A stretch of 64,000 nt of DNA from Flavobacterium ginsengisoli. Its GTDB lineage: Bacteria > Bacteroidota > Bacteroidia > Flavobacteriales > Flavobacteriaceae. The position numbers and the translations under genes were made by a program. Of this stretch, positions 1 through 64,000 are shown one piece after another. The stretch lies in contig NZ_CP121110.1 in assembly GCF_029625315.1 (NCBI RefSeq), positions 4,101,001 to 4,165,000 on the forward strand, given 5' to 3'. The notes below the pieces were generated by a model. It saw nothing but the letters and a program-made list of their open reading frames with translations, was not told the DNA's origin and ran no database searches. The stretch's first letter is position 1, and every line of letters begins with the position of its first letter.

Positions 1-992
1 TCGACGATGAGCTTTCGAGTGATTTTGAATACAATGAAAAAATTACTGGTGCATATTTAAATTATACCGGGACATTGAATGAAAAGGTTAATTTTTCGCT
101 TGGTGTAAGAGGAGAAAAAACAAGTTATGATTTGTTTACAGATGCCAACGGAACTCAGAAATTTGATAAATCGTACGGCAATTTTTTTCCAAACGCACTT
201 TTAAATTTTAATCTTTCAGAAGATTGGAAAGGACATTTTTCTTATGTTTCCAGAATTACAAGACCTAGATATCAGGCTTTAAATCCGTATGTAATTTATC
301 AAGATCCTTTTACAACGATTGAAGGAAACCCGAATTTGCTTCCAGAAAAAACACATGCTTTTGAAATAGGTACGATGTACAAAAAGTTCGATTTTAAAGT
401 TGGGTACACTTATAAAATTGATCCCATTTCGGCAGCCGCTTTGCGCGGAGACACACCAAATAGCTATATTTTAAGGGCATTGAATCTCGAAAAAGGACAT
501 ACTTTTTTCGCCTCACTTTCTAGAGCTTTCGATATTAAATGGTGGAATTCTGTTAATACAGCTAGCATTACATGGCAGAAATCGGTAGATAATTTTTATG
601 CATTTGCTTTTAGTCCTGTAGAGCCTCAAATTTATTTATATACTAATAATACATTTACGATTCTTAAACTTTTTAAACTCCAACTTTTGGCTTGGTATTT
701 AAGTGATAGAAGCTATGGGTTAGGAAACGAAAATGGCCGTTCAACTATAACTTTAGGAATAGAGAGAAACTTTTTTAAAGATGCATTAAAACTCAATTTT
801 ACAGCAAACGACATCTTTCATAAGTTTATGGTTTCTGGCGATTATAATGTCGGACAAACGCAAATTTATTATCATCGAACGTATAGTACAGATTATTTTA
901 AACTAATTGCAACATACAATTTCGGAGATTCAAAAAAGACAACGTATAAAAAAACAGAAGTTGAACAGTCAGAAAATAGTAGGGCGAGGTAA
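1..992 (+). CDS. TonB-dependent receptor-like outer membrane beta-barrel protein (C-terminal part)
   Basis: The reading frame is open from base 3, so the gene starts upstream of the window and only about 330 C-terminal residues are present. The text alternates aromatic and polar residues as expected for transmembrane beta-strands. It contains the segment RITRPRYQALNPYV followed by EGNPNLLPEKTHAFEIG, which I recognise from the outer-membrane barrel family 3 found beside carboxypeptidase-like plug domains in Bacteroidota. The role is presumably in the outer membrane, in TonB-linked uptake, but the substrate cannot be told from this part. It runs convergently towards the peptide-export cassette and is probably not part of it. 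Confidence 0.8.
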   Translation, partial: DDELSSDFEYNEKITGAYLNYTGTLNEKVNFSLGVRGEKTSYDLFTDANGTQKFDKSYGNFFPNALLNFNLSEDWKGHFSYVSRITRPRYQALNPYVIYQDPFTTIEGNPNLLPEKTHAFEIGTMYKKFDFKVGYTYKIDPISAAALRGDTPNSYILRALNLEKGHTFFASLSRAFDIKWWNSVNTASITWQKSVDNFYAFAFSPVEPQIYLYTNNTFTILKLFKLQLLAWYLSDRSYGLGNENGRSTITLGIERNFFKDALKLNFTANDIFHKFMVSGDYNVGQTQIYYHRTYSTDYFKLIATYNFGDSKKTTYKKTEVEQSENSRAR

Positions 993-996
993 CTAA

Positions 997-1187
997 TTAA
1001 TTTTTTCTTCTTTTCAATTGTGTATATGTAATGAGAATTGCAATTGTAGAAAGAAACGGGCCAATTACTAATTTAAAATCGGAGTAAGAAATATCTTTAG
1101 CATCTTTGTGAGTAGCAGACTTAAAGAAATAGCAATGTATAATAAACCAAGAGCAATGAAAACAAGTAAGAAGTTCTTTTTTGTCAT
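997..1187 (-). CDS. Small two-helix membrane protein, interrupted by a frameshift
   Basis: As read, the frame beginning MTKKNFLLVFIALGLLYIAI runs into a stop at 1068. The adjacent frame continues as a plausible protein (FKSATHKDAKDISYSDFKLV, then a second hydrophobic stretch) ending QLKRRKN at 997. One missing base near 1127-1133 would join them into 63 residues with two membrane helices and a basic C-terminus. It lies 100 bases downstream of the C39 ABC exporter on the same strand, so it may be the last gene of the cassette, perhaps an immunity or accessory protein. That role is inferred from position and size only. No family is recognised. Confidence 0.45.
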
Positions 1188-1288
1188 TTTTAGTTCTTTA
1201 GAAAGAAAAGTAAATATAATCAAAAACAGATTAATAGAAGAAAATTCTTTCGACACAAAAAGGTTATTTAATTGTAATAATGGGTTAC

Positions 1289-3451
1289 TTAGTATTCTTT
1301 CCAATACTCACTATAAAAATTGTTAGATTTCACTAATTCTTCATGATTGCCAAATTTAGATATTGTTTTATTTTCTAATATGTAAATAGTATCAGCTATA
1401 TTTTTAAGTTTGTTTAGGCGATGAGAAATGAATAATACAGCACAATCTGATTTTACTTTTTGAAGTAATTGCATGGTAAAATTTTCAGTATTTCTATCCA
1501 TGGCAGAAGTGGCTTCATCCATAATTAAAAATTGAGGTTTTTTGTATAATGCTCTGGCTAATGCAATAATTTGTTTTTGCCCGCCACTTAGATTAATTCC
1601 CTCTTCGCCTACAATGGTCATTAAACCTTGAGGCAATTGATTAATGTAAAATTCAAATCCATATTCGTGGATAAAATTTAAAATATTTTCGGGAGTATTT
1701 TCAGTTCCTAGAAGAATGTTATCAATGACAGTTCCGTTAAATATTGTAATTTCTTGAGGGATTACGCCTAATAGATTTCTATAACTTTCAAGTTTTATTT
1801 CTCTTAAATTGTATTGATTATTTACAATAATGTTTCCATTTTCATAATCATAAAAACGTTGCAATATTTGTCCGAGAGTGCTTTTTCCATTCCCACTTTC
1901 GCCAACGATAGCAGTTAATTTTCTTTTTGAAATTTCAATATCAATACTGTGGAAAAGTTCGCTTCTTCCTGCAAATCTAAAAGAGAGATTTTGAATTGAA
2001 ATAGATTCAATTTCAAAAATTTCTAAGCCGTCTTCGTTTTCTTTTTCAATAGATGAAAATTCGTACATTCTGTTAAAGGCAACTTTTGCTTCATTTATTG
2101 GAATGGATATTAAAGCTAAATTGGCAATTGAAGGAAGCAAAGAGCCAGAGATGCCTAAAATTGCCATTAATTCTCCTATTTTAATTTCATTATTAAAAAC
2201 TTGTATAGAAGTATAAATTAAAATTCCGATTATGAATATAACATTTGCTAAGCCAGATTGCCAAGAGAGGGAAATGTTAATTTTTCCAAGGTTAAATATT
2301 TGGTCTTGATAGTGAGTAAAAATTTGCCTATTTAGTTGATTAAAAATAGATTGTTTGTTGTCTGTTTTTACAGTTGAGATTCCTTGTATTGTATTTATAA
2401 AATTGCTCTCACTAGTTGCAGAACTTTGCATCACTTTTTTTTGAGACCCTAGAATTTTTTTATTGTTGCGATAAATTATGAAAAAGTAAACAGGAATACT
2501 TAAAATGCAGATTAATCCTAGTTTCCAAGAATAGAGAAATAAAAATACAGTTGAAATCACCGATACCAATATATCTATTATTAATGTGCTTGTTAGAAGC
2601 TTAATTACATTTTGTATACGTTGCGTATCATTTAATCTCGAAACTAGTTCACCTGTTTTTCTATTGTCAAAAAAAGACTTAGGGAGTTGTAATAGCTCTT
2701 TAAAAAAAGAATTATTTATTCTATTATTAAAATCTTTTGATTGTTTAAGAAGAAAGTATTGTCTTAAAGTAGATATTCCAACTCGGGCAGATAGCAGGAT
2801 GGCCAGAAGAATAATTCCTGAAATTAATTTTTTGATATTATTAGATGGAAGAATATCATCTACAAGTTTTTGAGAAAACAAAGCCATTGCCAATCCAAGA
2901 CCTGCAACAAAAACACCAAGTAAAACTGAAATCCAAATTAATTTATAATCTTCTTTTAAGAGATTTAAAAACCATTTTTTCTGATCGCTCTGCTGTTTTT
3001 TTTGCGTGATAAAAGTATCATTTGGTTCAAGAGTTAAACATGTTTTAGAAATCCAAAAATTCTCTAATTGTTCTATAGATAGATTGTAAATTCCCACTGC
3101 TGAATCCCCAATTAAAAAGCCGTCTTTTTTAGAGTACCAGTAGCAAACTACATAATGTTCTAATTGATTTTCTATTAATAGATGTAGAATGACAGGTTTG
3201 TTATGTTCAATTAGGGAGTTTATATCAGCTTCACATCCTTCAGCATTAAAACCTAATTTATTAGCGACTTGAAATAAACCTAGCATAGTCGTACCTTGCT
3301 TTGTTGTACCGCTTAATTCTCTAATTTTTTCTAGAGAGCTATTTCCATTATATAATTTTATTATAGATAATAAACAAGATGGACCGCAATCAGATTGATC
3401 TAACTGTAAGATATGCGTTTTTGTAATTTGTTTTAAATCTAATGTAGGCAT
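1289..3451 (-). CDS. Peptidase-containing ABC exporter (C39 protease, membrane domain, ATPase)
   Basis: Full-length 720-residue bacteriocin-type exporter. An N-terminal C39 peptidase (about residues 8-140) shows Gln16 and Cys22 in QLDQSDCG, the His of EHYVVCY near 100 and the Asp of IGDSA, so the protease looks active. A six-helix exporter domain covers about 160-440. The ATPase has Walker A GESGNGKST near 515, signature LSGGQKQ near 617 and Walker B FLIMDEATS near 637. Known members cut leader peptides after Gly-Gly and export the mature peptide. The ATG directly follows the stop of the thioredoxin-like gene, and two Gly-Gly-leader peptides lie upstream on the same strand, so these are the likely substrates. 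No HlyD-type fusion protein is present in the cassette. Confidence 0.93.
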   Translation of the reverse strand: MPTLDLKQITKTHILQLDQSDCGPSCLLSIIKLYNGNSSLEKIRELSGTTKQGTTMLGLFQVANKLGFNAEGCEADINSLIEHNKPVILHLLIENQLEHYVVCYWYSKKDGFLIGDSAVGIYNLSIEQLENFWISKTCLTLEPNDTFITQKKQQSDQKKWFLNLLKEDYKLIWISVLLGVFVAGLGLAMALFSQKLVDDILPSNNIKKLISGIILLAILLSARVGISTLRQYFLLKQSKDFNNRINNSFFKELLQLPKSFFDNRKTGELVSRLNDTQRIQNVIKLLTSTLIIDILVSVISTVFLFLYSWKLGLICILSIPVYFFIIYRNNKKILGSQKKVMQSSATSESNFINTIQGISTVKTDNKQSIFNQLNRQIFTHYQDQIFNLGKINISLSWQSGLANVIFIIGILIYTSIQVFNNEIKIGELMAILGISGSLLPSIANLALISIPINEAKVAFNRMYEFSSIEKENEDGLEIFEIESISIQNLSFRFAGRSELFHSIDIEISKRKLTAIVGESGNGKSTLGQILQRFYDYENGNIIVNNQYNLREIKLESYRNLLGVIPQEITIFNGTVIDNILLGTENTPENILNFIHEYGFEFYINQLPQGLMTIVGEEGINLSGGQKQIIALARALYKKPQFLIMDEATSAMDRNTENFTMQLLQKVKSDCAVLFISHRLNKLKNIADTIYILENKTISKFGNHEELVKSNNFYSEYWKEY

Positions 3452-3973
3452 TTATTCTATTTTTAATTTTTTAATCAAGATTTCAGGTTTTGTTTGTCCT
3501 TTAATTTTTTCTATGAGTTCTTGATTTTGATCATATAGTAGAATGCAAGGCAGGGAGTTTACATCAAATGTAGAAGCAAAAGTAGCTTTTGTATCATGCA
3601 GAAAATGAACATTATCATAATGATTTAGTTTATAATGTTTCGCGAATTTTTTTATCTGATTGATATTTTCAAATGATATAAATATGATCTGAATGTTTTT
3701 GAATCGTTCGATATTCTCCTGTATCATTTTGGTTTCTTCATTACAATATTCACAATCTGTGTTGAAGTAAATAAATATTATAGGAGCTGTTTTTTTTAAA
3801 TTTTTGTTTTCAAACAACTTTCCATTTAAATCTAAAAAAGAAAAATTAGGAATCATTTTTGTGTTTTTCTCAATCTCTTTTTTATGATTGATTTTCAAAA
3901 TTATTTGAAAACCTAAACAAACAGAAGCACTAATTATTAATAAGATTAGAATCTTTCGGAATGCTTTTTTCAT
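3452..3973 (-). CDS. Membrane-anchored thioredoxin-like (TlpA/ResA-type) protein
   Basis: About 173 residues from the ATG at 3973. An in-frame ATG at 4012 is less likely because the chosen one sits one base after the preceding stop. One N-terminal membrane anchor is followed by a thioredoxin fold: PIIFIYFNTDCEYCNEE carries the CxxC redox pair, and SLPCILLYD has the conserved cis-proline. Family members act in the periplasm on disulfides. It directly abuts the exporter gene. The peptides encoded in this cassette contain paired cysteines, so disulfide formation or isomerisation of the exported peptides is a reasonable inference. Confidence 0.85.
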   Translation of the reverse strand: MKKAFRKILILLIISASVCLGFQIILKINHKKEIEKNTKMIPNFSFLDLNGKLFENKNLKKTAPIIFIYFNTDCEYCNEETKMIQENIERFKNIQIIFISFENINQIKKFAKHYKLNHYDNVHFLHDTKATFASTFDVNSLPCILLYDQNQELIEKIKGQTKPEILIKKLKIE

Positions 3974-3974
3974 G

Positions 3975-4604
3975 TTAGCTGTAATTAAGTGTGAAAAACA
4001 TAATCGTTGCAACCCATATAAATAAACTTGGTAAATAGCTAATACTAATAACTTTTAAACCATAATCTGTATTAGTATCCGTTAGTTTTCCAATTTCGTA
4101 ACCTAAATAAATCACATAGAAGAGTTCAAACAAATTAAGCACTTGAAAAGGATAAATAAACCAATTTTCTAATCCTTTATAACCAACTATATTTAACGCT
4201 GAGAATGGATAGAAGTATTGAATGTCTTCTAGGGTATAAGTGGTTTGAAAAAAGTAAAACCAAATAATTTTACAGATGGGTACCAATAAAAAAATAAATT
4301 CTGCTTTGAGAACAAAATTTAATATGGTATTGAATTTTAAATCTTTGTTGCAGAAGAATAGACCAATATATAAAATAATAGAGACTACAAATATTTTTAA
4401 TAATAAAAGAAAAGGAATAAACAGATTAGAAAACCATTGCCATTTTCTTTGAAAGGTAATAAAATTTTCAACTTGCTTAACATTAAGTTGCACTGAAAGA
4501 AAATTGTAAAGTAAATCTTCAAATTTTATTGAATTTTTGAAAATTTCTGTAATCAGAATAGTAGCTATGGAAAGCAAGAACCATTTTATAAATGGAAATT
4601 TCAT
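3975..4604 (-). CDS. Polytopic membrane protein of unknown function in the peptide-export cassette
   Basis: 209 residues with about five hydrophobic segments, beginning MKFPFIKWFLLSIATILITE. No motif or family is recognised. Its stop is one base before the ATG of the thioredoxin-like gene, so the two are almost certainly co-transcribed and translationally coupled. It could be an immunity or export accessory protein, but this is based only on location. The 86 bases separating it from the upstream peptide gene are the largest gap among the first six genes of the cassette. Confidence 0.75.
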   Translation of the reverse strand: MKFPFIKWFLLSIATILITEIFKNSIKFEDLLYNFLSVQLNVKQVENFITFQRKWQWFSNLFIPFLLLLKIFVVSIILYIGLFFCNKDLKFNTILNFVLKAEFIFLLVPICKIIWFYFFQTTYTLEDIQYFYPFSALNIVGYKGLENWFIYPFQVLNLFELFYVIYLGYEIGKLTDTNTDYGLKVISISYLPSLFIWVATIMFFTLNYS

Positions 4605-4690
4605 ATTGAAGAATTATGAAGAAAAAGCGACAACAATTTTAGTTACTGCTTTTTTTAGTTATAGATAAATCTCATTTAAGATGTTCGTTT

Positions 4691-4854
4691 TTAACTATTC
4701 CAACATCTTCCGATTTGACCATTCAATCCACTTGCGCTAGCAATAAGACCTCCTCCTGGATATGCATATGTAGCGACGGCTAAAATTCCGACCCAGCCAC
4801 AAGCAACAACTCCACCATTAATTTTTTCAAGATTACTTTTTTTAATTTTTTCAT
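4691..4854 (-). CDS. Double-glycine-leader peptide 2 (bacteriocin-like), hidden by a homopolymer error
   Basis: The ATG at 4854 opens MKKL and then runs out of frame at a seven-T tract (4837-4843 on the plus strand). Restoring one base gives MKKLKKSNLEKINGG, a 15-residue Gly-Gly leader, followed by a 39-residue product (VVACGWVGILAVATYAYPGG, then GLIASASGLNGQIGRCWNS). The total is 54 residues and the frame closes exactly. As written, the peptide appears fused to the preceding membrane protein. The mature part is hydrophobic, glycine-rich and has two cysteines. It shares PGGGLIA with peptide 1. This is consistent with a class II bacteriocin-like substrate of the C39 exporter, but activity is not shown. 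Confidence 0.75.
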
Positions 4855-5023
4855 GATTTGAATTTTTGTTATTTAAAATAATTCCAATAATATTAGCGCC
4901 TAACGCAATTATGAGTGAAAAAGCTAAACATTCAAAGATTTTGTTTGTTAGAAAGTGTTTGTTAGCGTCTAAGAACATAATGCCAACAATAGACCAAATA
5001 AAAGCTTTTACAGATTTATACAT
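4833..5023 (-). CDS. 63-residue membrane protein between the two leader peptides, candidate immunity protein
   Basis: The protein starts MYKSVKAFIWSIVGIMFLDA and has two hydrophobic helices and a charged tail. With the missing base at 4837-4843 restored, it ends HEKIKKK at a TAA at 4833 and overlaps the start of peptide 2 by 22 bases. Without the repair it reads through into peptide 2 as a false 110-residue fusion. Its ATG overlaps the stop of peptide 1 (TAATG), so the two are translationally coupled. Small two-helix proteins next to class II bacteriocin genes are often immunity proteins. Here that is inference from context. Confidence 0.65.
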
Positions 5024-5240
5024 TACAGAGCCATCTCATAAGGTGCTTCTTTTGATTCAACAGGAACAGCATAAAAACAATCTTGAGCTGCAGACTGCAG
5101 ACAAAAATACTTATTCCTGCAATCAAACCTCCACCAGGTATAGCACACGCAATCACGGATGCTGCCCCCATTAGCATACAACCTCTACCACTTGTTCCTC
5201 CTTTTACATTCTCCATTTTATTTAATTGTAATTTCTTCAT
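5023..5240 (-). CDS. Double-glycine-leader peptide 1 (bacteriocin-like)
   Basis: The leader MKKLQLNKMENVKGG is followed by TSGRGCMLMGAASVIACAIP and GGGLIAGISIF. As read, the frame then drifts to a stop at 5016. The plus strand shows GCAGAC twice (5090-5095, 5097-5102). Removing one base from each restores GCAGC and gives a tail of alanines, then QDCFYAVPVESKEAPYEMAL, with its TAA overlapping the ATG of the next gene. The product is 71 residues: leader 15, mature 56, three cysteines. The exact join is reconstructed. The Gly-Gly leader and the PGGGLIA segment shared with peptide 2 are read directly. It is the first gene of the cassette. Confidence 0.8.
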
Positions 5241-5285
5241 AAATGATTTGAATTAATTGGTTAATATTTAGATTTAATGTGCTTA

Positions 5286-5293
5286 CAAATGTA
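5286..5293 (-). promoter_or_regulatory. Putative -7 element for the peptide cassette
   Basis: On the minus strand TACATTTG fits the Bacteroidota consensus TAnnTTTG. It lies 46 bases before the ATG of peptide 1, giving a leader of about 40 bases. No good TTG is seen at the usual -33 distance, so this is a tentative call. Confidence 0.4.
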
Positions 5294-5353
5294 TAAGTGA
5301 TTTAAAAAACATCTTAGTCGAAAATCGGTTATTAAAAACCTAAACCTGAATAA

Positions 5354-5382
5354 TTGTAAAATAATTCTTATGTTTATATTTG
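5354..5382 (+). promoter_or_regulatory. Promoter of the XRE regulator
   Basis: TTG (5354-5356), 18 bases, then TATATTTG (5375-5382) matches the Bacteroidota -33/-7 pattern. Transcription would begin near 5389. This rules out the in-frame ATG at 5380 and supports the start at 5401. Confidence 0.6.
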
Positions 5383-5400
5383 TTTTTTAAATTGTTAATT

Positions 5401-5754
5401 ATGAATAAAATTGTAGGAAATAATCTGAAAGGTTTGAGAAAATCAAAGAATATGTCACAAGAAGAGGCGGCAGATCATTTGCAAATTTCCCAATCGGCTT
5501 ATGCGAGAATGGAACGAGGGGAGAGTACATCTTGGGCTATTCATTTTAATAAAATTTGCCAAATGTTCGAAATTACCCCAGAAGAATTAGTGAAGAAAGG
5601 ATTAGGTGATTCTGTTTATGAAAGTCTGATGAATAAGGATAGACAAACAGAAATTGCAATGCTTAGCGTTTACAGGAAAATCATAAAACAATATGAGTTG
5701 CAAATTGAAGATTTAAAGACTATTATTAAGCACTTAAATAAAGGCAAAAACTAA
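5401..5754 (+). CDS. XRE-family helix-turn-helix regulator
   Basis: 117 residues from the ATG at 5401. Residues about 6-65 form an HTH_3 domain (NLKGLRKSKNMSQEEAADHL, QISQSAYARMERG), followed by a helical tail (MLSVYRKIIKQYELQIEDLK) that could dimerise as a coiled coil. Family members bind DNA as repressors or activators. It is transcribed away from the peptide cassette, with 160 bases between the two start codons, so it is a natural candidate regulator of the cassette. The link is positional only. Confidence 0.85.
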   Translation: MNKIVGNNLKGLRKSKNMSQEEAADHLQISQSAYARMERGESTSWAIHFNKICQMFEITPEELVKKGLGDSVYESLMNKDRQTEIAMLSVYRKIIKQYELQIEDLKTIIKHLNKGKN

Positions 5755-5756
5755 AA

Positions 5757-5780
5757 AAGGCTCCACATAAGTGAAGCCTT
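5757..5780. terminator. Bidirectional terminator between XRE gene and aspartate kinase
   Basis: AAGGCTCCAC and GTGAAGCCTT form a stem with one mismatch around an ATAA loop. An A-run precedes it, so it should serve the convergent minus-strand gene. The T-richness after it on the plus strand is weaker. Confidence 0.6.
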
Positions 5781-5825
5781 ATCAATAATCTTTGAATTGA
5801 AATAATTACCTTTTATAAAGCAATA

Positions 5826-7085
5826 TTAGTTTAATTCTTTAGTCACAATTTGCATTGTTTCGCGGCTAACTTGTTTCAATAAAACCTCTTTGTTAGCTTC
5901 AACAGTTTGCGCAGCCTCTTCTGTAAAGTGACGGATTGTATATAAAGTTACATTTTCGCTGTATTCTACTTTGAATTTTTTAGAAAGAATAGCATTCAGT
6001 TCTGGGAAATTTCCAAATTTATCTTCCACGCAAACAGAGAAACTAATTGCAGAGTTCTGGATTAAGTTTACTTTGATTTTAAATTCGTGGAATAGACCAA
6101 AAATCTCACTGATGTTTTCTTCCATAATGAAAGAGAAATCAATTGATGAAAGAGAAATTAAAAGCTGTTCTCTTTTTACGATAAAACATGGATATTGCGG
6201 TTCCAAATCAACTCCTTTAGAAACACAAGTTCCTTTTAATAACGGGTTGATAAAAGATTTTACGTATAACGGAATTTCTTTTTTCTGTAAGGGCTGTAAT
6301 GTTTTTGGGTGAATAACCGTTGCTCCGTAAAAAGCTAATTCGATTGCTTCGCGGTATGAAATCTGGTTTAACAAACTTGCATTTTCAAAATAACGCGGAT
6401 CGGCATTCATAACTCCAGGAACGTCTTTCCAGATTGTTACACTTTCTGCATTTAAGCAGTAAGCAAAAATTCCAGCAGTATAATCAGAACCTTCACGGCC
6501 AAGAGTCGTTGTGAAATTATTTTCATCAGCACCTAAGAAACCTTGTGTAATATTTAATTGTTTTCTAGGTACATTTTTACTGATGTTTTGTTGCGTAGTT
6601 TCCCAATCAACCTCTGCATCTCTGTAGTTGGCATTGGTTTTAATGAAATTACGAACATCAAGCCATTGCGTCTGAATTCCTCTGAAATTCATATAATGGC
6701 TTAAGATATTAGTCGAAATCAATTCACCAAAACTTACCACTTGATCGTAAACAAAGTTGTAATTTGGAGATTTATTATGAGCTAAAAAGTATTCCAACTC
6801 AGCAAACTGTGCATTTACAGCATTGAAAACGGAATGATTTTCATCTTCAAACAAATCTAATAAGATTTGATTGTGGTATTTTTTTATTTCTTGTACAGAA
6901 GCATTTAATTCTGTCGATTTTTCAAAGTAATTCTTGATTACAACTTCAAGAGCATTTGTTGTTTTTCCCATAGCTGAAACTACAAGAATCACATCTTCAT
7001 AACCTACTTTCTGTAAAACGTCATATACGTTTTTAATTCCATCTGCATCTTTTACCGATGCACCACCAAATTTAAATACTCTCAT
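5826..7085 (-). CDS. Aspartate kinase (monofunctional)
   Basis: 419 residues. It phosphorylates aspartate at the entry to lysine, threonine and methionine synthesis. The N-terminal KFGGASVKDADG and the central TTTLGREGSDYTAG are the nucleotide and substrate motifs of the amino-acid kinase fold. The last 120 residues look like ACT-type regulatory sequence. The family usually has GRGGSD where this one has GREGSD. No homoserine dehydrogenase domain is attached. It is a single gene, with an inverted repeat between it and the upstream GNAT gene. Confidence 0.92.
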   Translation of the reverse strand: MRVFKFGGASVKDADGIKNVYDVLQKVGYEDVILVVSAMGKTTNALEVVIKNYFEKSTELNASVQEIKKYHNQILLDLFEDENHSVFNAVNAQFAELEYFLAHNKSPNYNFVYDQVVSFGELISTNILSHYMNFRGIQTQWLDVRNFIKTNANYRDAEVDWETTQQNISKNVPRKQLNITQGFLGADENNFTTTLGREGSDYTAGIFAYCLNAESVTIWKDVPGVMNADPRYFENASLLNQISYREAIELAFYGATVIHPKTLQPLQKKEIPLYVKSFINPLLKGTCVSKGVDLEPQYPCFIVKREQLLISLSSIDFSFIMEENISEIFGLFHEFKIKVNLIQNSAISFSVCVEDKFGNFPELNAILSKKFKVEYSENVTLYTIRHFTEEAAQTVEANKEVLLKQVSRETMQIVTKELN

Positions 7086-7153
7086 TTTTTAATTAATAGA
7101 TTTTTAGATTTTAGATTTCAGATTCAAACCGAAACCTACGTATTTGTTTTTTT

Positions 7154-7214
7154 GCCACAGATTAAAATGATTTACACAGATTTTAAAATCATTTTAATCC
7201 TTATAATCTGTGGC
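7154..7214. repeat. Inverted repeat, GCCACAGATTA family, copy 1
   Basis: GCCACAGATTA at 7154-7164 is matched by TAATCTGTGGC at 7204-7214, with further pairing inside (AAAATGATTT against AAAATCATTTT). The same arms recur at 13793-13853, with half copies at 27123-27153 and 40336-40365. Confidence 0.85.
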
Positions 7215-7226
7215 TAAATATTTTTT

Positions 7227-7715
7227 TTATAATTTTTCTAAGAACAAATTAACTCCTGCTTCATCCATTTGTACAACTTGCCAGTCTTCTAGAATTCTTG
7301 CGCCAGAATTCTTGTAAAAATTAACTGCTGGTGTATTCCATGCCAAAACATTCCATTCCACTCTTCTTACATTATCTCTTCTTCCTTGTTTCATGATTTC
7401 AGCATAAAGAGCAGAACCTAAACCAGTGCCTCGCATATTTTCTTTTACAATCAAATCTTCAAGATGAATTGTCTTTCCTTTCCAAGTCGAATAGCGATAA
7501 TAATATAAAGCAATTCCAACAATTTCCTTTTGTTTTTCTTCGTTTTCGATCTCTGCTACAAAAACATGAAATAATGGTTTTTCTCCAAAGCCGTCGCGCA
7601 CTAAATCCTCTTCTGTAATGACAACCGCATCGGGTTCTTTTTCGAATATTGCCAGCTCCTGAATAAGCCCTAACACCGATTTCATATCTTCAGGATTTCC
7701 TTTTCTAATATTCAT
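7227..7715 (-). CDS. GNAT N-acetyltransferase (diamine/thialysine acetyltransferase-like)
   Basis: 162 residues with the GNAT acetyl-CoA loop ENMRGTGLGSALY around residues 93-105 and the downstream WNVLAWNTPAVNFYKNSGA, typical of the group that includes spermidine/spermine and thialysine acetyltransferases (long FEKEPDAV N-terminus, HLEDLIV before the loop). It transfers acetyl from acetyl-CoA to a small amine. The true substrate is uncertain. It stands alone on the minus strand, upstream of and co-directional with the aspartate kinase gene. Confidence 0.85.
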   Translation of the reverse strand: MNIRKGNPEDMKSVLGLIQELAIFEKEPDAVVITEEDLVRDGFGEKPLFHVFVAEIENEEKQKEIVGIALYYYRYSTWKGKTIHLEDLIVKENMRGTGLGSALYAEIMKQGRRDNVRRVEWNVLAWNTPAVNFYKNSGARILEDWQVVQMDEAGVNLFLEKL

Positions 7716-7886
7716 ATATTCCTATTTTTAACTATTTAATATCTAAAAAAGCCTCATTTTAAGTAGTGCTTTTTGCAGATTATTAGCAAATATACAATAG
7801 TAGCAAACTAACAAAATAATTTTTAAATCATTCTCACAAAATAAGCGATATTTGTGACTTAAAAATAAAACTATAACGATTTAGAA

Positions 7887-8895
7887 ATGGAAGAACGCAA
7901 TAAAACACTGGGAGAGTTTATTATTGAGAACCAAAAAGCATTTCAGTATTCGTCGGGAGAACTCTCGCGAATTATCAACTCTATTCGATTGGCAAGCAAA
8001 AGTTGTCAACCATAAAGTAAACCAAGCGGGTTTAGTAGATATTGTGGGAGCCGCAGGCGAACAGAATATTCAAGGAGAAGACCAGCAAAAATTAGATGTC
8101 TATGCAAACGAAGTATTTATCCAGACGTTAATAAACCGTGAGATTGTCTGTGGTATTGCTTCTGAAGAAAACGACGATTTTATTACTGTTCAGGGGAGCG
8201 ACAACAGTCATAATAATAAGTACGTGATCTTAATGGATCCGCTTGACGGATCTTCAAACATTGATGTAAATGTTTCTGTAGGAACTATCTTTTCTGTTTT
8301 CAGAAGAGTAACTCCAATAGGAACTCCGGTAACTAGCGAGGATTTTTTACAACCGGGAATCAATCAAGTTGCAGCAGGCTATGTAATTTATGGAACTTCA
8401 ACGATGTTGGTTTATACTACTGGACATGGCGTGAATGGTTTTACGTTAAATCCAGCGATAGGTACATTTTATCTTTCGCACCCAAACATGAAATTTCCAG
8501 AAAACGGAAATATCTATTCGGTAAACGAAGGAAATTATGTTCATTTTCCGCAGGGAGTAAAAAATTATATTAAATACTGCCAGCGCGAAGAAGGAGATAG
8601 ACCTTATACTTCAAGGTATATAGGAAGTTTGGTAGCCGATTTTCATCGAAATATGATAAAAGGCGGAGTTTATATTTATCCGACAAGTTCAAAAGCGCCA
8701 AAAGGAAAATTACGTTTGTTGTACGAATGTAATCCGATGGCATTTTTAGCAGAACAGGCGGGAGGAAAAGCAACAGATGGTTTTGGAAGAATTTTAGAAA
8801 TTCAACCAACCGAATTGCATCAAAGAGTTCCTTTCTTCTGCGGAAGCTATAATATGGTAGAAAAAGCCGAGGAATTTATGGCTGAAGCGAATTAA
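7887..8895 (+). CDS. fbp: Class I fructose-1,6-bisphosphatase (frameshift at 7992-7997)
   Basis: The gene starts [20 protein letters not shown] at 7887. One extra A in GCAAGC (7992-7997) breaks the frame; removing it gives INSIRLAAKVVNHK and a 335-residue protein. It hydrolyses fructose-1,6-bisphosphate to fructose-6-phosphate in gluconeogenesis, in the cytoplasm. The metal site [20 protein letters not shown] and the substrate segment [20 protein letters not shown] are intact. The error restores a GCAGC motif and is very likely a sequencing artefact, since the rest of the gene is undegraded. Confidence 0.93.
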
Positions 8896-8926
8896 GTATA
8901 ATTGAAAAACGAAAAATAAATACTTT

Positions 8927-9431
8927 ATGAAAAAAACATTATTATTTAGCTTCTTGGTGCTTTTTATATCCTGTAATGATTTGCCAAAAGATGCGACAAT
9001 TCAGAATATAATTAAAACTAAAATAGCTCAAGAATCTTTTGATAATGTAGAATTGGTAGATTTTAATATAGTTCGTGGTGTAGAAAACACATCTTTTGGA
9101 CATACTTATGATGTTGAATTTACGGGTAAAGTAAAATATTTAAGTCCAGGTTATGTTAGAAACGCAGACCTTACAGGGAACAAATGCAAATGAAATGAAT
9201 TTTTTAATTGTTGTTGAAAAAGTCAGTGAATCCAATAATATGCTTTATGATTATTTAAAAGTAAAAACGGGTATGATTAAAGAGATTACTGGTTCAATAC
9301 AATTTATTAAAGGTGCAGATTTATTTGATAAAAGTACTTACTCGAAACCTGATGTTTGGGATCTAAATGTGGATCAAAATTATGGAATGAGCTTAAGAGA
9401 AATTAAAAACATAAATGGTTATAAACGTTAA
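8927..9431 (+). CDS. Small lipoprotein, unknown function (frameshift at 9164-9169)
   Basis: The lipoprotein signal is MKKTLLFSFLVLFISC, with the acylated Cys at 16. The frame breaks at GCAGAC (9164-9169). Dropping one A restores GCAGC and gives 167 residues, joining YVRNA to LQGTNANEMNFLIVVEKV. No family is recognised. The text looks like a soluble alpha/beta periplasmic domain. It follows fbp closely on the same strand, but a shared role is not evident. Confidence 0.7.
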
Positions 9432-9488
9432 AACGAAGAAAACACGAGACTAACTAAGTATTTTGTTTTTAATCACATTTTACATGCA

Positions 9489-9524
9489 AACCTGACAGAT
9501 TTTTAAAACTTGTCGGGTTTTGTT
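9489..9524 (+). terminator. Rho-independent terminator
   Basis: AACCTGACA (9489-9497) pairs with TGTCGGGTT (9511-9519), with one G-T pair, followed by TTTGTTTT. It lies 57 bases after the lipoprotein stop. Confidence 0.7.
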
Positions 9525-9690
9525 TTGAGTTAAATTTTAAAACTTTAAGTATAAGATGGTTAATTGTTGCTAAGTACTGAAAACTAAAAAAATAACACGC
9601 AACCATTTTTTATTTAATACATCTTATAAGTGAATTATTTTTTCTGAGAAAAATTTGATTAAATTTAACCGACAAACTAAAACCAGTACT

Positions 9691-10107
9691 ATGAAATTAA
9701 AATTAATTTTTGGACTCTTATTAAGTATAATGTTTTTGCCACTTGCTTCTTGTGATAGTGATAAAAATGGACCTAATATTGAAGGAAAATGGGATGACAA
9801 TATCAAGCTTTCGCAAAAAACAGCCAATTTTAGTTCTGAAAGTAATTCTGTAACTATTACTTCAGAATATGATGGCTGGTGGTTGAATGGTATTGCACTA
9901 AATAAAGTGGGGGTTGACTTGAGTAATATTAATAAGATTTCAAAAGACTTTGTTGTTACAAATTCTGAATTTCAAGTAGAGAGAAAGGATGGAAAAACGA
10001 TTATTATTACAATGAATAAAAATGCAACAAATGCAGAAAGAGTTCTTTCTATTAGCCTCCAAAATGGAGATTTTTTTAATAGCATAAATGTCGTTCAAGC
10101 TAAATAA
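9691..10107 (+). CDS. Lipoprotein with BACON-like beta-sandwich domain
   Basis: 138 residues from the ATG at 9691. An upstream in-frame ATG at 9655 would add a charged extension before the signal and is rejected. The lipobox region is MFLPLASC. The remainder has short beta-strands and WW residues (SEYDGWWLNGIAL) and ends FNSINVVQAK, resembling the BACON domains of Bacteroidota surface proteins, which are often carbohydrate-associated. No partner gene is adjacent. The family assignment is tentative. Confidence 0.65.
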   Translation: MKLKLIFGLLLSIMFLPLASCDSDKNGPNIEGKWDDNIKLSQKTANFSSESNSVTITSEYDGWWLNGIALNKVGVDLSNINKISKDFVVTNSEFQVERKDGKTIIITMNKNATNAERVLSISLQNGDFFNSINVVQAK

Positions 10108-10120
10108 ACGATCTAAAAAA

Positions 10121-10159
10121 AGAAACCCGATAAAATCAATTATCGGGTTTCTTTTTTTA
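10121..10159. terminator. Strong bidirectional terminator
   Basis: AGAAACCCGATA (10121-10132) pairs perfectly with TATCGGGTTTCT (10141-10152). A T-run follows on the plus strand and an A-run precedes it, serving both convergent genes. Confidence 0.9.
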
Positions 10160-10181
10160 AATTAATTCTTAAAGAAGAATA

Positions 10182-10613
10182 TTATTTATGCATATGTTGC
10201 ATTTCATAGATAAAAGTATCTGCATCCACTTTTTTGTCAACCAATGACAATGCTTTTGCAATAATGTAATCTACGTTGCTTGGTGTAAATCCAAGGGCAA
10301 CACTTATCTTTTTTAGAAGCACTTCTTGTTTATCTTCAAGATGGTGATCAACATGAACCATTCTTGTTAAATCATATAAACGCTCTAAACGTTGAACGTA
10401 AGAATACGGTGGATTGATCGGATATTTCAAAGGATCGCTAAGAATTTCTTCGTATTCCGATTCTGTAATTTCTAAACGAGCGACAAGTTTGTCTAAAAAG
10501 GCTTTTTCTTCTGGATATACAACTCCATCTGCTAGTGCTACACGTACGATAGCAGAAAAGTGTCCTTTATTTCTTTGCTTGAATTCGCTATCAAATAATT
10601 CTGAAAATGACAT
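10182..10613 (-). CDS. TerB-family (tellurite-resistance-like) protein
   Basis: 143 residues, all-helical. The segment AIVRVALADGVVYPEEKAFL with its acidic repeat (later VDHHLEDKQEVLLKKI) is characteristic of the TerB fold. Such proteins bind metal and occur in stress and phage-related clusters as well as alone. No other ter genes are near, so tellurite resistance should not be assumed. It is a single gene, divergent from the HupE-like gene. Confidence 0.75.
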   Translation of the reverse strand: MSFSELFDSEFKQRNKGHFSAIVRVALADGVVYPEEKAFLDKLVARLEITESEYEEILSDPLKYPINPPYSYVQRLERLYDLTRMVHVDHHLEDKQEVLLKKISVALGFTPSNVDYIIAKALSLVDKKVDADTFIYEMQHMHK

Positions 10614-10781
10614 AATTAAAAGTATTTTTGTTAAACAAAGATAAATTTTATTTTAATTTAACAATTTTAAAATTCTCATAAATTTAACTTTTCTTTATTG
10701 AAGGATTTGGCTTCTCGAATATTTAAGTTTGAAAATTAATCGTAAGTTTACAGCCCCTAATTATTTAATTGCAATACACCT

Positions 10782-11376
10782 ATGTCACAATTTTGGATTT
10801 ATTTTCAAATAGGATTAAAACACGTTTTAGATATCAATGCTTACGATCACGTTCTTTTTTTAATCGCCTTAACCGTTCCGTATTTATTTAAAGACTGGAA
10901 AAGGATTTTTTTATTGGTTTCTCTTTTTACAATTGGTCATACCTTGGCTTTAATTCTTTCTGTTTACGGAATAATTGCCATAAAAGTAAATATTGTAGAA
11001 TTCTTGATTCCGATTACAATTCTCGTAACAGCTCTTTATCATTTATTTACAGCAGGAAAGACCTCAAAAAATGATGGCGTAAATCTGGTATTTTTCATAA
11101 CTTTATTCTTTGGAATTATTCACGGACTAGGTTTTTCTAATTATTTCAAAACAATTTTAGGAGGTTCTGCAACCTCAAAATTGTTACCTTTGGGAGAGTT
11201 TGCCTTAGGAATAGAAGTCTGCTCAACTAGTAGTAGTTTTTGTTGTTCTGGTAATTTCATATATAGTGCAGACTGTTTTTCGTTTTTCAAAACGCGACTG
11301 GGCACTTGTAATGTCGGCTTTTATTATTGGAGTTGTAATTCCGATGATTATTGAAAGCCCAATTTGGAACAGATAA
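10782..11376 (+). CDS. HupE/UreJ-like membrane protein (frameshift at 11217-11222)
   Basis: GTCTGC at 11217-11222 carries one extra base. Repair to GCTGC gives 197 residues ending PMIIESPIWNR at 11376. There are about six membrane helices, with His/Asp-bearing segments (HVLDINAYDHVLFL, FTIGHTLALILS, FGIIHGLGFSNYF) typical of the HupE/UreJ_2 family. Classical relatives accompany hydrogenase or urease and may carry nickel or cobalt. Here no such genes are adjacent, so the substrate is unknown. The next gene begins five bases later. Confidence 0.8.
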
Positions 11377-11381
11377 ATTAA

Positions 11382-11815
11382 ATGGAAGTAAAAAAACGGA
11401 ATAAATACGATAAAGCATATCTGAGAATTGCAAAAGAGTGGAGTTTGCTTTCTTATTGTAAACGTAAACAAGTTGGTGCTATTATCGTAAAAGATAGAAT
11501 GATCATTTCTGATGGTTACAATGGTACGCCATCTGGATTTGAAAAATTCTTTGCGAAGACGAAGACGGATTAACCCGATGGGATGTTTTACACGCCGAAG
11601 CAAATGCCATTCTAAAAGTAGCAAGATCGACTCAGTCTTGTGAAGGCGCAACACTGTATATTACGCTTTCGCCTTGCAAAGAATGCAGTAAATTAATACA
11701 TCAGTCAGGAATAAAAAGAGTGGTGTACAAAGATGGATATCGTGACGATTCTGGAATTCAATTTTTAATAAAAGCAGGTGTAGAAGTAGAACATATTCCT
11801 GTTTTGGAAGAGTAA
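11382..11815 (+). CDS. dCMP/cytidine deaminase family protein (frameshift near 11545-11553)
   Basis: The gene reads MEVKKRNKYDKAYLRIAKEW and then GTPSGFE, before the frame slips in a T-rich stretch near 11550. The continuation gives DVLHAEANAI (zinc His and catalytic Glu) and LSPCKECSK (two zinc cysteines), ending at 11815. About 144 residues. The likely reaction is deamination of dCMP to dUMP for thymidylate synthesis. The best repair is one added T, though removal of two bases is also possible. The stop overlaps the ATG of the protease gene (TAATG), so the two are coupled. Confidence 0.85.
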
Positions 11816-13392
11816 TGAAATTTAATTCGAAATATTTGCCGATCGTAATAGGAGCAACTTTTGCCCTTGGAACAATTGCCGGAAGCCTTATGAATGCTCC
11901 TGCAAGCGACCAGCTTTTGGCTAAAAATTACTCTAAAACCAAGCTTAATAAACTTATTGATTTTATCAACACCGAATATGTTGATAGCGTCAATACCGAT
12001 TCGATTGTAAACCTTACAGTCGATAATATTCTTTCTAAATTAGATCCGCATTCAGTTTATATTCCGCCAAGTGAACAGGCTGAGGTTGCCGAAAGTATGA
12101 AAGGAGATTTCGTCGGAATCGGAATCAATTTTTATATGTATAAAGATTCGGTAGCGATTATAAAGCCAGTCGAAAACGGTCCTTCAGCTAAAGCGGGAAT
12201 AAAATCTGGCGATCGTATTTTATTTGCAGGAAAAACCAAATTATATGGCAGAAAACTGCCTTCTGATAGTTTGTTTTCTAAATTAAAAGGTCTTCAAGGT
12301 TCAGAAATTGAATTGACTGTTTTTAGAAAATCAGAACAAAAGAAATTAAAGTTTAAAGTAAAACGAGATATCATTCCGATTAAGAGTGTTGATGCTTCTT
12401 TGTTAGTTGGGGATAATGTAGGTTACATCAAAATAAACCGTTTTGCAGAAACTACTTTCAACGAGTTCAAAACAGGTTTAACGAGATTAAAACAAAAAGG
12501 AATTCAGTCCCTTGTAATTGACCTTCGCGACAATGGAGGCGGTTATATGGAAGAAGCAATTGCAATTGCAGATGAATTTTTGAAAGACAAACAATTAATC
12601 GTTTTTACAAAAAGCAAAAACGGTTCTACCGAAAAAACATACGCCACAAAAGCAGGAAGTTTTGAAACTGGAAAAGTGTATGTTTTAATTAATGAAAATA
12701 GTGCTTCTGCAAGCGAAATCTTAGCTGGAGCCATTCAAGATAATGACCGCGGAACAATTGTCGGAAGACGCTCTTTTGGAAAAGGTCTAGTTCAAAGAGA
12801 AATGGATTTCAATGACGGATCTGCAGTGCGATTAACTGTAGCGCGTTATTATACTCCGACAGGAAGATCCATTCAGAAGCCATATAAAAAAGGAAACGAA
12901 GAATATTTTAAAGAATCTGAATCTAGAATTGCAACTGGCGAATTGTATGCAAAAGATAGCATAAAAGTGGCCGATTCTTTAAAATTTAAAACTCCGAAAG
13001 GTAAAATTGTTTACGGTGGTGGCGGAATTGTTCCTGATGTTTTTGTTCCAATCGAAGCAGAGCACGGAAATGAAAATGTTGCTTATTTATTGCAAACAGG
13101 AATTGTTGGCCATTTTGTTTTTGAAGAATTAGACAAAAACAGAAATGCTTTTGCAGGAGATAGTTTTGCTGGGTTTTTAGCTAAAATGAAAACTTCAGAT
13201 GTGTATTTCAAAAAATTCAAGAATTATATCCTGATGACAGGTTTAGATTTGAAATTGGATAAAACGAAAGCGCTTGTGAACCGTTATATTACCGCTGAAT
13301 TCGCCCGACAGCTGTATGGAGAATTGTATTATTATGATGTAATCTTAAAAGAAGATGCCATGATGAAAACAATTCTAGCTCCAAAGAAATAA
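11815..13392 (+). CDS. S41 family C-terminal processing protease (CtpA/Prc-like)
   Basis: 525 residues. An N-terminal membrane or signal segment (FALGTIAGSLMNA) is followed by a PDZ domain (about 95-175, VENGPSAKAGIKSGDRILF) and the S41 catalytic core with VIDLRDNGGGYMEEAI, ENSASASEILAGAIQDND (catalytic Ser) and RRSFGKGLVQ (catalytic Lys). A C-terminal helical region follows. It probably trims or degrades periplasmic proteins. It is coupled to the deaminase gene, which I regard as chance rather than function. Confidence 0.92.
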   Translation: MKFNSKYLPIVIGATFALGTIAGSLMNAPASDQLLAKNYSKTKLNKLIDFINTEYVDSVNTDSIVNLTVDNILSKLDPHSVYIPPSEQAEVAESMKGDFVGIGINFYMYKDSVAIIKPVENGPSAKAGIKSGDRILFAGKTKLYGRKLPSDSLFSKLKGLQGSEIELTVFRKSEQKKLKFKVKRDIIPIKSVDASLLVGDNVGYIKINRFAETTFNEFKTGLTRLKQKGIQSLVIDLRDNGGGYMEEAIAIADEFLKDKQLIVFTKSKNGSTEKTYATKAGSFETGKVYVLINENSASASEILAGAIQDNDRGTIVGRRSFGKGLVQREMDFNDGSAVRLTVARYYTPTGRSIQKPYKKGNEEYFKESESRIATGELYAKDSIKVADSLKFKTPKGKIVYGGGGIVPDVFVPIEAEHGNENVAYLLQTGIVGHFVFEELDKNRNAFAGDSFAGFLAKMKTSDVYFKKFKNYILMTGLDLKLDKTKALVNRYITAEFARQLYGELYYYDVILKEDAMMKTILAPKK

Positions 13393-13409
13393 CTTCAATC
13401 TTTAATATC

Positions 13410-13775
13410 ATGAAAATAGAAACCGTTGTTAATGCAGAAATCGAACTTCTAACTGCCATTAAAAAATCGGATGTTTTGGCTTTGGATACAATTCTTCATG
13501 ATGATTTATTGTTCAATATGCCAGACGGACAAACCATCACTAAAGATTTCGATTTACAGACCTACCGTTCTGGAAAGATTAAAATTGATTCTTTGGAAGG
13601 TTCTGATCAAATCGTTAATATAATTGGAGATTCGGCAGTCGTTACTGTTACAGTCGCATTAAATGGGTCTTATGATGGTAATCCGATTAACGGAGTTTTC
13701 AAATACATAAGGGTTTGGAAAAAAACAGGAAAAAATCTAAAGGTTATTGCGGGAAGCTGCGTCCAGCTGGCATAA
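13410..13775 (+). CDS. NTF2-like (DUF4440/SnoaL-type) protein
   Basis: 121 residues beginning MKIETVVNAEIELLTAIKKS, with FNMPDGQTITKDFDLQTYRS and a beta-rich C-terminus VFKYIRVWKKTGKNLKVIAG, typical of the DUF4440 cone-shaped fold. No signal peptide. Members range from enzymes to ligand binders, so the function is unknown. It follows the protease by 17 bases and may share its transcript. Confidence 0.75.
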   Translation: MKIETVVNAEIELLTAIKKSDVLALDTILHDDLLFNMPDGQTITKDFDLQTYRSGKIKIDSLEGSDQIVNIIGDSAVVTVTVALNGSYDGNPINGVFKYIRVWKKTGKNLKVIAGSCVQLA

Positions 13776-13792
13776 TTTTGGGATAATATGAA

Positions 13793-13853
13793 GCCACAGA
13801 TTAAAAAGATTAACACAGATTATAAAATCCTTTTAATCTTTTTAATCTGTGGC
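13793..13853. repeat. Inverted repeat, GCCACAGATTA family, copy 2
   Basis: GCCACAGATTA (13793-13803) and TAATCTGTGGC (13843-13853) are the same arms as at 7154-7214, with an AAAAAGATTA / TAATCTTTTT inner stem. It lies between the NTF2-like and lipoprotein genes. Confidence 0.85.
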
Positions 13854-13905
13854 TAAAGAAAAAAATAGTAATCTTGGAGATTATTACACATTTAAATATT
13901 TAAAA

Positions 13906-14223
13906 ATGAAAAATCTAAAAAGAATAAGTTTTCTAGCGCTTTTAATGACTTTTGTAATCTCTTGCACAACTATGAAAAACGATACAAATGCTGTAGTTTC
14001 AGGAAAAGTGGATGGTATAGAAGCTGGTAAAGACGGCTACACAGCCAAAATTACAACAGATGCTAAAGAAGTTTATTTTGCCACAATTAGCATTGTAAAC
14101 GTTGGCGGACCTCAAAACTACAAACAATTAAAAATTGGCGATGTAGTATCTGTAAAAGGAGAAAAATGGAAAAGTGAGGACGAAAGTCACATTAAAGTAA
14201 CAGAAATCGTTTCGGTTAAATAA
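13906..14223 (+). CDS. Small lipoprotein, OB-fold-like
   Basis: 105 residues from the ATG at 13906; the longer in-frame start at 13849 falls in the inverted repeat and is rejected. The lipobox is MTFVISC. The domain has alternating beta-strands (VVSGKVDGIEAGKDGYTAKI, LKIGDVVSVKGEKW) that resemble a small OB or SH3-like barrel. No family is named with confidence and no partner is evident. Confidence 0.65.
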   Translation: MKNLKRISFLALLMTFVISCTTMKNDTNAVVSGKVDGIEAGKDGYTAKITTDAKEVYFATISIVNVGGPQNYKQLKIGDVVSVKGEKWKSEDESHIKVTEIVSVK

Positions 14224-14258
14224 AGATTTAATTTCATTAAAAGAAACTAGTTTAATAT

Positions 14259-14874
14259 ATGAAAAAACTTCTGATAGGTTTGATCTTTTTTTGTTTTGGA
14301 TGCTCTTCAAGCCAAAAAGATATTAGAAGTATTGAGGTTATATGTTATAATTGGGATTTAAAGTACCCTACAGAATCTTTCAAAGGAAAATTTTACATTC
14401 AGCCAAAATTATATTCTATTCTAAATTTAAATGGAGAGAATCTAAGCTATGTGTGCGAATTCTCTCCAAATAAAACTGAAGTTTATTTTCATTCAAAGAT
14501 TGATGTGAAACTAATAACTGATTTGGTAAAGTCTTTGCCTGAAATTGATAAAAGTAAAGTTCTTGTAAGCTCTTATAAGCAAGATGGTTGTATGGAAAGC
14601 TCTTCGATGTTTCGATTAAAAGTTGTTTATTCTAACAATGAAGAAAAGTATTATCAATATTATTTTCAAAACAGCAAGCAATATAGATTCAGCTATAAAA
14701 AAAATATACGTTGCTTTAAAAGTAAATCAGATTGACGGAAAATATGAGAAAATGAAAGACACTCTTTCTTTTGCTGAAAAAAAGAAAGCGATTATATCTT
14801 TTTCAATGCATAACGATACATTGGCAATGCCTTTACCAGGATTGCCAGTTTATAATAAAGTAAAATTCAAATAG
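14259..14874 (+). CDS. Lipoprotein, unknown function (frameshift at 14675-14680)
   Basis: Lipobox LIFFCFGC at the N-terminus. The frame breaks at GCAAGC (14675-14680). Removing one A restores GCAGC and joins YYFQNSS to NIDSAIKKIYVALKVNQIDG, for 204 residues ending YNKVKFK. Two internal cysteines (VCEF, QDGCME). No family is recognised. It is convergent with the flavoprotein gene, whose stop lies six bases beyond. Confidence 0.65.
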
Positions 14875-14879
14875 TAATT

Positions 14880-15500
14880 TTATCGAATACTATCGTGAGC
14901 GTGAGTCTGCACGCCGTTATTCCATAAAGTAAGAATATCTGTTGCTACAGCAGCGCCACTTCCGGCAGCAATTGCCAATTGACTTCTCCATCCAGCTAAA
15001 GTTCCGATTACATAAATGCCGTCAGCAACTTTATGATCTTCGTTTTTTAGTTGAATTCGTTGTTTTTCTGGAAGTGCTTTTTTGTGAGGTTCAACAAATT
15101 GCATTAAACCTTCAATGTCGAAAGTATTGGCTGAACCAATTCCGACCACGATATTTTTTGTTTTGTATGAATTCTTGTTGGTCACTACTGTAAATTCAGG
15201 ATAACTGCCCTCAATTTTCATTACTTTCTCATTTGGAATCTGAGTAATATGTGGGTAAGTTGTTGCTAAATCCTGTGTACTTTCAGTTAGAAGCTCAGAA
15301 CCTAATTTTCCTGGAGTAATTCCGTAAGCGTTGTAAAATATTGCCTCTTGTAAAGAAGAATTTTTCTGATGAGCAAAAATTCCTATTTTTTTGTCAGTAA
15401 CAAAAGTTTTATTTTTTGCGGATCCTAAGACTAGAGCACAAGACATTCCAGATACTCCTCCGCCAATAATTAAAACATCAAACATATTATCTGTTGTCAT
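14880..15500 (-). CDS. Small FAD/NAD(P)-binding oxidoreductase, thioredoxin-reductase-like
   Basis: 206 residues. An N-terminal Rossmann motif VLIIGGGVSGMSCAL binds FAD, and the C-terminal GIYVIGTLAGWRSQLAIAAG is the second FAD segment. The protein is shorter than thioredoxin reductase (about 310) and lacks the NADPH domain and the CxxC pair, so it is a single-domain flavoprotein. The start could also be the ATG at 15485. The electron donor and acceptor are unknown. The start overlaps the end of the small membrane protein gene upstream. Confidence 0.8.
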   Translation of the reverse strand: MTTDNMFDVLIIGGGVSGMSCALVLGSAKNKTFVTDKKIGIFAHQKNSSLQEAIFYNAYGITPGKLGSELLTESTQDLATTYPHITQIPNEKVMKIEGSYPEFTVVTNKNSYKTKNIVVGIGSANTFDIEGLMQFVEPHKKALPEKQRIQLKNEDHKVADGIYVIGTLAGWRSQLAIAAGSGAAVATDILTLWNNGVQTHAHDSIR

Positions 15501-15690
15501 TCATTTTTTCTTCAATTCTTTTCGAAATTCTAAAAATCAAAAGAATCAAAACAGCGCAAAACGAAGCGGCGATTCCAATAAAAGCTACCATACTATCTCC
15601 TTGAAAAGGGTTTTGAAAGTCTAATAGCGTAATATTAAAAACAATTAAAGCTAATGCCAAAAGCACTAAGATTGAAGTGAAAATTTTCAT
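15487..15690 (-). CDS. Small two-helix membrane protein
   Basis: 67 residues: MKIFTSILVLLALALIVFNI, a short loop (LLDFQNPFQGDSM), a second helix (VAFIGIAASFCAVLILLIF) and a basic tail. It overlaps the flavoprotein start by 14 bases, which suggests coupled translation. No family function is known to me. It could assist the flavoprotein at the membrane, but this is only inferred from position. Confidence 0.6.
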   Translation of the reverse strand: MKIFTSILVLLALALIVFNITLLDFQNPFQGDSMVAFIGIAASFCAVLILLIFRISKRIEEKMNDNR

Positions 15691-15818
15691 AAGGTTGTTT
15701 TGTTTTTGCCTAAAATAATAAAGTAAAACTTTATGGAGAAATTGCCTTAAAGTTGTATTTTAGAAATTTTACGGGGTAAATGTATAAAAATAAATTTTAG
15801 ACAAACAAACCTTTAACA

Positions 15819-16376
15819 TTAGCGAGCGAATAATTTAACAGCAATTGCTAAAAGTATCACTCCAAATGTCTTGCGAACCACTCCCAGTCCGTTCTCTCCC
15901 AATAGATTTTCTATTTTTTTAGAAGACTTTAAAACGATGTATACTAAGATGATATTCAATACAATTGCAATGATAATATTAATAGTATGAAACTGAGATC
16001 GAAGCGATAATAAAGTTGTCATAGTTCCTGCTCCGGCAATTAAAGGAAAAGCCAAAGGCACAATAGAAGCAGAACCTGGTTCTTCATCACGATAAATTCT
16101 GATTCCTAAAATCATTTCTAAAGCAAGAAAGAATAATACGAAAGATCCTGCGACAGCAAACGAATGAACATCGATACCAATTAAATTTAGTAAACCTTCC
16201 CCAACAAAAAGAAAAACAATCATAATAGCTCCTGCTACAATAGAAGCTTTTTCAGATTCGATGTGTCCGACTTTAGCTCTTAAATTCACAATAATTGGAA
16301 TTGAACCAACAATATCAATTACGGCAAAAAGCACCATACTAACGGTAATGATTTCTTTAAAATCGATTTCTAACAT
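15819..16376 (-). CDS. MarC family (UPF0056) integral membrane protein
   Basis: 185 residues with about six hydrophobic helices, including DIVGSIPIIVNLRAK and the hallmark PLAFPLIAGAGTMTTLLSL. The family was once linked to multiple antibiotic resistance, but the function remains unknown. Length is close to the family norm of about 200. Single gene. Confidence 0.88.
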   Translation of the reverse strand: MLEIDFKEIITVSMVLFAVIDIVGSIPIIVNLRAKVGHIESEKASIVAGAIMIVFLFVGEGLLNLIGIDVHSFAVAGSFVLFFLALEMILGIRIYRDEEPGSASIVPLAFPLIAGAGTMTTLLSLRSQFHTINIIIAIVLNIILVYIVLKSSKKIENLLGENGLGVVRKTFGVILLAIAVKLFAR

Positions 16377-16512
16377 ATCGCTTTGATTTTTAGGGTTTAA
16401 AAAACTGTCGCAAAAGTAGTTAATAAAGTTAGGTGTTTTTTCGATACAATGTATTTTTGTTATAAAAACATGTTTTATTGGTTAAAAAAGTGATATTTGT
16501 AACAATTGGTAA

Positions 16513-16630
16513 TTTAACCGCAAAGATTCGCAAAGAAATTACGCAAAGTTCGCAAGGCTAAAAATTAATAATATTTTGCTCCCGATAGCTATCGGGATTG
16601 CGTAATTCTCCTACGCACTTTGCGGTTAAA
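16513..16630. repeat. Inverted repeat of the CGCAAAG type with an internal 16-bp palindrome
   Basis: TTTAACCGCAAAG (16513-16525) pairs with CTTTGCGGTTAAA (16618-16630). Inside are short CGCAAAG-like direct repeats and the perfect palindrome CCCGATAGCTATCGGG (16581-16596), which recurs at 40296-40311. This accounts for most of the 321-base gap upstream of the DUF3109 gene. Confidence 0.85.
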
Positions 16631-16661
16631 CATTTACAGTGTTTTATCTGTTTTCTTTGAC

Positions 16662-16669
16662 TATCTTTG
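16662..16669 (+). promoter_or_regulatory. Putative -7 element of the DUF3109 gene
   Basis: TATCTTTG matches TAnnTTTG and lies 29 bases before the ATG. No clear TTG is seen at the usual distance. Confidence 0.45.
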
Positions 16670-16697
16670 CGCTTTATAAATTACAGTATTTAATATC

Positions 16698-17267
16698 ATG
16701 TTTCAGTTAGGTAAAACTATTATTTCAGAGGATATTCTGGAAAAAGAATTTGTGTGCAACTTGTCTGCTTGTAAAGGAGCTTGTTGTGTTGATGGAGATG
16801 CGGGGGCGCCTTTGAATGAGGCTGAAACCAAAATATTAGAAGAAATCTATCCAAAAGTGAAACCTTTTTTACGAAAAGAAGGAATTGAAGCAATCGAAGC
16901 TCAAGGAACTTGGGTAAAAGGAACTGATGGAGATCTTGAAACTCCGCTTATTGATAATAAGGATTGTGCGTATGTAATTTTTGACGGAAAAACTGCGTTA
17001 TGCGGAATCGAGCAAGCATATAATCAAGGAGTAGTTGACTGGAAAAAACCTGTTTCTTGTCATTTATACCCAATTCGAGTAAAAGACTTCACAGAATTTG
17101 CGACGGTAAATTACGATAAATGGGATATTTGCGATGACGCTTGTTCGTTAGGAAAAGAATTAGAAGTTCCGGTATACAAATTTGTGAAAGAGGCGCTTAT
17201 TAGACGCTTTGGCGAAGATTGGTATTTGGAACTCGAAAAAGTAGCCGAAGAGCATAAAAATTCATAA
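16698..17267 (+). CDS. DUF3109 cysteine-rich protein
   Basis: 189 residues. Clustered cysteines, [17 protein letters not shown] near the N-terminus plus later [28 protein letters not shown] and ICDDACSLG, match DUF3109/YkgJ-like putative zinc or iron-sulfur proteins. The molecular role is unknown. Single gene, closed by a terminator. Confidence 0.85.
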
Positions 17268-17275
17268 AAAAAAAC

Positions 17276-17298
17276 AGCCTATTTGATAGGCTTTTTTT
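17276..17298 (+). terminator. Rho-independent terminator
   Basis: AGCCTAT (17276-17282) pairs with ATAGGCT (17286-17292), followed by seven T, nine bases after the DUF3109 stop. Confidence 0.85.
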
Positions 17299-17605
17299 AT
17301 GCGCTTTTTTGACTCGAAAAAATAAAATTTTGACTCAAAAAAAACTTTTTAAAACTATTCAAAATTTCTTGTTTTTTATATTTAAAAGTCTATATTTTAC
17401 GGGCTATGAGCTTTAATTATTTTGTATAAATAATTCATTTACAGTATTTTGATTATTGTATGAAAAATGTTTCAAAAAATTAACGTTGTTAAAAACTACG
17501 GCAAATTGTGAATAAGTTTGACTTTCATTTTTGGCGTTAATTGACAATCTTTGTAGTCTATTGAATTAGTAAAAAATTCGGTATAAAAATTAAATAAAAA
17601 TTGTC
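17299..17605 (+). other. Intergenic region upstream of nrdB
   Basis: 307 AT-rich bases. TTTTGACTC occurs twice near the left end (about 17307 and 17330). A near-consensus -7 element, AATCTTTG (17546-17553), is the best promoter candidate for nrdB. I looked for the paired NrdR-box palindromes and did not see them. Confidence 0.4.
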
Positions 17606-18583
17606 ATGTCTCAAGTAGAACCAATCTTACAAGAAAATAAAAATCGTTTCGTTATTTTTCCTATCAAACATCATGATATTTGGGAATGGTATAAAAAAAT
17701 GGAAGCTAGTTTCTGGACTGCTGAAGAAATCGATTTGCACCAAGACTTGACAGATTGGAATAATAAACTTAATGACGACGAAAGATATTTCATTAAGCAT
17801 ATTTTGGCATTCTTTGCGGCTTCTGACGGAATCGTAAACGAAAATCTTGCTGAGAACTTTGTAAACGAAGTTCAATATGCTGAAGCTAAATTTTTCTATG
17901 GTTTCCAGATTATGATGGAAAACATTCATAGTGAAACATATTCTTTGTTAATTGACACATACGTTAAAGACGAAGCAGAAAAAACAGAATTGTTTAATGC
18001 TTTGGAAGTATTCCCAGCTATTGCAAAAAAAGGAGAATGGGCTTTAAAATGGATCGAGTCAGATTCATTTGCTGAAAGGCTTATTGCTTTTGCTGCAGTT
18101 GAAGGAATCTTTTTCTCAGGTGCTTTCTGTTCAATTTATTGGTTGAAAAAACGTGGTTTAATGCCAGGTTTAACTTTCTCTAATGAATTGATTTCTCGTG
18201 ACGAAGGTGTACACTGTGATTTTGCAGTTCACTTGCATAATCACCATTTAGTAAACAAAGTCCCAAAAGAAAGAATTAAAGAAATTATCGTTGATGCTTT
18301 AGATATCGAAAGACAATTTGTTACAGAATCTCTTCCGGTAAGTTTAATTGGTATGAACGCTACTTTAATGACGCAATATTTAGAATTTGTTGCTGATAGA
18401 TTATTAGTAGAATTAGGCTGCGAGCGTGTTTATGGATCAGCGAATCCGTTTGATTTCATGGACATGATTTCTCTTCAAGGAAAAACTAATTTCTTTGAAA
18501 AACGTGTTGCAGAGTATCAAAAGTCAGGTGTGATGAACAATGACAGCGATGCTCAAAAAATTTCATTCGATGCAGATTTTTAG
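17606..18583 (+). CDS. nrdB: Class I ribonucleotide reductase, small (R2) subunit
   Basis: 325 residues. It carries the diiron site and the radical needed by NrdA to reduce ribonucleotides. Iron ligands are seen in [13 protein letters not shown] (the E..H pair with the radical Tyr four residues later, as in class Ia enzymes) and in [15 protein letters not shown]. The Tyr argues against the manganese/iron phenylalanine type. It precedes nrdA by 262 bases with a hairpin between, so the two may be separately or partly jointly transcribed. Confidence 0.95.
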
Positions 18584-18597
18584 ACAACAAAAAATAC

Positions 18598-18628
18598 TTT
18601 TAGCGTCTATCTTCTAGAGACGCTAAAA
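18598..18628. terminator. Hairpin between nrdB and nrdA
   Basis: TTTTAGCGTCT (18598-18608) and AGACGCTAAAA (18618-18628) form an 11-bp stem. No T-run follows on the plus strand, so it may be a weak terminator, an RNA processing site or an mRNA stabiliser that allows partial readthrough into nrdA. Confidence 0.5.
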
Positions 18629-18845
18629 AAGATTACAGGAATATTTTAAGGTTGAATCTCTTTCCCCAAGTCGCAGGTTCAATAGCAATTTTTGACGCAT
18701 TTAAATTCGATTTTCGAATTTGAAACGAGTAACTATTGAGAATTTGGTAATTCTCTAAAATTAATTTAAAAACACGCAATGTTTAAGTACTAGAGTTCGT
18801 TCTCTAGTTACTTTCATTTTTTCAATAACTATAAAAGGTAAGCTT

Positions 18846-21240
18846 ATGTATGTAGTAAAAAGAGATGGCCACAGAGAGCCCGTAATGTTTGATAAGATTA
18901 CAGAAAGAATCAAAAAATTGTGTTACGGCTTGAATGAGCTCGTAGATCCAGTAAAGGTAGCCATGAGAGTTATCGAAGGATTGTATGATGGGGTTTCGAC
19001 TTCTGAATTGGATAATCTTGCGAGCAGAAACAGCGGCTTCTATGACAATTGCGCATCCTGATTATGCTCAATTAGCAGCTCGTATAGCTATTTCTAATCT
19101 ACATTCAAATACTAAAAAATCTTTCTCTGAAACGATGAAAGATATGTACGCATACGTTAACCCAAGAAATGGACAAGATGCACCATTAATTGCTGATGAT
19201 GTTTACAAAGTAATTCAGGAAAATGTCGCTTTTTTAGATTCTCATATTATTTATACAAGAGATTTTAATTACGATTACTTTGGTTTCAAAACCTTAGAAC
19301 GTTCTTATCTTCTTAAAATAAACGGAAAAATTGTTGAGCGTCCACAGCACATGTTAATGCGTGTTTCTGTCGGTATTCACTTAGACGATTTAAAATCGGT
19401 TATTGAAACTTACGATTTAATGTCTAAAAAGTTCTTTACGCACGCAACACCAACGTTGTTCAATGCAGGAACTCCAAAACCGCAAATGTCTTCTTGTTTC
19501 CTTTTGGCAATGCAAGATGATAGTATTGATGGTATTTACGATACATTAAAACAAACAGCAAAAATCTCGCAATCTGCGGGAGGAATTGGACTATCTATTC
19601 ATAACGTTCGTGCAACTGGATCTTACATTCGCGGTACAAACGGAACTTCAAACGGAATTGTTCCAATGTTGAGAGTATTCAACGATACAGCGCGTTACGT
19701 AGATCAAGGTGGAGGAAAACGTAAAGGAAGTTTTGCGATTTACATCGAAACTTGGCATGCTGATATCTTTGATTTCTTGGATTTAAAGAAAAATACAGGA
19801 AAAGAAGAAATGCGTGCGAGAGATTTATTCTTCGCAATGTGGACTTCAGATTTGTTCATGAAACGTGTTCAGGAAGATTCAACATGGACTTTAATGTGTC
19901 CTAACGAATGTCCAGGATTATATGATGTTTATGGAGATGAATTCGAAGCATTGTATACGGATTACGAATTTAGAGGAAAAGGAAGAAAAACAATCCGTGC
20001 TCGTGAATTATGGGAGAAAATCCTGGAATCACAAATTGAGACTGGAACACCATATATGTTGTACAAAGATGCGACAAACCGTAAATCGAATCACAAGAAT
20101 TTAGGAACAATTCGTTCTTCAAACTTGTGTACAGAGATTATGGAGTTTACTTCTAAAGATGAAATCGCAGTTTGTAACTTGGCATCAATCTCATTGCCAA
20201 TGTTTATTGATAACGGAGAATTTGATCACCAAGCACTTTACAATGTTACAAAACGTGTAACTCGTAACTTGAATAAAGTAATCGACAGAAACTACTATCC
20301 AGTAAAAGAAGCTGAAAATTCTAACATGCGTCACCGTCCAGTTGGTTTAGGTGTGCAAGGTTTGGCTGATGCTTTTATTATGTTGCGTATGCCGTTTACA
20401 AGTGATGAAGCTAAAAAACTGAACCAAGAGATTTTCGAAACTTTATACTTTGCTGCTGTAACCGCTTCTATGGAAATGGCAAAAGAAGAAGGTCCATATT
20501 CAACTTTCGAAGGTTCGCCAATGTCACAAGGAGAATTCCAACACAATATGTGGGGAATGAAAGATGAAGAATTGTCAGGCCGTTGGGACTGGGCTTCATT
20601 AAGAAAAGAAGTTGTAGAGCACGGAGTTCGTAACTCATTGTTAGTTGCGCCAATGCCAACTGCATCGACTTCTCAAATCTTAGGAAACAACGAAGCTTTC
20701 GAACCATATACGTCAAACATTTACACACGTCGTGTATTGTCTGGAGAGTTCATCGTAGTGAACAAACATTTACTAGAAGATTTAGTAAAACTAGGTTTAT
20801 GGAACGAAGATTTGAAACAAGAAATTATGCGTCATAACGGATCTGTTCAAAACATTGATAAGATTCCACAAGACTTAAAAGATCTTTACAAAACAGTTTG
20901 GGAAATGTCGATGAAAGATATTATCGACATGTCTCGTCAAAGAGGATATTTCATTGACCAGTCTCAATCGTTGAACTTGTTCATGCAAGATGCTAACTAT
21001 TCTAAACTGACGTCAATGCACTTCTACGCTTGGCAATCTGGTTTAAAAACAGGAATGTATTACTTAAGAACAAAAGCGGCTGTAGATGCGATTAAATTCA
21101 CATTAAACAACGATAAAAAAGAAGAGACAGCACCATCTTTAGTTCAGGAAACTGAGGCAATCAGCGTTGAGGATTACAAAGCGATGCTTTTAAAAGCACA
21201 AGCCGCAGATCCTGAAGATTGTGAAATGTGTGGGTCTTAA
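18846..21240 (+). CDS. nrdA: Class I ribonucleotide reductase, large (R1) subunit (frameshift at 19020-19025)
   Basis: GCGAGC at 19020-19025 has one extra base. Repair to GCAGC joins STSELDNLA to [18 protein letters not shown], giving 797 residues. An N-terminal ATP-cone ([18 protein letters not shown]) provides allosteric control. The catalytic NLCTEIMEF motif (Asn, Cys, Glu) and the ASISLPMFI region are intact, and the C-terminal CEMCGS holds the redox-active pair re-reduced by thioredoxin or glutaredoxin. It is an essential gene, so the break is best explained as a sequence error. Confidence 0.95.
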
Positions 21241-21309
21241 TTTTAGATTTTTAATTTTTAATTTGATATACGAAAAGCAGTTATTGTAATGATAGTCGCT
21301 TTTTTTATA

Positions 21310-21396
21310 GCCACGAATTCACGAATTTTATTTGGAAAATCTGTGAAATTATATTTTATAATCATAATGATTTGAGTCAATTTGTGAATTCGTAGC
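21310..21396. repeat. Inverted repeat of the ACGAATTC type
   Basis: GCCACGAATTCACGAATT (from 21310) pairs imperfectly with TTTGTGAATTCGTAGC (21381-21396). It is related in style to the element at 43084-43161. It occupies the gap between nrdA and the aromatic operon; the rest of that gap (21397-21540) holds only AT-rich text with repeated CTCAG/CTTAGAACCTC words. Confidence 0.7.
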
Positions 21397-21540
21397 AAAA
21401 AAAACTTAGACTCTCAGCATCTTAGAACCTCAGAACCTCATTTTAATATTCTCATTTTAAGCCGATTTTTTTATATTATCATACAAAACCTGCTAAATTT
21501 GTTAAGAAATCCCTTTTTGTTTCATAAAATGCAATCTTTT

Positions 21541-21571
21541 TTTGGTGCACTAAAAATAATTTATACATTCG
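21541..21571 (+). promoter_or_regulatory. pheA: Promoter of the aromatic amino acid operon
   Basis: TTTG (21541-21544), 19 bases, then TACATTCG (21564-21571), one mismatch from TAnnTTTG. Transcription from about 21578 would include the leader peptide starting at 21601. Confidence 0.55.
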
Positions 21572-21600
21572 CAGAGAATTTAAAACAAAACACAAACAAA

Positions 21601-21681
21601 ATGGCAAGTAACCGTTTTTATTTTAGCAACTCTTTTTATTTCTTCTTTAGTAGAAGTGAGGATTGTGCTATGGTTATTTGA
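21601..21681 (+). CDS. Phe/Tyr-rich leader peptide of the pheA operon
   Basis: A 26-codon reading frame starting MASNRFYFSNSFYFFF and ending CAMVI. Six of 26 residues are Phe and two Tyr, packed into residues 6-16. It lies just upstream of an alternative RNA structure and of pheA, the same layout as the classical enterobacterial pheA leader. Ribosome stalling at the UUU/UUC/UAU run when charged tRNA-Phe or tRNA-Tyr is scarce would leave the downstream antiterminator free to form. The peptide itself is presumably not functional. The longer in-frame start at 21499 lies upstream of the promoter and is rejected. Confidence 0.8.
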   Translation: MASNRFYFSNSFYFFFSRSEDCAMVI

Positions 21682-21742
21682 GAAAAATTTTAAGACAAAT
21701 AAAACTAATATACAATCCTGATGCAAATCAGGATTTTTTTTT
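21659..21742 (+). promoter_or_regulatory. Transcription attenuator (antiterminator/terminator) of the pheA operon
   Basis: Terminator: AATCCTGAT (21714-21722), GCAA loop, ATCAGGATT (21727-21735), then a T-run to 21742, ending seven bases before the pheA ATG. Competing pairing: AGGATTGT (21659-21666), inside the last codons of the leader peptide, is exactly complementary to ACAATCCT (21712-21719) and would disrupt the terminator stem. A ribosome reaching the leader stop would cover the first segment and permit termination; one stalled on the Phe/Tyr codons would not. Confidence 0.8.
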
Positions 21743-21748
21743 GACTAT

Positions 21749-22588
21749 ATGACAACGAAAATTGCAATACAAGGTATTAAAGGATCATTTCATCATCAGG
21801 TTGTAAAAGAGTATTTCTCTGAAAATGTGGATATTGATGAATGTTTGTCTTTTGAAGAATTGATCGACAGCCTTATTGCCGGAAAATCGGATCAAGCTGT
21901 AATGGCGATCGAAAATTCAATTGCAGGGCCGATTATCCCAAATTATGCATTGATTGACAAGAATAATTTACACATAATTGGAGAGCATTATTTAAACATT
22001 CAGCAGAATTTAATGGCTTTAAAAGGTCAGAAAATTGAAGACATAAGAGAAGTTCATTCGCACCCAATGGCACTTTTGCAGTGTATGGATTTCTTGAAAC
22101 AATATCCAAATATCAAATTGGTTGAGGATAAAGATACAGCTGAAACAGCAAGAAGAATTCAAGAAAAACAATTGACTGGAATTGCGGCAATTGCAAGTGT
22201 AACCGCTTCTGAAATGTACGATCTGGATATTATTGCATCATCAATTCAAACGATCAAAAATAATATGACTCGTTTCGTAATTATTAAAAAGCAAAATTCA
22301 TTTTTGCCAGAAAGCGAAATCAATAGAGCATCTGTAAAATTTGAATTAGATCATAAAAGAGGAAGTTTAGTCGCGGTTTTGAATGTAATGAGTGACTGCA
22401 AACTGAATTTGACAAAAATCCAGTCGCTTCCAAAAATAGAAACACCTTGGAAATATTCATTCTTCGTAGACGTAACATTCGAGAAATACGAAGATTTCGC
22501 AAAAGCCAAAGCGTTATTAAACATAATGGCAGAATATTTCAAAGTGTTGGGAGAATATAAAAACACAAAACCTTTGACTGAGTCATAA
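21749..22588 (+). CDS. pheA: Prephenate dehydratase
   Basis: 279 residues. It converts prephenate to phenylpyruvate. The catalytic domain covers about 1-180 with IQGIKGSFHHQVVKEYF, AIENSIAGPIIPNY and the signature NNMTRFVII. A C-terminal ACT domain (about 195-270, KRGSLVAVLNVMSDCKLNLT, then SLPKIETPWKYSFFVDV) should bind Phe for feedback inhibition. No chorismate mutase domain is fused; that activity sits on the last gene of the operon. First gene after the attenuator. Confidence 0.93.
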   Translation: MTTKIAIQGIKGSFHHQVVKEYFSENVDIDECLSFEELIDSLIAGKSDQAVMAIENSIAGPIIPNYALIDKNNLHIIGEHYLNIQQNLMALKGQKIEDIREVHSHPMALLQCMDFLKQYPNIKLVEDKDTAETARRIQEKQLTGIAAIASVTASEMYDLDIIASSIQTIKNNMTRFVIIKKQNSFLPESEINRASVKFELDHKRGSLVAVLNVMSDCKLNLTKIQSLPKIETPWKYSFFVDVTFEKYEDFAKAKALLNIMAEYFKVLGEYKNTKPLTES

Positions 22589-22671
22589 AGTTGAAAAGTC
22601 GAAAGTCATAAAGTCAAAAATAGAAAAGCATATAGCGTAAAGCTTAAAGCATATAGCAAAATTTAAAAACA

Positions 22672-23817
22672 ATGATTACAACAGCAAAACGATTAGACAC
22701 AGTTGAAGAATACTACTTCTCATCAAAACTAAGAGAAGTTCGTCAGTTGATGTCTGAAGGAAAATCGATCATCAATATGGGAATTGGAAGCCCTGATTTG
22801 AGTCCGTCAAAAGCAGTAATTGAAGCAGTCGCTGCAGCAATTCAAGACGAAAACGGGCATGGATATCAAAGCTATCAGGGATTACCAGAAATGAGGCAGG
22901 CGATGGCAGATTTTTATCGTGATCAGTTTGGTGTTGAAGTGAATCCGAATAATGAGATTTTACCTCTTATGGGTTCGAAAGAAGGAATTATGCACATTTC
23001 GTTAGCATTTTTAAATGAAGGCGATCACGTTTTAATTCCGAATCCAGGTTACCCGACTTATACTTCGGTAACCAATTTGGTTCAGGCAGTTCCGGTTTAT
23101 TATGATTTGAAAGAAGAAAACGGATGGGAACCGGATTTTGAAGCTCTTGAGAAGTTAGATCTTTCGAAAGTAAAAATTATGTGGCTGGGTTATCCACACA
23201 TGCCGACAGGAGCGAGAGGAAGTTTGGCGTTATTTGAAAAATTGGTTGCCTTTGCTAAAAAACACAATATATTATTGATCAACGACAATCCGTATAGTTT
23301 TGTTTTGAATGATAATCCGATGAGTTTGTTGCAAGTTGAAGGAGCGAAAGATGTGGCTTTAGAATTGAATTCGCTAAGTAAAACATTCAACATGGCTGGC
23401 TGGAGAGTCGGAATGGTTTTAGGAAATCCTGAAATTATCGATGCAGTCCTAAAAGTAAAAAGCAACATGGACAGCGGAATGTACTACGGAATTCAAAAAG
23501 GCGCAATCGCAGCGTTAAAATGTGATAAGTCTTGGTTTGAAGACCAAAATAAAATTTACAGACGCCGAAGAGAATTGACGGAAAAACTTGCAGAAAAATT
23601 AAACTGCAAAGTATATAAAGAAGGAGTTGGTCTTTTTGTTTGGGCAAAATTGCCAGAAGGAATTGAATCAGCAGAAAAGTTCATTGACGAAATATTATAT
23701 GAGAAGCATATTTTCATTACACCAGGAACCATTTTTGGAAGTAACGGTGAAGGATATATTAGATTCTCATTATGTGTAAAAGAAGAAAAAGTACAAGAAG
23801 CGATTGATAGATTTTAG
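22672..23817 (+). CDS. Class I/II pyridoxal-phosphate aminotransferase (probable aromatic aminotransferase)
   Basis: 381 residues. PLP lysine in NSLSKTFNMAGWRVGMVLG, glycine-rich PLP phosphate region MGSKEGIMHISLAFL, and NPGYPTYTS. Position between pheA and tyrA suggests the final transamination of phenylpyruvate or hydroxyphenylpyruvate. Sequence alone also fits other LL-DAP or aspartate-type aminotransferases, so specificity is inferred from the operon. The 83 bases before it carry short direct repeats (AAAGTC words and two copies of AGCATATAGC). Confidence 0.87.
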   Translation: MITTAKRLDTVEEYYFSSKLREVRQLMSEGKSIINMGIGSPDLSPSKAVIEAVAAAIQDENGHGYQSYQGLPEMRQAMADFYRDQFGVEVNPNNEILPLMGSKEGIMHISLAFLNEGDHVLIPNPGYPTYTSVTNLVQAVPVYYDLKEENGWEPDFEALEKLDLSKVKIMWLGYPHMPTGARGSLALFEKLVAFAKKHNILLINDNPYSFVLNDNPMSLLQVEGAKDVALELNSLSKTFNMAGWRVGMVLGNPEIIDAVLKVKSNMDSGMYYGIQKGAIAALKCDKSWFEDQNKIYRRRRELTEKLAEKLNCKVYKEGVGLFVWAKLPEGIESAEKFIDEILYEKHIFITPGTIFGSNGEGYIRFSLCVKEEKVQEAIDRF

Positions 23818-23860
23818 AAGCAAGAGTAAAGACTTTTTTAAACTTGGAATTTAAAAAGAT

Positions 23861-24721
23861 ATGAAAGTATACGTAATAGGAATAGGGTTAATAGGCGGTT
23901 CGATGGTGTTAGACATCAAAGGGCGTTATCCTGATGCGACTATTTTAGGAATCGATAATAACGAAAAACATTTGCAGGAAGCAATTGATCTTGGAGTTAT
24001 TGACGAAGCAGGAAACTTTGAAGATTTACAAAAAGCAGATTTTGTAATTGTTTCGGTTCCTGTAGATGTAGCGCTAACGGTTTTACCTAAAGTTTTGGAT
24101 GCTGTAGGAGAAAAAACGATTGTTTTTGAAGTAGGATCTACTAAAAAACCAATTTGTGAAGCAGTGGCCAATCACCCGAAAAGAAGAAATTTTATTGCAA
24201 CGCACCCAATTGCCGGAACAGAGTTTTCGGGACCATCGGCAGCAATAAGAGGTTTGTTTCAAGGAAAGACAAATATTATCTGTGAAGTCGAAAAGACAGC
24301 TTTTAAATTACAGGAAAAAGCATTAAATCTTTTTACTTCAATTGGAATGAGAATTCGATATATGGATCCCGTTTCGCACGATAAACACATTGCTTATGTT
24401 TCGCATTTATCGCACATTAGTTCGTTTATGCTTGGAAAAACAGTAATGAACAAAGAAAAAGACGAACAGGATATTTTTGATATGGCGGGAAGTGGATTTG
24501 AAAGTACGGTTCGTTTAGCAAAAAGTTCGCCGGCAATGTGGACACCGATTTTTAAGCAAAACAAAGAACACGTTCTGGAAACTTTAGAAGCTTACATTGC
24601 AAATCTCAGTCGGTTTAGAGATTTGTTGAAAGATGAAAATTACAATGCCATTTTTGAAGAAATGGAAAGCACAAATAAAATAAAAGAAATACTAAACGGA
24701 TTAACAACAACTAAAAAGTAA
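23861..24721 (+). CDS. tyrA: Prephenate dehydrogenase
   Basis: 286 residues. It oxidatively decarboxylates prephenate to 4-hydroxyphenylpyruvate with NAD(P). The N-terminal Rossmann motif VIGIGLIGGSMVLD, the substrate segment THPIAGTEFSGPSAA, and HIAYVSHLSHISSFML with its catalytic His are all seen. No ACT or chorismate mutase domain. It follows the aminotransferase by 43 bases in the same operon. Confidence 0.92.
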   Translation: MKVYVIGIGLIGGSMVLDIKGRYPDATILGIDNNEKHLQEAIDLGVIDEAGNFEDLQKADFVIVSVPVDVALTVLPKVLDAVGEKTIVFEVGSTKKPICEAVANHPKRRNFIATHPIAGTEFSGPSAAIRGLFQGKTNIICEVEKTAFKLQEKALNLFTSIGMRIRYMDPVSHDKHIAYVSHLSHISSFMLGKTVMNKEKDEQDIFDMAGSGFESTVRLAKSSPAMWTPIFKQNKEHVLETLEAYIANLSRFRDLLKDENYNAIFEEMESTNKIKEILNGLTTTKK

Positions 24722-24733
24722 ATTAGAATTAAG

Positions 24734-25816
24734 ATGGAAAATAAAAAAGAAATGAGAAAGTGGTTAGAAGATTTCAATTTAAATCACCCACTTGTGATAG
24801 CTGGACCTTGTAGTGCAGAAACTGAAGATCAAGTTTTGAAAATCGCTCACGAATTGAAAGATTCAAAAGTAAGCGTATTCAGAGCTGGAATCTGGAAACC
24901 AAGAACTCGTCCAGGAGGATTTGAGGGTATTGGAGAAATTGGATTAAAATGGTTGCAAAAAGCAAAAGCTGAAACTGGTTTATTAATGGGAACTGAAGTA
25001 GCAACTGCAGCTCACTGTAAATTAGCTTTAGAATACGATATCGACGTTTTATGGGTTGGAGCACGTACAACTGCAAACCCTTTCGCAGTTCAAGAAATTG
25101 CTGATACACTAAAAGGAACAGATAAAATTGTTTTGGTTAAAAATCCTGTAAACCCAGATTTAGCTTTATGGTTAGGTGGTGTTGAGCGTTTACACATGGC
25201 AGGTATCGAGAAATTAGGTGTTATTCACAGAGGTTTCTCTACTTACGAAAAAACAAAATACAGAAACATTCCAGAGTGGCAAATTGCTATCGAATTGCAA
25301 AATAAATTCCCTGATTTACCATTAATCATCGATCCATCTCACATTACTGGAGATCGTAAAATGATTTTCGAAGTAACTCAAGAAGCTTTAGACTTGAACT
25401 ACGATGGTATGATTATCGAAACACACATCGATCCAGATAATGCTTGGTCTGATGCAGCTCAGCAAGTTACTCCAGATGCTTTGAAACAAATCATTAAAGA
25501 TTTGACTATCAGAAAAACGGATGATACTACAGACGAGTACAGCCAAAAAATGAAAAAATTAAGAGCAAACATCGACGTTTTAGATGCTAACTTATTAGAA
25601 TTGTTAGGAAAACGTATGAAAGTGGCTGACGAAATTGGTCAAGTGAAAAAAGATGCAAACGTTGCGATCCTTCAAAATAACCGTTGGAACGAAATCTTAG
25701 GAAAAATGATTCTAGAAGGTGAGAAAAAAGGTCTTACTGAGGAATTCGTTTTAAGAATGTTTAAAGCAATTCACCAAGAAAGTATTGGTCACCAAGAGAA
25801 AATTTTCAACGCATAA
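24734..25816 (+). CDS. Bifunctional DAHP synthase / chorismate mutase
   Basis: 360 residues. About 1-260 is a DAHP synthase of the KDO8P-like type (PLVIAGPCSAETEDQVL, GTEVATAAHCKLALEYDID, LIIDPSHITGDRKM), which makes the first shikimate-pathway intermediate. About 270-360 is an AroQ chorismate mutase (KLRANIDVLDANLLELLGKR, ADEIGQVKKDANVAILQNNR). In related fusions the mutase domain confers allosteric control by prephenate. Twelve bases after tyrA, it closes the operon, which thus holds the first step and all steps from chorismate to Phe and Tyr. Confidence 0.93.
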   Translation: MENKKEMRKWLEDFNLNHPLVIAGPCSAETEDQVLKIAHELKDSKVSVFRAGIWKPRTRPGGFEGIGEIGLKWLQKAKAETGLLMGTEVATAAHCKLALEYDIDVLWVGARTTANPFAVQEIADTLKGTDKIVLVKNPVNPDLALWLGGVERLHMAGIEKLGVIHRGFSTYEKTKYRNIPEWQIAIELQNKFPDLPLIIDPSHITGDRKMIFEVTQEALDLNYDGMIIETHIDPDNAWSDAAQQVTPDALKQIIKDLTIRKTDDTTDEYSQKMKKLRANIDVLDANLLELLGKRMKVADEIGQVKKDANVAILQNNRWNEILGKMILEGEKKGLTEEFVLRMFKAIHQESIGHQEKIFNA

Positions 25817-25917
25817 TTTTTTCTAAAACACATAAGTGGTATAAGATAATTTAAGATTGAAAAATTTTTGTTATTGAGTTTAATTATATCACATATTTAA
25901 AATTAGATTGTTTTTTA

Positions 25918-25956
25918 AAATCCCTATTGCTTTGAAAAAAGTGATGGGGATTTTTG
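25918..25956 (+). terminator. Terminator of the aromatic operon
   Basis: AAAATCCC (25918-25925) pairs with GGGATTTT (25948-25955), with partial pairing inside, followed by TTGTTAT. It lies about 100 bases after the last stop. Confidence 0.6.
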
Positions 25957-26016
25957 TTATAAAAAAGCTTGTGTTTATATTCACTTATATAACTTATATG
26001 GTTTAAATTATTCATT

Positions 26017-26024
26017 TATCTTTG
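26017..26024 (+). promoter_or_regulatory. Putative -7 element of rsgA
   Basis: TATCTTTG matches TAnnTTTG, 46 bases before the ATG. The -33 element is not clear. Confidence 0.4.
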
Positions 26025-26070
26025 CAAAGAATTTAGTTTTAATCTAAAGTCCGCAATCTAAAATTAAAGA

Positions 26071-27049
26071 ATGACAGGAACCGTTTATAAATCTACAGGA
26101 AGTTGGTATACCGTAAAATCTAAAAATGGAGATTTTGTCGAATGCCGCATGAAAGGGAAATTCAGAATAAAAGGTATTAAAAGTACCAATCCTATTGCTG
26201 TAGGTGATATAGTCGATTATGAATTAGAGGAAACATCTGATGCCGTAACCGGAATGATTCATAATATTCACGAAAGAAAAAATTATATCGTTCGTAAATC
26301 GGTTAACTTATCTAAGCAGATTCATATTATTGCTTCAAACATCGATCAGGTTTTTTTATTGATTACAATCGATAATCCGCCAACAACTACAAGTTTTATT
26401 GATCGTTTTTTAGTTACAGCTGAAGCATATGGAATTGAAGCTATACTTGTTTTTAATAAAATTGATACTTTAACAGAACAGACTTTAGACGATCAGCTTT
26501 ATTTGCGAGCATATTTATTCTGAAATTGGATATAAATGTCTTCGTATTTCTTCGACAGAAAATAAAGGCGTTGATAAGCTAAAAGAAATGATGATCGGTA
26601 AAGTTAGCATGTTTTCTGGACACTCAGGCGTTGGAAAGTCAACTTTAGTAAATGCACTTGAACCAAGTCTTCATTTAAAAACTTCGGTCATTTCAGAACA
26701 AAGCAAACAAGGACAGCATACAACTACTTTTGCCGAAATGTATGATTTATCTTTTGATGCCCGAATTATCGATACTCCAGGAATTAAAGGTTTCGGAATC
26801 GTCGATATGGAACCATCAGAAATTAGCGGTTATTTTCCAGAATTTTTCAGACTTAAGGATCAGTGTAAGTTTAACAACTGTTTGCATAAAGAAGAACCAC
26901 ATTGTGCCATAAAAGCGACTTTAGAAAAAGACGAAATTGCGTGGTCTCGCTACAATAGTTATTTGAAAATTCTTGAAGGCGACGAAGAGCACTATCGAAC
27001 TGATACTTATGGGGAAGATCGTGCTGCGAGTGATGAAACAAGAAAGTAA
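26071..27049 (+). CDS. rsgA: Small ribosomal subunit biogenesis GTPase (frameshift at 26505-26510)
   Basis: GCGAGC (26505-26510) repaired to GCAGC joins DDQLYLQ to HIYSEIGYKCLRISSTENKG, for 325 residues. An N-terminal OB domain (about 1-70) is followed by a circularly permuted GTPase with G4 LVFNKID before G1 FSGHSGVGKSTLVNAL and G3 DTPGIKGFG. A C-terminal zinc knuckle follows (CKFNNCLHKEEPHC). The enzyme acts late in 30S maturation. As written, the gene would be split before the P-loop, which is not credible for a conserved gene. Confidence 0.93.
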
Positions 27050-27089
27050 ATAAATTCCAAAACAGAATACGGAAATGATTTTATTGTAG

Positions 27090-27109
27090 AGATGCACTGC
27101 AGTGCATCT
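27090..27109. repeat. 20-bp perfect palindrome
   Basis: AGATGCACTGCAGTGCATCT is an exact palindrome in the rsgA-dtd gap. I recognise similar words (TAGAGATGCACTGC and variants) as common intergenic palindromes in flavobacteria. It could be the inside of a REP-like element. Confidence 0.7.
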
Positions 27110-27122
27110 AATACGTTGATAT

Positions 27123-27153
27123 TAAAATCTTTTTAATCCGTGTAATCTGTGGC
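27123..27153. repeat. Half copy of the GCCACAGATTA inverted repeat
   Basis: AAAATCTTTTTAATCCGTG then TAATCTGTGGC matches the right half of the elements at 7154 and 13793. The left arm is absent, and its place is taken by the 20-bp palindrome region. Confidence 0.7.
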
Positions 27154-27171
27154 TAAAAATAATAGTAAAGA

Positions 27172-27624
27172 ATGAGAGTAGTTGTTCAAAGAGTTTCTCA
27201 GGCATCTGTAACAGTTGATAGTCAAAAAACAGCAGATATTAAAAAGGGTTTATTGGTTTTAGTCGGAATAGAAGATGCCGACACGCAAGAAGACATTGAT
27301 TGGCTTGCGGGTAAAATCATTAAAATGAGAATTTTTGGAGACGAAAACGATGTTATGAACTGCTCAGTTCAGGATATTGACGGCGATATTATTGTTGTTA
27401 GCCAGTTTACGCTTCACGCATCAACAAAAAAAGGAAACCGTCCATCGTATATAAAAGCTTCAAAACCAGATTTTGCAATTCCTACCTACGAGAAGTTTGT
27501 TCAAACAATAGAAAAAGAGTTTGGCAAGAAAGTGCAAACAGGGATTTTTGGTGCAGATATGAAAGTAAATCTTCTAAACGACGGACCTGTTACCATTGTA
27601 ATGGATAGCAAAAACAGGGAGTAA
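27172..27624 (+). CDS. dtd: D-aminoacyl-tRNA deacylase
   Basis: 150 residues, the usual length. It removes D-amino acids (and Gly) wrongly attached to tRNA. Conserved motifs are VVVQRVSQASVTV at the start, SQFTLHASTKKGNRPSY (the SQFTL active site) and LLNDGPVTIVMDS (the cross-subunit Gly-Pro motif, seen as DGPV). It starts 18 bases after a half inverted repeat, so its promoter lies in that repeat region or upstream with rsgA. Confidence 0.95.
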   Translation: MRVVVQRVSQASVTVDSQKTADIKKGLLVLVGIEDADTQEDIDWLAGKIIKMRIFGDENDVMNCSVQDIDGDIIVVSQFTLHASTKKGNRPSYIKASKPDFAIPTYEKFVQTIEKEFGKKVQTGIFGADMKVNLLNDGPVTIVMDSKNRE

Positions 27625-27689
27625 AAATATTATTAAACATTTGTTAAGGATTTCTGAAAATAATATATATTTGACGAAAATCCTTACTA

Positions 27690-29596
27690 ATGAAAATCCT
27701 TTTTCCGCATTATTTTTACTCTTAATAAACCTTACTTCATTCGCTCAAAAGAGCACTTATCCTATTCTTTCTATTCCAGATAGTTTAAAACAGAATGCAA
27801 ATGCAGTTCTTCGTTTAGACCAAATGGATATTGTTATTGCTTCACAAAGAAGTATGAATATCAAGATCCAAAGAGTTGTTTCTGTTTTAAATGAAAAAGG
27901 ATTAAGAGACATCAATGCCTACAATCATTATGATAAAACAACTTCGGTAAAAAATATTGAAGCTGTCGTTTATGATGCATTAGGGAATGAGATAAAAAAA
28001 ATCAAAAGAAAAGACTTTAAAGATCAAAGCGCGGTAGGAGGAAGTACTCTTTTTTCAGATAGCAGAGTGCTTTATTTAGATTATACTCCTATTTCGTATC
28101 CTTTTACGGTTGCTTTTACGTGCGAAGTCGAAACTTCAAATACTGCATTTATACCAAAATGGTATTTTGTTGGTGGTTATAATGTAAGTATAGAAAAATG
28201 CTTGCTGAATGTTACTTTTCCAAAAGGATTGGGCTTTAAGAAAAAGGAGTTCCGATTTGATGACTTCAATATAAAAAAGACAGCAGACACAGAAACCAAT
28301 TTAAGTTACTTAGCGACAAATATTGTAGCTCAAAAACAAGAAGATCTTAGTCCTTCCCCTTCAGATCTTTTTCCTAAAGTTATGATGGGGTTAGAAAATT
28401 TCCACTTAGAGGGAGTTGACGGAAATGCAACTACTTGGGAAGCATTTGGTAAATGGTATGGCGACAAAATCTTAAGCGGTACAACTGTTTTAACAGAAGA
28501 GACAAAAACAAAAATCAAAGCTTTGGTTGGCGATGAAAAAGACCCAGTTAAGAAGGCCAAAATAATTTACGATTACATGCAGAAAAAATCACGATATGTA
28601 AATATTGCGATTGGAATTGGCGGCTGGAAACCGATGTTGGCCAACGACGTTGATCGCTTAGGATATGGAGATTGTAAAGCATTATCAAATTATACAAAGG
28701 CACTTTTGCAGGTTGTAGACGTTCCATCGTACAACACGATTTTATATGGTGACCGTTACAAAGAAGATATTCAAACTGATTTTGTGTCGATGCAAGGAAA
28801 TCATATGATTCTGGCAATTCCTAATAAAGATAGTTACATCTGGTTAGAATGTACTAGTCAAGATGATCCTTTTGGATATCAAGGAACTTTTACAGATGAT
28901 CGTAATGTTTTGGTTGTAAAACCAGAAGGCGGTGAGATTGTAAGAACTAAAATCTATGATGATAAAGGAAATATACAAGATGGAAAAGGGGTTTACACAA
29001 TCGATCAGACGGGTAATTTTTCTGGTGTTTTAAAAATTGCATCGCAAGGAAGTGTATATGCTTCTAAATCTCGAGTAGAAACGATGCCACCAAATGAAAA
29101 AGAAGAACACTATAAAGATTACTGGGATAATATTAACAATTTGAAATTAGGTAAAATCACTTTTACAAATGATAAAGAAAATATTCGTTTTACTGAAGAT
29201 GTTCAATTAAGCGCAGCAAATTATGGTACGCTTTCGGGCAATAAAATGATGTTTGTAGTTGATGCTTTTAATCAATATACAGGAAGTGTAAAACGAATTA
29301 GAAACCGTAAAAATCCATTTCAAATTCAGCGTGGTTATTTAGATACAGATGAAATTGAAATCAATCTTCCAGAAGGTTTTAGCATCGAATTTCTACCTTC
29401 AAATTATGAGTTAAAAGGAAAATTTGGAGAATATAAAACCGAAATCATTAAGAAAGACAATAGCAAGCTAACCTACAAAAGATCTATGTTGTTAAACAAA
29501 GGAAAATATTCTAACAAAGAATATGATGAGTACCGCTTGTTTATGGAACAAATTTCTAGAAACGATAATGCCAAAATAATATTGACCAAAAACTAA
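27690..29596 (+). CDS. DUF3857/transglutaminase-like protein 1, with Cys and His present
   Basis: The best start is the ATG at 27690, where one missing T in a five-T tract (27700-27704) would give the signal peptide MKILFSALFLLLINLTSFAQ. The other reading starts at 27641 with no clean signal. Total about 635 residues: DUF3857 (about 50-220), transglutaminase-like core with RLGYGDCKALSNYTKALLQV (Cys), GNHMILAIP (His) and IWLECTSQDDPFG (Glu where Asp is usual), then a beta-rich C-terminal DUF3858-like region. Periplasmic. First and most divergent of four tandem paralogues. The role of the family is unknown. Confidence 0.85.
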
Positions 29597-29629
29597 CAAT
29601 TATAACCCAAAACCAACCAAAAATTACCA

Positions 29630-31642
29630 ATGAAAATCATTAAACTATTTACGTTATCTGCGATTTTATTATTTTCTCCCAAAATAATTTCGCAGGAATT
29701 CAAGCTAGGAAAAGTAACTGTTGCCGAACTTGAACAAAAGGTGCATCCGAAAGATTCTTCGGCAGTTGCGGCCATACTTTTTGAGAAAGGACAAAATGTT
29801 TTCGACTACGATCAAGACAATGGTTTTACAATGCAGTTGGAGGTAACAGCTAAAATTAAAATCTATAAAAAAGAAGGCTACGATTGGGCCACAAAAAAAA
29901 TAAGATATTATATAGCAGGAAACGGATCTAAAGAGAAAGTTCTTATTTCTGACGCGACAACATATAATTTAGTTAACGGAAAAATTGAGAAAACTAAATT
30001 AAAAGGTGAAGCGGAATTTGATGAAGCAATCAATAAATATTGGGCTCAGAAGGTTTTTACTATGCCAAATGTTAAAGAAGGTTCTATTGTTGAATTTAAA
30101 TATATAATAAAAAATAACAGTATTGGAAGTCCAAGAGATTGGAATTTTCAGAGCACAATTCCTGTAAATTATTCGGAGTTTAAAATGTATGTTCCAGAAT
30201 ATTTTGTTTATAATAGAAATTTTAAAGGATATGTAAGTCCGAAAATTATTGAAGAAAAAAACAATAGATCAATCCAATATACATACAGAGAAGGCCGAAA
30301 TGGAGTTGTGAGCGGAAGTGCTTCACAAGAAAAATTGGATTTTATAGAAACAAGAACTGCTTATATTGCAGAAAACTTGCCAGCGTTAAAAGATGAAAAT
30401 TATGTCAATAATATTGATAATTATACTGTAAGTCTAAGTCAAGAATTATCAATGACAAAATATCCTAATTCACCATTTAAGACCTTTTCTACAGATTGGA
30501 ATTCGGTGGTAAAAACAATCTATGATTATGACGATTTTGGACCTGAATTAAATAAAACAGGATATTTTGAAGAAGATTTGAAAAAACTGCTCGTAGACTC
30601 GAAAACGCAAGAAGAGAAAATATGGACTATTTTTAATCATGTAAAATCGAACGTTAAATGGAATAACTATTTTGGTTATGGATGTGACAACGGAGTTAAA
30701 AAAGCGTACAAAGAAAAAACAGGAAATATTGCTGATATCAATTTGATGCTGACAGCAATGTTACGCTACTCGGGTTTAACTGCAAATCCGGTTTTAGTTA
30801 GTACGCGTTCAAACGGAATTGCTTTGTTTCCAAACAGAACGGCATTCAATTACGTAATTGCGGCAGTAGAAACTCCTAATGGATATATTTTATTAGATGC
30901 ATCAGAAAAATTTTCTACACCAAATATTTTGCCTCTTAGAGTTCTAAACTGGTCAGGAAGATTAATACGAAAAGATGGAACATCTGAAGAGATTAATTTA
31001 ATGCCGGAAAAAACATCTTCTGATAATGTTTTTATGACTTACAATATTGAAGCCGATGGGAAAGTAACAGGAAAAACCAGAAGACAGTCTGTAGATTATA
31101 ATGCCATGATTACAAGAAGCAAAATAAGCAATCTTAAAGAAGAAGAATATTTAGAAAAACTTGAAAATGGAAATAATAAAATAGAAATAAGTGAATATTC
31201 TAAAACTAATGAGAATGATATATTGCTTCCTATGGTTGAAACTTATTCATTTACTGGAAATAATTTATGTGAGCTTATTGGAGAGAAAATTTATGTAAGT
31301 CCGATGTTGTTTTTTACCAACGATAAAAATCCTTTTAAGCAGGAGTTAAGAGAGTATCCGGTAGATTTTAGCTATCCTTTTGCAGATAAATATAATATTA
31401 CAATTAAAATTCCAGATGGTTTTGCGGTTGAAACATTGCCAGCCCCAGCCGCTGTATCGATGGAGAACAATCTGGGAGCTTTTAAATTTAATATATTGGC
31501 TAATGGAAATACCTTACAGCTGTCTATTTTACATCAGATAAATGAAGCAATTGTATCTGCTGAAAAATACGAAATGTTGAAGGAATATTATAAAACAATG
31601 ATTGCAAAAGAAACAGAAAAAATCGTTTTAAAACGTATTTAA
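29630..31642 (+). CDS. DUF3857/transglutaminase-like protein 2, catalytic Cys and His lost
   Basis: 670 residues with a signal peptide (FTLSAILLFSPKIISQ). The order of domains is as in gene 1, but the core reads KEKTGNIADINLMLTAMLRY where the catalytic Cys motif GDCKxxx should be, and FNYVIAAVE where the His (FNHVI) should be. LLDASE keeps the Asp. It is therefore unlikely to be a working protease or transglutaminase. It probably binds peptide or glycan, or is structural. It shares LGKVTVAELEQKVHPKDSSA at the mature N-terminus with genes 3 and 4. One base separates it from gene 3. Confidence 0.85.
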   Translation: MKIIKLFTLSAILLFSPKIISQEFKLGKVTVAELEQKVHPKDSSAVAAILFEKGQNVFDYDQDNGFTMQLEVTAKIKIYKKEGYDWATKKIRYYIAGNGSKEKVLISDATTYNLVNGKIEKTKLKGEAEFDEAINKYWAQKVFTMPNVKEGSIVEFKYIIKNNSIGSPRDWNFQSTIPVNYSEFKMYVPEYFVYNRNFKGYVSPKIIEEKNNRSIQYTYREGRNGVVSGSASQEKLDFIETRTAYIAENLPALKDENYVNNIDNYTVSLSQELSMTKYPNSPFKTFSTDWNSVVKTIYDYDDFGPELNKTGYFEEDLKKLLVDSKTQEEKIWTIFNHVKSNVKWNNYFGYGCDNGVKKAYKEKTGNIADINLMLTAMLRYSGLTANPVLVSTRSNGIALFPNRTAFNYVIAAVETPNGYILLDASEKFSTPNILPLRVLNWSGRLIRKDGTSEEINLMPEKTSSDNVFMTYNIEADGKVTGKTRRQSVDYNAMITRSKISNLKEEEYLEKLENGNNKIEISEYSKTNENDILLPMVETYSFTGNNLCELIGEKIYVSPMLFFTNDKNPFKQELREYPVDFSYPFADKYNITIKIPDGFAVETLPAPAAVSMENNLGAFKFNILANGNTLQLSILHQINEAIVSAEKYEMLKEYYKTMIAKETEKIVLKRI

Positions 31643-31643
31643 A

Positions 31644-33559
31644 ATGAGAACTTTCTTAATTTCTATTCTTCTATTTTGCGCATTTCTGAAAATGAATGCG
31701 CAAAACGCTTCTTTAGGAAATGTTACAATAGCGCAGTTAGAAGAAAAAAGGCATCCTAAAGATTCTGCCGCTGTTCTTGCTATTTTGTATAGTAATATTG
31801 CTATTGATCTTAATGCAAATGGAAACTCCCAAAAGACCACCACAAAGAAAGTTAAGATCTATAAAAGTGAAGGATATAATTTGTCAAACGTCCTGATTTA
31901 TTTTGCGACCGGAAAACTTAGTTACGTAAATATAGTAAGCGCTTATACCTACAATTTGGTAGACGGAAAAATTGTAAAGACAAAACTGAAACCTGAAAAC
32001 GAGTTTATCGAAAAAACGAACAGCAGTTATTGGATCAAAAAAATAGCTTTTCCAGAAGTTAAAGAAGGTTCTATTATAGAGTATCAATTTACAGAAGAAG
32101 GAGGATTTTCAAGTCTTTATCATTGGAATATTCAGGAAAATATTCCAGTTAATTATTCTGAATTAAAAACAACTCTTCCAGATGCTTTTGAGTTTAAAAG
32201 AAATCTGAAAGGTTTTTTCCTCCTAAAATAACTTCAAAAATAGCGAACACTTACCATTATATTGCAACAGAAACCACTTATGTTTTTCAGAATCTTCCAG
32301 CAATGCGCGAGGAAGCTTTTGTAAATAATATGGACAATTATAGAACTGGAATTTCTTTAGAGTTAGAAAGAATTGCTGTTCCTGGACAGTTTTATAAAAC
32401 ATTTTCATCAGACTGGACAAGTGTTGCCAAAACAATTTATGATTTTGATTCTTTTGGAGTAGAACTGAACAAATCTGGCTATTTTGAAGATGACCTGAAA
32501 GTTGTATTAGAGGGAAAAGTTAAACCTGATGCAAAAATTACATCAATTTTAGAATATGTAAAATCAAATGTAAAATGGAATCAGCATAATGGATATTCTT
32601 GCGAAAAAGGAGTTCGAAAAGCCTACAAAGAAAAAACAGGAAATAGTGCAGATATTAATTTGATGCTTACAGCAATGCTTCGAGTCTGCTAAACTTACTG
32701 CGAATCCTGTTTTAATTAGTACACGCTCTAATGGGATTGCTTATTTTCCAAATTTAAATGCTTTCAATTATGTGATTGCCGCAGTTGAAACTGGAGACGA
32801 AATGATACTACTCGATGCAACCGATCCATATTCAACTCCAAACGTTCTTCCTTTAAGAGATTTAAATTGGATAGGAAGATTGATTCGTAAAGACGGAACG
32901 TCAGAAAGTATTGATTTAGCACCTAAAAAATTTGTCGCAGATAATATTGCAGTCGATTATACAATTGAAGCGGGAGGAAGAATAAACGGAAAAGTAAGAT
33001 GTCAGTACACAGAGCACAAAGCAATGAACTGCAGAAATAGTTTTGAAAATCTTAAAGAAGACGCTTATCTAGACAATCTTGAAAATAAATATGATAAAAT
33101 TGAAATAAGCGATTACAGCCGTACAAATGAAAAAGATGTTTTGCTGCCTGCTGTAGAAAGCTTTTCGTTTACAAGCACCAATTTGTGCGAGGTAATTGGA
33201 GATAAAATATACGTTAAGCCAATGCTTTTTTTGCTAGTACAAAAAATCCGTTTAAGCAAGAAACAAGAGAATATCCCGTAGATTTTGGATTTCCTTTTTT
33301 AGAAAAGTACAATATTAGTATTCGAATCCCAGAAGGATATACCCTAGAAACAGTTCCTCTTGCAGGCGTATTGGTTATGGAGGAAGATCTTGGAGTTTTT
33401 AGATACAATATTGCAGTCAACGATAATGTACTGCAATTATTAGTGTCACATCAAATTAACTCCTCTATAATATCTAGAGAACAATACGGAATTCTGAAAG
33501 ATTACTACAAAGAAATGATCACAAAACAGACTGAAAAAATAGTTTTAAAACGTATTTAA
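31644..33559 (+). CDS. DUF3857/transglutaminase-like protein 3 (three frameshifts)
   Basis: Four fragments join when three errors are undone: a T lost at 32213-32218, a T gained in GTCTGC at 32684-32689, and a T lost at 33226-33232. The sum is 638 residues, exactly in frame. It has a signal peptide (ISILLFCAFLKMNAQ). The core is KEKTGNSADINLMLTAMLRA with Cys replaced by Ser and FNYVIAAVE with His replaced by Tyr, so it is catalytically dead like gene 2. It is shorter than gene 2, mainly in the DUF3857 part. Two errors are homopolymer slips and one restores GCTGC, so I do not call it a pseudogene. Confidence 0.8.
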
Positions 33560-33561
33560 TT

Positions 33562-35550
33562 ATGTTGCGATTTCTCCTAGTTTGTATTCCCTTTTTTTGG
33601 AGTACAATGACAATTCAAGCTCAAAATTATGAATTAGGCAAAGTAACAATTGCAGAATTAAAAGAGAAAGTTCATCCTAAAGATAGCAGCGCACCCGCTG
33701 CTATCTTGTTTAAAAAAGGAAGGACTTATTTTGGTTATAACAAAGATGTTGGGTTTTATGCCAATCATGTCTGTGAGGTAAAAATCAAAATTTATAAAAA
33801 AGAAGGTTTAAGCTGGGCCGACCAGAAAGTGCGTTTTTATATTGGTTATGAAAAATTAAATGAGGACCGTTTAGAATTTTCTGAAGCGGTTACGTATAAT
33901 TTGGAAAACGGAAACATTGTAAAAACTAAATTAGACAATCAAGGAACATTCAAAAATAAAATTAATCAATACTGGAAAGAAAAGACTATTACATTGCCAA
34001 ATGTAAAAGTAGGTTCTGTTATTGAATACAAGTATGTTTTAAGATCTGAGAATCTTGGGAAATTTCCAGATTTTGATATTCAGTTTAATATTCCGGTAGA
34101 CTATTTTTATTATAAAACTCAAATTCCAGAATTTTATATTTATAAACCAATTTTAATTGGAGGAATTCCACTCGAAACAGAATCTAAATTCACAAATGGC
34201 AGTCAGAGTTTTGATAACGCTTATAGTCAGACAAGCTCATTTAGCTATAAACAAATTGAAACCTTTTATACAGGAAAAGATGTTCCTGCTTTAAAAGAGG
34301 AACCATACATTAATAATCTCGAAAATTATCGCGGAAGCATTCAGCAAGAACTAGAGAGAGTTCGACTTCCAGATCAGCCTATAAAAGATTACAGTTTAAC
34401 ATGGGAAGGGGTAGCAAAAACTATTTTTAAAGATGATAGTTTTGGTAAACAGCTTAATCAAGCCTCTTTATTTACAGATGACTTAAATAAATTGCTGCCA
34501 AATGTAGAGGATAAAAATGAAAGATTAAATCTGATTTTTACTTATGTCAAAAACCGAATGAATTGGAATGAGATTAATAGTTGCTACACAGAAAAAGGAG
34601 TCGAAAAAGCGTATAAAGATCAGACAGGAAATGTTGCTGAAATTAATTTTATTTTGATAAATATGCTTCGTGCGGCTGGTATAGAAGCCAATCCTGTTTT
34701 GGTAAGCACAATTCAAAACGGACTTCCGGTTTATCCAACAAGAACAGGATTTAATTATGTTATAGCAGCAGCCGAAATTGATGGTAAAAGAATTCTTCTA
34801 GATGCATCTCATAAACTCACAGCTCCCAATATTTTACCATTAAATGTATTAAATTGGAAAGGAAGGCTGATCAAAAAAGATGGAGCTTCTGAGGAAATCG
34901 AATTAGATCCAATAATACTATCTAAAGAAATTTATAGTCTTATAGTTAAAATACATCCCGATGGTAAAATGAATGGCCAAGGCAGGATTCAACACACAGA
35001 TTACGATGCTTACAGTTTTAGAGTAGAAAACAATGCAAAATCAGAAGACGCTTATCTTGAAAAATTTGAAAATAGATTGGGAGGTTTGTCTGTCTCAAAT
35101 TATAAAATAGAGAATCAGAAGTCAAATTTAGATCAATCGGTTATAGAGACTTTTTCTTTTGATTCAAGCAGCCGTTCAGATATTATTGAAGGGAAGATTT
35201 TCGTAAATCCTCTATTGTTTTTTACTCAAAGTAAAAATCCGTTCAATCAGGAAAAAAGACAAATGCCTGTCTATTTTGGATATAAAAACTTAGAAAAGTT
35301 CAATTTTAATATTGAAATACCGCAAGGATATACTGTAGAATCACTTCCAAAACCAGTCAGAATAGCATCAGAGGACAAGAAGATGTCCTTTATCTTAAAT
35401 TTTTCGGCTACAGAAAACAAAATTCAAATTGTGAGCCAAAAAGAAATCAACAGTAGTATTTTTGCGACTGAGGATTACAGAATGATAAAAGAGTTTTTTC
35501 AGAAGATGATCGTAAGCCAAAATGAAAAAATAATTCTTAAAAAGATATAA
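33562..35550 (+). CDS. DUF3857/transglutaminase-like protein 4, catalytic Cys and His lost
   Basis: 662 residues with signal FLLVCIPFFWSTMTIQAQ. It begins NYELGKVTIAELKEKVHPKD, close to genes 2 and 3. The core reads KDQTGNVAEINFILINMLRA (Cys to Val) and FNYVIAAAE (His to Tyr). The C-terminus is KNPFNQEKRQMPVYFGY and the family-typical IPQGYTVESLPKP. Two bases separate it from gene 3 and three from the MazG-like gene, so the cluster is one transcript. Confidence 0.85.
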   Translation: MLRFLLVCIPFFWSTMTIQAQNYELGKVTIAELKEKVHPKDSSAPAAILFKKGRTYFGYNKDVGFYANHVCEVKIKIYKKEGLSWADQKVRFYIGYEKLNEDRLEFSEAVTYNLENGNIVKTKLDNQGTFKNKINQYWKEKTITLPNVKVGSVIEYKYVLRSENLGKFPDFDIQFNIPVDYFYYKTQIPEFYIYKPILIGGIPLETESKFTNGSQSFDNAYSQTSSFSYKQIETFYTGKDVPALKEEPYINNLENYRGSIQQELERVRLPDQPIKDYSLTWEGVAKTIFKDDSFGKQLNQASLFTDDLNKLLPNVEDKNERLNLIFTYVKNRMNWNEINSCYTEKGVEKAYKDQTGNVAEINFILINMLRAAGIEANPVLVSTIQNGLPVYPTRTGFNYVIAAAEIDGKRILLDASHKLTAPNILPLNVLNWKGRLIKKDGASEEIELDPIILSKEIYSLIVKIHPDGKMNGQGRIQHTDYDAYSFRVENNAKSEDAYLEKFENRLGGLSVSNYKIENQKSNLDQSVIETFSFDSSSRSDIIEGKIFVNPLLFFTQSKNPFNQEKRQMPVYFGYKNLEKFNFNIEIPQGYTVESLPKPVRIASEDKKMSFILNFSATENKIQIVSQKEINSSIFATEDYRMIKEFFQKMIVSQNEKIILKKI

Positions 35551-35553
35551 AAG

Positions 35554-35880
35554 ATGGATTTGAAAAATGCACAGTTAGATGTTGATACTTGGATAAAAGA
35601 ACACGGAGTTCGTTACTTTAACGAATTGACTAATATGGCGCAGCTAACCGAAGAAGTTGGTGAAGTTGCCAGAATTATTGCTCGTCGTTATGGAGAACAA
35701 TCTGAAAAAGAAAGCGATAAAAACAAAGATTTAGGAGAAGAACTTGCAGATGTTGTTTTTGTTGTGCTATGTTTGGCAAATCAGACAGGAATTGATTTAC
35801 AGGCTGCTTTTGACAAAAAAATGGATCTAAAATCGGTTAGAGATAAAGATCGTCATAAAAACAATGATAAATTGAAATAA
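35554..35880 (+). CDS. MazG-like nucleotide pyrophosphohydrolase
   Basis: 108 residues. The metal-binding helices show LTEEVGEVARIIARRYG and LGEELADVVFVVLCLANQTG, the EExxE...ExxD pattern of the all-alpha NTP pyrophosphatases. It probably hydrolyses a non-canonical or excess (d)NTP to the monophosphate. It starts three bases after the last DUF3857 gene, so it shares that transcript. The 134 bases after it hold a loose GAATTATGAAT inverted repeat and lead to aroA. Confidence 0.88.
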   Translation: MDLKNAQLDVDTWIKEHGVRYFNELTNMAQLTEEVGEVARIIARRYGEQSEKESDKNKDLGEELADVVFVVLCLANQTGIDLQAAFDKKMDLKSVRDKDRHKNNDKLK

Positions 35881-36014
35881 TTGTGAAATATCGCTCATAA
35901 GTTTTGAATTATGAGTTTTGAATTTTGAATTATGAATGTGGAGTGGTAAATTGCGGGGCTGAATTATGTTTCTAATTATTCATAATTCATAAGTCACAAC
36001 TTACAATAAAAAAA

Positions 36015-37245
36015 ATGAATTTAAAACTAAGCACGAATTCAATATTTACTATTGATGATTCGCAACTAAATATTACAGGTTCAAAAAGTGAAACGAACCG
36101 TTTATTGTTATTAAAAGCATTATTTCCAAATATCACTTTAGCCAATACTTCAAACTCTGATGACAGCGAAGTGATGCAAAAAGCTTTAGCAGGAAATGAC
36201 GAAATTGTAGATATTCATCACGCTGGAACTGCAATGCGTTTCTTAACTGCTTATTTTTCGGTTAACGAAGGAAGAGAAGTAGTCTTGACAGGTTCTAGCA
36301 GAATGCAGGAGCGTCCAATTAAAATTTTGGTTGATACTTTAAGACAATTGGGTGTTGAGATTTCTTATGAAAAAGAAGAAGGATATCCGCCAATTCGAAT
36401 TAAAGGAAAAAAAGTTACGGCTTCAAAAGTAAACTTGGCGACAAATGTGAGCGACCAATATATTTCGGCTCTTTTATTAGTGGCTTCAAAATTAGATAAT
36501 GGTTTAGAATTGACTCTAGAAGGAGAAATTACTTCGATTCCGTATATCAAAATGACTTTGGCATTGCTTAATGATTTAGATATTAAAACAAGTTTTGAAG
36601 GAAACGTAATCAAAGTTTATCCAAAAGAAACTGTTGAATCAAAAGAAATGGTTGTAGAATCTGACTGGAGTTCGGCTTCTTATTTCTTTAGTCTTGTGGC
36701 TTTGGCAGATGCTTGCAAAAATAACTTTAAGCAGTTATAAAGAAAACAGTCTTCAAGGAGATTCTGAATTAGTTTCTCTTTATGAAAAAATGGGAGTGAA
36801 AACTACTTTCCAAAACAACAAAATGACTTTGGAGAAAGTTTCTGGATTCAATTACGAAGACATAAATTTTGAATTGAACAATACACCAGATATCGCTCAA
36901 ACAATCGTAGTAACTTGTTTAGGTTTAGGAATTGGATGCCATTTGACAGGTCTTCATACTTTAAAAATTAAAGAAACAGACCGACTAGAAGCTTTAAAAG
37001 TTGAGCTTACAAAATTAGGAGCTAATATTTCTGTGACTAATGATAGTTTGACTTTAGAACGTTCTGAAAAAATAAATCACGATGTTCATATTGCAACTTA
37101 CAACGATCACCGTATGGCAATGGCTTTTGCACCTTTAGCAATAAAAGTTCCAATTATTATTGATGATGCCGAAGTAGTTTCTAAATCATACCCAGATTTT
37201 TGGAATGATTTAAAAGCCTTGAATTTTCAAATCTCAGAATTGTAA
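36015..37245 (+). CDS. aroA: 3-phosphoshikimate 1-carboxyvinyltransferase (EPSP synthase; frameshift at 36711-36716)
   Basis: GCTTGC (36711-36716) repaired to GCTGC joins SLVALADA to AKITLSSYKENSLQGDSELV, giving 409 residues. Penultimate enzyme of the shikimate pathway. Motifs are SKSETNRLLLLKALF, HHAGTAMRFLTAYFS, SRMQERPIKILVDTLRQLG, KETDRLEALKVELTKLGA and YNDHRMAMAFAPLA. It is not in the pheA operon, although it serves the same pathway. The frameshift is in an otherwise perfect gene and is read as an artefact. Confidence 0.94.
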
Positions 37246-37291
37246 TTTTTGAACCATATAAGTTCATTTAAATTAAAGTTCGATAAAACAT

Positions 37292-37321
37292 AGCCTCTGG
37301 TTTTAACCAGAGGCTTTTTTA
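37292..37321 (+). terminator. Terminator of aroA
   Basis: AGCCTCTGGTT (37292-37302) pairs with AACCAGAGGCT (37305-37315), followed by T-rich sequence, 47 bases after the stop. Confidence 0.9.
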
Positions 37322-37350
37322 TTTGTGAATTTGATTGTACTCATAAAGTT

Positions 37351-37450
37351 TGTCATTTCGGCGAAGGAGAAATCTCCACAAGAAGCTCTACAAAGATTAG
37401 CTTATTGGAATGGAGTTACTTACTAAGATTTCTCCTTCGTCGAAATGACA
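37351..37450. repeat. Long inverted repeat with 25-bp arms
   Basis: The left arm TGTCATTTCGGCGAAGGAGA and five more bases (37351-37375) is the reverse complement of 37426-37450, with a single mismatch. The loop is 50 bases. It lies in the 399-base gap between aroA and queA. The form is that of a REP-like or MITE-like element with no coding content. Confidence 0.9.
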
Positions 37451-37548
37451 ATAATATGTTGAAAATCTTTTTTATAGAAAAAAAGCACTTTTAACGCATC
37501 TCGAAACCTCACAAAATCAAGGACTTTTGAAAATAAACGTCAAAACAC

Positions 37549-37580
37549 TTGACAACGCCTATCTCACAATCGTATATTTG
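37549..37580 (+). promoter_or_regulatory. queA: Promoter of queA
   Basis: TTG (37549-37551), 21 bases, TATATTTG (37573-37580), an exact TAnnTTTG. The ATG is 64 bases further on. Confidence 0.6.
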
Positions 37581-37644
37581 CAACCGATTTAAAATTTTAG
37601 ATAAACAAATCTAAAAACGACACTCTAAAATCAACAATTCAAAT

Positions 37645-38694
37645 ATGAAATTATCACACTTCAATTTCAATTTACCGAAAGAACTTTTGGCTGAATTCCC
37701 AGCAGAAAATAGAGATGAATCTCGTTTAATGGTAATTGACCGTAAAAAAAACACTATCGAACATAAAATGTTTAAAGACGTTATCAACTATTTTGATGAC
37801 GGAGACGTTTTAATTCTAAATAATACAAAAGTTTTTCCTGCACGTTTGTACGGAAACAAAGAAAAAACTGGAGCTAGAATTGAAGTTTTCTTATTAAGAG
37901 AATTAAATTCAGAGCAACGCCTTTGGGACGTTTTAGTAGATCCAGCTAGAAAAATCCGTATTGGTAACAAACTTTATTTTGGTGATGATGATTCATTAGT
38001 TGCTGAGGTAATCGACAATACAACTTCTCGTGGTAGAACATTACGTTTCTTATACGATGGTTCTTATGAAGAATTCAGAAACAAATTGACAGAACTTGGA
38101 GAAACTCCAATTCCTAAATACATCAATAGAGACGTTACTCCAGAAGATGCAGAAAGATACCAAACAATCTATGCAAAAGAAGAAGGAGCTGTAGCGGCGC
38201 CAACTGCTGGTTTACACTTTTCTAAGCACCTTTTGAAAAAATTAGAAATCAAAGGAGTGAACTTTGCTGAAGTAACTTTACACGTAGGTTTAGGAACTTT
38301 TAACCCAGTTGAGGTTGAAGATTTATCTAAACACAAAATGGATTCTGAGGAATTGATTATTACTCAAGAAGCTTGTGATATTGTAAACGAAGGAAAAGCA
38401 AAGAAAAAACGTATTTGTGCTGTAGGAACAACTTCTATGCGCGCAATTGAAAGTTCTGTTTCTTCTGCAAATACTTTGAATCCATACGAAGGGTGGACGA
38501 ATAAATTTATTTTCCCTCCTCACGATTTCAGTATTGCAAACTGTATGATTACAAACTTCCACACACCAAAATCAACATTATTGATGATGATTTCTGCTTT
38601 CTGTGGACATGATTTAATGAAAAAAGCATACGACGAAGCAATCAAAGAAGGATACAAATTCTATTCTTACGGAGACGCGATGTTAATTCTTTAA
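37645..38694 (+). CDS. queA: S-adenosylmethionine:tRNA ribosyltransferase-isomerase
   Basis: 349 residues, full length. It transfers the ribosyl part of SAM to the 7-aminomethyl-7-deazaguanine of tRNA in queuosine synthesis. Motifs are [49 protein letters not shown] and [12 protein letters not shown]. The queE start at the right edge shows that queuosine genes are dispersed here. Single gene between its own promoter and terminator. Confidence 0.95.
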
Positions 38695-38716
38695 TTAGAA
38701 CTTATAGTATAATAAG

Positions 38717-38751
38717 ACCCGACTAGTTTTTATAACCTGTCGGGTTTTTTA
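38717..38751 (+). terminator. Terminator of queA
   Basis: ACCCGAC (38717-38723) pairs with GTCGGGT (38739-38745), then a T-run. Confidence 0.85.
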
Positions 38752-38800
38752 TTTGTTTCAAGTTTCAGGTTTCAAGTTTGGCATTCGTTGAGAAATTTTA

Positions 38801-38927
38801 AACGCAAAGAGCGTAAAGTTTTTTTGCTCAGTATGTGTTTACCAGAAACAAAAGAACGCAAAGCTTTGCGAACTTAGCGTTTATAAACGTTAGCCTTGAT
38901 AAAAAAAGACTTTGCGCTCTTTGCGTT
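38801..38927. repeat. Inverted repeat of the CGCAAAG type
   Basis: AACGCAAAGAGCGTAAAGT (38801-38819) pairs with ACTTTGCGCTCTTTGCGTT (38909-38927) with one mismatch. A second AACGCAAAG/CTTTGCG pair lies inside near 38855-38865. Same type as 16513-16630, and it fills the gap before kynU. Confidence 0.85.
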
Positions 38928-39004
38928 AAAAAACACACAAAGCATATCAATCTGAAACAAAACAAACAATTTTTGTTATTTTAGCAGACAAAACAAAAAA
39001 GACA

Positions 39005-40279
39005 ATGACTTTTCAAAATACACGCGAATTTGCACGAGAGCTAGATTCGAAAGACGCATTAAACGATTATCAAGAACAATTTATTTTTCCTAAAGTAAAT
39101 GATAAACGAGTAATCTATTTTACTGGAAACTCTTTAGGATTACAACCAAAACGTACCAAAGCTTATATAGATGAAGTAATGAACGATTGGGCAGAGCTAG
39201 CTGTCGAAGGTCATTTTTATGCTGAAAAACCTTGGTGGGATTATCAAGAAAGATTTGCTGAACCATTGAGTAAAATTGTGGGTGCACTTCCATCAGAAGT
39301 TACGGTGATGAATACTTTGACTGTAAATCTTCATTTATTAATGGTTTCTTTTTATCAGCCAAAAGGGAAACGTTATAAAATTATCTGTGAAGAAAAAGCT
39401 TTTCCATCAGATCAATATATGTTTCAAAGTCAGGTGAATTTTCACGGATACAAACCAGAAGATGCAATTGTAGAAATTAAACGTAGAGAAGGAGAACATA
39501 ATATTCGTCTGGAAGATGTTTTAGCCAAAATTGAAGAAGTTGGGGATGAATTGGCTTTGGTTTTAATTGGTGGAGTGAACTATTATACAGGGCAAGTTTT
39601 TGATATTAAAACCATAACTGCTGCAGGACAAAAAGTTGGAGCAAAAGTAGGTTGGGATTTGGCTCACGCTGCTGGAAATATCAAATTAGAACTTCACGAT
39701 TGGAATGTAGATTTTGTCGCTTGGTGCAGTTATAAATATATGAATTCGGGTCCAGGAAATGCTTCGGGTTGTTTTGTTCATGAAAAACATCATAACTCAG
39801 ATTTGCCAAGATTTGCAGGTTGGTGGGGACACAATAAAGAACGCCGTTTTAAAATGGAACCAACTTTTGATCCAGTTCACGGAGCAGATGGATGGCAGAT
39901 TAGTAATCTTCCAGTTCTGTCTTTAGCGCCATATTTAGCTTCAGTAGAAATGTTTGCTGAGGTTGGAATGGATGCATTAATCAAAAAACGTGATCATATT
40001 ACTTCTTATCTAGAGTTTATTCTTCATGAAATTGATAAAGAAGTAGAAAGTACTTTTGAAATTATCACGCCTTCAAATCCAGAAGAAAGAGCTTCTCAAT
40101 TATCGGTATTTTTGCACGGAGAAGGAAGAGCTTTATTTGATTATTTAATGAAAAACGGAGTTATTACAGATTGGCGTGAACCAAACGTAATTCGTCTGGC
40201 GCCTGTTCCTTTGTATTGTTCTTATGAAGACATGTATGATTTTGGGCAAATTCTAAAAAAAGGGATTTTAGGGAAATAA
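39005..40279 (+). CDS. kynU: Kynureninase
   Basis: 424 residues. PLP enzyme cleaving kynurenine or 3-hydroxykynurenine to (3-hydroxy)anthranilate and alanine. PLP Lys in VAWCSYKYMNSGPGNASGCF, GWDLAHAAGNIKLELHDW, and the substrate-binding RFAGWWGHN. It is 14 kb from kmo in this window, so the pathway genes are not in one operon. It likely feeds NAD synthesis or tryptophan breakdown. Confidence 0.94.
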   Translation: MTFQNTREFARELDSKDALNDYQEQFIFPKVNDKRVIYFTGNSLGLQPKRTKAYIDEVMNDWAELAVEGHFYAEKPWWDYQERFAEPLSKIVGALPSEVTVMNTLTVNLHLLMVSFYQPKGKRYKIICEEKAFPSDQYMFQSQVNFHGYKPEDAIVEIKRREGEHNIRLEDVLAKIEEVGDELALVLIGGVNYYTGQVFDIKTITAAGQKVGAKVGWDLAHAAGNIKLELHDWNVDFVAWCSYKYMNSGPGNASGCFVHEKHHNSDLPRFAGWWGHNKERRFKMEPTFDPVHGADGWQISNLPVLSLAPYLASVEMFAEVGMDALIKKRDHITSYLEFILHEIDKEVESTFEIITPSNPEERASQLSVFLHGEGRALFDYLMKNGVITDWREPNVIRLAPVPLYCSYEDMYDFGQILKKGILGK

Positions 40280-40295
40280 AAAATAATTTGGCAAT

Positions 40296-40535
40296 CCCGA
40301 TAGCTATCGGGGGCGAAGGCGCAAAGTTTTTTGAAGCCACAGATTAAAAGGATTAAAAAAGATTTTTTTCTCAATAGCCTTCAGCTTTAGCTGGGGGTAT
40401 TAAAGATGAAGTTAAAGGGGCTTTAGCCAAACTAGTGCAGTTTGACTAAAGTCTTTTTCTTTTGATTACTTTTTCATCCAGCTAAAGCTGGACGCTATTA
40501 AATTTAAAAGATATAAAACTTTGCGTCTTCGCGCC
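40296..40535. repeat. Composite of three nested inverted-repeat families
   Basis: Outer arms: GGCGAAGGCGCAAAGTTTT (about 40313) against AAAACTTTGCGTCTTCGCG (from 40516). Inside are the palindrome CCCGATAGCTATCGGG (40296-40311), a half GCCACAGATTA element (40336-40365), and AATAGCCTTCAGCTTTAGCT (from 40373) against AGCTAAAGCTGGACGCTATT (40480-40499), which itself encloses GGGGCTTTAGCC / TTTGACTAAAG text. No gene is seen in 40280-40688. Confidence 0.75.
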
Positions 40536-40688
40536 TTTGTGAGATTAATTTCATTCAGCTTGAAAACTAAAACGCAGTGAGAAACCTCAAAAACTTCAAA
40601 TCTTATAAACTTTCCAAAAAATTCTGTAATAATCATTATAGCAGATATTAAGAACTTTGTAATGTATAATTTTTTAAAACTTATGATC

Positions 40689-41124
40689 ATGAAAGGCTTA
40701 TATATTTTATTAACCGTGATATTTTTAACTTCTTGCCAAAATCAGAGCAAAGAAGATGTAAATAAAGCCAAGCAAGCCAGCATTGATTCAATGAAAGTTG
40801 AAATTAACAAACAGCGTGTTATCGATTCGATGAAGACTGAAATGGCGAAATTAAATGAGGAGAAAATCGAAGCTCAAAAAGAAAAAGTTATAGTAGTACA
40901 TCAACAAGCAAATAGTGCAAGCAGCGCCGGCGGCGACACCTAAAAAGAAAGGCTGGAGTGCAACGGCTAAAGGTGCTGTAATTGGTGCAGGAGTTGGTGC
41001 AACAACTGGAGCAATTGTCAGTAAGAAAAAAGGCGAAGGCGCCATTATTGGTGGTTTAGCTGGAGCTGCAGTCGGAACTGGAACTGGAGCTGTTATTGAT
41101 AGCAAAAACAAGAAGAAAGAATAA
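40689..41124 (+). CDS. Lipoprotein with glycine-zipper C-terminus (frameshift at 40917-40922)
   Basis: Signal and lipobox ILLTVIFLTSC, a charged helical middle (IDSMKVEINKQRVIDSMKTE), then an Ala/Pro-rich linker and a glycine zipper: GAVIGAGVGATTGAIVSKKK, AIIGGLAGAAVGTGTGAVI. GCAAGC (40917-40922) repaired to GCAGC joins NSA to AAPAATPKKKGW, for 144 residues. Glycine zippers insert or stack in membranes; relatives include YMGG/SlyB-like outer-membrane lipoproteins. Function unknown. An ATG at 40683 is an alternative start. Confidence 0.75.
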
Positions 41125-41145
41125 TTGTATTTTAGAAATAAAAAC

Positions 41146-41179
41146 AAACCCCAAATTAGAAATAATTTGGGGTTTTCAA
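41146..41179. terminator. Bidirectional terminator
   Basis: AAACCCCAAATTA (41146-41158), GAAA loop, TAATTTGGGGTTT (41163-41175). It serves two convergent genes. Confidence 0.9.
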
Positions 41180-41181
41180 TT

Positions 41182-42979
41182 TTAAACCAACTCTGAAACG
41201 GGAATTTTAATACCAACTAATTCTGATTTACAAAAATCGAGTTGCTCTATATGACCTTTAAAGACTGTTGTCGATTCAAATAAATTTTTATAATATTCAA
41301 TTCCATCTAACAGATTAGATTTAAAAGAATTCCATTTTTTAAGTTGAGCTGTTGTAAGTTCTCCAGAAACAGATTGAATTTCGTTTCTAAAATAAGTGAC
41401 ATACATTTTAAGCTCTTTTATAAACAAGTTTGGGCGCTCGGTTCTAATGATCGATTTTCCTTGATAAATATGATGAATCATATCTTTTAAAGAAACTTCT
41501 TGATCAAAATAAGCTAAGTTTGGGCCTGGACAAATTACAACGCCTTGCGCTTGACCTTTTATTTTTATATCATTTTCTAGATAAGAAGCATTGGCGAGAC
41601 CAACACATAAACATGATTTTTCGGTGATTTTGATTTTGCTCTTCTCAAATTCATCATTAGATATTGAATCCTTTTTTGCTTCTAATTCTTCCAGTTTAAT
41701 ATCCTGATATTTTTTTGATGCCGTGCAAATTCCATGTGGGTCGTATTCTTTGCTCAATGCTAAAAATTTCTTCGGACAAGAACTTCCAGCTTTATTCTCA
41801 TGAATTCGTTTTTGTTTTAAGAATTCGTTTGTAGTTCCTTTCAAAGTGTTGAATGGAACTCCCAAAGGTGAAATATTACTTAAGTAAAAATCATCTTCTT
41901 TGGCTTTCATCAATAAATTACGAGTTTCTTGATCTACTGATGTTGCTTCGGGAACTAATAAAAATGGCGAACCCCAACCTACAGAATCAACTTTATATTC
42001 GTCCAATAAAAACTCATGTTCTGCAGCAGTTCCAACACCGCCTTGAACGGTAATTTTTAATTCTAAAGGATTTTCAGGGAAATGCTGATTTTTGGCCTGT
42101 AAAGCTTTAATCATTAATTCGTGGGCAGATTGTATCAATTGATCTTTTTTCTGCTTGAATTCCTCTAAAATGGTGCCTAATAAAAGCCCGTCAGTTGCAA
42201 AGGCATGTCCGCCACAATTTAATCCCGATTCAATTCGATATTCAGAAACCCAAAGTCCTTTTTTTGCTAAGAAATTTCCCTGAATCATAGCCGATCTAAA
42301 ATCGCTTACTTTTAAGATGATTTTCTTCTTTAGCTCATTATTTTCATTTGGAAAAAAATCTTTGAAGTTTTCAAAATAACCAAACAATCTCGGATTCATT
42401 CCTGCAGAAAGTACAACAGAAGATTCCAAATTACTATTTGCAAAACCTCTTAAAGCGGCATGAGCATCATTAAATTCAATTGGAAGCTGTTCGTTTTTGA
42501 TGAAATTATCCTTGTCCAATTTTGTCATGATATTCACATCGATTTCACCAGGAAAAAGATGTGTTTCAATGTAATTTTGAATGTTTTCTTTAAAAGCAAT
42601 TCCATCATCTAATAAATTCTGAAATCCTTTTTTAATATCAGAAGTATTTGGCGAGCATCGATACGAAATTTTCTAAAGCCGTTTTGCTTTCTGCCAATTC
42701 TGTTTTGAAGTTTTCGAATTTCTCTTTTACAATTTTATCGACTAAATTTAAATAAGAGGTAATTCTCTCAGCACGGTAATCATGAAATTTTTGAGTGATT
42801 TCTTCGTAAGGAATGTTGAATTTTGTGCTGTAAAAATTACGCATCTTTTCAATTAAATCATCGTCTGCGAGAGCCACAACCGATGAAATTCCATACTGCG
42901 CGACTCTAATCGGACTGTCTATCGTATAAGCCAATCCCATTACCGGAATATGAAAAGTATGCAGATTTTTTTTTGTCAT
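41182..42979 (-). CDS. TIM-barrel-like protein, distantly nitronate monooxygenase/IMPDH-like (frameshift at 42651-42656)
   Basis: GCGAGC (42651-42656) repaired to GCAGC gives 598 residues. The N-terminus HIPVMGLAYTIDSPIRVAQY and the later QGGVGTAAEHEFLLDEYKVD, GWGSPFLLVPEATSV look like the flavin/phosphate-binding loops of FMN-dependent TIM barrels such as 2-nitropropane dioxygenase or PfaD. The C-terminal half has several cysteines (SSCPKKF, HGICTASKK, KSCLCVGLANAS, VVICPGP) that could hold metal or an iron-sulfur centre. No signal peptide. I cannot name a reaction. It stands alone, with no fatty-acid synthase or amidase partner nearby. Confidence 0.6.
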
Positions 42980-43083
42980 TTGTATTCGGATTAAAATAGA
43001 AGCAAATGAAAAAAAATATTTCCTCCTAAAACCTGATAAATGTCAGGTTTGAAAGGGATTGCGGATACTGCAAAAAGATTGTC

Positions 43084-43161
43084 GCGAATTGCACAAATTT
43101 TCTCGATTTTTTCTTTTTTTCACAATACGGATAAAAAATTAGTGTCAATTTGTGCAATTCG
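43084..43161. repeat. Inverted repeat of the GAATTGCACAAATT type
   Basis: GCGAATTGCACAAATTT (43084-43100) pairs with AATTTGTGCAATTCG (43147-43161). It sits between two minus-strand genes and is related in style to 21310-21396. A short hairpin (AAACCTGATA..TGTCAGGTTT) precedes it near 43028-43050. Confidence 0.8.
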
Positions 43162-43179
43162 TGGATAAAGAATAATATT

Positions 43180-44734
43180 CTAAATCAAAATCTTCTTCAA
43201 AGATTCTGCAATACTTCTCCACAAAAGGTTGTAGAACGATCTGTCTTGAAGTCTTTCTACTTCGATTTCTGCAGTTTTGGTCGCGTCTTTCGAATCGTTT
43301 TTTACCAGTAAATTGGCAACAGCCGTTTTAAGTTTTGCCTCTTTTTCAGGATTTTTCTTTTTGTATAATTTGACTTTCAGATCTTCATAATCTAAAGAGG
43401 CATTTCCTTTCGATCCGTTGTCGTTTCCATAAAAATTAAAACGGTATTTATTGAAAGTTCGGTAAAAGTACTGTTGATATAGGGTTTAGTGAATCTTGTC
43501 ATAGCTCCAACATCAAAATTTGAAATCACACCTTGAATATGAAATCCGTCACTTTTGTCTAAAACATTAAAACTCCAATCGACATCAAGAGGAGAATTTT
43601 TCATGAAAATACATTTGACTTTGATTTTCACATCATCTGTTTTCTTCAAACCAAAACCACTTCTCAAATTAGTTGCTTGCAGATTAAATTTATCGAAAGT
43701 TAAAACTCCCGGACCTTTAGCAAAATCAAGTTCTTCTTCGTAAACCAATTTCGATTTCAAAACTTGTAAAGTGTCAACTTGAAGCGGAAATTTCAGATTT
43801 CGCAATAAATGATTGTAAAGGTATTTTTTGCTTGGATCGTCTTTCAACATTTTTCCGCGGTAAATATTAGCATCAAAATGGTGAATGACCAGTGAATTCG
43901 CTTTGAAATAAAACTGGTTATTTTTGAAACCCCAGTCCATTTTTGCGACTTGAGCCGAATCGAATTTTAAATTGTAAATATCTTTTTCTTTTTCAAGACG
44001 TTTTAGAAATTCTCTACGTTCAAATTGAGGAAGATTAGAGAAATTATTAATCTTTAAGAAATTCTTTTCGGTGCTTATTTTTCCAATATTGATGTAATAA
44101 AAACCATTTGGTCTGTAAAACAAACTGTCGCAAACGAGTGCATATTTTTTATATTGAATCGGAATTTTTTCTTTTAAAGTAGCATCCGTAATTAAAATGC
44201 CTTCCAGTTTTAAAAGTATTTTTTTATACTAAAAATCGGTTTATCTGTATCTAAAGAAACAACATCAACCGATCCTTCGTTGAGGTAAATATTAGAAACT
44301 GCAATAATTTTTCGAAACGGATCAATAATTTCTTTTTCAATGCTTTTGCTGTTATTGATTAATTTTTCGCCTTTTTTGTATAAAATGATTCGCGGTTTAT
44401 TGATAATTATACTTTCTGCCTGAATGATATCGCGAAAAGCCAAATCCCAAATATTGAAATGTTTTATAGTGATAGATTCAATTTTAGAAAAAAGTCCATT
44501 TTTGCTGTCTTTCGGTTCATTTTTCGGACTAACCAATAAAGTCTGTGCGTTAATATTTCTAGAAAAAAGAGAGACTTCAATTTTTTCGTAATTGATATTA
44601 TAAGCCGTTTTGTTTTTTTCGTGAATAATAATCGGAAGTTGTTTTTTGATCCAATAATTCAAGCCAACATTCGCAAGAATTACAATTGCAAACAGAGAAA
44701 TTACAACAATCGCTATTTTTTTATAGATTGACAT
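43180..44734 (-). CDS. AsmA/DUF748-like membrane-anchored protein (two frameshifts)
   Basis: Two lost bases in homopolymers (44219-44225 and 43438-43441) split it. Repair gives 518 residues. One N-terminal membrane helix (IAIVVISLFAIVILANVGLN) is followed by a long beta-rich periplasmic part (IEVSLFSRNINAQTLLVSPK, AESIIINKPRIILYK, LDVDWSFNVLDKSDGFHIQG), as in AsmA-like/DUF748 proteins thought to act in envelope lipid transport. The recovered tail ends YNLLWRSIAESLKKILI. Function in this organism is unknown. Confidence 0.7.
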
Positions 44735-44843
44735 TTATAGTATTAATTTTAAATACATAAATTTAGACTTTAAAAGAGCTTTGTTTCTTATAAAATTTTA
44801 CAGAAAAGTTATATCATTTTGAATTTTTATCCTTTTTTAGAAT

Positions 44844-47234
44844 ATGAGAATAATTAAAAAAATCTTGTTGACCGTATTGGTTCTTGTGGTGATTCTTGCG
44901 ATTGGTTTGTGCGCTTATATTTTTCATTTAAAACCGAAATATGAAGGTTCTGTACAATTGAATAATCTCGAGAAAGAAACCACAGTCTATTTTGACGATT
45001 TTGGAGTGCCTCATATTTATGCAGATTCTGAAAAAGATGCTATGACCGCCTTAGGTTATGTACATGCACAGGAAAGATTATGGCAAATGGAATTGTTACG
45101 CCGAATTGCTCCAGGACGTTTATCCGAACTTTTTGGAGGTGTCGCGCTTAAAAACGATAAGTTTTTTGCGGGAATCGGAATCGAAGAAGCTTCGGCAAAA
45201 GCCATTGCAAAATTGGATAAAAACAGCGAAAGTTATAAATTGACTCAAGCGTATTTAGATGGAATCAATCAATATCTAGAAGAAGGAGTAACGCCAATCG
45301 AGTTTACTTTGGTGGGTGTAAAAAAGCAAAAATTTACTATAAAAGATGTTTATAATATTTTTGGATATATGTCTTTCAGTTTTGCCATGGCACAGAAAAC
45401 AGATCCGCTATTGACCGATATAAAAAATAAATATGGAGCCGCTTATTTGAAAGATTTAGGAATTGAAGGAGAATTTAATAATACAAGAATTAGAATCTCA
45501 AAAGAGAAAACGGAAGAGTATACTGAGATTTCAAAGTCTATAACTGCCATGTTGGATCAATCTCCAATTCCTCCATTTGTTGGAAGTAATAGCTGGGTTG
45601 TTGGGCCACATAAATCAAAAACGGGAAAAGTTATTTTTGCTAATGATCCGCATATTGGATTTTCGCAACCTGCAACTTGGTACGAAGCTCATTTAGTTAC
45701 CCCAAAGCATGAATTGTACGGCTGTTATTTGGCTGGAACTCCGTTTCCGCTTTTGGCACATAATAGGGATTATGCTTATGGTTTGACCATGTTTGAAAAT
45801 GATGACATCGATTTTTATCAAGAAAAAAATAAACCAAGCGATGTTTCGCAATATCAAACGCCAACTGGTTTCGATAAATATGAAATCAGAAAAAAAACGA
45901 TAAAAGTAAAAGATTCTTCGGATGTTGTCTTGACGGTTAAAATTACTCGCCACGGACCAATTATGAATGATTTTATAGATCGTTTAGATAAGAAAAATCC
46001 AATTGCAATGTCGTGGACTTATACTAGAGAACCAATCTTGATTCTAGACGCTGCTTATGGACTTTCGCATGCCAAAAATACAACCGACTTTAAAAAGGCG
46101 GTGTCTTTAATTGCAGCGCCAGGATTAAACGTAATGTATGGTGATGCAAAAGGTAATGTAGCTTGGTGGGCAAGTGGAAAATTATATAGACACAATGAAG
46201 GCGTTAATACGCATTTGATTCTAGACGGTTCAAGCGGAAAAGACGATATTACGAAGTTTTTAGATTTCGAAAAAAATCCATCAGCAGAAAATCCAGCATG
46301 GGGATATGTTTATTCAGCCAATAATCAGCCAGAAGCTATTGACAATGGTTATTTGTATCCAGGATATTATTTGCCAGAAGATCGAGCTAAAAGAATTTCA
46401 GGAATTTTAGATGCCAAGTCAGATTGGGATAAGGAAGCCATCAGTAAAATGATTTATGATAATACGTCTGATGTTGCTGTTGAAACGACTAAAAACTTAA
46501 TTGCAAGTTTAGATAATAAAGCACTTTCTAATAAAGAAAAAGAAGTTATAAATGTTTTAAGATCTTGGAAAGGAACAACCAATTTAGAAGATGTTGCGCC
46601 GACGATTTACAACAAATGGATTTATTTGTATTTGAAAAATACGTTTGAAGACGAAATGGGAAAAGACAATTTCAATTTGTTTTTGGGAATTTCTCTTGGA
46701 AAACAAGTAATTGCCAATCAGATAAAAAATGAACATTCGGTTTGGTGGGATAATATCAAAACGAAAAATGTAAAAGAAACTAGAACCGAGATTGTTTCGA
46801 AATCATTTCATGATGCTGTTATTTCTTTACAAAATCAGTTAGGACAAAATATTTCAGAATGGAATTGGGGAAAAGTGCATACAGTAGAACATGAACATCC
46901 ATTAGGAAAAGTCAAAGCACTTCGCGGATTATTTAATGTTGGGCCTTTTAATTCTCCTGGTTCAAATGAAGTGATTAATAATTTATTTTTCGGATTTAAT
47001 GACGAAGGGAAATATTACACCAAAGGCGGACCTTCAACAAGAAGAATTGTTGATTTTGCCGATGTAGAAAACAGTTGGAGTATTTTGCCGACAGGACAAT
47101 CTGGAAATCCTTTCAGTAAACATTATAGCGATCAAGCCGAAATGTACAACGCAGGAAAGTTCAGAAAAATGAAATTGAACAAAGAAGAGATTATAAAAAC
47201 TTCTACTAAATTGGTTTTAAAACCGAAGAATTAA
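44844..47234 (+). CDS. Penicillin acylase family Ntn-hydrolase
   Basis: 796 residues. An N-terminal membrane or signal segment (ILLTVLVLVVILAIGLCAYI), an alpha-chain region (VYFDDFGVPHIYADSEKDAM, GYVHAQERLWQMELLRRIAPGR), then the autoprocessing Gly-Ser junction in FVGSNSWVVGPHKSKTG with Ser248 as the new N-terminal nucleophile. Family enzymes hydrolyse amide bonds (penicillins, acyl-homoserine lactones and others). The natural substrate here is not evident. Quorum quenching is a possibility for the family but not supported by context. Single gene. Confidence 0.9.
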   Translation: MRIIKKILLTVLVLVVILAIGLCAYIFHLKPKYEGSVQLNNLEKETTVYFDDFGVPHIYADSEKDAMTALGYVHAQERLWQMELLRRIAPGRLSELFGGVALKNDKFFAGIGIEEASAKAIAKLDKNSESYKLTQAYLDGINQYLEEGVTPIEFTLVGVKKQKFTIKDVYNIFGYMSFSFAMAQKTDPLLTDIKNKYGAAYLKDLGIEGEFNNTRIRISKEKTEEYTEISKSITAMLDQSPIPPFVGSNSWVVGPHKSKTGKVIFANDPHIGFSQPATWYEAHLVTPKHELYGCYLAGTPFPLLAHNRDYAYGLTMFENDDIDFYQEKNKPSDVSQYQTPTGFDKYEIRKKTIKVKDSSDVVLTVKITRHGPIMNDFIDRLDKKNPIAMSWTYTREPILILDAAYGLSHAKNTTDFKKAVSLIAAPGLNVMYGDAKGNVAWWASGKLYRHNEGVNTHLILDGSSGKDDITKFLDFEKNPSAENPAWGYVYSANNQPEAIDNGYLYPGYYLPEDRAKRISGILDAKSDWDKEAISKMIYDNTSDVAVETTKNLIASLDNKALSNKEKEVINVLRSWKGTTNLEDVAPTIYNKWIYLYLKNTFEDEMGKDNFNLFLGISLGKQVIANQIKNEHSVWWDNIKTKNVKETRTEIVSKSFHDAVISLQNQLGQNISEWNWGKVHTVEHEHPLGKVKALRGLFNVGPFNSPGSNEVINNLFFGFNDEGKYYTKGGPSTRRIVDFADVENSWSILPTGQSGNPFSKHYSDQAEMYNAGKFRKMKLNKEEIIKTSTKLVLKPKN

Positions 47235-47276
47235 GTTTTATTTCAAGTTTCAGATTTCAAATCATAGGTTCGATAA

Positions 47277-47307
47277 TCTTTGTCAAAGTTTGAAACTTTG
47301 ACAAAGA
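47277..47307. repeat. Perfect inverted repeat with 15-bp arms
   Basis: TCTTTGTCAAAGTTT (47277-47291), one base, AAACTTTGACAAAGA (47293-47307). It lies 43 bases after the acylase stop. Without a T-run it is not a typical terminator; further CTTTG words follow to 47350. Confidence 0.75.
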
Positions 47308-47359
47308 TCTGTTTGCAAATAAAAAACTTTGAACCTTTGTCTCTTTGTCTCTCTAAACC

Positions 47360-47804
47360 TTACTTCAAAAGATATTTTCCCTTAACAATATCATTGGCAA
47401 AAATGTTCAGATTATTAAAAAGAACTTTACTTGCCGTCATGAAATTTTGAGATTGATAAGCCGTGTCTTTTTCGTAAGCTTTTAAAATAGTTTCCAATTC
47501 GACTTCATTGTGTCTAGCGAAAACATTATAAATCGCATCTCTGAAATTTTTATAGTTTATGCTTTCAGTAATTTCCATTGCTTTTTGATCGTTCCAGCCT
47601 TCTTTTGCAGAAGCTTCATTTATTTTCACTAAACAAAAATCAATTACATAATTTTTATAATGAGCTGACTTCGATAATTCTATCAATTATAATTTTATTT
47701 TGCTGGGTTGGCATCAATGGCTGATTGTTTTGCGAGAAAGATTTAGAAGAAATAAAAAGGCATAGCAATACAGAAAGAAAACTGCAGTTTTTTAGATTTT
47801 TCAT
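47360..47804 (-). CDS. Small secreted protein, unknown function (frameshift at 47664-47669)
   Basis: The visible 108-residue frame lacks a signal. Upstream, ATG 47804 opens MKNLKNCSFLSVLLCLFISS and KSFSQ, a signal peptide. Removing one base from the minus-strand GTCAGC (GCTGAC at 47664-47669) restores GCAGC and joins DRIIEA to AHYKNYVIDFCLVKINEASA, for 147 residues. It is mostly helical, with no family recognised. A periplasmic location is inferred from the recovered signal. Confidence 0.65.
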
Positions 47805-47890
47805 AGGTTATTCAGTTGTTTTGGGTAGGGCTAAAATAGTATTTTAAAAAATAAATTGCCAAATTTGAGTGTTCCAAGTTGTAACAAAAA

Positions 47891-47929
47891 ACTCCGATAA
47901 AGTAGATTTTGATTCTACTTTATCGGAGT
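47891..47929. terminator. Long hairpin terminator
   Basis: ACTCCGATAAAGTAGA (47891-47906) pairs perfectly with TCTACTTTATCGGAGT (47914-47929). It overlaps the last codons of the serine hydrolase as written, which suggests that the true stop of that gene is slightly upstream (see that entry). Confidence 0.8.
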
Positions 47930-49414
47930 CGTTTGAGTATTTTTTTAGATAAAAGTGTTCTCAGTTTATTTTTAGAAAGTTCTTCTAAAACTTTTTTACC
48001 GCTTTCGTTGGTTGGGTCCAATTCAACAGATTTCTTATAATTAGCAATTGCCATTTTTTTGTCTCCGTCGGCTAAATAAGCTTCGCCTAAACTATCGTAA
48101 ACATTTCCAGATTTAGGAAAAGCTTCTACGTTGATTTTGAAAACCTCAATAGCTTCTTTCTTTTTTCCAGTTTGCAATAATTGATATCCAACTCGGTTCA
48201 TATCACCTTCTTTAATTGCATAAGTAGGATCATTTTTTAGCTTTTTAAAAGCATCAGTTCCTGCAAGTGCACCTTTTTCTGTGTAAACATCTAATAAATC
48301 AAGAGCCAATGATTTTTTCGGCTGATTAAAAGGCTGATTGTACAAAATAGAACGAATTGCCGTATTCATTTCGCCTAAAAGAGTTCCACCAGTATTATTC
48401 AATAAAACAATAAGAATTTTATTTGCCGGAATGCGCGAGATGATCGTGTTAAATCCGTTGATGCCACCTCCGTGTTCAATAACGGTTAATTTATCATTTC
48501 CGTTCAGAATTTCATAAGTTGACCATCCATATCCGTAAAAACCATTCCAAGCTTTTATGTATGGTTTGTATAACAATTCCATACTTTTTGCAGAAAGTAA
48601 TTTATTGGTATAAAGTGCTTGATCCCACAAATACAAATCTTCTACAGTAGAATACAAAGATCCAGCAGCGTACGGAATACTCATGTCGATATAAGCGAGC
48701 ATTCACAATTTTATTTCCTTCCTTCTCATATCCAGCAGCTCTGTTTTTTATAATTAAATCGCTGTGATCGTAACCAGAATTAACCATTTTTAAAGGTGTG
48801 AAAATAGTTTCCTGTAAGTTCTGCTCATATGTCTTACCTGTGATTTTTTCGATAATATAACCTAACAAGAAATAACCCGAATTGCTGTAATTGAATTTTT
48901 CGCCAGGTGTAAACTCAAGAGGTAAATCCCAGAATGTCTTTACGAAAGCTTCTGGAGTATAAGGATTTTTTGCTTTGTCTTTAAAAAAGTTTGGTGCATT
49001 AGTATAATTTGGAATTCCAGAAGTATGAGTCAGCAAATTATGGATCGTGATTTTACTGCCATTTTCTTTTGGATAATCTGGAAGATAAGTTGTAATAGGA
49101 ACATCCAATTTTATTTTTCCTTCCTCGGCCAATTTTACAATTAAAAGTGCCGTAAATTGTTTGCTGATAGAACCTAATCTGAATTTTGTGTCTGGTTGAT
49201 TCGGAATATTCCATTCCATATTTGCAGAACCAAAACCTTTTTTGAAAATTATTTTTCCGTTTTCAGCTACCAAAGCCGAACCGTTAAATTGTCCGTATTC
49301 GTTGTATTTGTTTAAAAGCTGTTCAATTTGCTGTGCTTTATCTTGAGCAAAGGTGCTAAAGGATGAAAACTGAAAAGCGACAAAAAGTGCAACAAGTTTG
49401 ATTGATTTTTTCAT
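47920..49414 (-). CDS. Serine hydrolase (class C beta-lactamase-like) with C-terminal TPR region (frameshift at 48695-48700)
   Basis: GCGAGC (48695-48700) repaired to GCAGC joins GNKIVNA to AYIDMSIPYAAGSLYSTVED, for about 497 residues. Signal peptide, then a beta-lactamase/PBP4-like domain with SxxK in RLGSISKQFTALLI, YSN in FNYSNSGYFLLG and HGG in VIEHGGGINGF. A TPR-like tail follows (AFPKSGNVYDSLGEAYLADG, KKMAIANYKKSVELDP). Acts in the periplasm as a peptidase or esterase, and beta-lactam resistance should not be assumed. One more lost A near 47968-47972 would give a stop after EELSKK, placing the terminator hairpin outside the gene. Confidence 0.85.
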
Positions 49415-49785
49415 AATGGATTGATTATGGTTTAAGATTAATGAATGATTCGTTTTTTGATTGATGATTGAAACTTATCAACTAAAAGATATTCAGAAAG
49501 TTATCTCGAAATTACGATTTTTTTCATGAAATAAATTTAGGCTCTAAAATGTTAGACGAATGATTTGCGATTTGGTTTCAGGATTTAGCTAAATTTTTTA
49601 TTTTTTTTCAGAATAAAAAAAGTAGAGCACAGACCAAGTACTATAAAAGTAGGCCTATGCTCATAACTAACAAATATTTTCAAGCAATATTAAGATGTCA
49701 AAACTTTACTTATAAACATTAGCAGAAGGATAAATAAATTTAGCATGTTTTCAGATTAAAGTTAATATCTGATTGAAGTGGAAAA
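49415..49785. other. Gene-free region between two serine hydrolases
   Basis: 371 AT-rich bases. It presumably holds the promoter of the hydrolase reading left from 49414. I see no convincing reading frame, terminator or repeat. Confidence 0.4.
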
Positions 49786-51293
49786 TTATTTTGTTTCGAT
49801 ATCGACTATTTTTCTGCCATTTTCTCCAAGATAATGAACAACAATATTTTCGTAAACTTTGTAACCATCATCAACATTGGTAAAAATGATTAAACCTTGT
49901 TTCGTCTTTGGCAGTAAAATAACAATAGTCTGAACACCTTGATCTGCGCCACCATGCGAAAGAGCGTAGTTTTCATTTCCTAAATCATAAATTTCAAAGC
50001 CTAAACCAAAGTATTTGTTTTTTTGGTCTGAACTTGATGCGAAATCATGTCCTTAAAAACTTTTTCACTTAACCCTTCACCGTTCATTACGCTCGATAAA
50101 AATCTACCATAATCTTCAATCGTGGTCAATAAATCGTCTGCTGCGTTTGCAGATTTATTTTTTGTCGGTTCATAAGCATTGCCGTTTTTGTCAAAATTGA
50201 CTGCATATCTCGAAAGATCTATTTTATCATTCCAAATTAATTGAGAATCGGTCATATTTAAAGGTTCAAAGACTAATTCTGAAGCCAATTGATCTAATGT
50301 TTTGTGGAATTTTTTCTCTACCGCTTTTCGCAGATATTCAAATCCTTCTCCAGAATACTGGTATTGAGTTCCGGGTTTAAATTTGAAATCTAATTTTTTA
50401 GACTCATTAAAAGACCTCCAGTTAGGAAAACCCGTTTGATGGCTCAAAACAATTCTCGTGGTTAGTAATTTTAAATTAGGATCTTTCGCAATATCAGGAT
50501 CGATCCAATATTTATAAAGCGGTTCATCCAAATCCCATTTACCGGCGCTTACTAATTTTAAAACAGTTATGGCAGTTACAGGTTTGGTTAACGAAGCCAC
50601 ATTCCAAATTGTATTATATGGTGCTGAAACGCCTTTTTTGAGTTCGCCAAAAACTTTTACCTGTTTTAGTTTTCCGTCTGCAATAATTCCAATTCCCAAA
50701 GCTGGAACATTATTTTCTTTCAGCCATTTTTCGGTTTCCAGATCATTGTCAAAAAGATTTGATATGCCAGCAGTAGAACTTGTCATTTGATGATTGTAAC
50801 TAAGTGATCTTGCTAATTTCCATTCTTTATTTTTTAAAAGCCATAGATGAGTAAATTTGGCAAAACTTCCTGCTTGTTCTGCATTTCCAGCAGCGCTTTC
50901 ATAAAAACGATGCGTTCCCATTTGAATCGCACCGTATAAAATGCCGTTTTTGTATAAAGGATAAATCTCAGTACTTCCGTCTATTAATTCTCTTCGATAA
51001 TTATATTTTCTTGTTGGAGAACAGATTCCGCTTTGAAATGTTTTTAAAAATCGTGCTTTGTCGGAAATGCTGTCTTTGTCGTGATAAAATTCAAAATCTT
51101 CTGTGTAAAGATTTTCAAATTGTTTTATATCGCAGGTATTAAAGCCAATATTGAAAAGAAGACTGTCTTTTGACATAATGGTTTTGTATAAAGCAGAATT
51201 TTTAGCTTCTTGAGAAAATCCAAATTGAATTTGGATAAATAAAATTCCAACTAAGAGATATTTTAACTGAAAAAAAGATTGATTGATTTTCAT
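49786..51293 (-). CDS. Serine hydrolase with N-terminal NTF2-like (DUF4440) domain (frameshift at 50018-50024)
   Basis: The chosen start is the ATG at 51293 (MKINQSFFQLKYLLVGILFI, a signal peptide). The frame is lost at a seven-T tract (50018-50024). One added base continues it to a TAA at 49786, recovering YALSHGGADQGVQTIVILLP and 502 residues. Residues about 30-150 are NTF2-like (NLYTEDFEFYHDKDSISDKA, FTHLWLLKNKEWKLARSLS). From about 185 it is a beta-lactamase-type domain with SxxK in VASLTKPVTAITVLKL and YSG in QYQYSGEGFEYLRK. The HGG box lies only in the recovered part. An unusual but clear domain fusion. Confidence 0.85.
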
Positions 51294-51369
51294 TTGTAAT
51301 TGATATTGATTGATGATACAGCAAAAGTAAAGCAATCAAAACTCGTAAAATTGTACAAATGCGAAAAAC

Positions 51370-52164
51370 TTATCTTTTATGAGAAAGAAAATAAGAATCG
51401 GGATCGAAAGTTTTTGGAGTAGTTTTAGTTACGTCTTTAAACTTTTTGATAAAATGCGACTGATCAAAATATTTATTGTAAAGCGCAATATCAGTCAGTT
51501 TTAGTTTTTCTAAATCAGAATTTACCATTTGATCCACTGATTTTCTAAATTTCAAAATCTGAATGTATTTTTTAATCGTTAATCCAGTTGCAGTTTTAAA
51601 CTTAATCTGAAGCAATCGTTGTGAAGATTTTAATGCTGTACTGATTTCAGAAACTGAAATTTCATCTTCACGAAGTCGTATTATCTCGCAAATTTTTTCA
51701 ATGGTATTTTTTTCTGAATTTAAATCAGACAAAGTTTCAAAGTAGGTATTTATTATATTTAATACAATTTCGATATTAGAATTGGTCTGAATTTTAAAAG
51801 GAAGTTCTGTAGCATCAATTTTAATAATTGAGTCTGTAAAATTGCTTAAATCGTATTTTGGAAACATTGAAAGCGCCCAAGTGTGAAGCTGAATAATGGT
51901 AACTTTAGTTTTAGGATGTATATTGACCAAAACTTTATTAGTCATTTGCGAACAAAAGTAAACACCTTCGTTCATTTGATATTTGGCTTTACTGGTATGA
52001 ACTTCAATAGAATTTCCGGTTATAAGAGCTAGATTAAAACAGCCATTTGGCAGAGCAAGTTTGTTTTCGATTAGGCTTTCGCCGACGCTATTATCGAGAC
52101 ACCAAACTTTATTGACAAACCGTTCCGCTTTTACGGTTACATAATGTTCTGAATATAGTCGCAT
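51370..52164 (-). CDS. AraC-family transcriptional regulator
   Basis: 264 residues. An N-terminal sensing domain of unknown ligand is followed by a C-terminal pair of helix-turn-helices (about 165-255: EISVSEISTALKSSQRLLQI, LTDIALYNKYFDQSHFIKKF, KTTPKTF). It lies 76 bases upstream of the DUF4440/serine hydrolase gene on the same strand and diverges from the DUF1254 gene, so either may be its target. Confidence 0.88.
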   Translation of the reverse strand: MRLYSEHYVTVKAERFVNKVWCLDNSVGESLIENKLALPNGCFNLALITGNSIEVHTSKAKYQMNEGVYFCSQMTNKVLVNIHPKTKVTIIQLHTWALSMFPKYDLSNFTDSIIKIDATELPFKIQTNSNIEIVLNIINTYFETLSDLNSEKNTIEKICEIIRLREDEISVSEISTALKSSQRLLQIKFKTATGLTIKKYIQILKFRKSVDQMVNSDLEKLKLTDIALYNKYFDQSHFIKKFKDVTKTTPKTFDPDSYFLSHKR

Positions 52165-52361
52165 TTTTTTTAGATTGATTTGTCAATTTGATTTCAAATT
52201 TAGGTTAAAAAGAGAATGATGCAAAAATGAATACCCATAAAAAACAGGTTTCATTTTATAACTTGAAACCTATTTGAAGATGGCAAGTGGCTAATTTTGT
52301 ATGAACTAGATTTAAATTTGATTGGTATTTTATCCCTAATTCAAGTTTAAATCTAATTATT

Positions 52362-53846
52362 ATGAAAAAAATCATTCCTTGTTTGTTTTCATTATTTCTT
52401 CTTGCAACGGCCTGCAAGAAAGAAATCAAAGTAAATAATGAAAGCGTTTCTGCAGATTCTTCAAATGTAGATGGCTATGAGTTTGTTGGTGGATATCCAA
52501 CAGAGGCAACTATACAAAAAGCATACGATGATGCCGATCTTAATCGTGCGATTCAGACCTATAAATTTTTCTATCCAACCGTTTCTGGGGCAGCAATTGG
52601 TCTAGGAAATCTTGAAATAGGAGTAAAGGCCAATTCCGTTTTTGGAACATTAGATACAAAACCAGGTCAAATAGGGTATACATTAAATTCAGATACACCT
52701 TATGCACCAGTAGTTTTAGATTTATCCAAAGGTCCTATGGTTGTCGATATTCCTACAGGTCCGCTTATTGTTGTTGCCATGGATATTAATCAGCGTTGGG
52801 TTGCCGATATGGGAATTCCTGGACCAGATGCAGGAAAAGGAGGCAAACACTTAATTCTTCCATTTGGCTATAAAGGAACAATACCCTCTTCTGGATATTA
52901 TGTTTGGCATGCTTCATCTGATAATCTAACTGTTGGCGTGCGTTCGCTTCCTGTTGGCGGAGATGTAAAAGGAGCGTTAGAACGCTTAACAACAGTAAAA
53001 GTTTATCCGTTTAATAAAACTTCTGATTGGAAAGAACCAACATGGCTTCAATTGACTGACAAACCGCAAAATACTACACCATTAAAATATGAGACAACTT
53101 TTAAGTATTGGGAAGTTTTAAAAGAAATTATCGATCGTGAACCATCTTATGATGGATATCGCAATTATTATGGAGAATTGGCAGTTCTTGGAATTGCAAA
53201 AGGAAAGCCTTTTACGCCAGATGAACGTATGAAAAGCATACTTTCAAAAGCGACAAAAATTGCTAATGCTCAAATGCGTGTGCAATCGTTTGCCGATCGC
53301 CGTCCAGATCGTATAGTTTGGAAAGATCGACAATGGGAATGGGTTGGGCTTCGTCCTGAAAATGGAGATTTTAATACCGAGAATTATGTTGATATAGATG
53401 CGAGAGAAACATGGTTCTACCAAGCAATTGGTGCTTCTCCAGCTATGTTTAGACGTCAGGAAGGTTCAGGATCTTTATATTGGTTAGGATTGAAAGACAA
53501 TACAGGAAAATATGTTGATGGAAGCAAGACCTATAAACTTACACTCCCTACACCTGTACCTGCAAAACTTTTTTGGTCTGCTACAGTTTATGATGCCGAA
53601 ACAAGAAGCCAGATTGCTACAGACCAAAATAAAGCGGCACTTCGTTCTATGTTTGAGCTTAAAGATAAAATAGGAGGCAAAACAGTTGATTTGTATTTTG
53701 GACCAAAAGCACCTGCAGGCAAAGAAGGACAATGGATAAAAACAATTCCAAATAAAGGTTGGTTTGTTTACATACGTATTTATGGACCAGAAAAAGTCGC
53801 TTTTGATGGAAGTTGGAAACCAGGAGATTTTGAAGAAATAAAGTAA
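52362..53846 (+). CDS. DUF1254/DUF1214 lipoprotein
   Basis: 494 residues. Lipobox SLFLLATAC. The N-terminal DUF1254 has YPTEATIQKAYDDADLNRAI and NSDTPYAPVVLDLSKGPMVV. The C-terminal DUF1214 has LPTPVPAKLFWSATVYDAET and YFGPKAPAGKEGQWIKTIPN, GWFVYIRIYGPEKVAFDGSW. These two domains are always paired in large periplasmic proteins of unknown function. Divergent from the AraC regulator and closed by a strong terminator. Confidence 0.9.
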   Translation: MKKIIPCLFSLFLLATACKKEIKVNNESVSADSSNVDGYEFVGGYPTEATIQKAYDDADLNRAIQTYKFFYPTVSGAAIGLGNLEIGVKANSVFGTLDTKPGQIGYTLNSDTPYAPVVLDLSKGPMVVDIPTGPLIVVAMDINQRWVADMGIPGPDAGKGGKHLILPFGYKGTIPSSGYYVWHASSDNLTVGVRSLPVGGDVKGALERLTTVKVYPFNKTSDWKEPTWLQLTDKPQNTTPLKYETTFKYWEVLKEIIDREPSYDGYRNYYGELAVLGIAKGKPFTPDERMKSILSKATKIANAQMRVQSFADRRPDRIVWKDRQWEWVGLRPENGDFNTENYVDIDARETWFYQAIGASPAMFRRQEGSGSLYWLGLKDNTGKYVDGSKTYKLTLPTPVPAKLFWSATVYDAETRSQIATDQNKAALRSMFELKDKIGGKTVDLYFGPKAPAGKEGQWIKTIPNKGWFVYIRIYGPEKVAFDGSWKPGDFEEIK

Positions 53847-53875
53847 TCTATTTTTAAAAGATAAATTAATTCAAA

Positions 53876-53915
53876 AACAGGAGCCGACTTTAAAAGTCGG
53901 CTCCTGTTTTTTTAG
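53876..53915. terminator. Strong terminator after the DUF1254 gene
   Basis: AACAGGAGCCGACTT pairs perfectly with AAGTCGGCTCCTGTT (53876-53908), with a T-run after it that overlaps the stop codon of the convergent GNAT gene. Confidence 0.92.
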
Positions 53916-54506
53916 ATAAAGTGTGAGAAATTGTCTTCTTTAGTTTTCGCCCACTCATCCAATATAATACTAAAATAAACGTCATCTTTACTTTTTCCTT
54001 CAGAGTCAACATAATTATTTCTGAAAATTCCTTCTTTAACAGCTCCCAATTTTTCAATAGCTTTCTGTGATCTTTTATTCTCTAGATCTGCGCTAAATTG
54101 TATTCTTCTAAATTGAATTTGTTCGAAACCAAAATTAAGCAGTTCAAATTTACACGCTTGATTTAAGCCCGTTCCTTGAAACTCTTTTCCGTACCAAGTC
54201 CAACCAATTTCGCATTTTTTGGCTCGCGTGATTTAAGTAACCGTATCGTGTGCTTCCTGCAACTTTGCCTGTAGCTTTATCAATAATTAAAAAAGGATAA
54301 CAAATTCCGTCCGCTTTTTGTTTTAATGTACTTGAAATATAGTTTTCAAAATCTTGATCGTTTCGAACATACATTCCCATATATTTCCAGATATCATCAT
54401 CAAAAATGATTTTCTTGAGTTCGATATTTCTTTCACTTTCAAAAGGAATTAAAAGAGCTTTTTCATTTTCTAAAATAATCTCCGATTGTAAAATTTCGCT
54501 GTTCAT
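53912..54506 (-). CDS. GNAT acetyltransferase, RimJ/RimL type (frameshift at 54222-54227)
   Basis: Plus-strand GCTCGC (54222-54227), repaired to GCTGC, joins GYLNHA to AKKCEIGWTWYGKEFQGTGL and NQACKFELLNFGFEQIQFRR, giving 197 residues ending KEDNFSHFI. The acetyl-CoA loop (YGKEFQGTGLNQ) and the ENKRSQKAIEKLGAVKEGIF segment are typical of the RimJ/RimL group, which acetylates ribosomal protein N-termini or small molecules. Both lie in the part that the frameshift hides. Confidence 0.85.
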
Positions 54507-54722
54507 GAATTTTGTTTTTATTGAATGAATTAAATAGAAAACGAAATTAGTTGTTTGATTTTTTTAAATAAACTAAATAAAATAACAATTTGTTATATTT
54601 TTAAAATCAAGAAAACTGAAATAGCCTTTTCAAATCACTATTTGCGAACAATTTGTTCATTTATTTTACGGCTCATGTATTATTATTAGTTATTTTTACG
54701 ACCCAATATTAGATTTTCCTCG

Positions 54723-56066
54723 ATGCAAACTTCATTAAAAATTGCTGTTGTTGGTTCTGGACTTGTAGGGTCGCTTCTGGCAATTTATCTTAAAAAAGCG
54801 GGTCACTCTGTTCATGTTTATGATCGTAGTCCCGATATTCGAAAAATAAATTTTTCTGGACGTTCTATTAATTTAGCAATGTCTAATCGTGGTTGGAAAG
54901 CTTTAGATGCAGTAGGTGTTGGCGATGCGGTTCGAGAAATTGCGATTCCGATGGATAAACGTGCCATACATTTGGTAGATAAACTGAACTTTCAGAATTA
55001 CGGTCAGGAAGGCGAATCTATTTATTCTATTTCAAGAGGAAAATTAAACAGAAAAATGATCGATCTTGCTGAAGAAGCCGGAGCTGAATTCCATTTTGAA
55101 CAAAAAGTTTGGGACGTTACTTTGAACGATGCCACACTTCATATTGGAGAAAGCGAAAGAGGAGAGTGGGAAGAAAGAAAGTTTGATATGGTTTTTGGTG
55201 CCGATGGAGCTTTCTCTAGAATTCGCCACAGAATGCAGCGCCAGAGCATGTTCAATTATTCTCAAGAATTTTTGAATATGGGATATAAAGAATTGAATAT
55301 TCCAGCAAATCCAGACGGAACACATAAATTAGATAAAAATTCATTTCATATTTGGCCCAGAGGCGAGTACATGTTAATTGCGCTTCCTAATCTTGACGGA
55401 AGTTTTACCTGTACTTTATTTATGCCTTTTGAAGGAGAAAACTCTTTTGAGTCGTTAACAGACCGCAAGATGGTCGAAGATTTCTTCGAGAAAAATTTTC
55501 CAGATTCTATTGAAGTTATTCCAGAATTGGCAAATGATTTCTTTAAAAACCCAACAAGTACTCTAGTTACGATGAAGTGCTTTCCGTGGACTTACGAAAA
55601 CAAAGTTGCTTTGATTGGAGACGCTTGCCATGCCATAGTTCCATTTTACGGACAAGGAATGAATGCAGGTTTTGAAGATATTACCGTTTTAAACGAAATG
55701 ATTGAAAAGTACCAAGACGATTGGAAGAAAATATTTGCTGAATATCAGATCTCAAGAAAACCAAACGCAGATGCAATTGCAGAGCTTTCGTATCGAAATT
55801 TCTTAGAAATGAGTACCAAAACGGCAGATGAAAAATTCTTGTTGCAAAAGAAAATTGAGAAAATCTTTTCAGACAAGCATCCAGACAAATGGATTCCGCT
55901 TTACAGTCGAGTTACTTTTAGTGATCGTCCGTATGCCGAAGCTTTAGCAATCGGAGATTATCAAAACGGAATTATGGAAGAAGTCCTTCGAATGGAGAAT
56001 ATCGAAAATATTTGGAACGGTCCAGAAGTAGAAAATAAAATTCTCGCTTTATTAGAACAGGCTTAA
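54723..56066 (+). CDS. kmo: Kynurenine 3-monooxygenase
   Basis: 447 residues. FAD-dependent hydroxylation of kynurenine. FAD motifs are IAVVGSGLVGSLLAIYLKKA, the DG motif FDMVFGADGAFSRIR, and VALIGDACHAIVPFYGQGMN. The SGRSINLAMSNRGWKAL region near the start is typical of KMO rather than other hydroxylases. The C-terminus is predicted helical. With kynU 14 kb away it supports a kynurenine route, giving 3-hydroxyanthranilate for quinolinate and NAD. Confidence 0.93.
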   Translation: MQTSLKIAVVGSGLVGSLLAIYLKKAGHSVHVYDRSPDIRKINFSGRSINLAMSNRGWKALDAVGVGDAVREIAIPMDKRAIHLVDKLNFQNYGQEGESIYSISRGKLNRKMIDLAEEAGAEFHFEQKVWDVTLNDATLHIGESERGEWEERKFDMVFGADGAFSRIRHRMQRQSMFNYSQEFLNMGYKELNIPANPDGTHKLDKNSFHIWPRGEYMLIALPNLDGSFTCTLFMPFEGENSFESLTDRKMVEDFFEKNFPDSIEVIPELANDFFKNPTSTLVTMKCFPWTYENKVALIGDACHAIVPFYGQGMNAGFEDITVLNEMIEKYQDDWKKIFAEYQISRKPNADAIAELSYRNFLEMSTKTADEKFLLQKKIEKIFSDKHPDKWIPLYSRVTFSDRPYAEALAIGDYQNGIMEEVLRMENIENIWNGPEVENKILALLEQA

Positions 56067-56120
56067 GTTTTTTCTAGACCGTATTTGAATAAGTAAAATT
56101 AACCTTTGTCATAAAGAAAA

Positions 56121-56145
56121 CCCGACAGATTTTAAAACCGTCGGG
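56121..56145. terminator. Bidirectional terminator between kmo and the HerA-like gene
   Basis: CCCGAC (56121-56126) pairs with GTCGGG (56140-56145), preceded by an A-run and followed by TTATTTTTT. Confidence 0.75.
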
Positions 56146-56153
56146 CTTATTTT

Positions 56154-57672
56154 TTACTTCTTTAAGAATTTTGATAAAACCCCAAAAACACCTCTTATAA
56201 AGGTAGCGCTTGTTACCACTTTCAAAACAGATTTGGTAACGACCTCTGTAGTGCTCGGTTCTGCTTTTGATGATTTCGCAGGAGCTTGCTCTTCTTGTTT
56301 TGTCTGCAGCTTCAGAAGCTTGTGCCAGCTTCTTGTTTAAAATTTCAAAAGCACTTTCGCGGTCAATTTCTTCAGCGTATTTCTTTACTAATTTCGATTT
56401 ACCGTTTATCTCGTCAATTTCTTCAGCAGACAAAACATCCATTCGGCTCATTGGCGCACGCATCATTGTGGCCACAAGAGGAGTTGGTATACCTTTTTCA
56501 TTAAGAGCAGTTACCAAAGCTTCTCCAATACCTAAACTCGTTAATAATTCATCAGTCTTATAATAAGGAGAAGTAGGATAGTTATCCGCTGTTTTTTTAA
56601 TTGCCTGACGATCGTTTGCTGTAAAGGCTCTCAACGCGTGCTGAATTTTTAATCCTAATTGAGCCAAGACTCCACTAGGTACATCCATAGGGTTTTGAGT
56701 AACAAAATAAAGTCCAACACCTTTAGAACGAATTAATTTTACTATTGTTTCTATTTGCTCCAAAAGCGCTTTACTAGCTTCATTAAAAATTAAATGCGCT
56801 TCGTCAATAAAGATAACCAATTCGGGTTGGCCAGCATCTCCCTTTTCAGGCATTTTCTGATAAATTTCAGCTAAAAGACTTAACATGAAAGTCGAGAACA
56901 ATTTTGGTTTATCTTGAATATCTGTCAGACGGATGATATTAACATAACCTTTCCCATTTTCATCAATTCGCATTAAATCGTCGGTTTCAAAAGACAATTC
57001 GCCAAAAAACAAATCTCCACCTTGTTGTTCCAATTCTATAATTTTTCTAAGAATTGTGCCTGTTGTAGCAGTTGAAATTTTTCCATAACTGGCAGCAATT
57101 TCATCTTTACCTTCCTCAGTAATATAATTAATTACTTTTTTAATGTCTTTTAAGTCTAATAAAGGCATTTGAGTATCGTCACAATATTTGAAAATAACTG
57201 CAACAACTCCAGCCTGTGTATCGTTTAAATCTAGAATTCGCGAAAAAAGAACTGGTCCAAACTCAGAAACCGTTGCACGCAGACGAACTCCATTCTGTAT
57301 AGATAAAGACATTAATTCAACGGGAAATGCGGCTACATTATAAGGTATATTTATTTTAGCATGACGTTCTGTAATAAAACCTTCTTCTTTACCTTCTTTG
57401 GCTATACCACTAAAATCACCCTTAATATCCATCATTAAAACAGGAATTCCAGCATTAGAAAGTTGCTCCGAAAAAACCTGAATTGTTTTGGTTTTTCCTG
57501 TTCCAGTTGCACCCGCAATTAATCCATGGCGATTTAAAGTTTTCAGCGGAATTTTGACATGTGCCTCTGCAATTGGCTCACCATCAAGCATTGCGCCTCC
57601 AAGTATAATGCTGTCTCCCTTCGAGGAATACCCCGTATTTATATCAGCAATAAAATTCTCTTTTTTATTCAT
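56154..57672 (-). CDS. HerA-like/DUF853 ATPase (frameshift at 56302-56307)
   Basis: Plus-strand GTCTGC (56302-56307), repaired to GCTGC, replaces an arginine/cysteine-rich false tail with KQEEQAPAKSSKAEPSTTEV and ends GVLSKFLKK, for 505 residues. Walker A GATGTGKT is at 54-61, Walker B is LVIFIDEAHLIF, and an Arg-finger-like LRAFTANDRQA is near the C-terminus. DUF853 proteins are FtsK/HerA-fold ATPases of unclear role, possibly DNA translocases. No nurA nuclease gene is adjacent, unlike defence-associated or archaeal HerA systems. Confidence 0.88.
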
Positions 57673-58054
57673 GTTTTTATTTGTAATTTAGATTGTTATA
57701 TGAGTATTGCTTTGTTTTTGGGCACTTTTTATGTGGTTTTTTTTAGTAAGAAAAAGCTTTTTTTGATTGAAAATTTAATAAAAAAAAAATTCGCAGACTT
57801 TTTAAGAAGATATCAAAGGAATCTTTGAATATTTACTAAAACGTTGTAATTTTTCTAATTATCGTCCTTTTTTTTGTTTTATCTAAAAAATGATGATGGC
57901 AATTTAATGAGATATTTTTTAATTTGAAGTTAAATTTCGGTCAATTAAATTAAAAAAAGTTTTTTTATTTAAACTAAACGTATAAATTTGCTCCTCTACA
58001 AGTTAAATATAACTAAAAAATAAAAATTATTTAAAACTATTAAAATTAAAAAAA
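57673..58054 (+). other. AT-rich regulatory gap upstream of exbB
   Basis: 382 bases, very AT-rich, between divergent genes. A -7 match, TAAATTTG (57983-57990), is the best promoter candidate for the exbB operon, leaving a leader of about 55 bases. Otherwise no repeat or reading frame stands out. Confidence 0.5.
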
Positions 58055-58880
58055 ATGGCAAACGTTAAAGTTAAAAAAGAAAGCACTTCAAATGGCGGAG
58101 GAATGATCACTGGAATCATTATTGTAGCGTGTATCTTAGTAGGGGTGTTTATTTGGAAAGTAATCATGGGGGATTCTGCGAACTTCGAAGGAGGTAATCC
58201 AGAAACAGGACATCCAATCAATACATTAGGACAAGTATATAAAGGAGGTTTCATCGTACCAGTATTATTAGGTATGTTTTTAATGGTTGTTGTTTTTTCT
58301 ATTGAAAGATTTATTGTTATCGGTAAAGCTCGCAGGAAAAACTAACCTTGACAAATTCATGAAAAGCGTTCAAGGTAGTATTAAAGAAGGAAACATCGAA
58401 GCCGCTATTGCTTCTTGCGACAAACAACAAGGTTCAGTTGCAAACGCAATTAAATCAGCTTTAGTAAAATACCAAGATGTTAAAAAAGAAGGATTCAACA
58501 GCGAAGAAGCTTCAGAAGTAATCCACAAAGAAATTGAAGAGGCAACTTCATTAGAAATGCCAATGTTAGAGAAAAACATGACTATTATCTCTACTTTAGT
58601 ATCTTTAGGTACATTAGGAGGATTATTAGGAACTGTATCTGGTATGATTAAAGCGTTTGGTGCGTTAGCTTCTGCTGGTACTCCTGACCAAGCTGCTCTT
58701 GCAACAGGTATTTCTGAGGCACTTATCAACACTGCAACAGGTATCTCTACTTCTATCTTAGCAATTATCTCTTACAACTTCTTTACTGCTAAAATTGACG
58801 ATTTAACTTACTCTATCGATGAGGCTGGTACTACAATCGTGAATACTTACAGAAAATTCAGAGGAAGTTTAAGACAATAA
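58055..58880 (+). CDS. exbB: ExbB/TolQ-type proton channel subunit (frameshift at 58328-58333)
   Basis: GCTCGC (58328-58333) repaired to GCTGC joins IERFIVIGKA to AGKTNLDKFMKSVQGSIKEG, for 274 residues. Three membrane helices: GGMITGIIIVACILVGVFIW, then GFIVPVLLGMFLMVVVFSIE, then TLGGLLGTVSGMIKAFGALA and the GISTSILAIISYNFFTAKID channel helix of the MotA/TolQ/ExbB family. It drives TonB with the proton gradient in the inner membrane. First gene of a seven-gene operon. Confidence 0.94.
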
Positions 58881-58921
58881 TTAATTTTTGATTTTTTATC
58901 AAAAAAATAAAATAAAAGATA

Positions 58922-59533
58922 ATGGCTAAAATTAAAATGAAAAAGAAGTCTACATCGACAGATATGACTGCGATGTGTGACGTAGCGTTCCTTTTGCTTA
59001 CGTTCTTTATCTTAACCGCTACTGCTAAAGTGCCAGAGGCATTACCTGTAGATATGCCTGCTTCCGTTGCAATAAGTAAACTGCCAGATACCGATTTGGC
59101 TATTATTACAATAGGAAAAGGGAAAGTATTTTTTGACATCAAAGGAAGAGAAGTTCGTAAAAGAACTCTTGAAGGAATGGGTGCAAAATATGGTATTGAA
59201 TTTTCAGAAGAAGATAAAACCAAATTTGCTCTTATGGACGATTTTGGTGTGCCAATTACAGGTTTAAAGCAAATCATTGATATGAAAGCGGCGGATAGAA
59301 CCAAAGCAAACCAGCCTGGAATTCCTTTGGATTCATTAGATAATCAATTAAAAGAATGGCTTCTAATCTCTAGAAGAGCTACAATTGATTTGGATGACAA
59401 AGAATTGCAGATTGCGATTAAAGGAGATGCTAAAGAAGAATATCCAAGAATTAGAAAAATTATGGATATTTTGCAAGATCAGAAAATCAATTCCTTTAAC
59501 TTAGTTACAGGTAAAAGAGGAAGAGACTTTTAA
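58922..59533 (+). CDS. exbD: ExbD-type biopolymer transport protein 1
   Basis: 203 residues. One N-terminal helix with the conserved Asp (STDMTAMCDVAFLLLTFFIL; the Asp in the helix pairs with the ExbB channel), followed by a periplasmic domain. It is longer than E. coli ExbD (141), with an insertion (KTKFALMDDFGVPITGLKQI) common in Bacteroidota. It follows exbB by 41 bases. Confidence 0.92.
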   Translation: MAKIKMKKKSTSTDMTAMCDVAFLLLTFFILTATAKVPEALPVDMPASVAISKLPDTDLAIITIGKGKVFFDIKGREVRKRTLEGMGAKYGIEFSEEDKTKFALMDDFGVPITGLKQIIDMKAADRTKANQPGIPLDSLDNQLKEWLLISRRATIDLDDKELQIAIKGDAKEEYPRIRKIMDILQDQKINSFNLVTGKRGRDF

Positions 59534-59552
59534 TTAAAAAATATACACTAAG

Positions 59553-60157
59553 ATGGCTGAATTAAATACCGGCGACGGCGGTGGTGGTAAAGGTGGTAAA
59601 GTAAGAAGTAAAAAGCAGAATTCGAAAGTCGATTTAACAGCGATGGTGGATTTGGCATTCTTATTGATTACATTCTTTATGTTAACTACTTCGTTGTCAA
59701 AACCTCAATCGATGGATTTGTCATTGCCAAATAAAGATGATGATCCAAATAAGAAAACTGAGGATACCAAAGTAGACGAGAATCGTACTATGACAGTAAT
59801 GTTAGGTGGCGATAACAAAATGGTTTACTATATGGGGTTATTGGCAACACCAAAAGTGGGGCCAAAAGATATTGCATATGGTAAAGATGGAATCCGTAGA
59901 GAATTGTTAAAACAAAAGAAAAATGTTTTAGCTTATTCTGCTGCTTTAGGGAAACCTAAAAACGGAATCATTGTGATCATTAAACCAACGAAAAAATCAA
60001 ATTACCGTAATTTGGTTGATATCTTGGACGAAATGGCTATCACTGGAGTTGAGACGTATGCAATTGTTCCTGAGTTTACACCAGAAGAAGCAAAAGTGAT
60101 AGATAAAAAAATAAGAGCAATCTTAAGTTTTGTCGACTTAAAAATCAAGAAGTATGA
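59553..60157 (+). CDS. exbD: ExbD-type biopolymer transport protein 2
   Basis: As written, the frame runs to 60188 and overlaps tonB by 35 bases. One missing A at 60140-60144 would end it at a TGA (60155-60157) as FVDLKNQEV, with an ATGA overlap to tonB, a much more usual arrangement. It begins with a Gly-rich stretch (GDGGGGKGGK). The helix VDLTAMVDLAFLLITFFML holds the conserved Asp. Two unequal ExbD proteins per ExbB are frequent in this phylum and may form a heteromeric complex. Confidence 0.88.
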
Positions 60158-60954
60158 AATTAGATATTATAAAAAATCAGTGGCTTGATATCGTATTCGA
60201 AGGACGTAATAAGATATATGGAGCATACGAGCTGAGAAAATCAAACGGAAAAACAACTGTGAAAGCACTTGTTATTGGTTCTCTTATCTTTAGTGCTGCT
60301 GTTGCTGCTCCTCTTATCGCGAGTTTGTTACCAGACTCAACTGAAGAAGAAGAGGTTAAAGAGGTTAAGATGGCTGCGGTAAAATTACCTCCTAAAAAAG
60401 AGGAAATTAAGCCTAACATGCCACCACCACCACCACCACCACCAAAAGTGGATCAGGTTAAATTCGTTAAACCTGTGGTTGCAAAAGCGGAAGAAGTAAC
60501 TGAAGACCCACCAAAAATTGTTGAATTAAAAGACAAAAAAGTTGGTGCTGAGACTATCAAAGGAGATCCAGATGCAGTTTTAACTGTTGATGAACCAGTT
60601 GGAAAAGGACCAGTAGCAGAGGTGGTACAAGAAGATAACACTGTATATAATACAGCTGGTATCGAAGTAAAACCAGACTTCCCAGGAGGTATTGAGAAAT
60701 TCTACAAATTCGTAGGAAACAACTACAAAACTCCAGAAGAAGAAGGTTTAAAAGGTAAGGTTTACGTTACGTTTGTAGTTGAAAAAGACGGGTCATTAAC
60801 AGATATTAAAGTTTTAAGAGATATCGGTTATGGTACAGGAGCAGAAGCAATTCGTGTTCTTAAAAAATGTCCAAAATGGACTCCTGGCGAGCAAAATGGT
60901 AAAAAAGTTAGGGTATTATACTCTCTTCCTATTACTATTCAATCTGCAGAATAA
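60154..60954 (+). CDS. tonB: TonB family energy transducer
   Basis: 266 residues. The short cytoplasmic start MKLDIIKNQWLDIVFEGRNK is followed by one membrane helix (ALVIGSLIFSAAVAAPLIAS), a Lys/Pro-rich periplasmic spacer (PPKKEEIKPNMPPPPPPPPK) and a C-terminal TonB domain (about 180-265: DFPGGIEKFYKFVGNNYKTP, GKVYVTFVVEKDGSLTDIKV, VLKKCPKWTPG). It transmits energy to outer-membrane receptors such as the one at the left edge. The GGIEKFYKF form is standard for Bacteroidota. Confidence 0.94.
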   Translation: MKLDIIKNQWLDIVFEGRNKIYGAYELRKSNGKTTVKALVIGSLIFSAAVAAPLIASLLPDSTEEEEVKEVKMAAVKLPPKKEEIKPNMPPPPPPPPKVDQVKFVKPVVAKAEEVTEDPPKIVELKDKKVGAETIKGDPDAVLTVDEPVGKGPVAEVVQEDNTVYNTAGIEVKPDFPGGIEKFYKFVGNNYKTPEEEGLKGKVYVTFVVEKDGSLTDIKVLRDIGYGTGAEAIRVLKKCPKWTPGEQNGKKVRVLYSLPITIQSAE

Positions 60955-61184
60955 TGTTAAAAGATATGCTTAATAATATTCAGAAGAAATCGCTCAAAGA
61001 GCGATTTCTTCTTGTTTTAGGAATACTGTTTTTTTTAATATATCTTGTACTCGGTTTAATGATTATGTTTTGGGAAAAACTTCCACTTAACATGGAACCG
61101 AAATATAGATATGCCTTTGGTGGATTACTGATTGTATATTCTGGAATAAGATTTTTAAGATTAATTAATTCAAAAGAAGAATAA
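60954..61184 (+). CDS. Small two-helix membrane protein of the tonB operon
   Basis: 76 residues: a short basic start (NNIQKKSLKERFLL), helix LVLGILFFLIYLVLGLMIMF, a loop, then helix YAFGGLLIVYSGIRFLRLI. The ATG overlaps the tonB stop (TAATG). Its conserved setting between tonB and the binding protein argues for a real gene. Function unknown. Confidence 0.75.
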   Translation: MLKDMLNNIQKKSLKERFLLVLGILFFLIYLVLGLMIMFWEKLPLNMEPKYRYAFGGLLIVYSGIRFLRLINSKEE

Positions 61185-61186
61185 TT

Positions 61187-62110
61187 ATGTTGAAATATAG
61201 TAAGGCTTTAGGTTTGGTTGTTTTTGTCTTTTTGTTTGCCATGTGCAACCAAAAAAGCAAAAGTGAAACTGAAAAAGAAACCATTTTAAAAGGATCACTT
61301 GATATTGCGGTTGATGAGACGGTAGAGCAAATTGTAGACGATCAGGTTGCTGTTTTTGAAGGTACTTACTATGATGCAAAAATTACAGTAAAACCAAAAT
61401 CTGAAGCTGAAGTAATTAATGATTTGTTAAATCAAAAAGCTAAAGTTGCAATTACAACGCGAGATTTGACTCCTGAAGAAATTGCTCGCTTTGACAAAAG
61501 CAAAATTAAACCAAGAGTAACTCCTTTTGCTCATGATGCTATTGCTTTTATTTCTAATAAAAACAATAATGATACATTAATTGCGTTGAAAAGTGTGATT
61601 GATTTCATGCAGGGTAAAACGGATGGCAAAATTAAAGGCCTTGTTTTCGATAATCCTAATTCAAGCACGGTTCGTTACATGAAAGAATTAGCGAAAGTGA
61701 ATGAAATACCTAAATCTGGTGTTTTCTCATTTAAAACAAATAATGAAGTGATTAAATTTGTTTCTGAAAACGACGGTATGATTGGTGTTATTGGCGTTAA
61801 TTGGTTTTATCAGCCAACACCTGATATGAAAGAGACAATTAATAAAATAAATGTCTTGTATGTTAAAGGTTTGGATAGTAATGAATATTATAGTCCTACT
61901 CAAAACGACTTAGAAATAGGGAAATATCCTTTGGCACGTGATTTGTTTATTATCAATTGTCAAGGTTATTCTGGATTAGGAATGGGCTTTGCTTCATTCA
62001 TTGCTGGAGATATTGGACAACGCATAGTTTTGAAATCAGGATTGTTGCCATATAAAACTCCAGGACGAAAACTGAAAATTAGAAGTGAAATTATAAAAGA
62101 TAAAGAATAA
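61187..62110 (+). CDS. PstS-like substrate-binding lipoprotein
   Basis: 307 residues. Lipobox FVFLFAMC. The fold is that of phosphate-type periplasmic binding proteins: LDIAVDETVEQIVDDQVAVF, AITTRDLTPEEIARF, AHDAIAFISNKNNNDTLIAL, and the late PLARDLFIINCQGYSGLGMG. No ABC permease or ATPase is adjacent; instead it sits two bases after the small membrane protein in the tonB operon. It might sense or bind phosphate or another anion. Specificity is not evident. Confidence 0.82.
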   Translation: MLKYSKALGLVVFVFLFAMCNQKSKSETEKETILKGSLDIAVDETVEQIVDDQVAVFEGTYYDAKITVKPKSEAEVINDLLNQKAKVAITTRDLTPEEIARFDKSKIKPRVTPFAHDAIAFISNKNNNDTLIALKSVIDFMQGKTDGKIKGLVFDNPNSSTVRYMKELAKVNEIPKSGVFSFKTNNEVIKFVSENDGMIGVIGVNWFYQPTPDMKETINKINVLYVKGLDSNEYYSPTQNDLEIGKYPLARDLFIINCQGYSGLGMGFASFIAGDIGQRIVLKSGLLPYKTPGRKLKIRSEIIKDKE

Positions 62111-62126
62111 ATTAATTACAATAAAG

Positions 62127-63794
62127 ATGAATAAATTTAAAATTTTTAGTCTTGCATTAGTTGTGTCGGCTACGGCAACTAAAGCGCAGGATATCAACCA
62201 AGCAAAGAAGGCAATCGATGCTGAACAATTTGACAAGGCAAAAACTATCCTTAAATCAATCATCAAAGCTAAACCTTCAGACGGTGAAGCAAATTTTGTT
62301 TTAGGAAATGTTTATTTGAATCAATCTGTTATCGATTCTGCAAAAATCTATTACAATAATGGATTACAAGCTTCAGACAAGAAAAACTTAAGCTATATTG
62401 GTTTGGGTCAATTAGATCTTGATGCTAAAAACACAGCTGCAGCTCAAGCTAATTTTACTTTAGCGACTAAAGACATGAAGAAAAAGGATGTAAATGAATT
62501 TATTTACATTGCTAGAGCTTACATGAATTCTGATAATCCAGACTATAAAAGTGCAACTGATATTTTAAAAAGAGCTTTATTAGTTGATCCTCAAAATGCA
62601 CAAGCATTATTGGCTATTGGAGATGCTTACTATGGAGCAAACAATCAAAATGATGCTTACAAAGCTTATCGTGATGCTTTTACAGCTGATAATACTTTAT
62701 TGAGAGCAAAAATGCAATTAGGGGTTTTATTAAAAGGCGCTAAATCTTATGATGAAGCAATTAAATCTTTTAATGAGGTTATCGCTCTAGATGCAAATTA
62801 CGGACCAGTTTACAGAGAGCTTGCTGAAACATATTACAAATGGGCAAGAAACAAACCTTCTACAGCTAAAGTTAACTTGCAAAATGCAATTACAAACTAT
62901 GAGAAGTATTTAAGTTTGACAGATTACTCTCTTGATTCTAAAATGCGTCATGCGGATTTCTTGATCTTGGTTAAAGATTACAAACAATTAGAAACTGTTG
63001 CAAACAAAATGATTGCTCAGGATAAAGTAAATCCTAGAATTTACAGATATTTAGGATATGTCGCTTACGAAAACGGAAATGTTGATGTTGCTATTAAATC
63101 TATCGAAGATTTTATTAAAGCTCCAGGAAACAAAGTTATCGGAAGAGACTACTACTACCTAGGTTTGGCTAAAATTAAAAAAGGAACTGCTGCTGATGGT
63201 ACAGTAGATCAAGTCGCTTTTGATTCAGGTTTGGCTGATATTAAAAAAGCGGTTGAATTAGAGCCTTTAGTAGTAGAAGAATTTGCAGATTTTGGAAAAG
63301 AATTATTCAGTAAAAAACAGTATGCGCAAGCTGCAGCTATTTTTGAACTTGGAGCAAGTAATCCAGAATCTAAAAATTATTTAGATGACAGTGTTTATTA
63401 TGGAATTTCTTTATACTATGGTAATGCTAGTAAACCAAAAGAAAGCCGTGATGCTGTTGCTTTAGGAAAAGCAGATGCAGTTTTTGATAAAATTTTAACT
63501 ACTGCTCCTAGTTATGATGAAGCATACTTGTACAAAGCTAGAATCAATTCTTTATTAGACAAAGATGATTTGATCATTAAAAACTACGAAGAGTATGTTG
63601 CTAAAATTTCTGCAAAAGGCGCTGAAGAAGTAGCTAAGCCAGCTGTAGCTAAGAAATTTGTTGAAGCTTACAATGGTATTGGTGCTGCTTATGCTAACAC
63701 AGATAAAGCTAAAGCTATTGAGTATTTCAATAAAACTTTAGTATTAGATCCAGCAAACTCATATGCTACACAATCTATAAAAGCTTTAAAATAA
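62127..63794 (+). CDS. TPR-repeat periplasmic protein
   Basis: 555 residues with a short signal (IFSLALVVSATATKAQ) and many tetratricopeptide repeats along the whole length, for example PSDGEANFVLGNVYLNQSVI, DPQNAQALLAIGDAYYGANN and LDANYGPVYRELAETYYKWA, ending EYFNKTLVLDPANSYA. A protein-interaction scaffold, probably serving the Ton complex or the binding protein encoded just upstream. Last gene of the operon. Confidence 0.88.
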   Translation: MNKFKIFSLALVVSATATKAQDINQAKKAIDAEQFDKAKTILKSIIKAKPSDGEANFVLGNVYLNQSVIDSAKIYYNNGLQASDKKNLSYIGLGQLDLDAKNTAAAQANFTLATKDMKKKDVNEFIYIARAYMNSDNPDYKSATDILKRALLVDPQNAQALLAIGDAYYGANNQNDAYKAYRDAFTADNTLLRAKMQLGVLLKGAKSYDEAIKSFNEVIALDANYGPVYRELAETYYKWARNKPSTAKVNLQNAITNYEKYLSLTDYSLDSKMRHADFLILVKDYKQLETVANKMIAQDKVNPRIYRYLGYVAYENGNVDVAIKSIEDFIKAPGNKVIGRDYYYLGLAKIKKGTAADGTVDQVAFDSGLADIKKAVELEPLVVEEFADFGKELFSKKQYAQAAAIFELGASNPESKNYLDDSVYYGISLYYGNASKPKESRDAVALGKADAVFDKILTTAPSYDEAYLYKARINSLLDKDDLIIKNYEEYVAKISAKGAEEVAKPAVAKKFVEAYNGIGAAYANTDKAKAIEYFNKTLVLDPANSYATQSIKALK

Positions 63795-63819
63795 TTAGAG
63801 GATTTTAAGGAATATATAA

Positions 63820-63852
63820 AAACCGATAGTTCAAAAAACTATCGGTTTTTTT
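63820..63852 (+). terminator. Terminator of the tonB operon
   Basis: AAACCGATAGT (63820-63830) pairs with ACTATCGGTTT (63838-63848), then a T-run, 25 bases after the TPR stop. Confidence 0.92.
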
Positions 63853-63878
63853 GTTCCGTATATTATTGACTATCTTTG
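63851..63878 (+). promoter_or_regulatory. queE: Promoter of queE
   Basis: TTG (63851-63853), 17 bases, TATCTTTG (63871-63878), exact TAnnTTTG. The leader is about 12 bases, leaving no room for a preQ1-type riboswitch. Confidence 0.6.
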
Positions 63879-63896
63879 CACTCTTAAAATATTAAA

Positions 63897-64000
63897 ATGT
63901 TACCAAAAGAAATACAATTAGAAGTAAATAAAGGAGCAATGCTTCCTTTGATGGAAGAGTTTTATACCATTCAAGGAGAAGGTTCGCATACAGGACGAGT
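63897..64000 (+). CDS. queE: 7-carboxy-7-deazaguanine synthase (N-terminal start only)
   Basis: About 34 residues are inside the window: MLPKEIQLEVNKGAMLPLME then EFYTIQGEGSHTGR. The FYTIQGEG motif is the diagnostic start of QueE radical-SAM enzymes in queuosine synthesis. The radical-SAM cysteines lie beyond the edge. Confidence 0.85.
   Translation, partial: MLPKEIQLEVNKGAMLPLMEEFYTIQGEGSHTGR

Follow-up and report, generated by a model that had tools for sequence, protein, structure and literature searches.

A putative two-peptide bacteriocin locus with a bacteroidetocin-type export core in Flavobacterium ginsengisoli

A seven-gene cassette in the genome of Flavobacterium ginsengisoli was judged, from its sequence and that of its relatives, to be probably a two-peptide bacteriocin locus with an immunity gene of its own, in which an export core of the bacteroidetocin type is combined with peptides of another class. 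The cassette occupies positions 997 to 5240 of the window, the whole 64,000-nucleotide stretch of DNA that was analysed.

Organization of the cassette

The seven genes follow one another on the minus strand, in the order given by an earlier, sequence-only reading of this DNA, and are listed here with the adjoining intergenic region and divergent gene.

5401 to 5754, plus strand: divergent HTH gene, candidate regulator
5286 to 5382: intergenic region, with one TAnnTTTG element per strand
5016 to 5240, minus strand: peptide 1 gene; 15-residue GG leader, then a hydrophobic Gly/Ala-rich stretch with Cys; frame switches midway as sequenced
4838 to 5023, minus strand: SM_B, candidate immunity protein; small two-helix membrane protein, end uncertain
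4691 to 4854, minus strand: peptide 2 gene; GG leader followed by a mature part that contains two Cys and ends in CWNS; frame switches inside the leader
3975 to 4604, minus strand: TM protein of 209 aa; five membrane helices, homologue of the five-TM protein in bacteroidetocin-type loci
3452 to 3973, minus strand: thioredoxin-like protein, membrane-anchored, with CxxC
1289 to 3451, minus strand: C39 peptidase ABC exporter of 720 aa, motifs intact
997 to 1187, minus strand: SM_A, small membrane protein, read across two frames

The gaps of 0 to 1 base or overlaps that had been described for most joints were found at four of the six: the thioredoxin-like and exporter genes abut (0 bases), the TM and thioredoxin-like genes are 1 base apart, and SM_B as read overlaps both peptide 1 and peptide 2. 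Wider intervals separate peptide 2 from the TM gene (86 bases) and follow the exporter gene downstream (about 100 bases).

As sequenced, the reading frame changes in three stretches (peptide 1, the junction of SM_B and peptide 2, and SM_A), such that SM_B and peptide 2 form one 110-residue ORF, and the leader of peptide 1 is open while that of peptide 2 is broken. Three broken stretches would fit a locus that has decayed and lost its function in this strain, and damaged relatives do occur, one (L044) being broken in several genes and another (L052) retaining pieces of the TM gene only. Indels were counted against a genome of the same species (G127, about 98% identical). The window has 24 single-base insertions: 15 at GCWGC (a site that covers 0.8% of random positions), 5 in runs of at least six and 4 outside both classes. 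Of its 18 deletions, 10 are in runs of at least five. Sites of the GCWGC type hold the breaks in peptide 1 and SM_A, and a run of seven A holds that in peptide 2. Because the insertions of the window concentrate at GCWGC and in runs, the breaks were read as probable artefacts of assembly; some relatives are intact. Decay of the locus is thus very improbable, given that the same error signature extends across the window, that conserved genes outside the cassette are likewise split (for example near 8000, 9170 and 11220), and that no break interrupts the ORFs of the TM protein, the thioredoxin-like protein and the exporter. Where peptide 1 ends in the window is uncertain.

An export core of the bacteroidetocin type

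The exporter ORF contains C39, ABC-membrane and ABC-ATPase domains, and the intact protease residues previously noted in it were seen again, with the Cys, His and Asp stretches, Walker A and B, signature and H-loop all in place. The protein encoded 5' of it belongs to the AhpC-TSA/redoxin class, and its CxxC is invariant in all ten sequences aligned. The TM protein, modelled with five helices, matched no Pfam family. The order TM, thioredoxin-like, C39 was present in 31 of the 37 loci read, but members of the TM family also occur outside such loci: 9 of 20 class-level regions have a TM gene without a thioredoxin-like or C39 gene. In several loci an additional small two-helix protein is encoded at the junction of the TM and thioredoxin-like genes; it shows no link to any one peptide family and looks like a part of the core.

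The cassette had been thought to match no common layout for such peptides. The absence of HlyD, radical SAM and lanthipeptide genes on which that view was founded was borne out (no HlyD adaptor gene is present among the ORFs of window positions 1 to 9000), but the published layout of the bacteroidetocins does fit. According to Coyne et al. 2019 (PMC6671954), bacteroidetocins are class IIf bacteriocins from a four-gene region whose set includes a five-TM protein, a thiol oxidoreductase and a C39 exporter without HlyD; the TM and oxidoreductase genes are required, and producers, in which no immunity gene was found, inhibit themselves. Bacteroidetocins kill Bacteroidota, and a second report (PMC8546649) gives BamA as their target. 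The cassette shares with the system so described the five-TM protein, the thiol oxidoreductase and the HlyD-less C39 exporter, as well as a GG peptide of similar size with a leader of 15 to 16 residues and at least two Cys. Comparison was made with L173, a locus in a Bacteroidaceae-like genome that has the published gene order and is called bacteroidetocin-type by this layout rather than by the sequences deposited by Coyne et al. The profile of the TM family matched its counterparts in L173, L172 and L156 at 98.1% over 194 columns, and by this measure the Flavobacterium family is homologous over its full length to the L173 protein. In an exporter tree, the bacteroidetocin-type exporters fell on the same side as that of the cassette, and the exporters of L159 and L163 fell across a 100/99 branch, a placement that carries a long-branch warning.

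A distinct class of peptides

The leader-bearing relatives foreseen by the sequence-only reading were found, and they occur together with the exporter core, which supports its suggestion of a bacteriocin-like system. The profile of the peptide 1 family matched 64 proteins, including that of the window. Relatives of both peptides are present in L043 and L076, and of peptide 2 faintly in L010. Both L043 and L076 have the order peptide 1, small membrane protein, peptide 2, TM, thioredoxin-like, exporter; all frames are open in L043, where both cleavage sites are AG and not GG, and the exporter is frame-broken in L076. Among the 57 loci given, two with no TM gene were skipped, and in the other 55 all 37 occurrences of the leader pattern shared the strand of the TM gene, with 0 on the opposite strand. 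A leader-peptide match was obtained in 16 genomes, of which 15 also encode the TM protein, the exception being G161.

Exactly two Cys were found in 35 of 41 peptides, usually near both ends, with a spacing of 0.74 of peptide length as against 0.36 in shuffles. The peptides are Gly/Ala-rich and uncharged (median net charge 0), and GxxxG motifs are present in 32 of the 41. Beyond the leader no likeness to bacteroidetocin peptides was observed: BLASTP gave no alignment between a relative of peptide 1 and the L173 peptide, and the profile match between them covered the leader only (probability 2.5%), whereas the L156 and L173 peptides, used as a positive control, were 42% identical. The two types differ further in net charge (median 0 here), in the number of Cys (mostly two here, four in bacteroidetocins) and in the position of the peptide genes, which lie upstream of the TM gene in the cassette and between the TM and oxidoreductase genes in bacteroidetocins. 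The sequences thus suggest a distinct class of peptides, each closed by a single Cys pair. In the peptides scanned, no Pfam or NCBIfam model attained its cut-off, for which reason routine annotation overlooks them.

Likenesses to other known systems were partial. Class II microcins such as microcin V combine a GG leader, a C39 exporter and a hydrophobic Gly-rich peptide with a small membrane immunity protein, all of which have counterparts here (the immunity protein as a candidate), but microcin V also has a HlyD-type adaptor and TolC, in place of which the cassette has its dedicated TM and thioredoxin-like proteins; the peptide of one relative matched MccV below threshold (E 0.058). Class IIb two-peptide bacteriocins have two adjacent peptide genes, GxxxG motifs and one small membrane protein. 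The window, L043 and L076 resemble them in gene anatomy, with two adjacent peptide genes and a single small membrane gene, and GxxxG is likewise common in the peptide family; they differ in the Gram-negative host, the Cys in both peptides and the five-TM and thioredoxin-like export partners. L159 and L163, on Bacteroidota plasmids, share the C39 ABC exporter but, unlike the cassette, carry HlyD and TolC genes; an exporter neighbour in L159 is annotated 'bacteriocin-type signal sequence'. A modified RiPP was also considered and was rejected, as the seven ORFs scanned contain no radical SAM or lanthipeptide domain.

Small membrane partners and candidate immunity

A small membrane protein is encoded after 29 of 46 peptide genes, compared with 40 of 382 control ORFs; in the published bacteroidetocin producers no immunity gene was found. 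Peptide and partner co-vary (r 0.813; 0.805 as a partial correlation on the TM protein; 0 of 5000 permutations) across 29 pairs taken from relatives, the two peptides and SM_B of the window not being among them, and such co-variation is expected of cognate immunity. The pair has also moved as a unit, as a comparison of L057 with L055 and L056 shows, and homologues of SM_B are separate genes in L043 and L076. SM_B probably protects the producer.

It may instead be that the locus is a bacteriocin locus in which the small membrane proteins aid peptide export or folding. A peptide-specific helper would co-vary too, the second two-helix protein mentioned above already looks core-like and is tied to no single peptide family, and 17 of the 46 peptides have no such partner (including Flavobacterium L054, L061 and L063 and one of two peptides in each of L057 and L065). 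However, members of the SM_A family are found both in cassettes and, in other genomes, alone at the same site; 14 genomes without a TM protein retain such genes there, a setting in which help with export would serve no purpose, and L103 has four in a row and no exporter. In one peptide family, moreover, the partner is a TatA_B_E gene additional to two others in the same genomes; it so resembles a possible target and not an export part. A helper role was accordingly regarded as unlikely, and immunity is preferred.

A wider proposal, which is speculative and leans towards doubtful, is that the bacteriocins of flavobacteria make up a large, interchangeable arsenal of membrane-active peptides, uncharged and closed by a disulfide, each family with its own immunity protein and all served by one bacteroidetocin-type core; the TatA-linked peptide would then be directed at the Tat translocase, with the extra TatA serving as a resistant target copy. 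Among the papers that searches on TatA and bacteriocin immunity listed, no title or abstract opening named such a target.

Distribution, regulation and proposed function

In a genome of the same species the cassette is missing at the same site, with a related small membrane gene retained, and the divergent HTH gene is absent from the site in G127. HTH genes adjoin many related cassettes. The TAnnTTTG elements lie at 5293 on the minus strand and at 5375 on the plus strand, the latter with a TTG upstream (TTG-N18-TATATTTG from 5354), matching the flavobacterial promoter consensus; the whole window contains 19 TTG/TAnnTTTG matches.

GG-leader peptides cut by C39 exporters also act as pheromones in other bacteria. 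The peptides might thus report cell density or neighbours, with the HTH gene, found divergently beside this and many related cassettes, providing the response. This signalling alternative, which had been raised before, gained no support and is improbable: no sensor kinase is encoded among the cassette genes, and the peptides are long, hydrophobic and highly diverse among close relatives, co-varying with the small membrane proteins as in an arms race. The layout, furthermore, is shared with the bacteroidetocins, whose killing has been tested.

For the favoured bacteriocin locus, the following sequence of events is proposed. The two GG-leader peptides would be made with SM_B encoded between them, under the control of the divergent HTH gene; the C39 domain would cut both leaders and the ABC part carry the peptides over the inner membrane. 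The membrane-anchored thioredoxin-like protein may join the Cys near both ends, giving a closed loop or hairpin of hydrophobic, Gly/Ala-rich chain, with the five-TM protein regularly taking part in export or maturation. In competing flavobacteria the mature pair would attack the inner membrane or a protein within a membrane; the producer itself would be guarded by SM_B. Release across the outer membrane is not explained by the cassette genes, which counts against this explanation.

The export core is of the known bacteroidetocin type; the peptides and the candidate protectors matched to them differ in kind. Self-protection has so far been the missing piece for bacteroidetocin-type peptides, the published producers being immunity-less and self-inhibiting. 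The same core occurs here with small membrane proteins matched to the peptides, and in some genomes such a protein persists in the absence of the weapon, so that immunity, target and specificity become directly testable with these matched partners and weapon-less carriers.

Organization and conservation of the cassette

The genome of F. ginsengisoli (5.4 Mb, one contig) carries the following minus-strand cassette, whose GC content is 28.2%, against 32.6% for the window.

997-5240, minus strand, cassette of seven genes, listed from 5240 down to 997:
Peptide 1, minus strand, first gene
SM_B, minus strand, second gene, small two-helix membrane protein (candidate immunity protein)
Peptide 2, minus strand, third gene
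TM, minus strand, membrane protein of 209 residues
Thioredoxin-like protein, minus strand
C39 ABC exporter, minus strand
SM_A, minus strand, last gene, small membrane protein
5401 (start), divergent from the cassette, HTH gene

Protease and ATPase motifs were both present in the exporter. The TM protein matched no Pfam family, but a search of a protein collection returned 1028 relatives at E ≤ 0.001, and its structure was modelled confidently (mean pLDDT 93.3), with five long predicted membrane helices. Of 398 genomes of the genus, 34 gave a TM match, with the window's own in that number, as did 6 of 100 relatives in a separate draw that again contained it; two of the 34 genus matches were rejected on inspection. 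In 31 of the 37 loci read (the window, L009, L010 and L043-L076) the order TM, thioredoxin-like protein, C39 exporter was kept, several with broken frames. Of the remaining six, L072 and L073 lack TM, and L052, L069, L071 and L075 are broken, incomplete or lie where a contig ends.

In 55 loci (the 37 loci read plus 20 class-level regions, minus two without TM), a leader pattern of 15 residues resembling MKKLELNQMENLEGG had 37 occurrences on the strand that carries TM and none on the opposite one; the pattern was derived from some of the same peptides, and it is the strand contrast that serves as a test and not the count. The peptide 1, SM_B and peptide 2 module recurred in L076 and in L043, whose two cut sites read AG. 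A Capnocytophaga locus (L010) encoded two double-glycine (GG) peptides, the second faintly resembling peptide 2 and sharing its CWNS end. A family profile of peptide 1 matched 64 proteins, the window's own included.

Frame breaks in the assembly

As sequenced, the frame changes in peptide 1, at the SM_B/peptide 2 junction and in SM_A. A second genome of the species (G127) is about 98% identical across most of the window. Against it, the window shows 24 single-base insertions, 15 at GCWGC, five in runs of at least six and four at neither, and 18 single-base deletions, 10 of them in runs of at least five; GCWGC is present at 0.8% of random positions. The GCWGC-associated insertions (for example near 7995, 9168, 11218, 26507 and 42653) split conserved genes; their clustering across the window suggests a systematic error in the reads, which may be linked to a methylated motif. 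The peptide 1 and SM_A breaks fall at this same type of site and the peptide 2 break in a seven-base run, and the frame breaks of the cassette were taken as assembly errors.

Two further features were seen in this comparison. Of 68 reported G127 matches, 64 fall in a palindromic repeat of about 80 bases at 7141-7226, often on both strands at one place, which we read as a REP- or MITE-like element. Within 30478-33712, a pair of stretches about 1.3 kb long are neighbouring paralogues, each aligning to the G127 counterpart of the other at about 67% identity.

Relationship of the export core to bacteroidetocin loci

Bacteroidetocins are class IIf bacteriocins whose region, according to Coyne et al. 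2019 (PMC6671954), comprises four genes: one for a five-TM protein, one for a GG peptide whose leader is 15 residues long, one for a thiol oxidoreductase and one for a C39 exporter. Deletion of the TM, peptide or oxidoreductase gene is described there as attenuating activity and producers as self-inhibited; the TM protein and the oxidoreductase both failed to confer immunity. PMC10352776 repeats that bacteroidetocins inhibit their own producer and reports that Bacteroidales RiPP clusters yielded no homologues of described immunity proteins.

The TM family was found in 20 of 395 genomes of a class-level search, including the window's own (G000) and G102; the other 18 genomes gave 20 regions. 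Five of these encoded TM, thioredoxin-like protein and C39 exporter (L139, L140, L141, L143, L157), L156 had TM, peptide and C39, L142 ended at the contig end, four had TM with a C39-containing ORF (L145, L148, L149, L158) and nine had TM alone. In a Bacteroidaceae-like family, picked by a DUF3836 match, 3 of 301 genomes had a TM match. The genes of one of these loci, L173, stand in the order published for bacteroidetocins: TM, a 60-residue peptide, an oxidoreductase and a C39 exporter. The peptide has a 15-residue leader, four Cys and Lys after GG. When the TM group of L173, L172 and L156 was compared with the Flavobacterium TM family, 194 columns matched with a probability of 98.1. In a tree of 29 exporters, which carried a long-branch warning, above all for L173, a 100/99 branch separated the 23 TM-linked exporters from four HlyD-type plasmid exporters and two G000 paralogues. 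Two of the four plasmid exporters have annotated HlyD genes; the other two come from unannotated records and were grouped by sequence. The L156 peptide matched that of L173 at 42%; the likeness of a peptide 1 relative to the L173 peptide was confined to the leader. The export core of the cassette is of the bacteroidetocin kind, whereas its peptides are not bacteroidetocins.

Other arrangements were also seen. In L172, from a Bacteroidaceae-like genome, four near-identical GG-leader peptide genes surround the TM gene at 5095-7001, with thioredoxin-like and C39 genes, and in L162, a Flammeovirga pectinis plasmid, TM, redoxin and C39 exporter genes precede a GG peptide gene (3808-7329). In L145, L148 and L149, which may represent a further export type, the TM family lies beside a C39-containing ORF of about 450-480 residues, with an HTH gene in divergent orientation; in L145 this ORF stops without the ABC ATPase part. 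G000 has further C39-type exporter genes at C1:3094529, 3244241, 439008 and 3393260, several in two split frames; two group with the HlyD-type exporters in the tree.

Predicted mature peptides

Mature peptides were delimited for 41 sequences, 32 taken by pattern and nine by hand from loci of Flavobacterium and Capnocytophaga, with L070 and L074 excluded. Two Cys were present in 35, three in four, four in one and one in one; among the 40 peptides with more than one Cys, the final Cys lay at most eight residues from the C-terminus in 34. First-to-last Cys spacing in these 40 averaged 0.74 of peptide length, compared with 0.36 in shuffled sequences (highest of 2000 shuffles, 0.48), and was fixed inside families (for example 42, 42, 42 or 44, 44, 44). 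Gly and Ala made up 38% of residues and median net charge was 0. As the thioredoxin-like protein adjoins peptides that share a single conserved Cys pair spanning the two ends, these data suggest that the pair is closed by a disulfide into a loop.

Small membrane partners

A small hydrophobic ORF lay directly downstream of 31 of 46 peptides found by pattern in 39 loci, the window left out. Two of these ORFs were further GG peptides, leaving partners for 29 of 46, compared with 40 of 382 control ORFs of at least 120 aa in the same loci; three partners were common to two peptides each. Among the 17 partnerless peptides, those of L070, L156, L157 and L162 were bacteroidetocin-like or otherwise Cys-containing, and those of L054, L061 and L063, with one each in L057, L065 and L076, were of the Flavobacterium type. 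The ORF lists of L172 and L173, both missed by the peptide pattern, held no small membrane partner.

In 29 pairs (26 from the partner count after removal of duplicates, and L051, L053 and L059 by hand), peptide and partner similarity correlated at 0.813, or 0.805 when corrected for TM similarity, a value reached in none of 5000 permutations of a test devised after the data had been seen. One pair in L057 lies behind the exporter and its relatives in L055 and L056 before the TM gene; peptide and partner therefore move as a unit.

For peptides of the GLAAGVAAG family, the partner was a TatA_B_E protein in L046 (E about 1e-17) and L060 (E about 1e-15), by close similarity in L058, and as assigned from reading frames in L057 and L071. 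Nine genomes were compared: each of the five with this pair has three TatA_B_E genes, and each of the four lacking it, one of which is the window's, has two. Because the extra gene goes with the pair, our guess is that the Tat translocase is the target of this peptide family.

The chromosomal site and orphan SM_A genes

The cassette is flanked by TonB-receptor and aspartate-kinase genes. Between the same genes G127 has only SM_A and a DUF5808 protein, the HTH, peptide, TM, thioredoxin-like and exporter genes all being absent. SM_A matched in 24 of the 398 genomes of the genus; TM was present in 10 of these and absent from 14. Of the 34 TM genomes, 24 gave no SM_A match. In all 14 TM-free genomes SM_A lay beside aspartate kinase, in the 3.2 kb stretches read. 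At one cassette-free site (L103), SM_A, DUF5808 and two SM_B-like genes stand in a row, and the SM_A and SM_B-like genes at such sites look like immunity genes retained without the weapon, although they may instead be residents with another function.

Overall reading

Beyond Coyne et al., no such system was described in the titles and abstract openings of the open-licence papers found on TatA and bacteriocin immunity, flavobacterial double-glycine bacteriocins, Flavobacterium class II microcins, Flavobacterium C39 and immunity genes, class IIf bacteriocins, orphan immunity and Flavobacteriaceae peptidase-containing ABC transporters. The locus is a real and conserved one of bacteriocin type, its function being predicted from sequence; its export core places it with the bacteroidetocins as a further variant, and its peptides set it apart from them.
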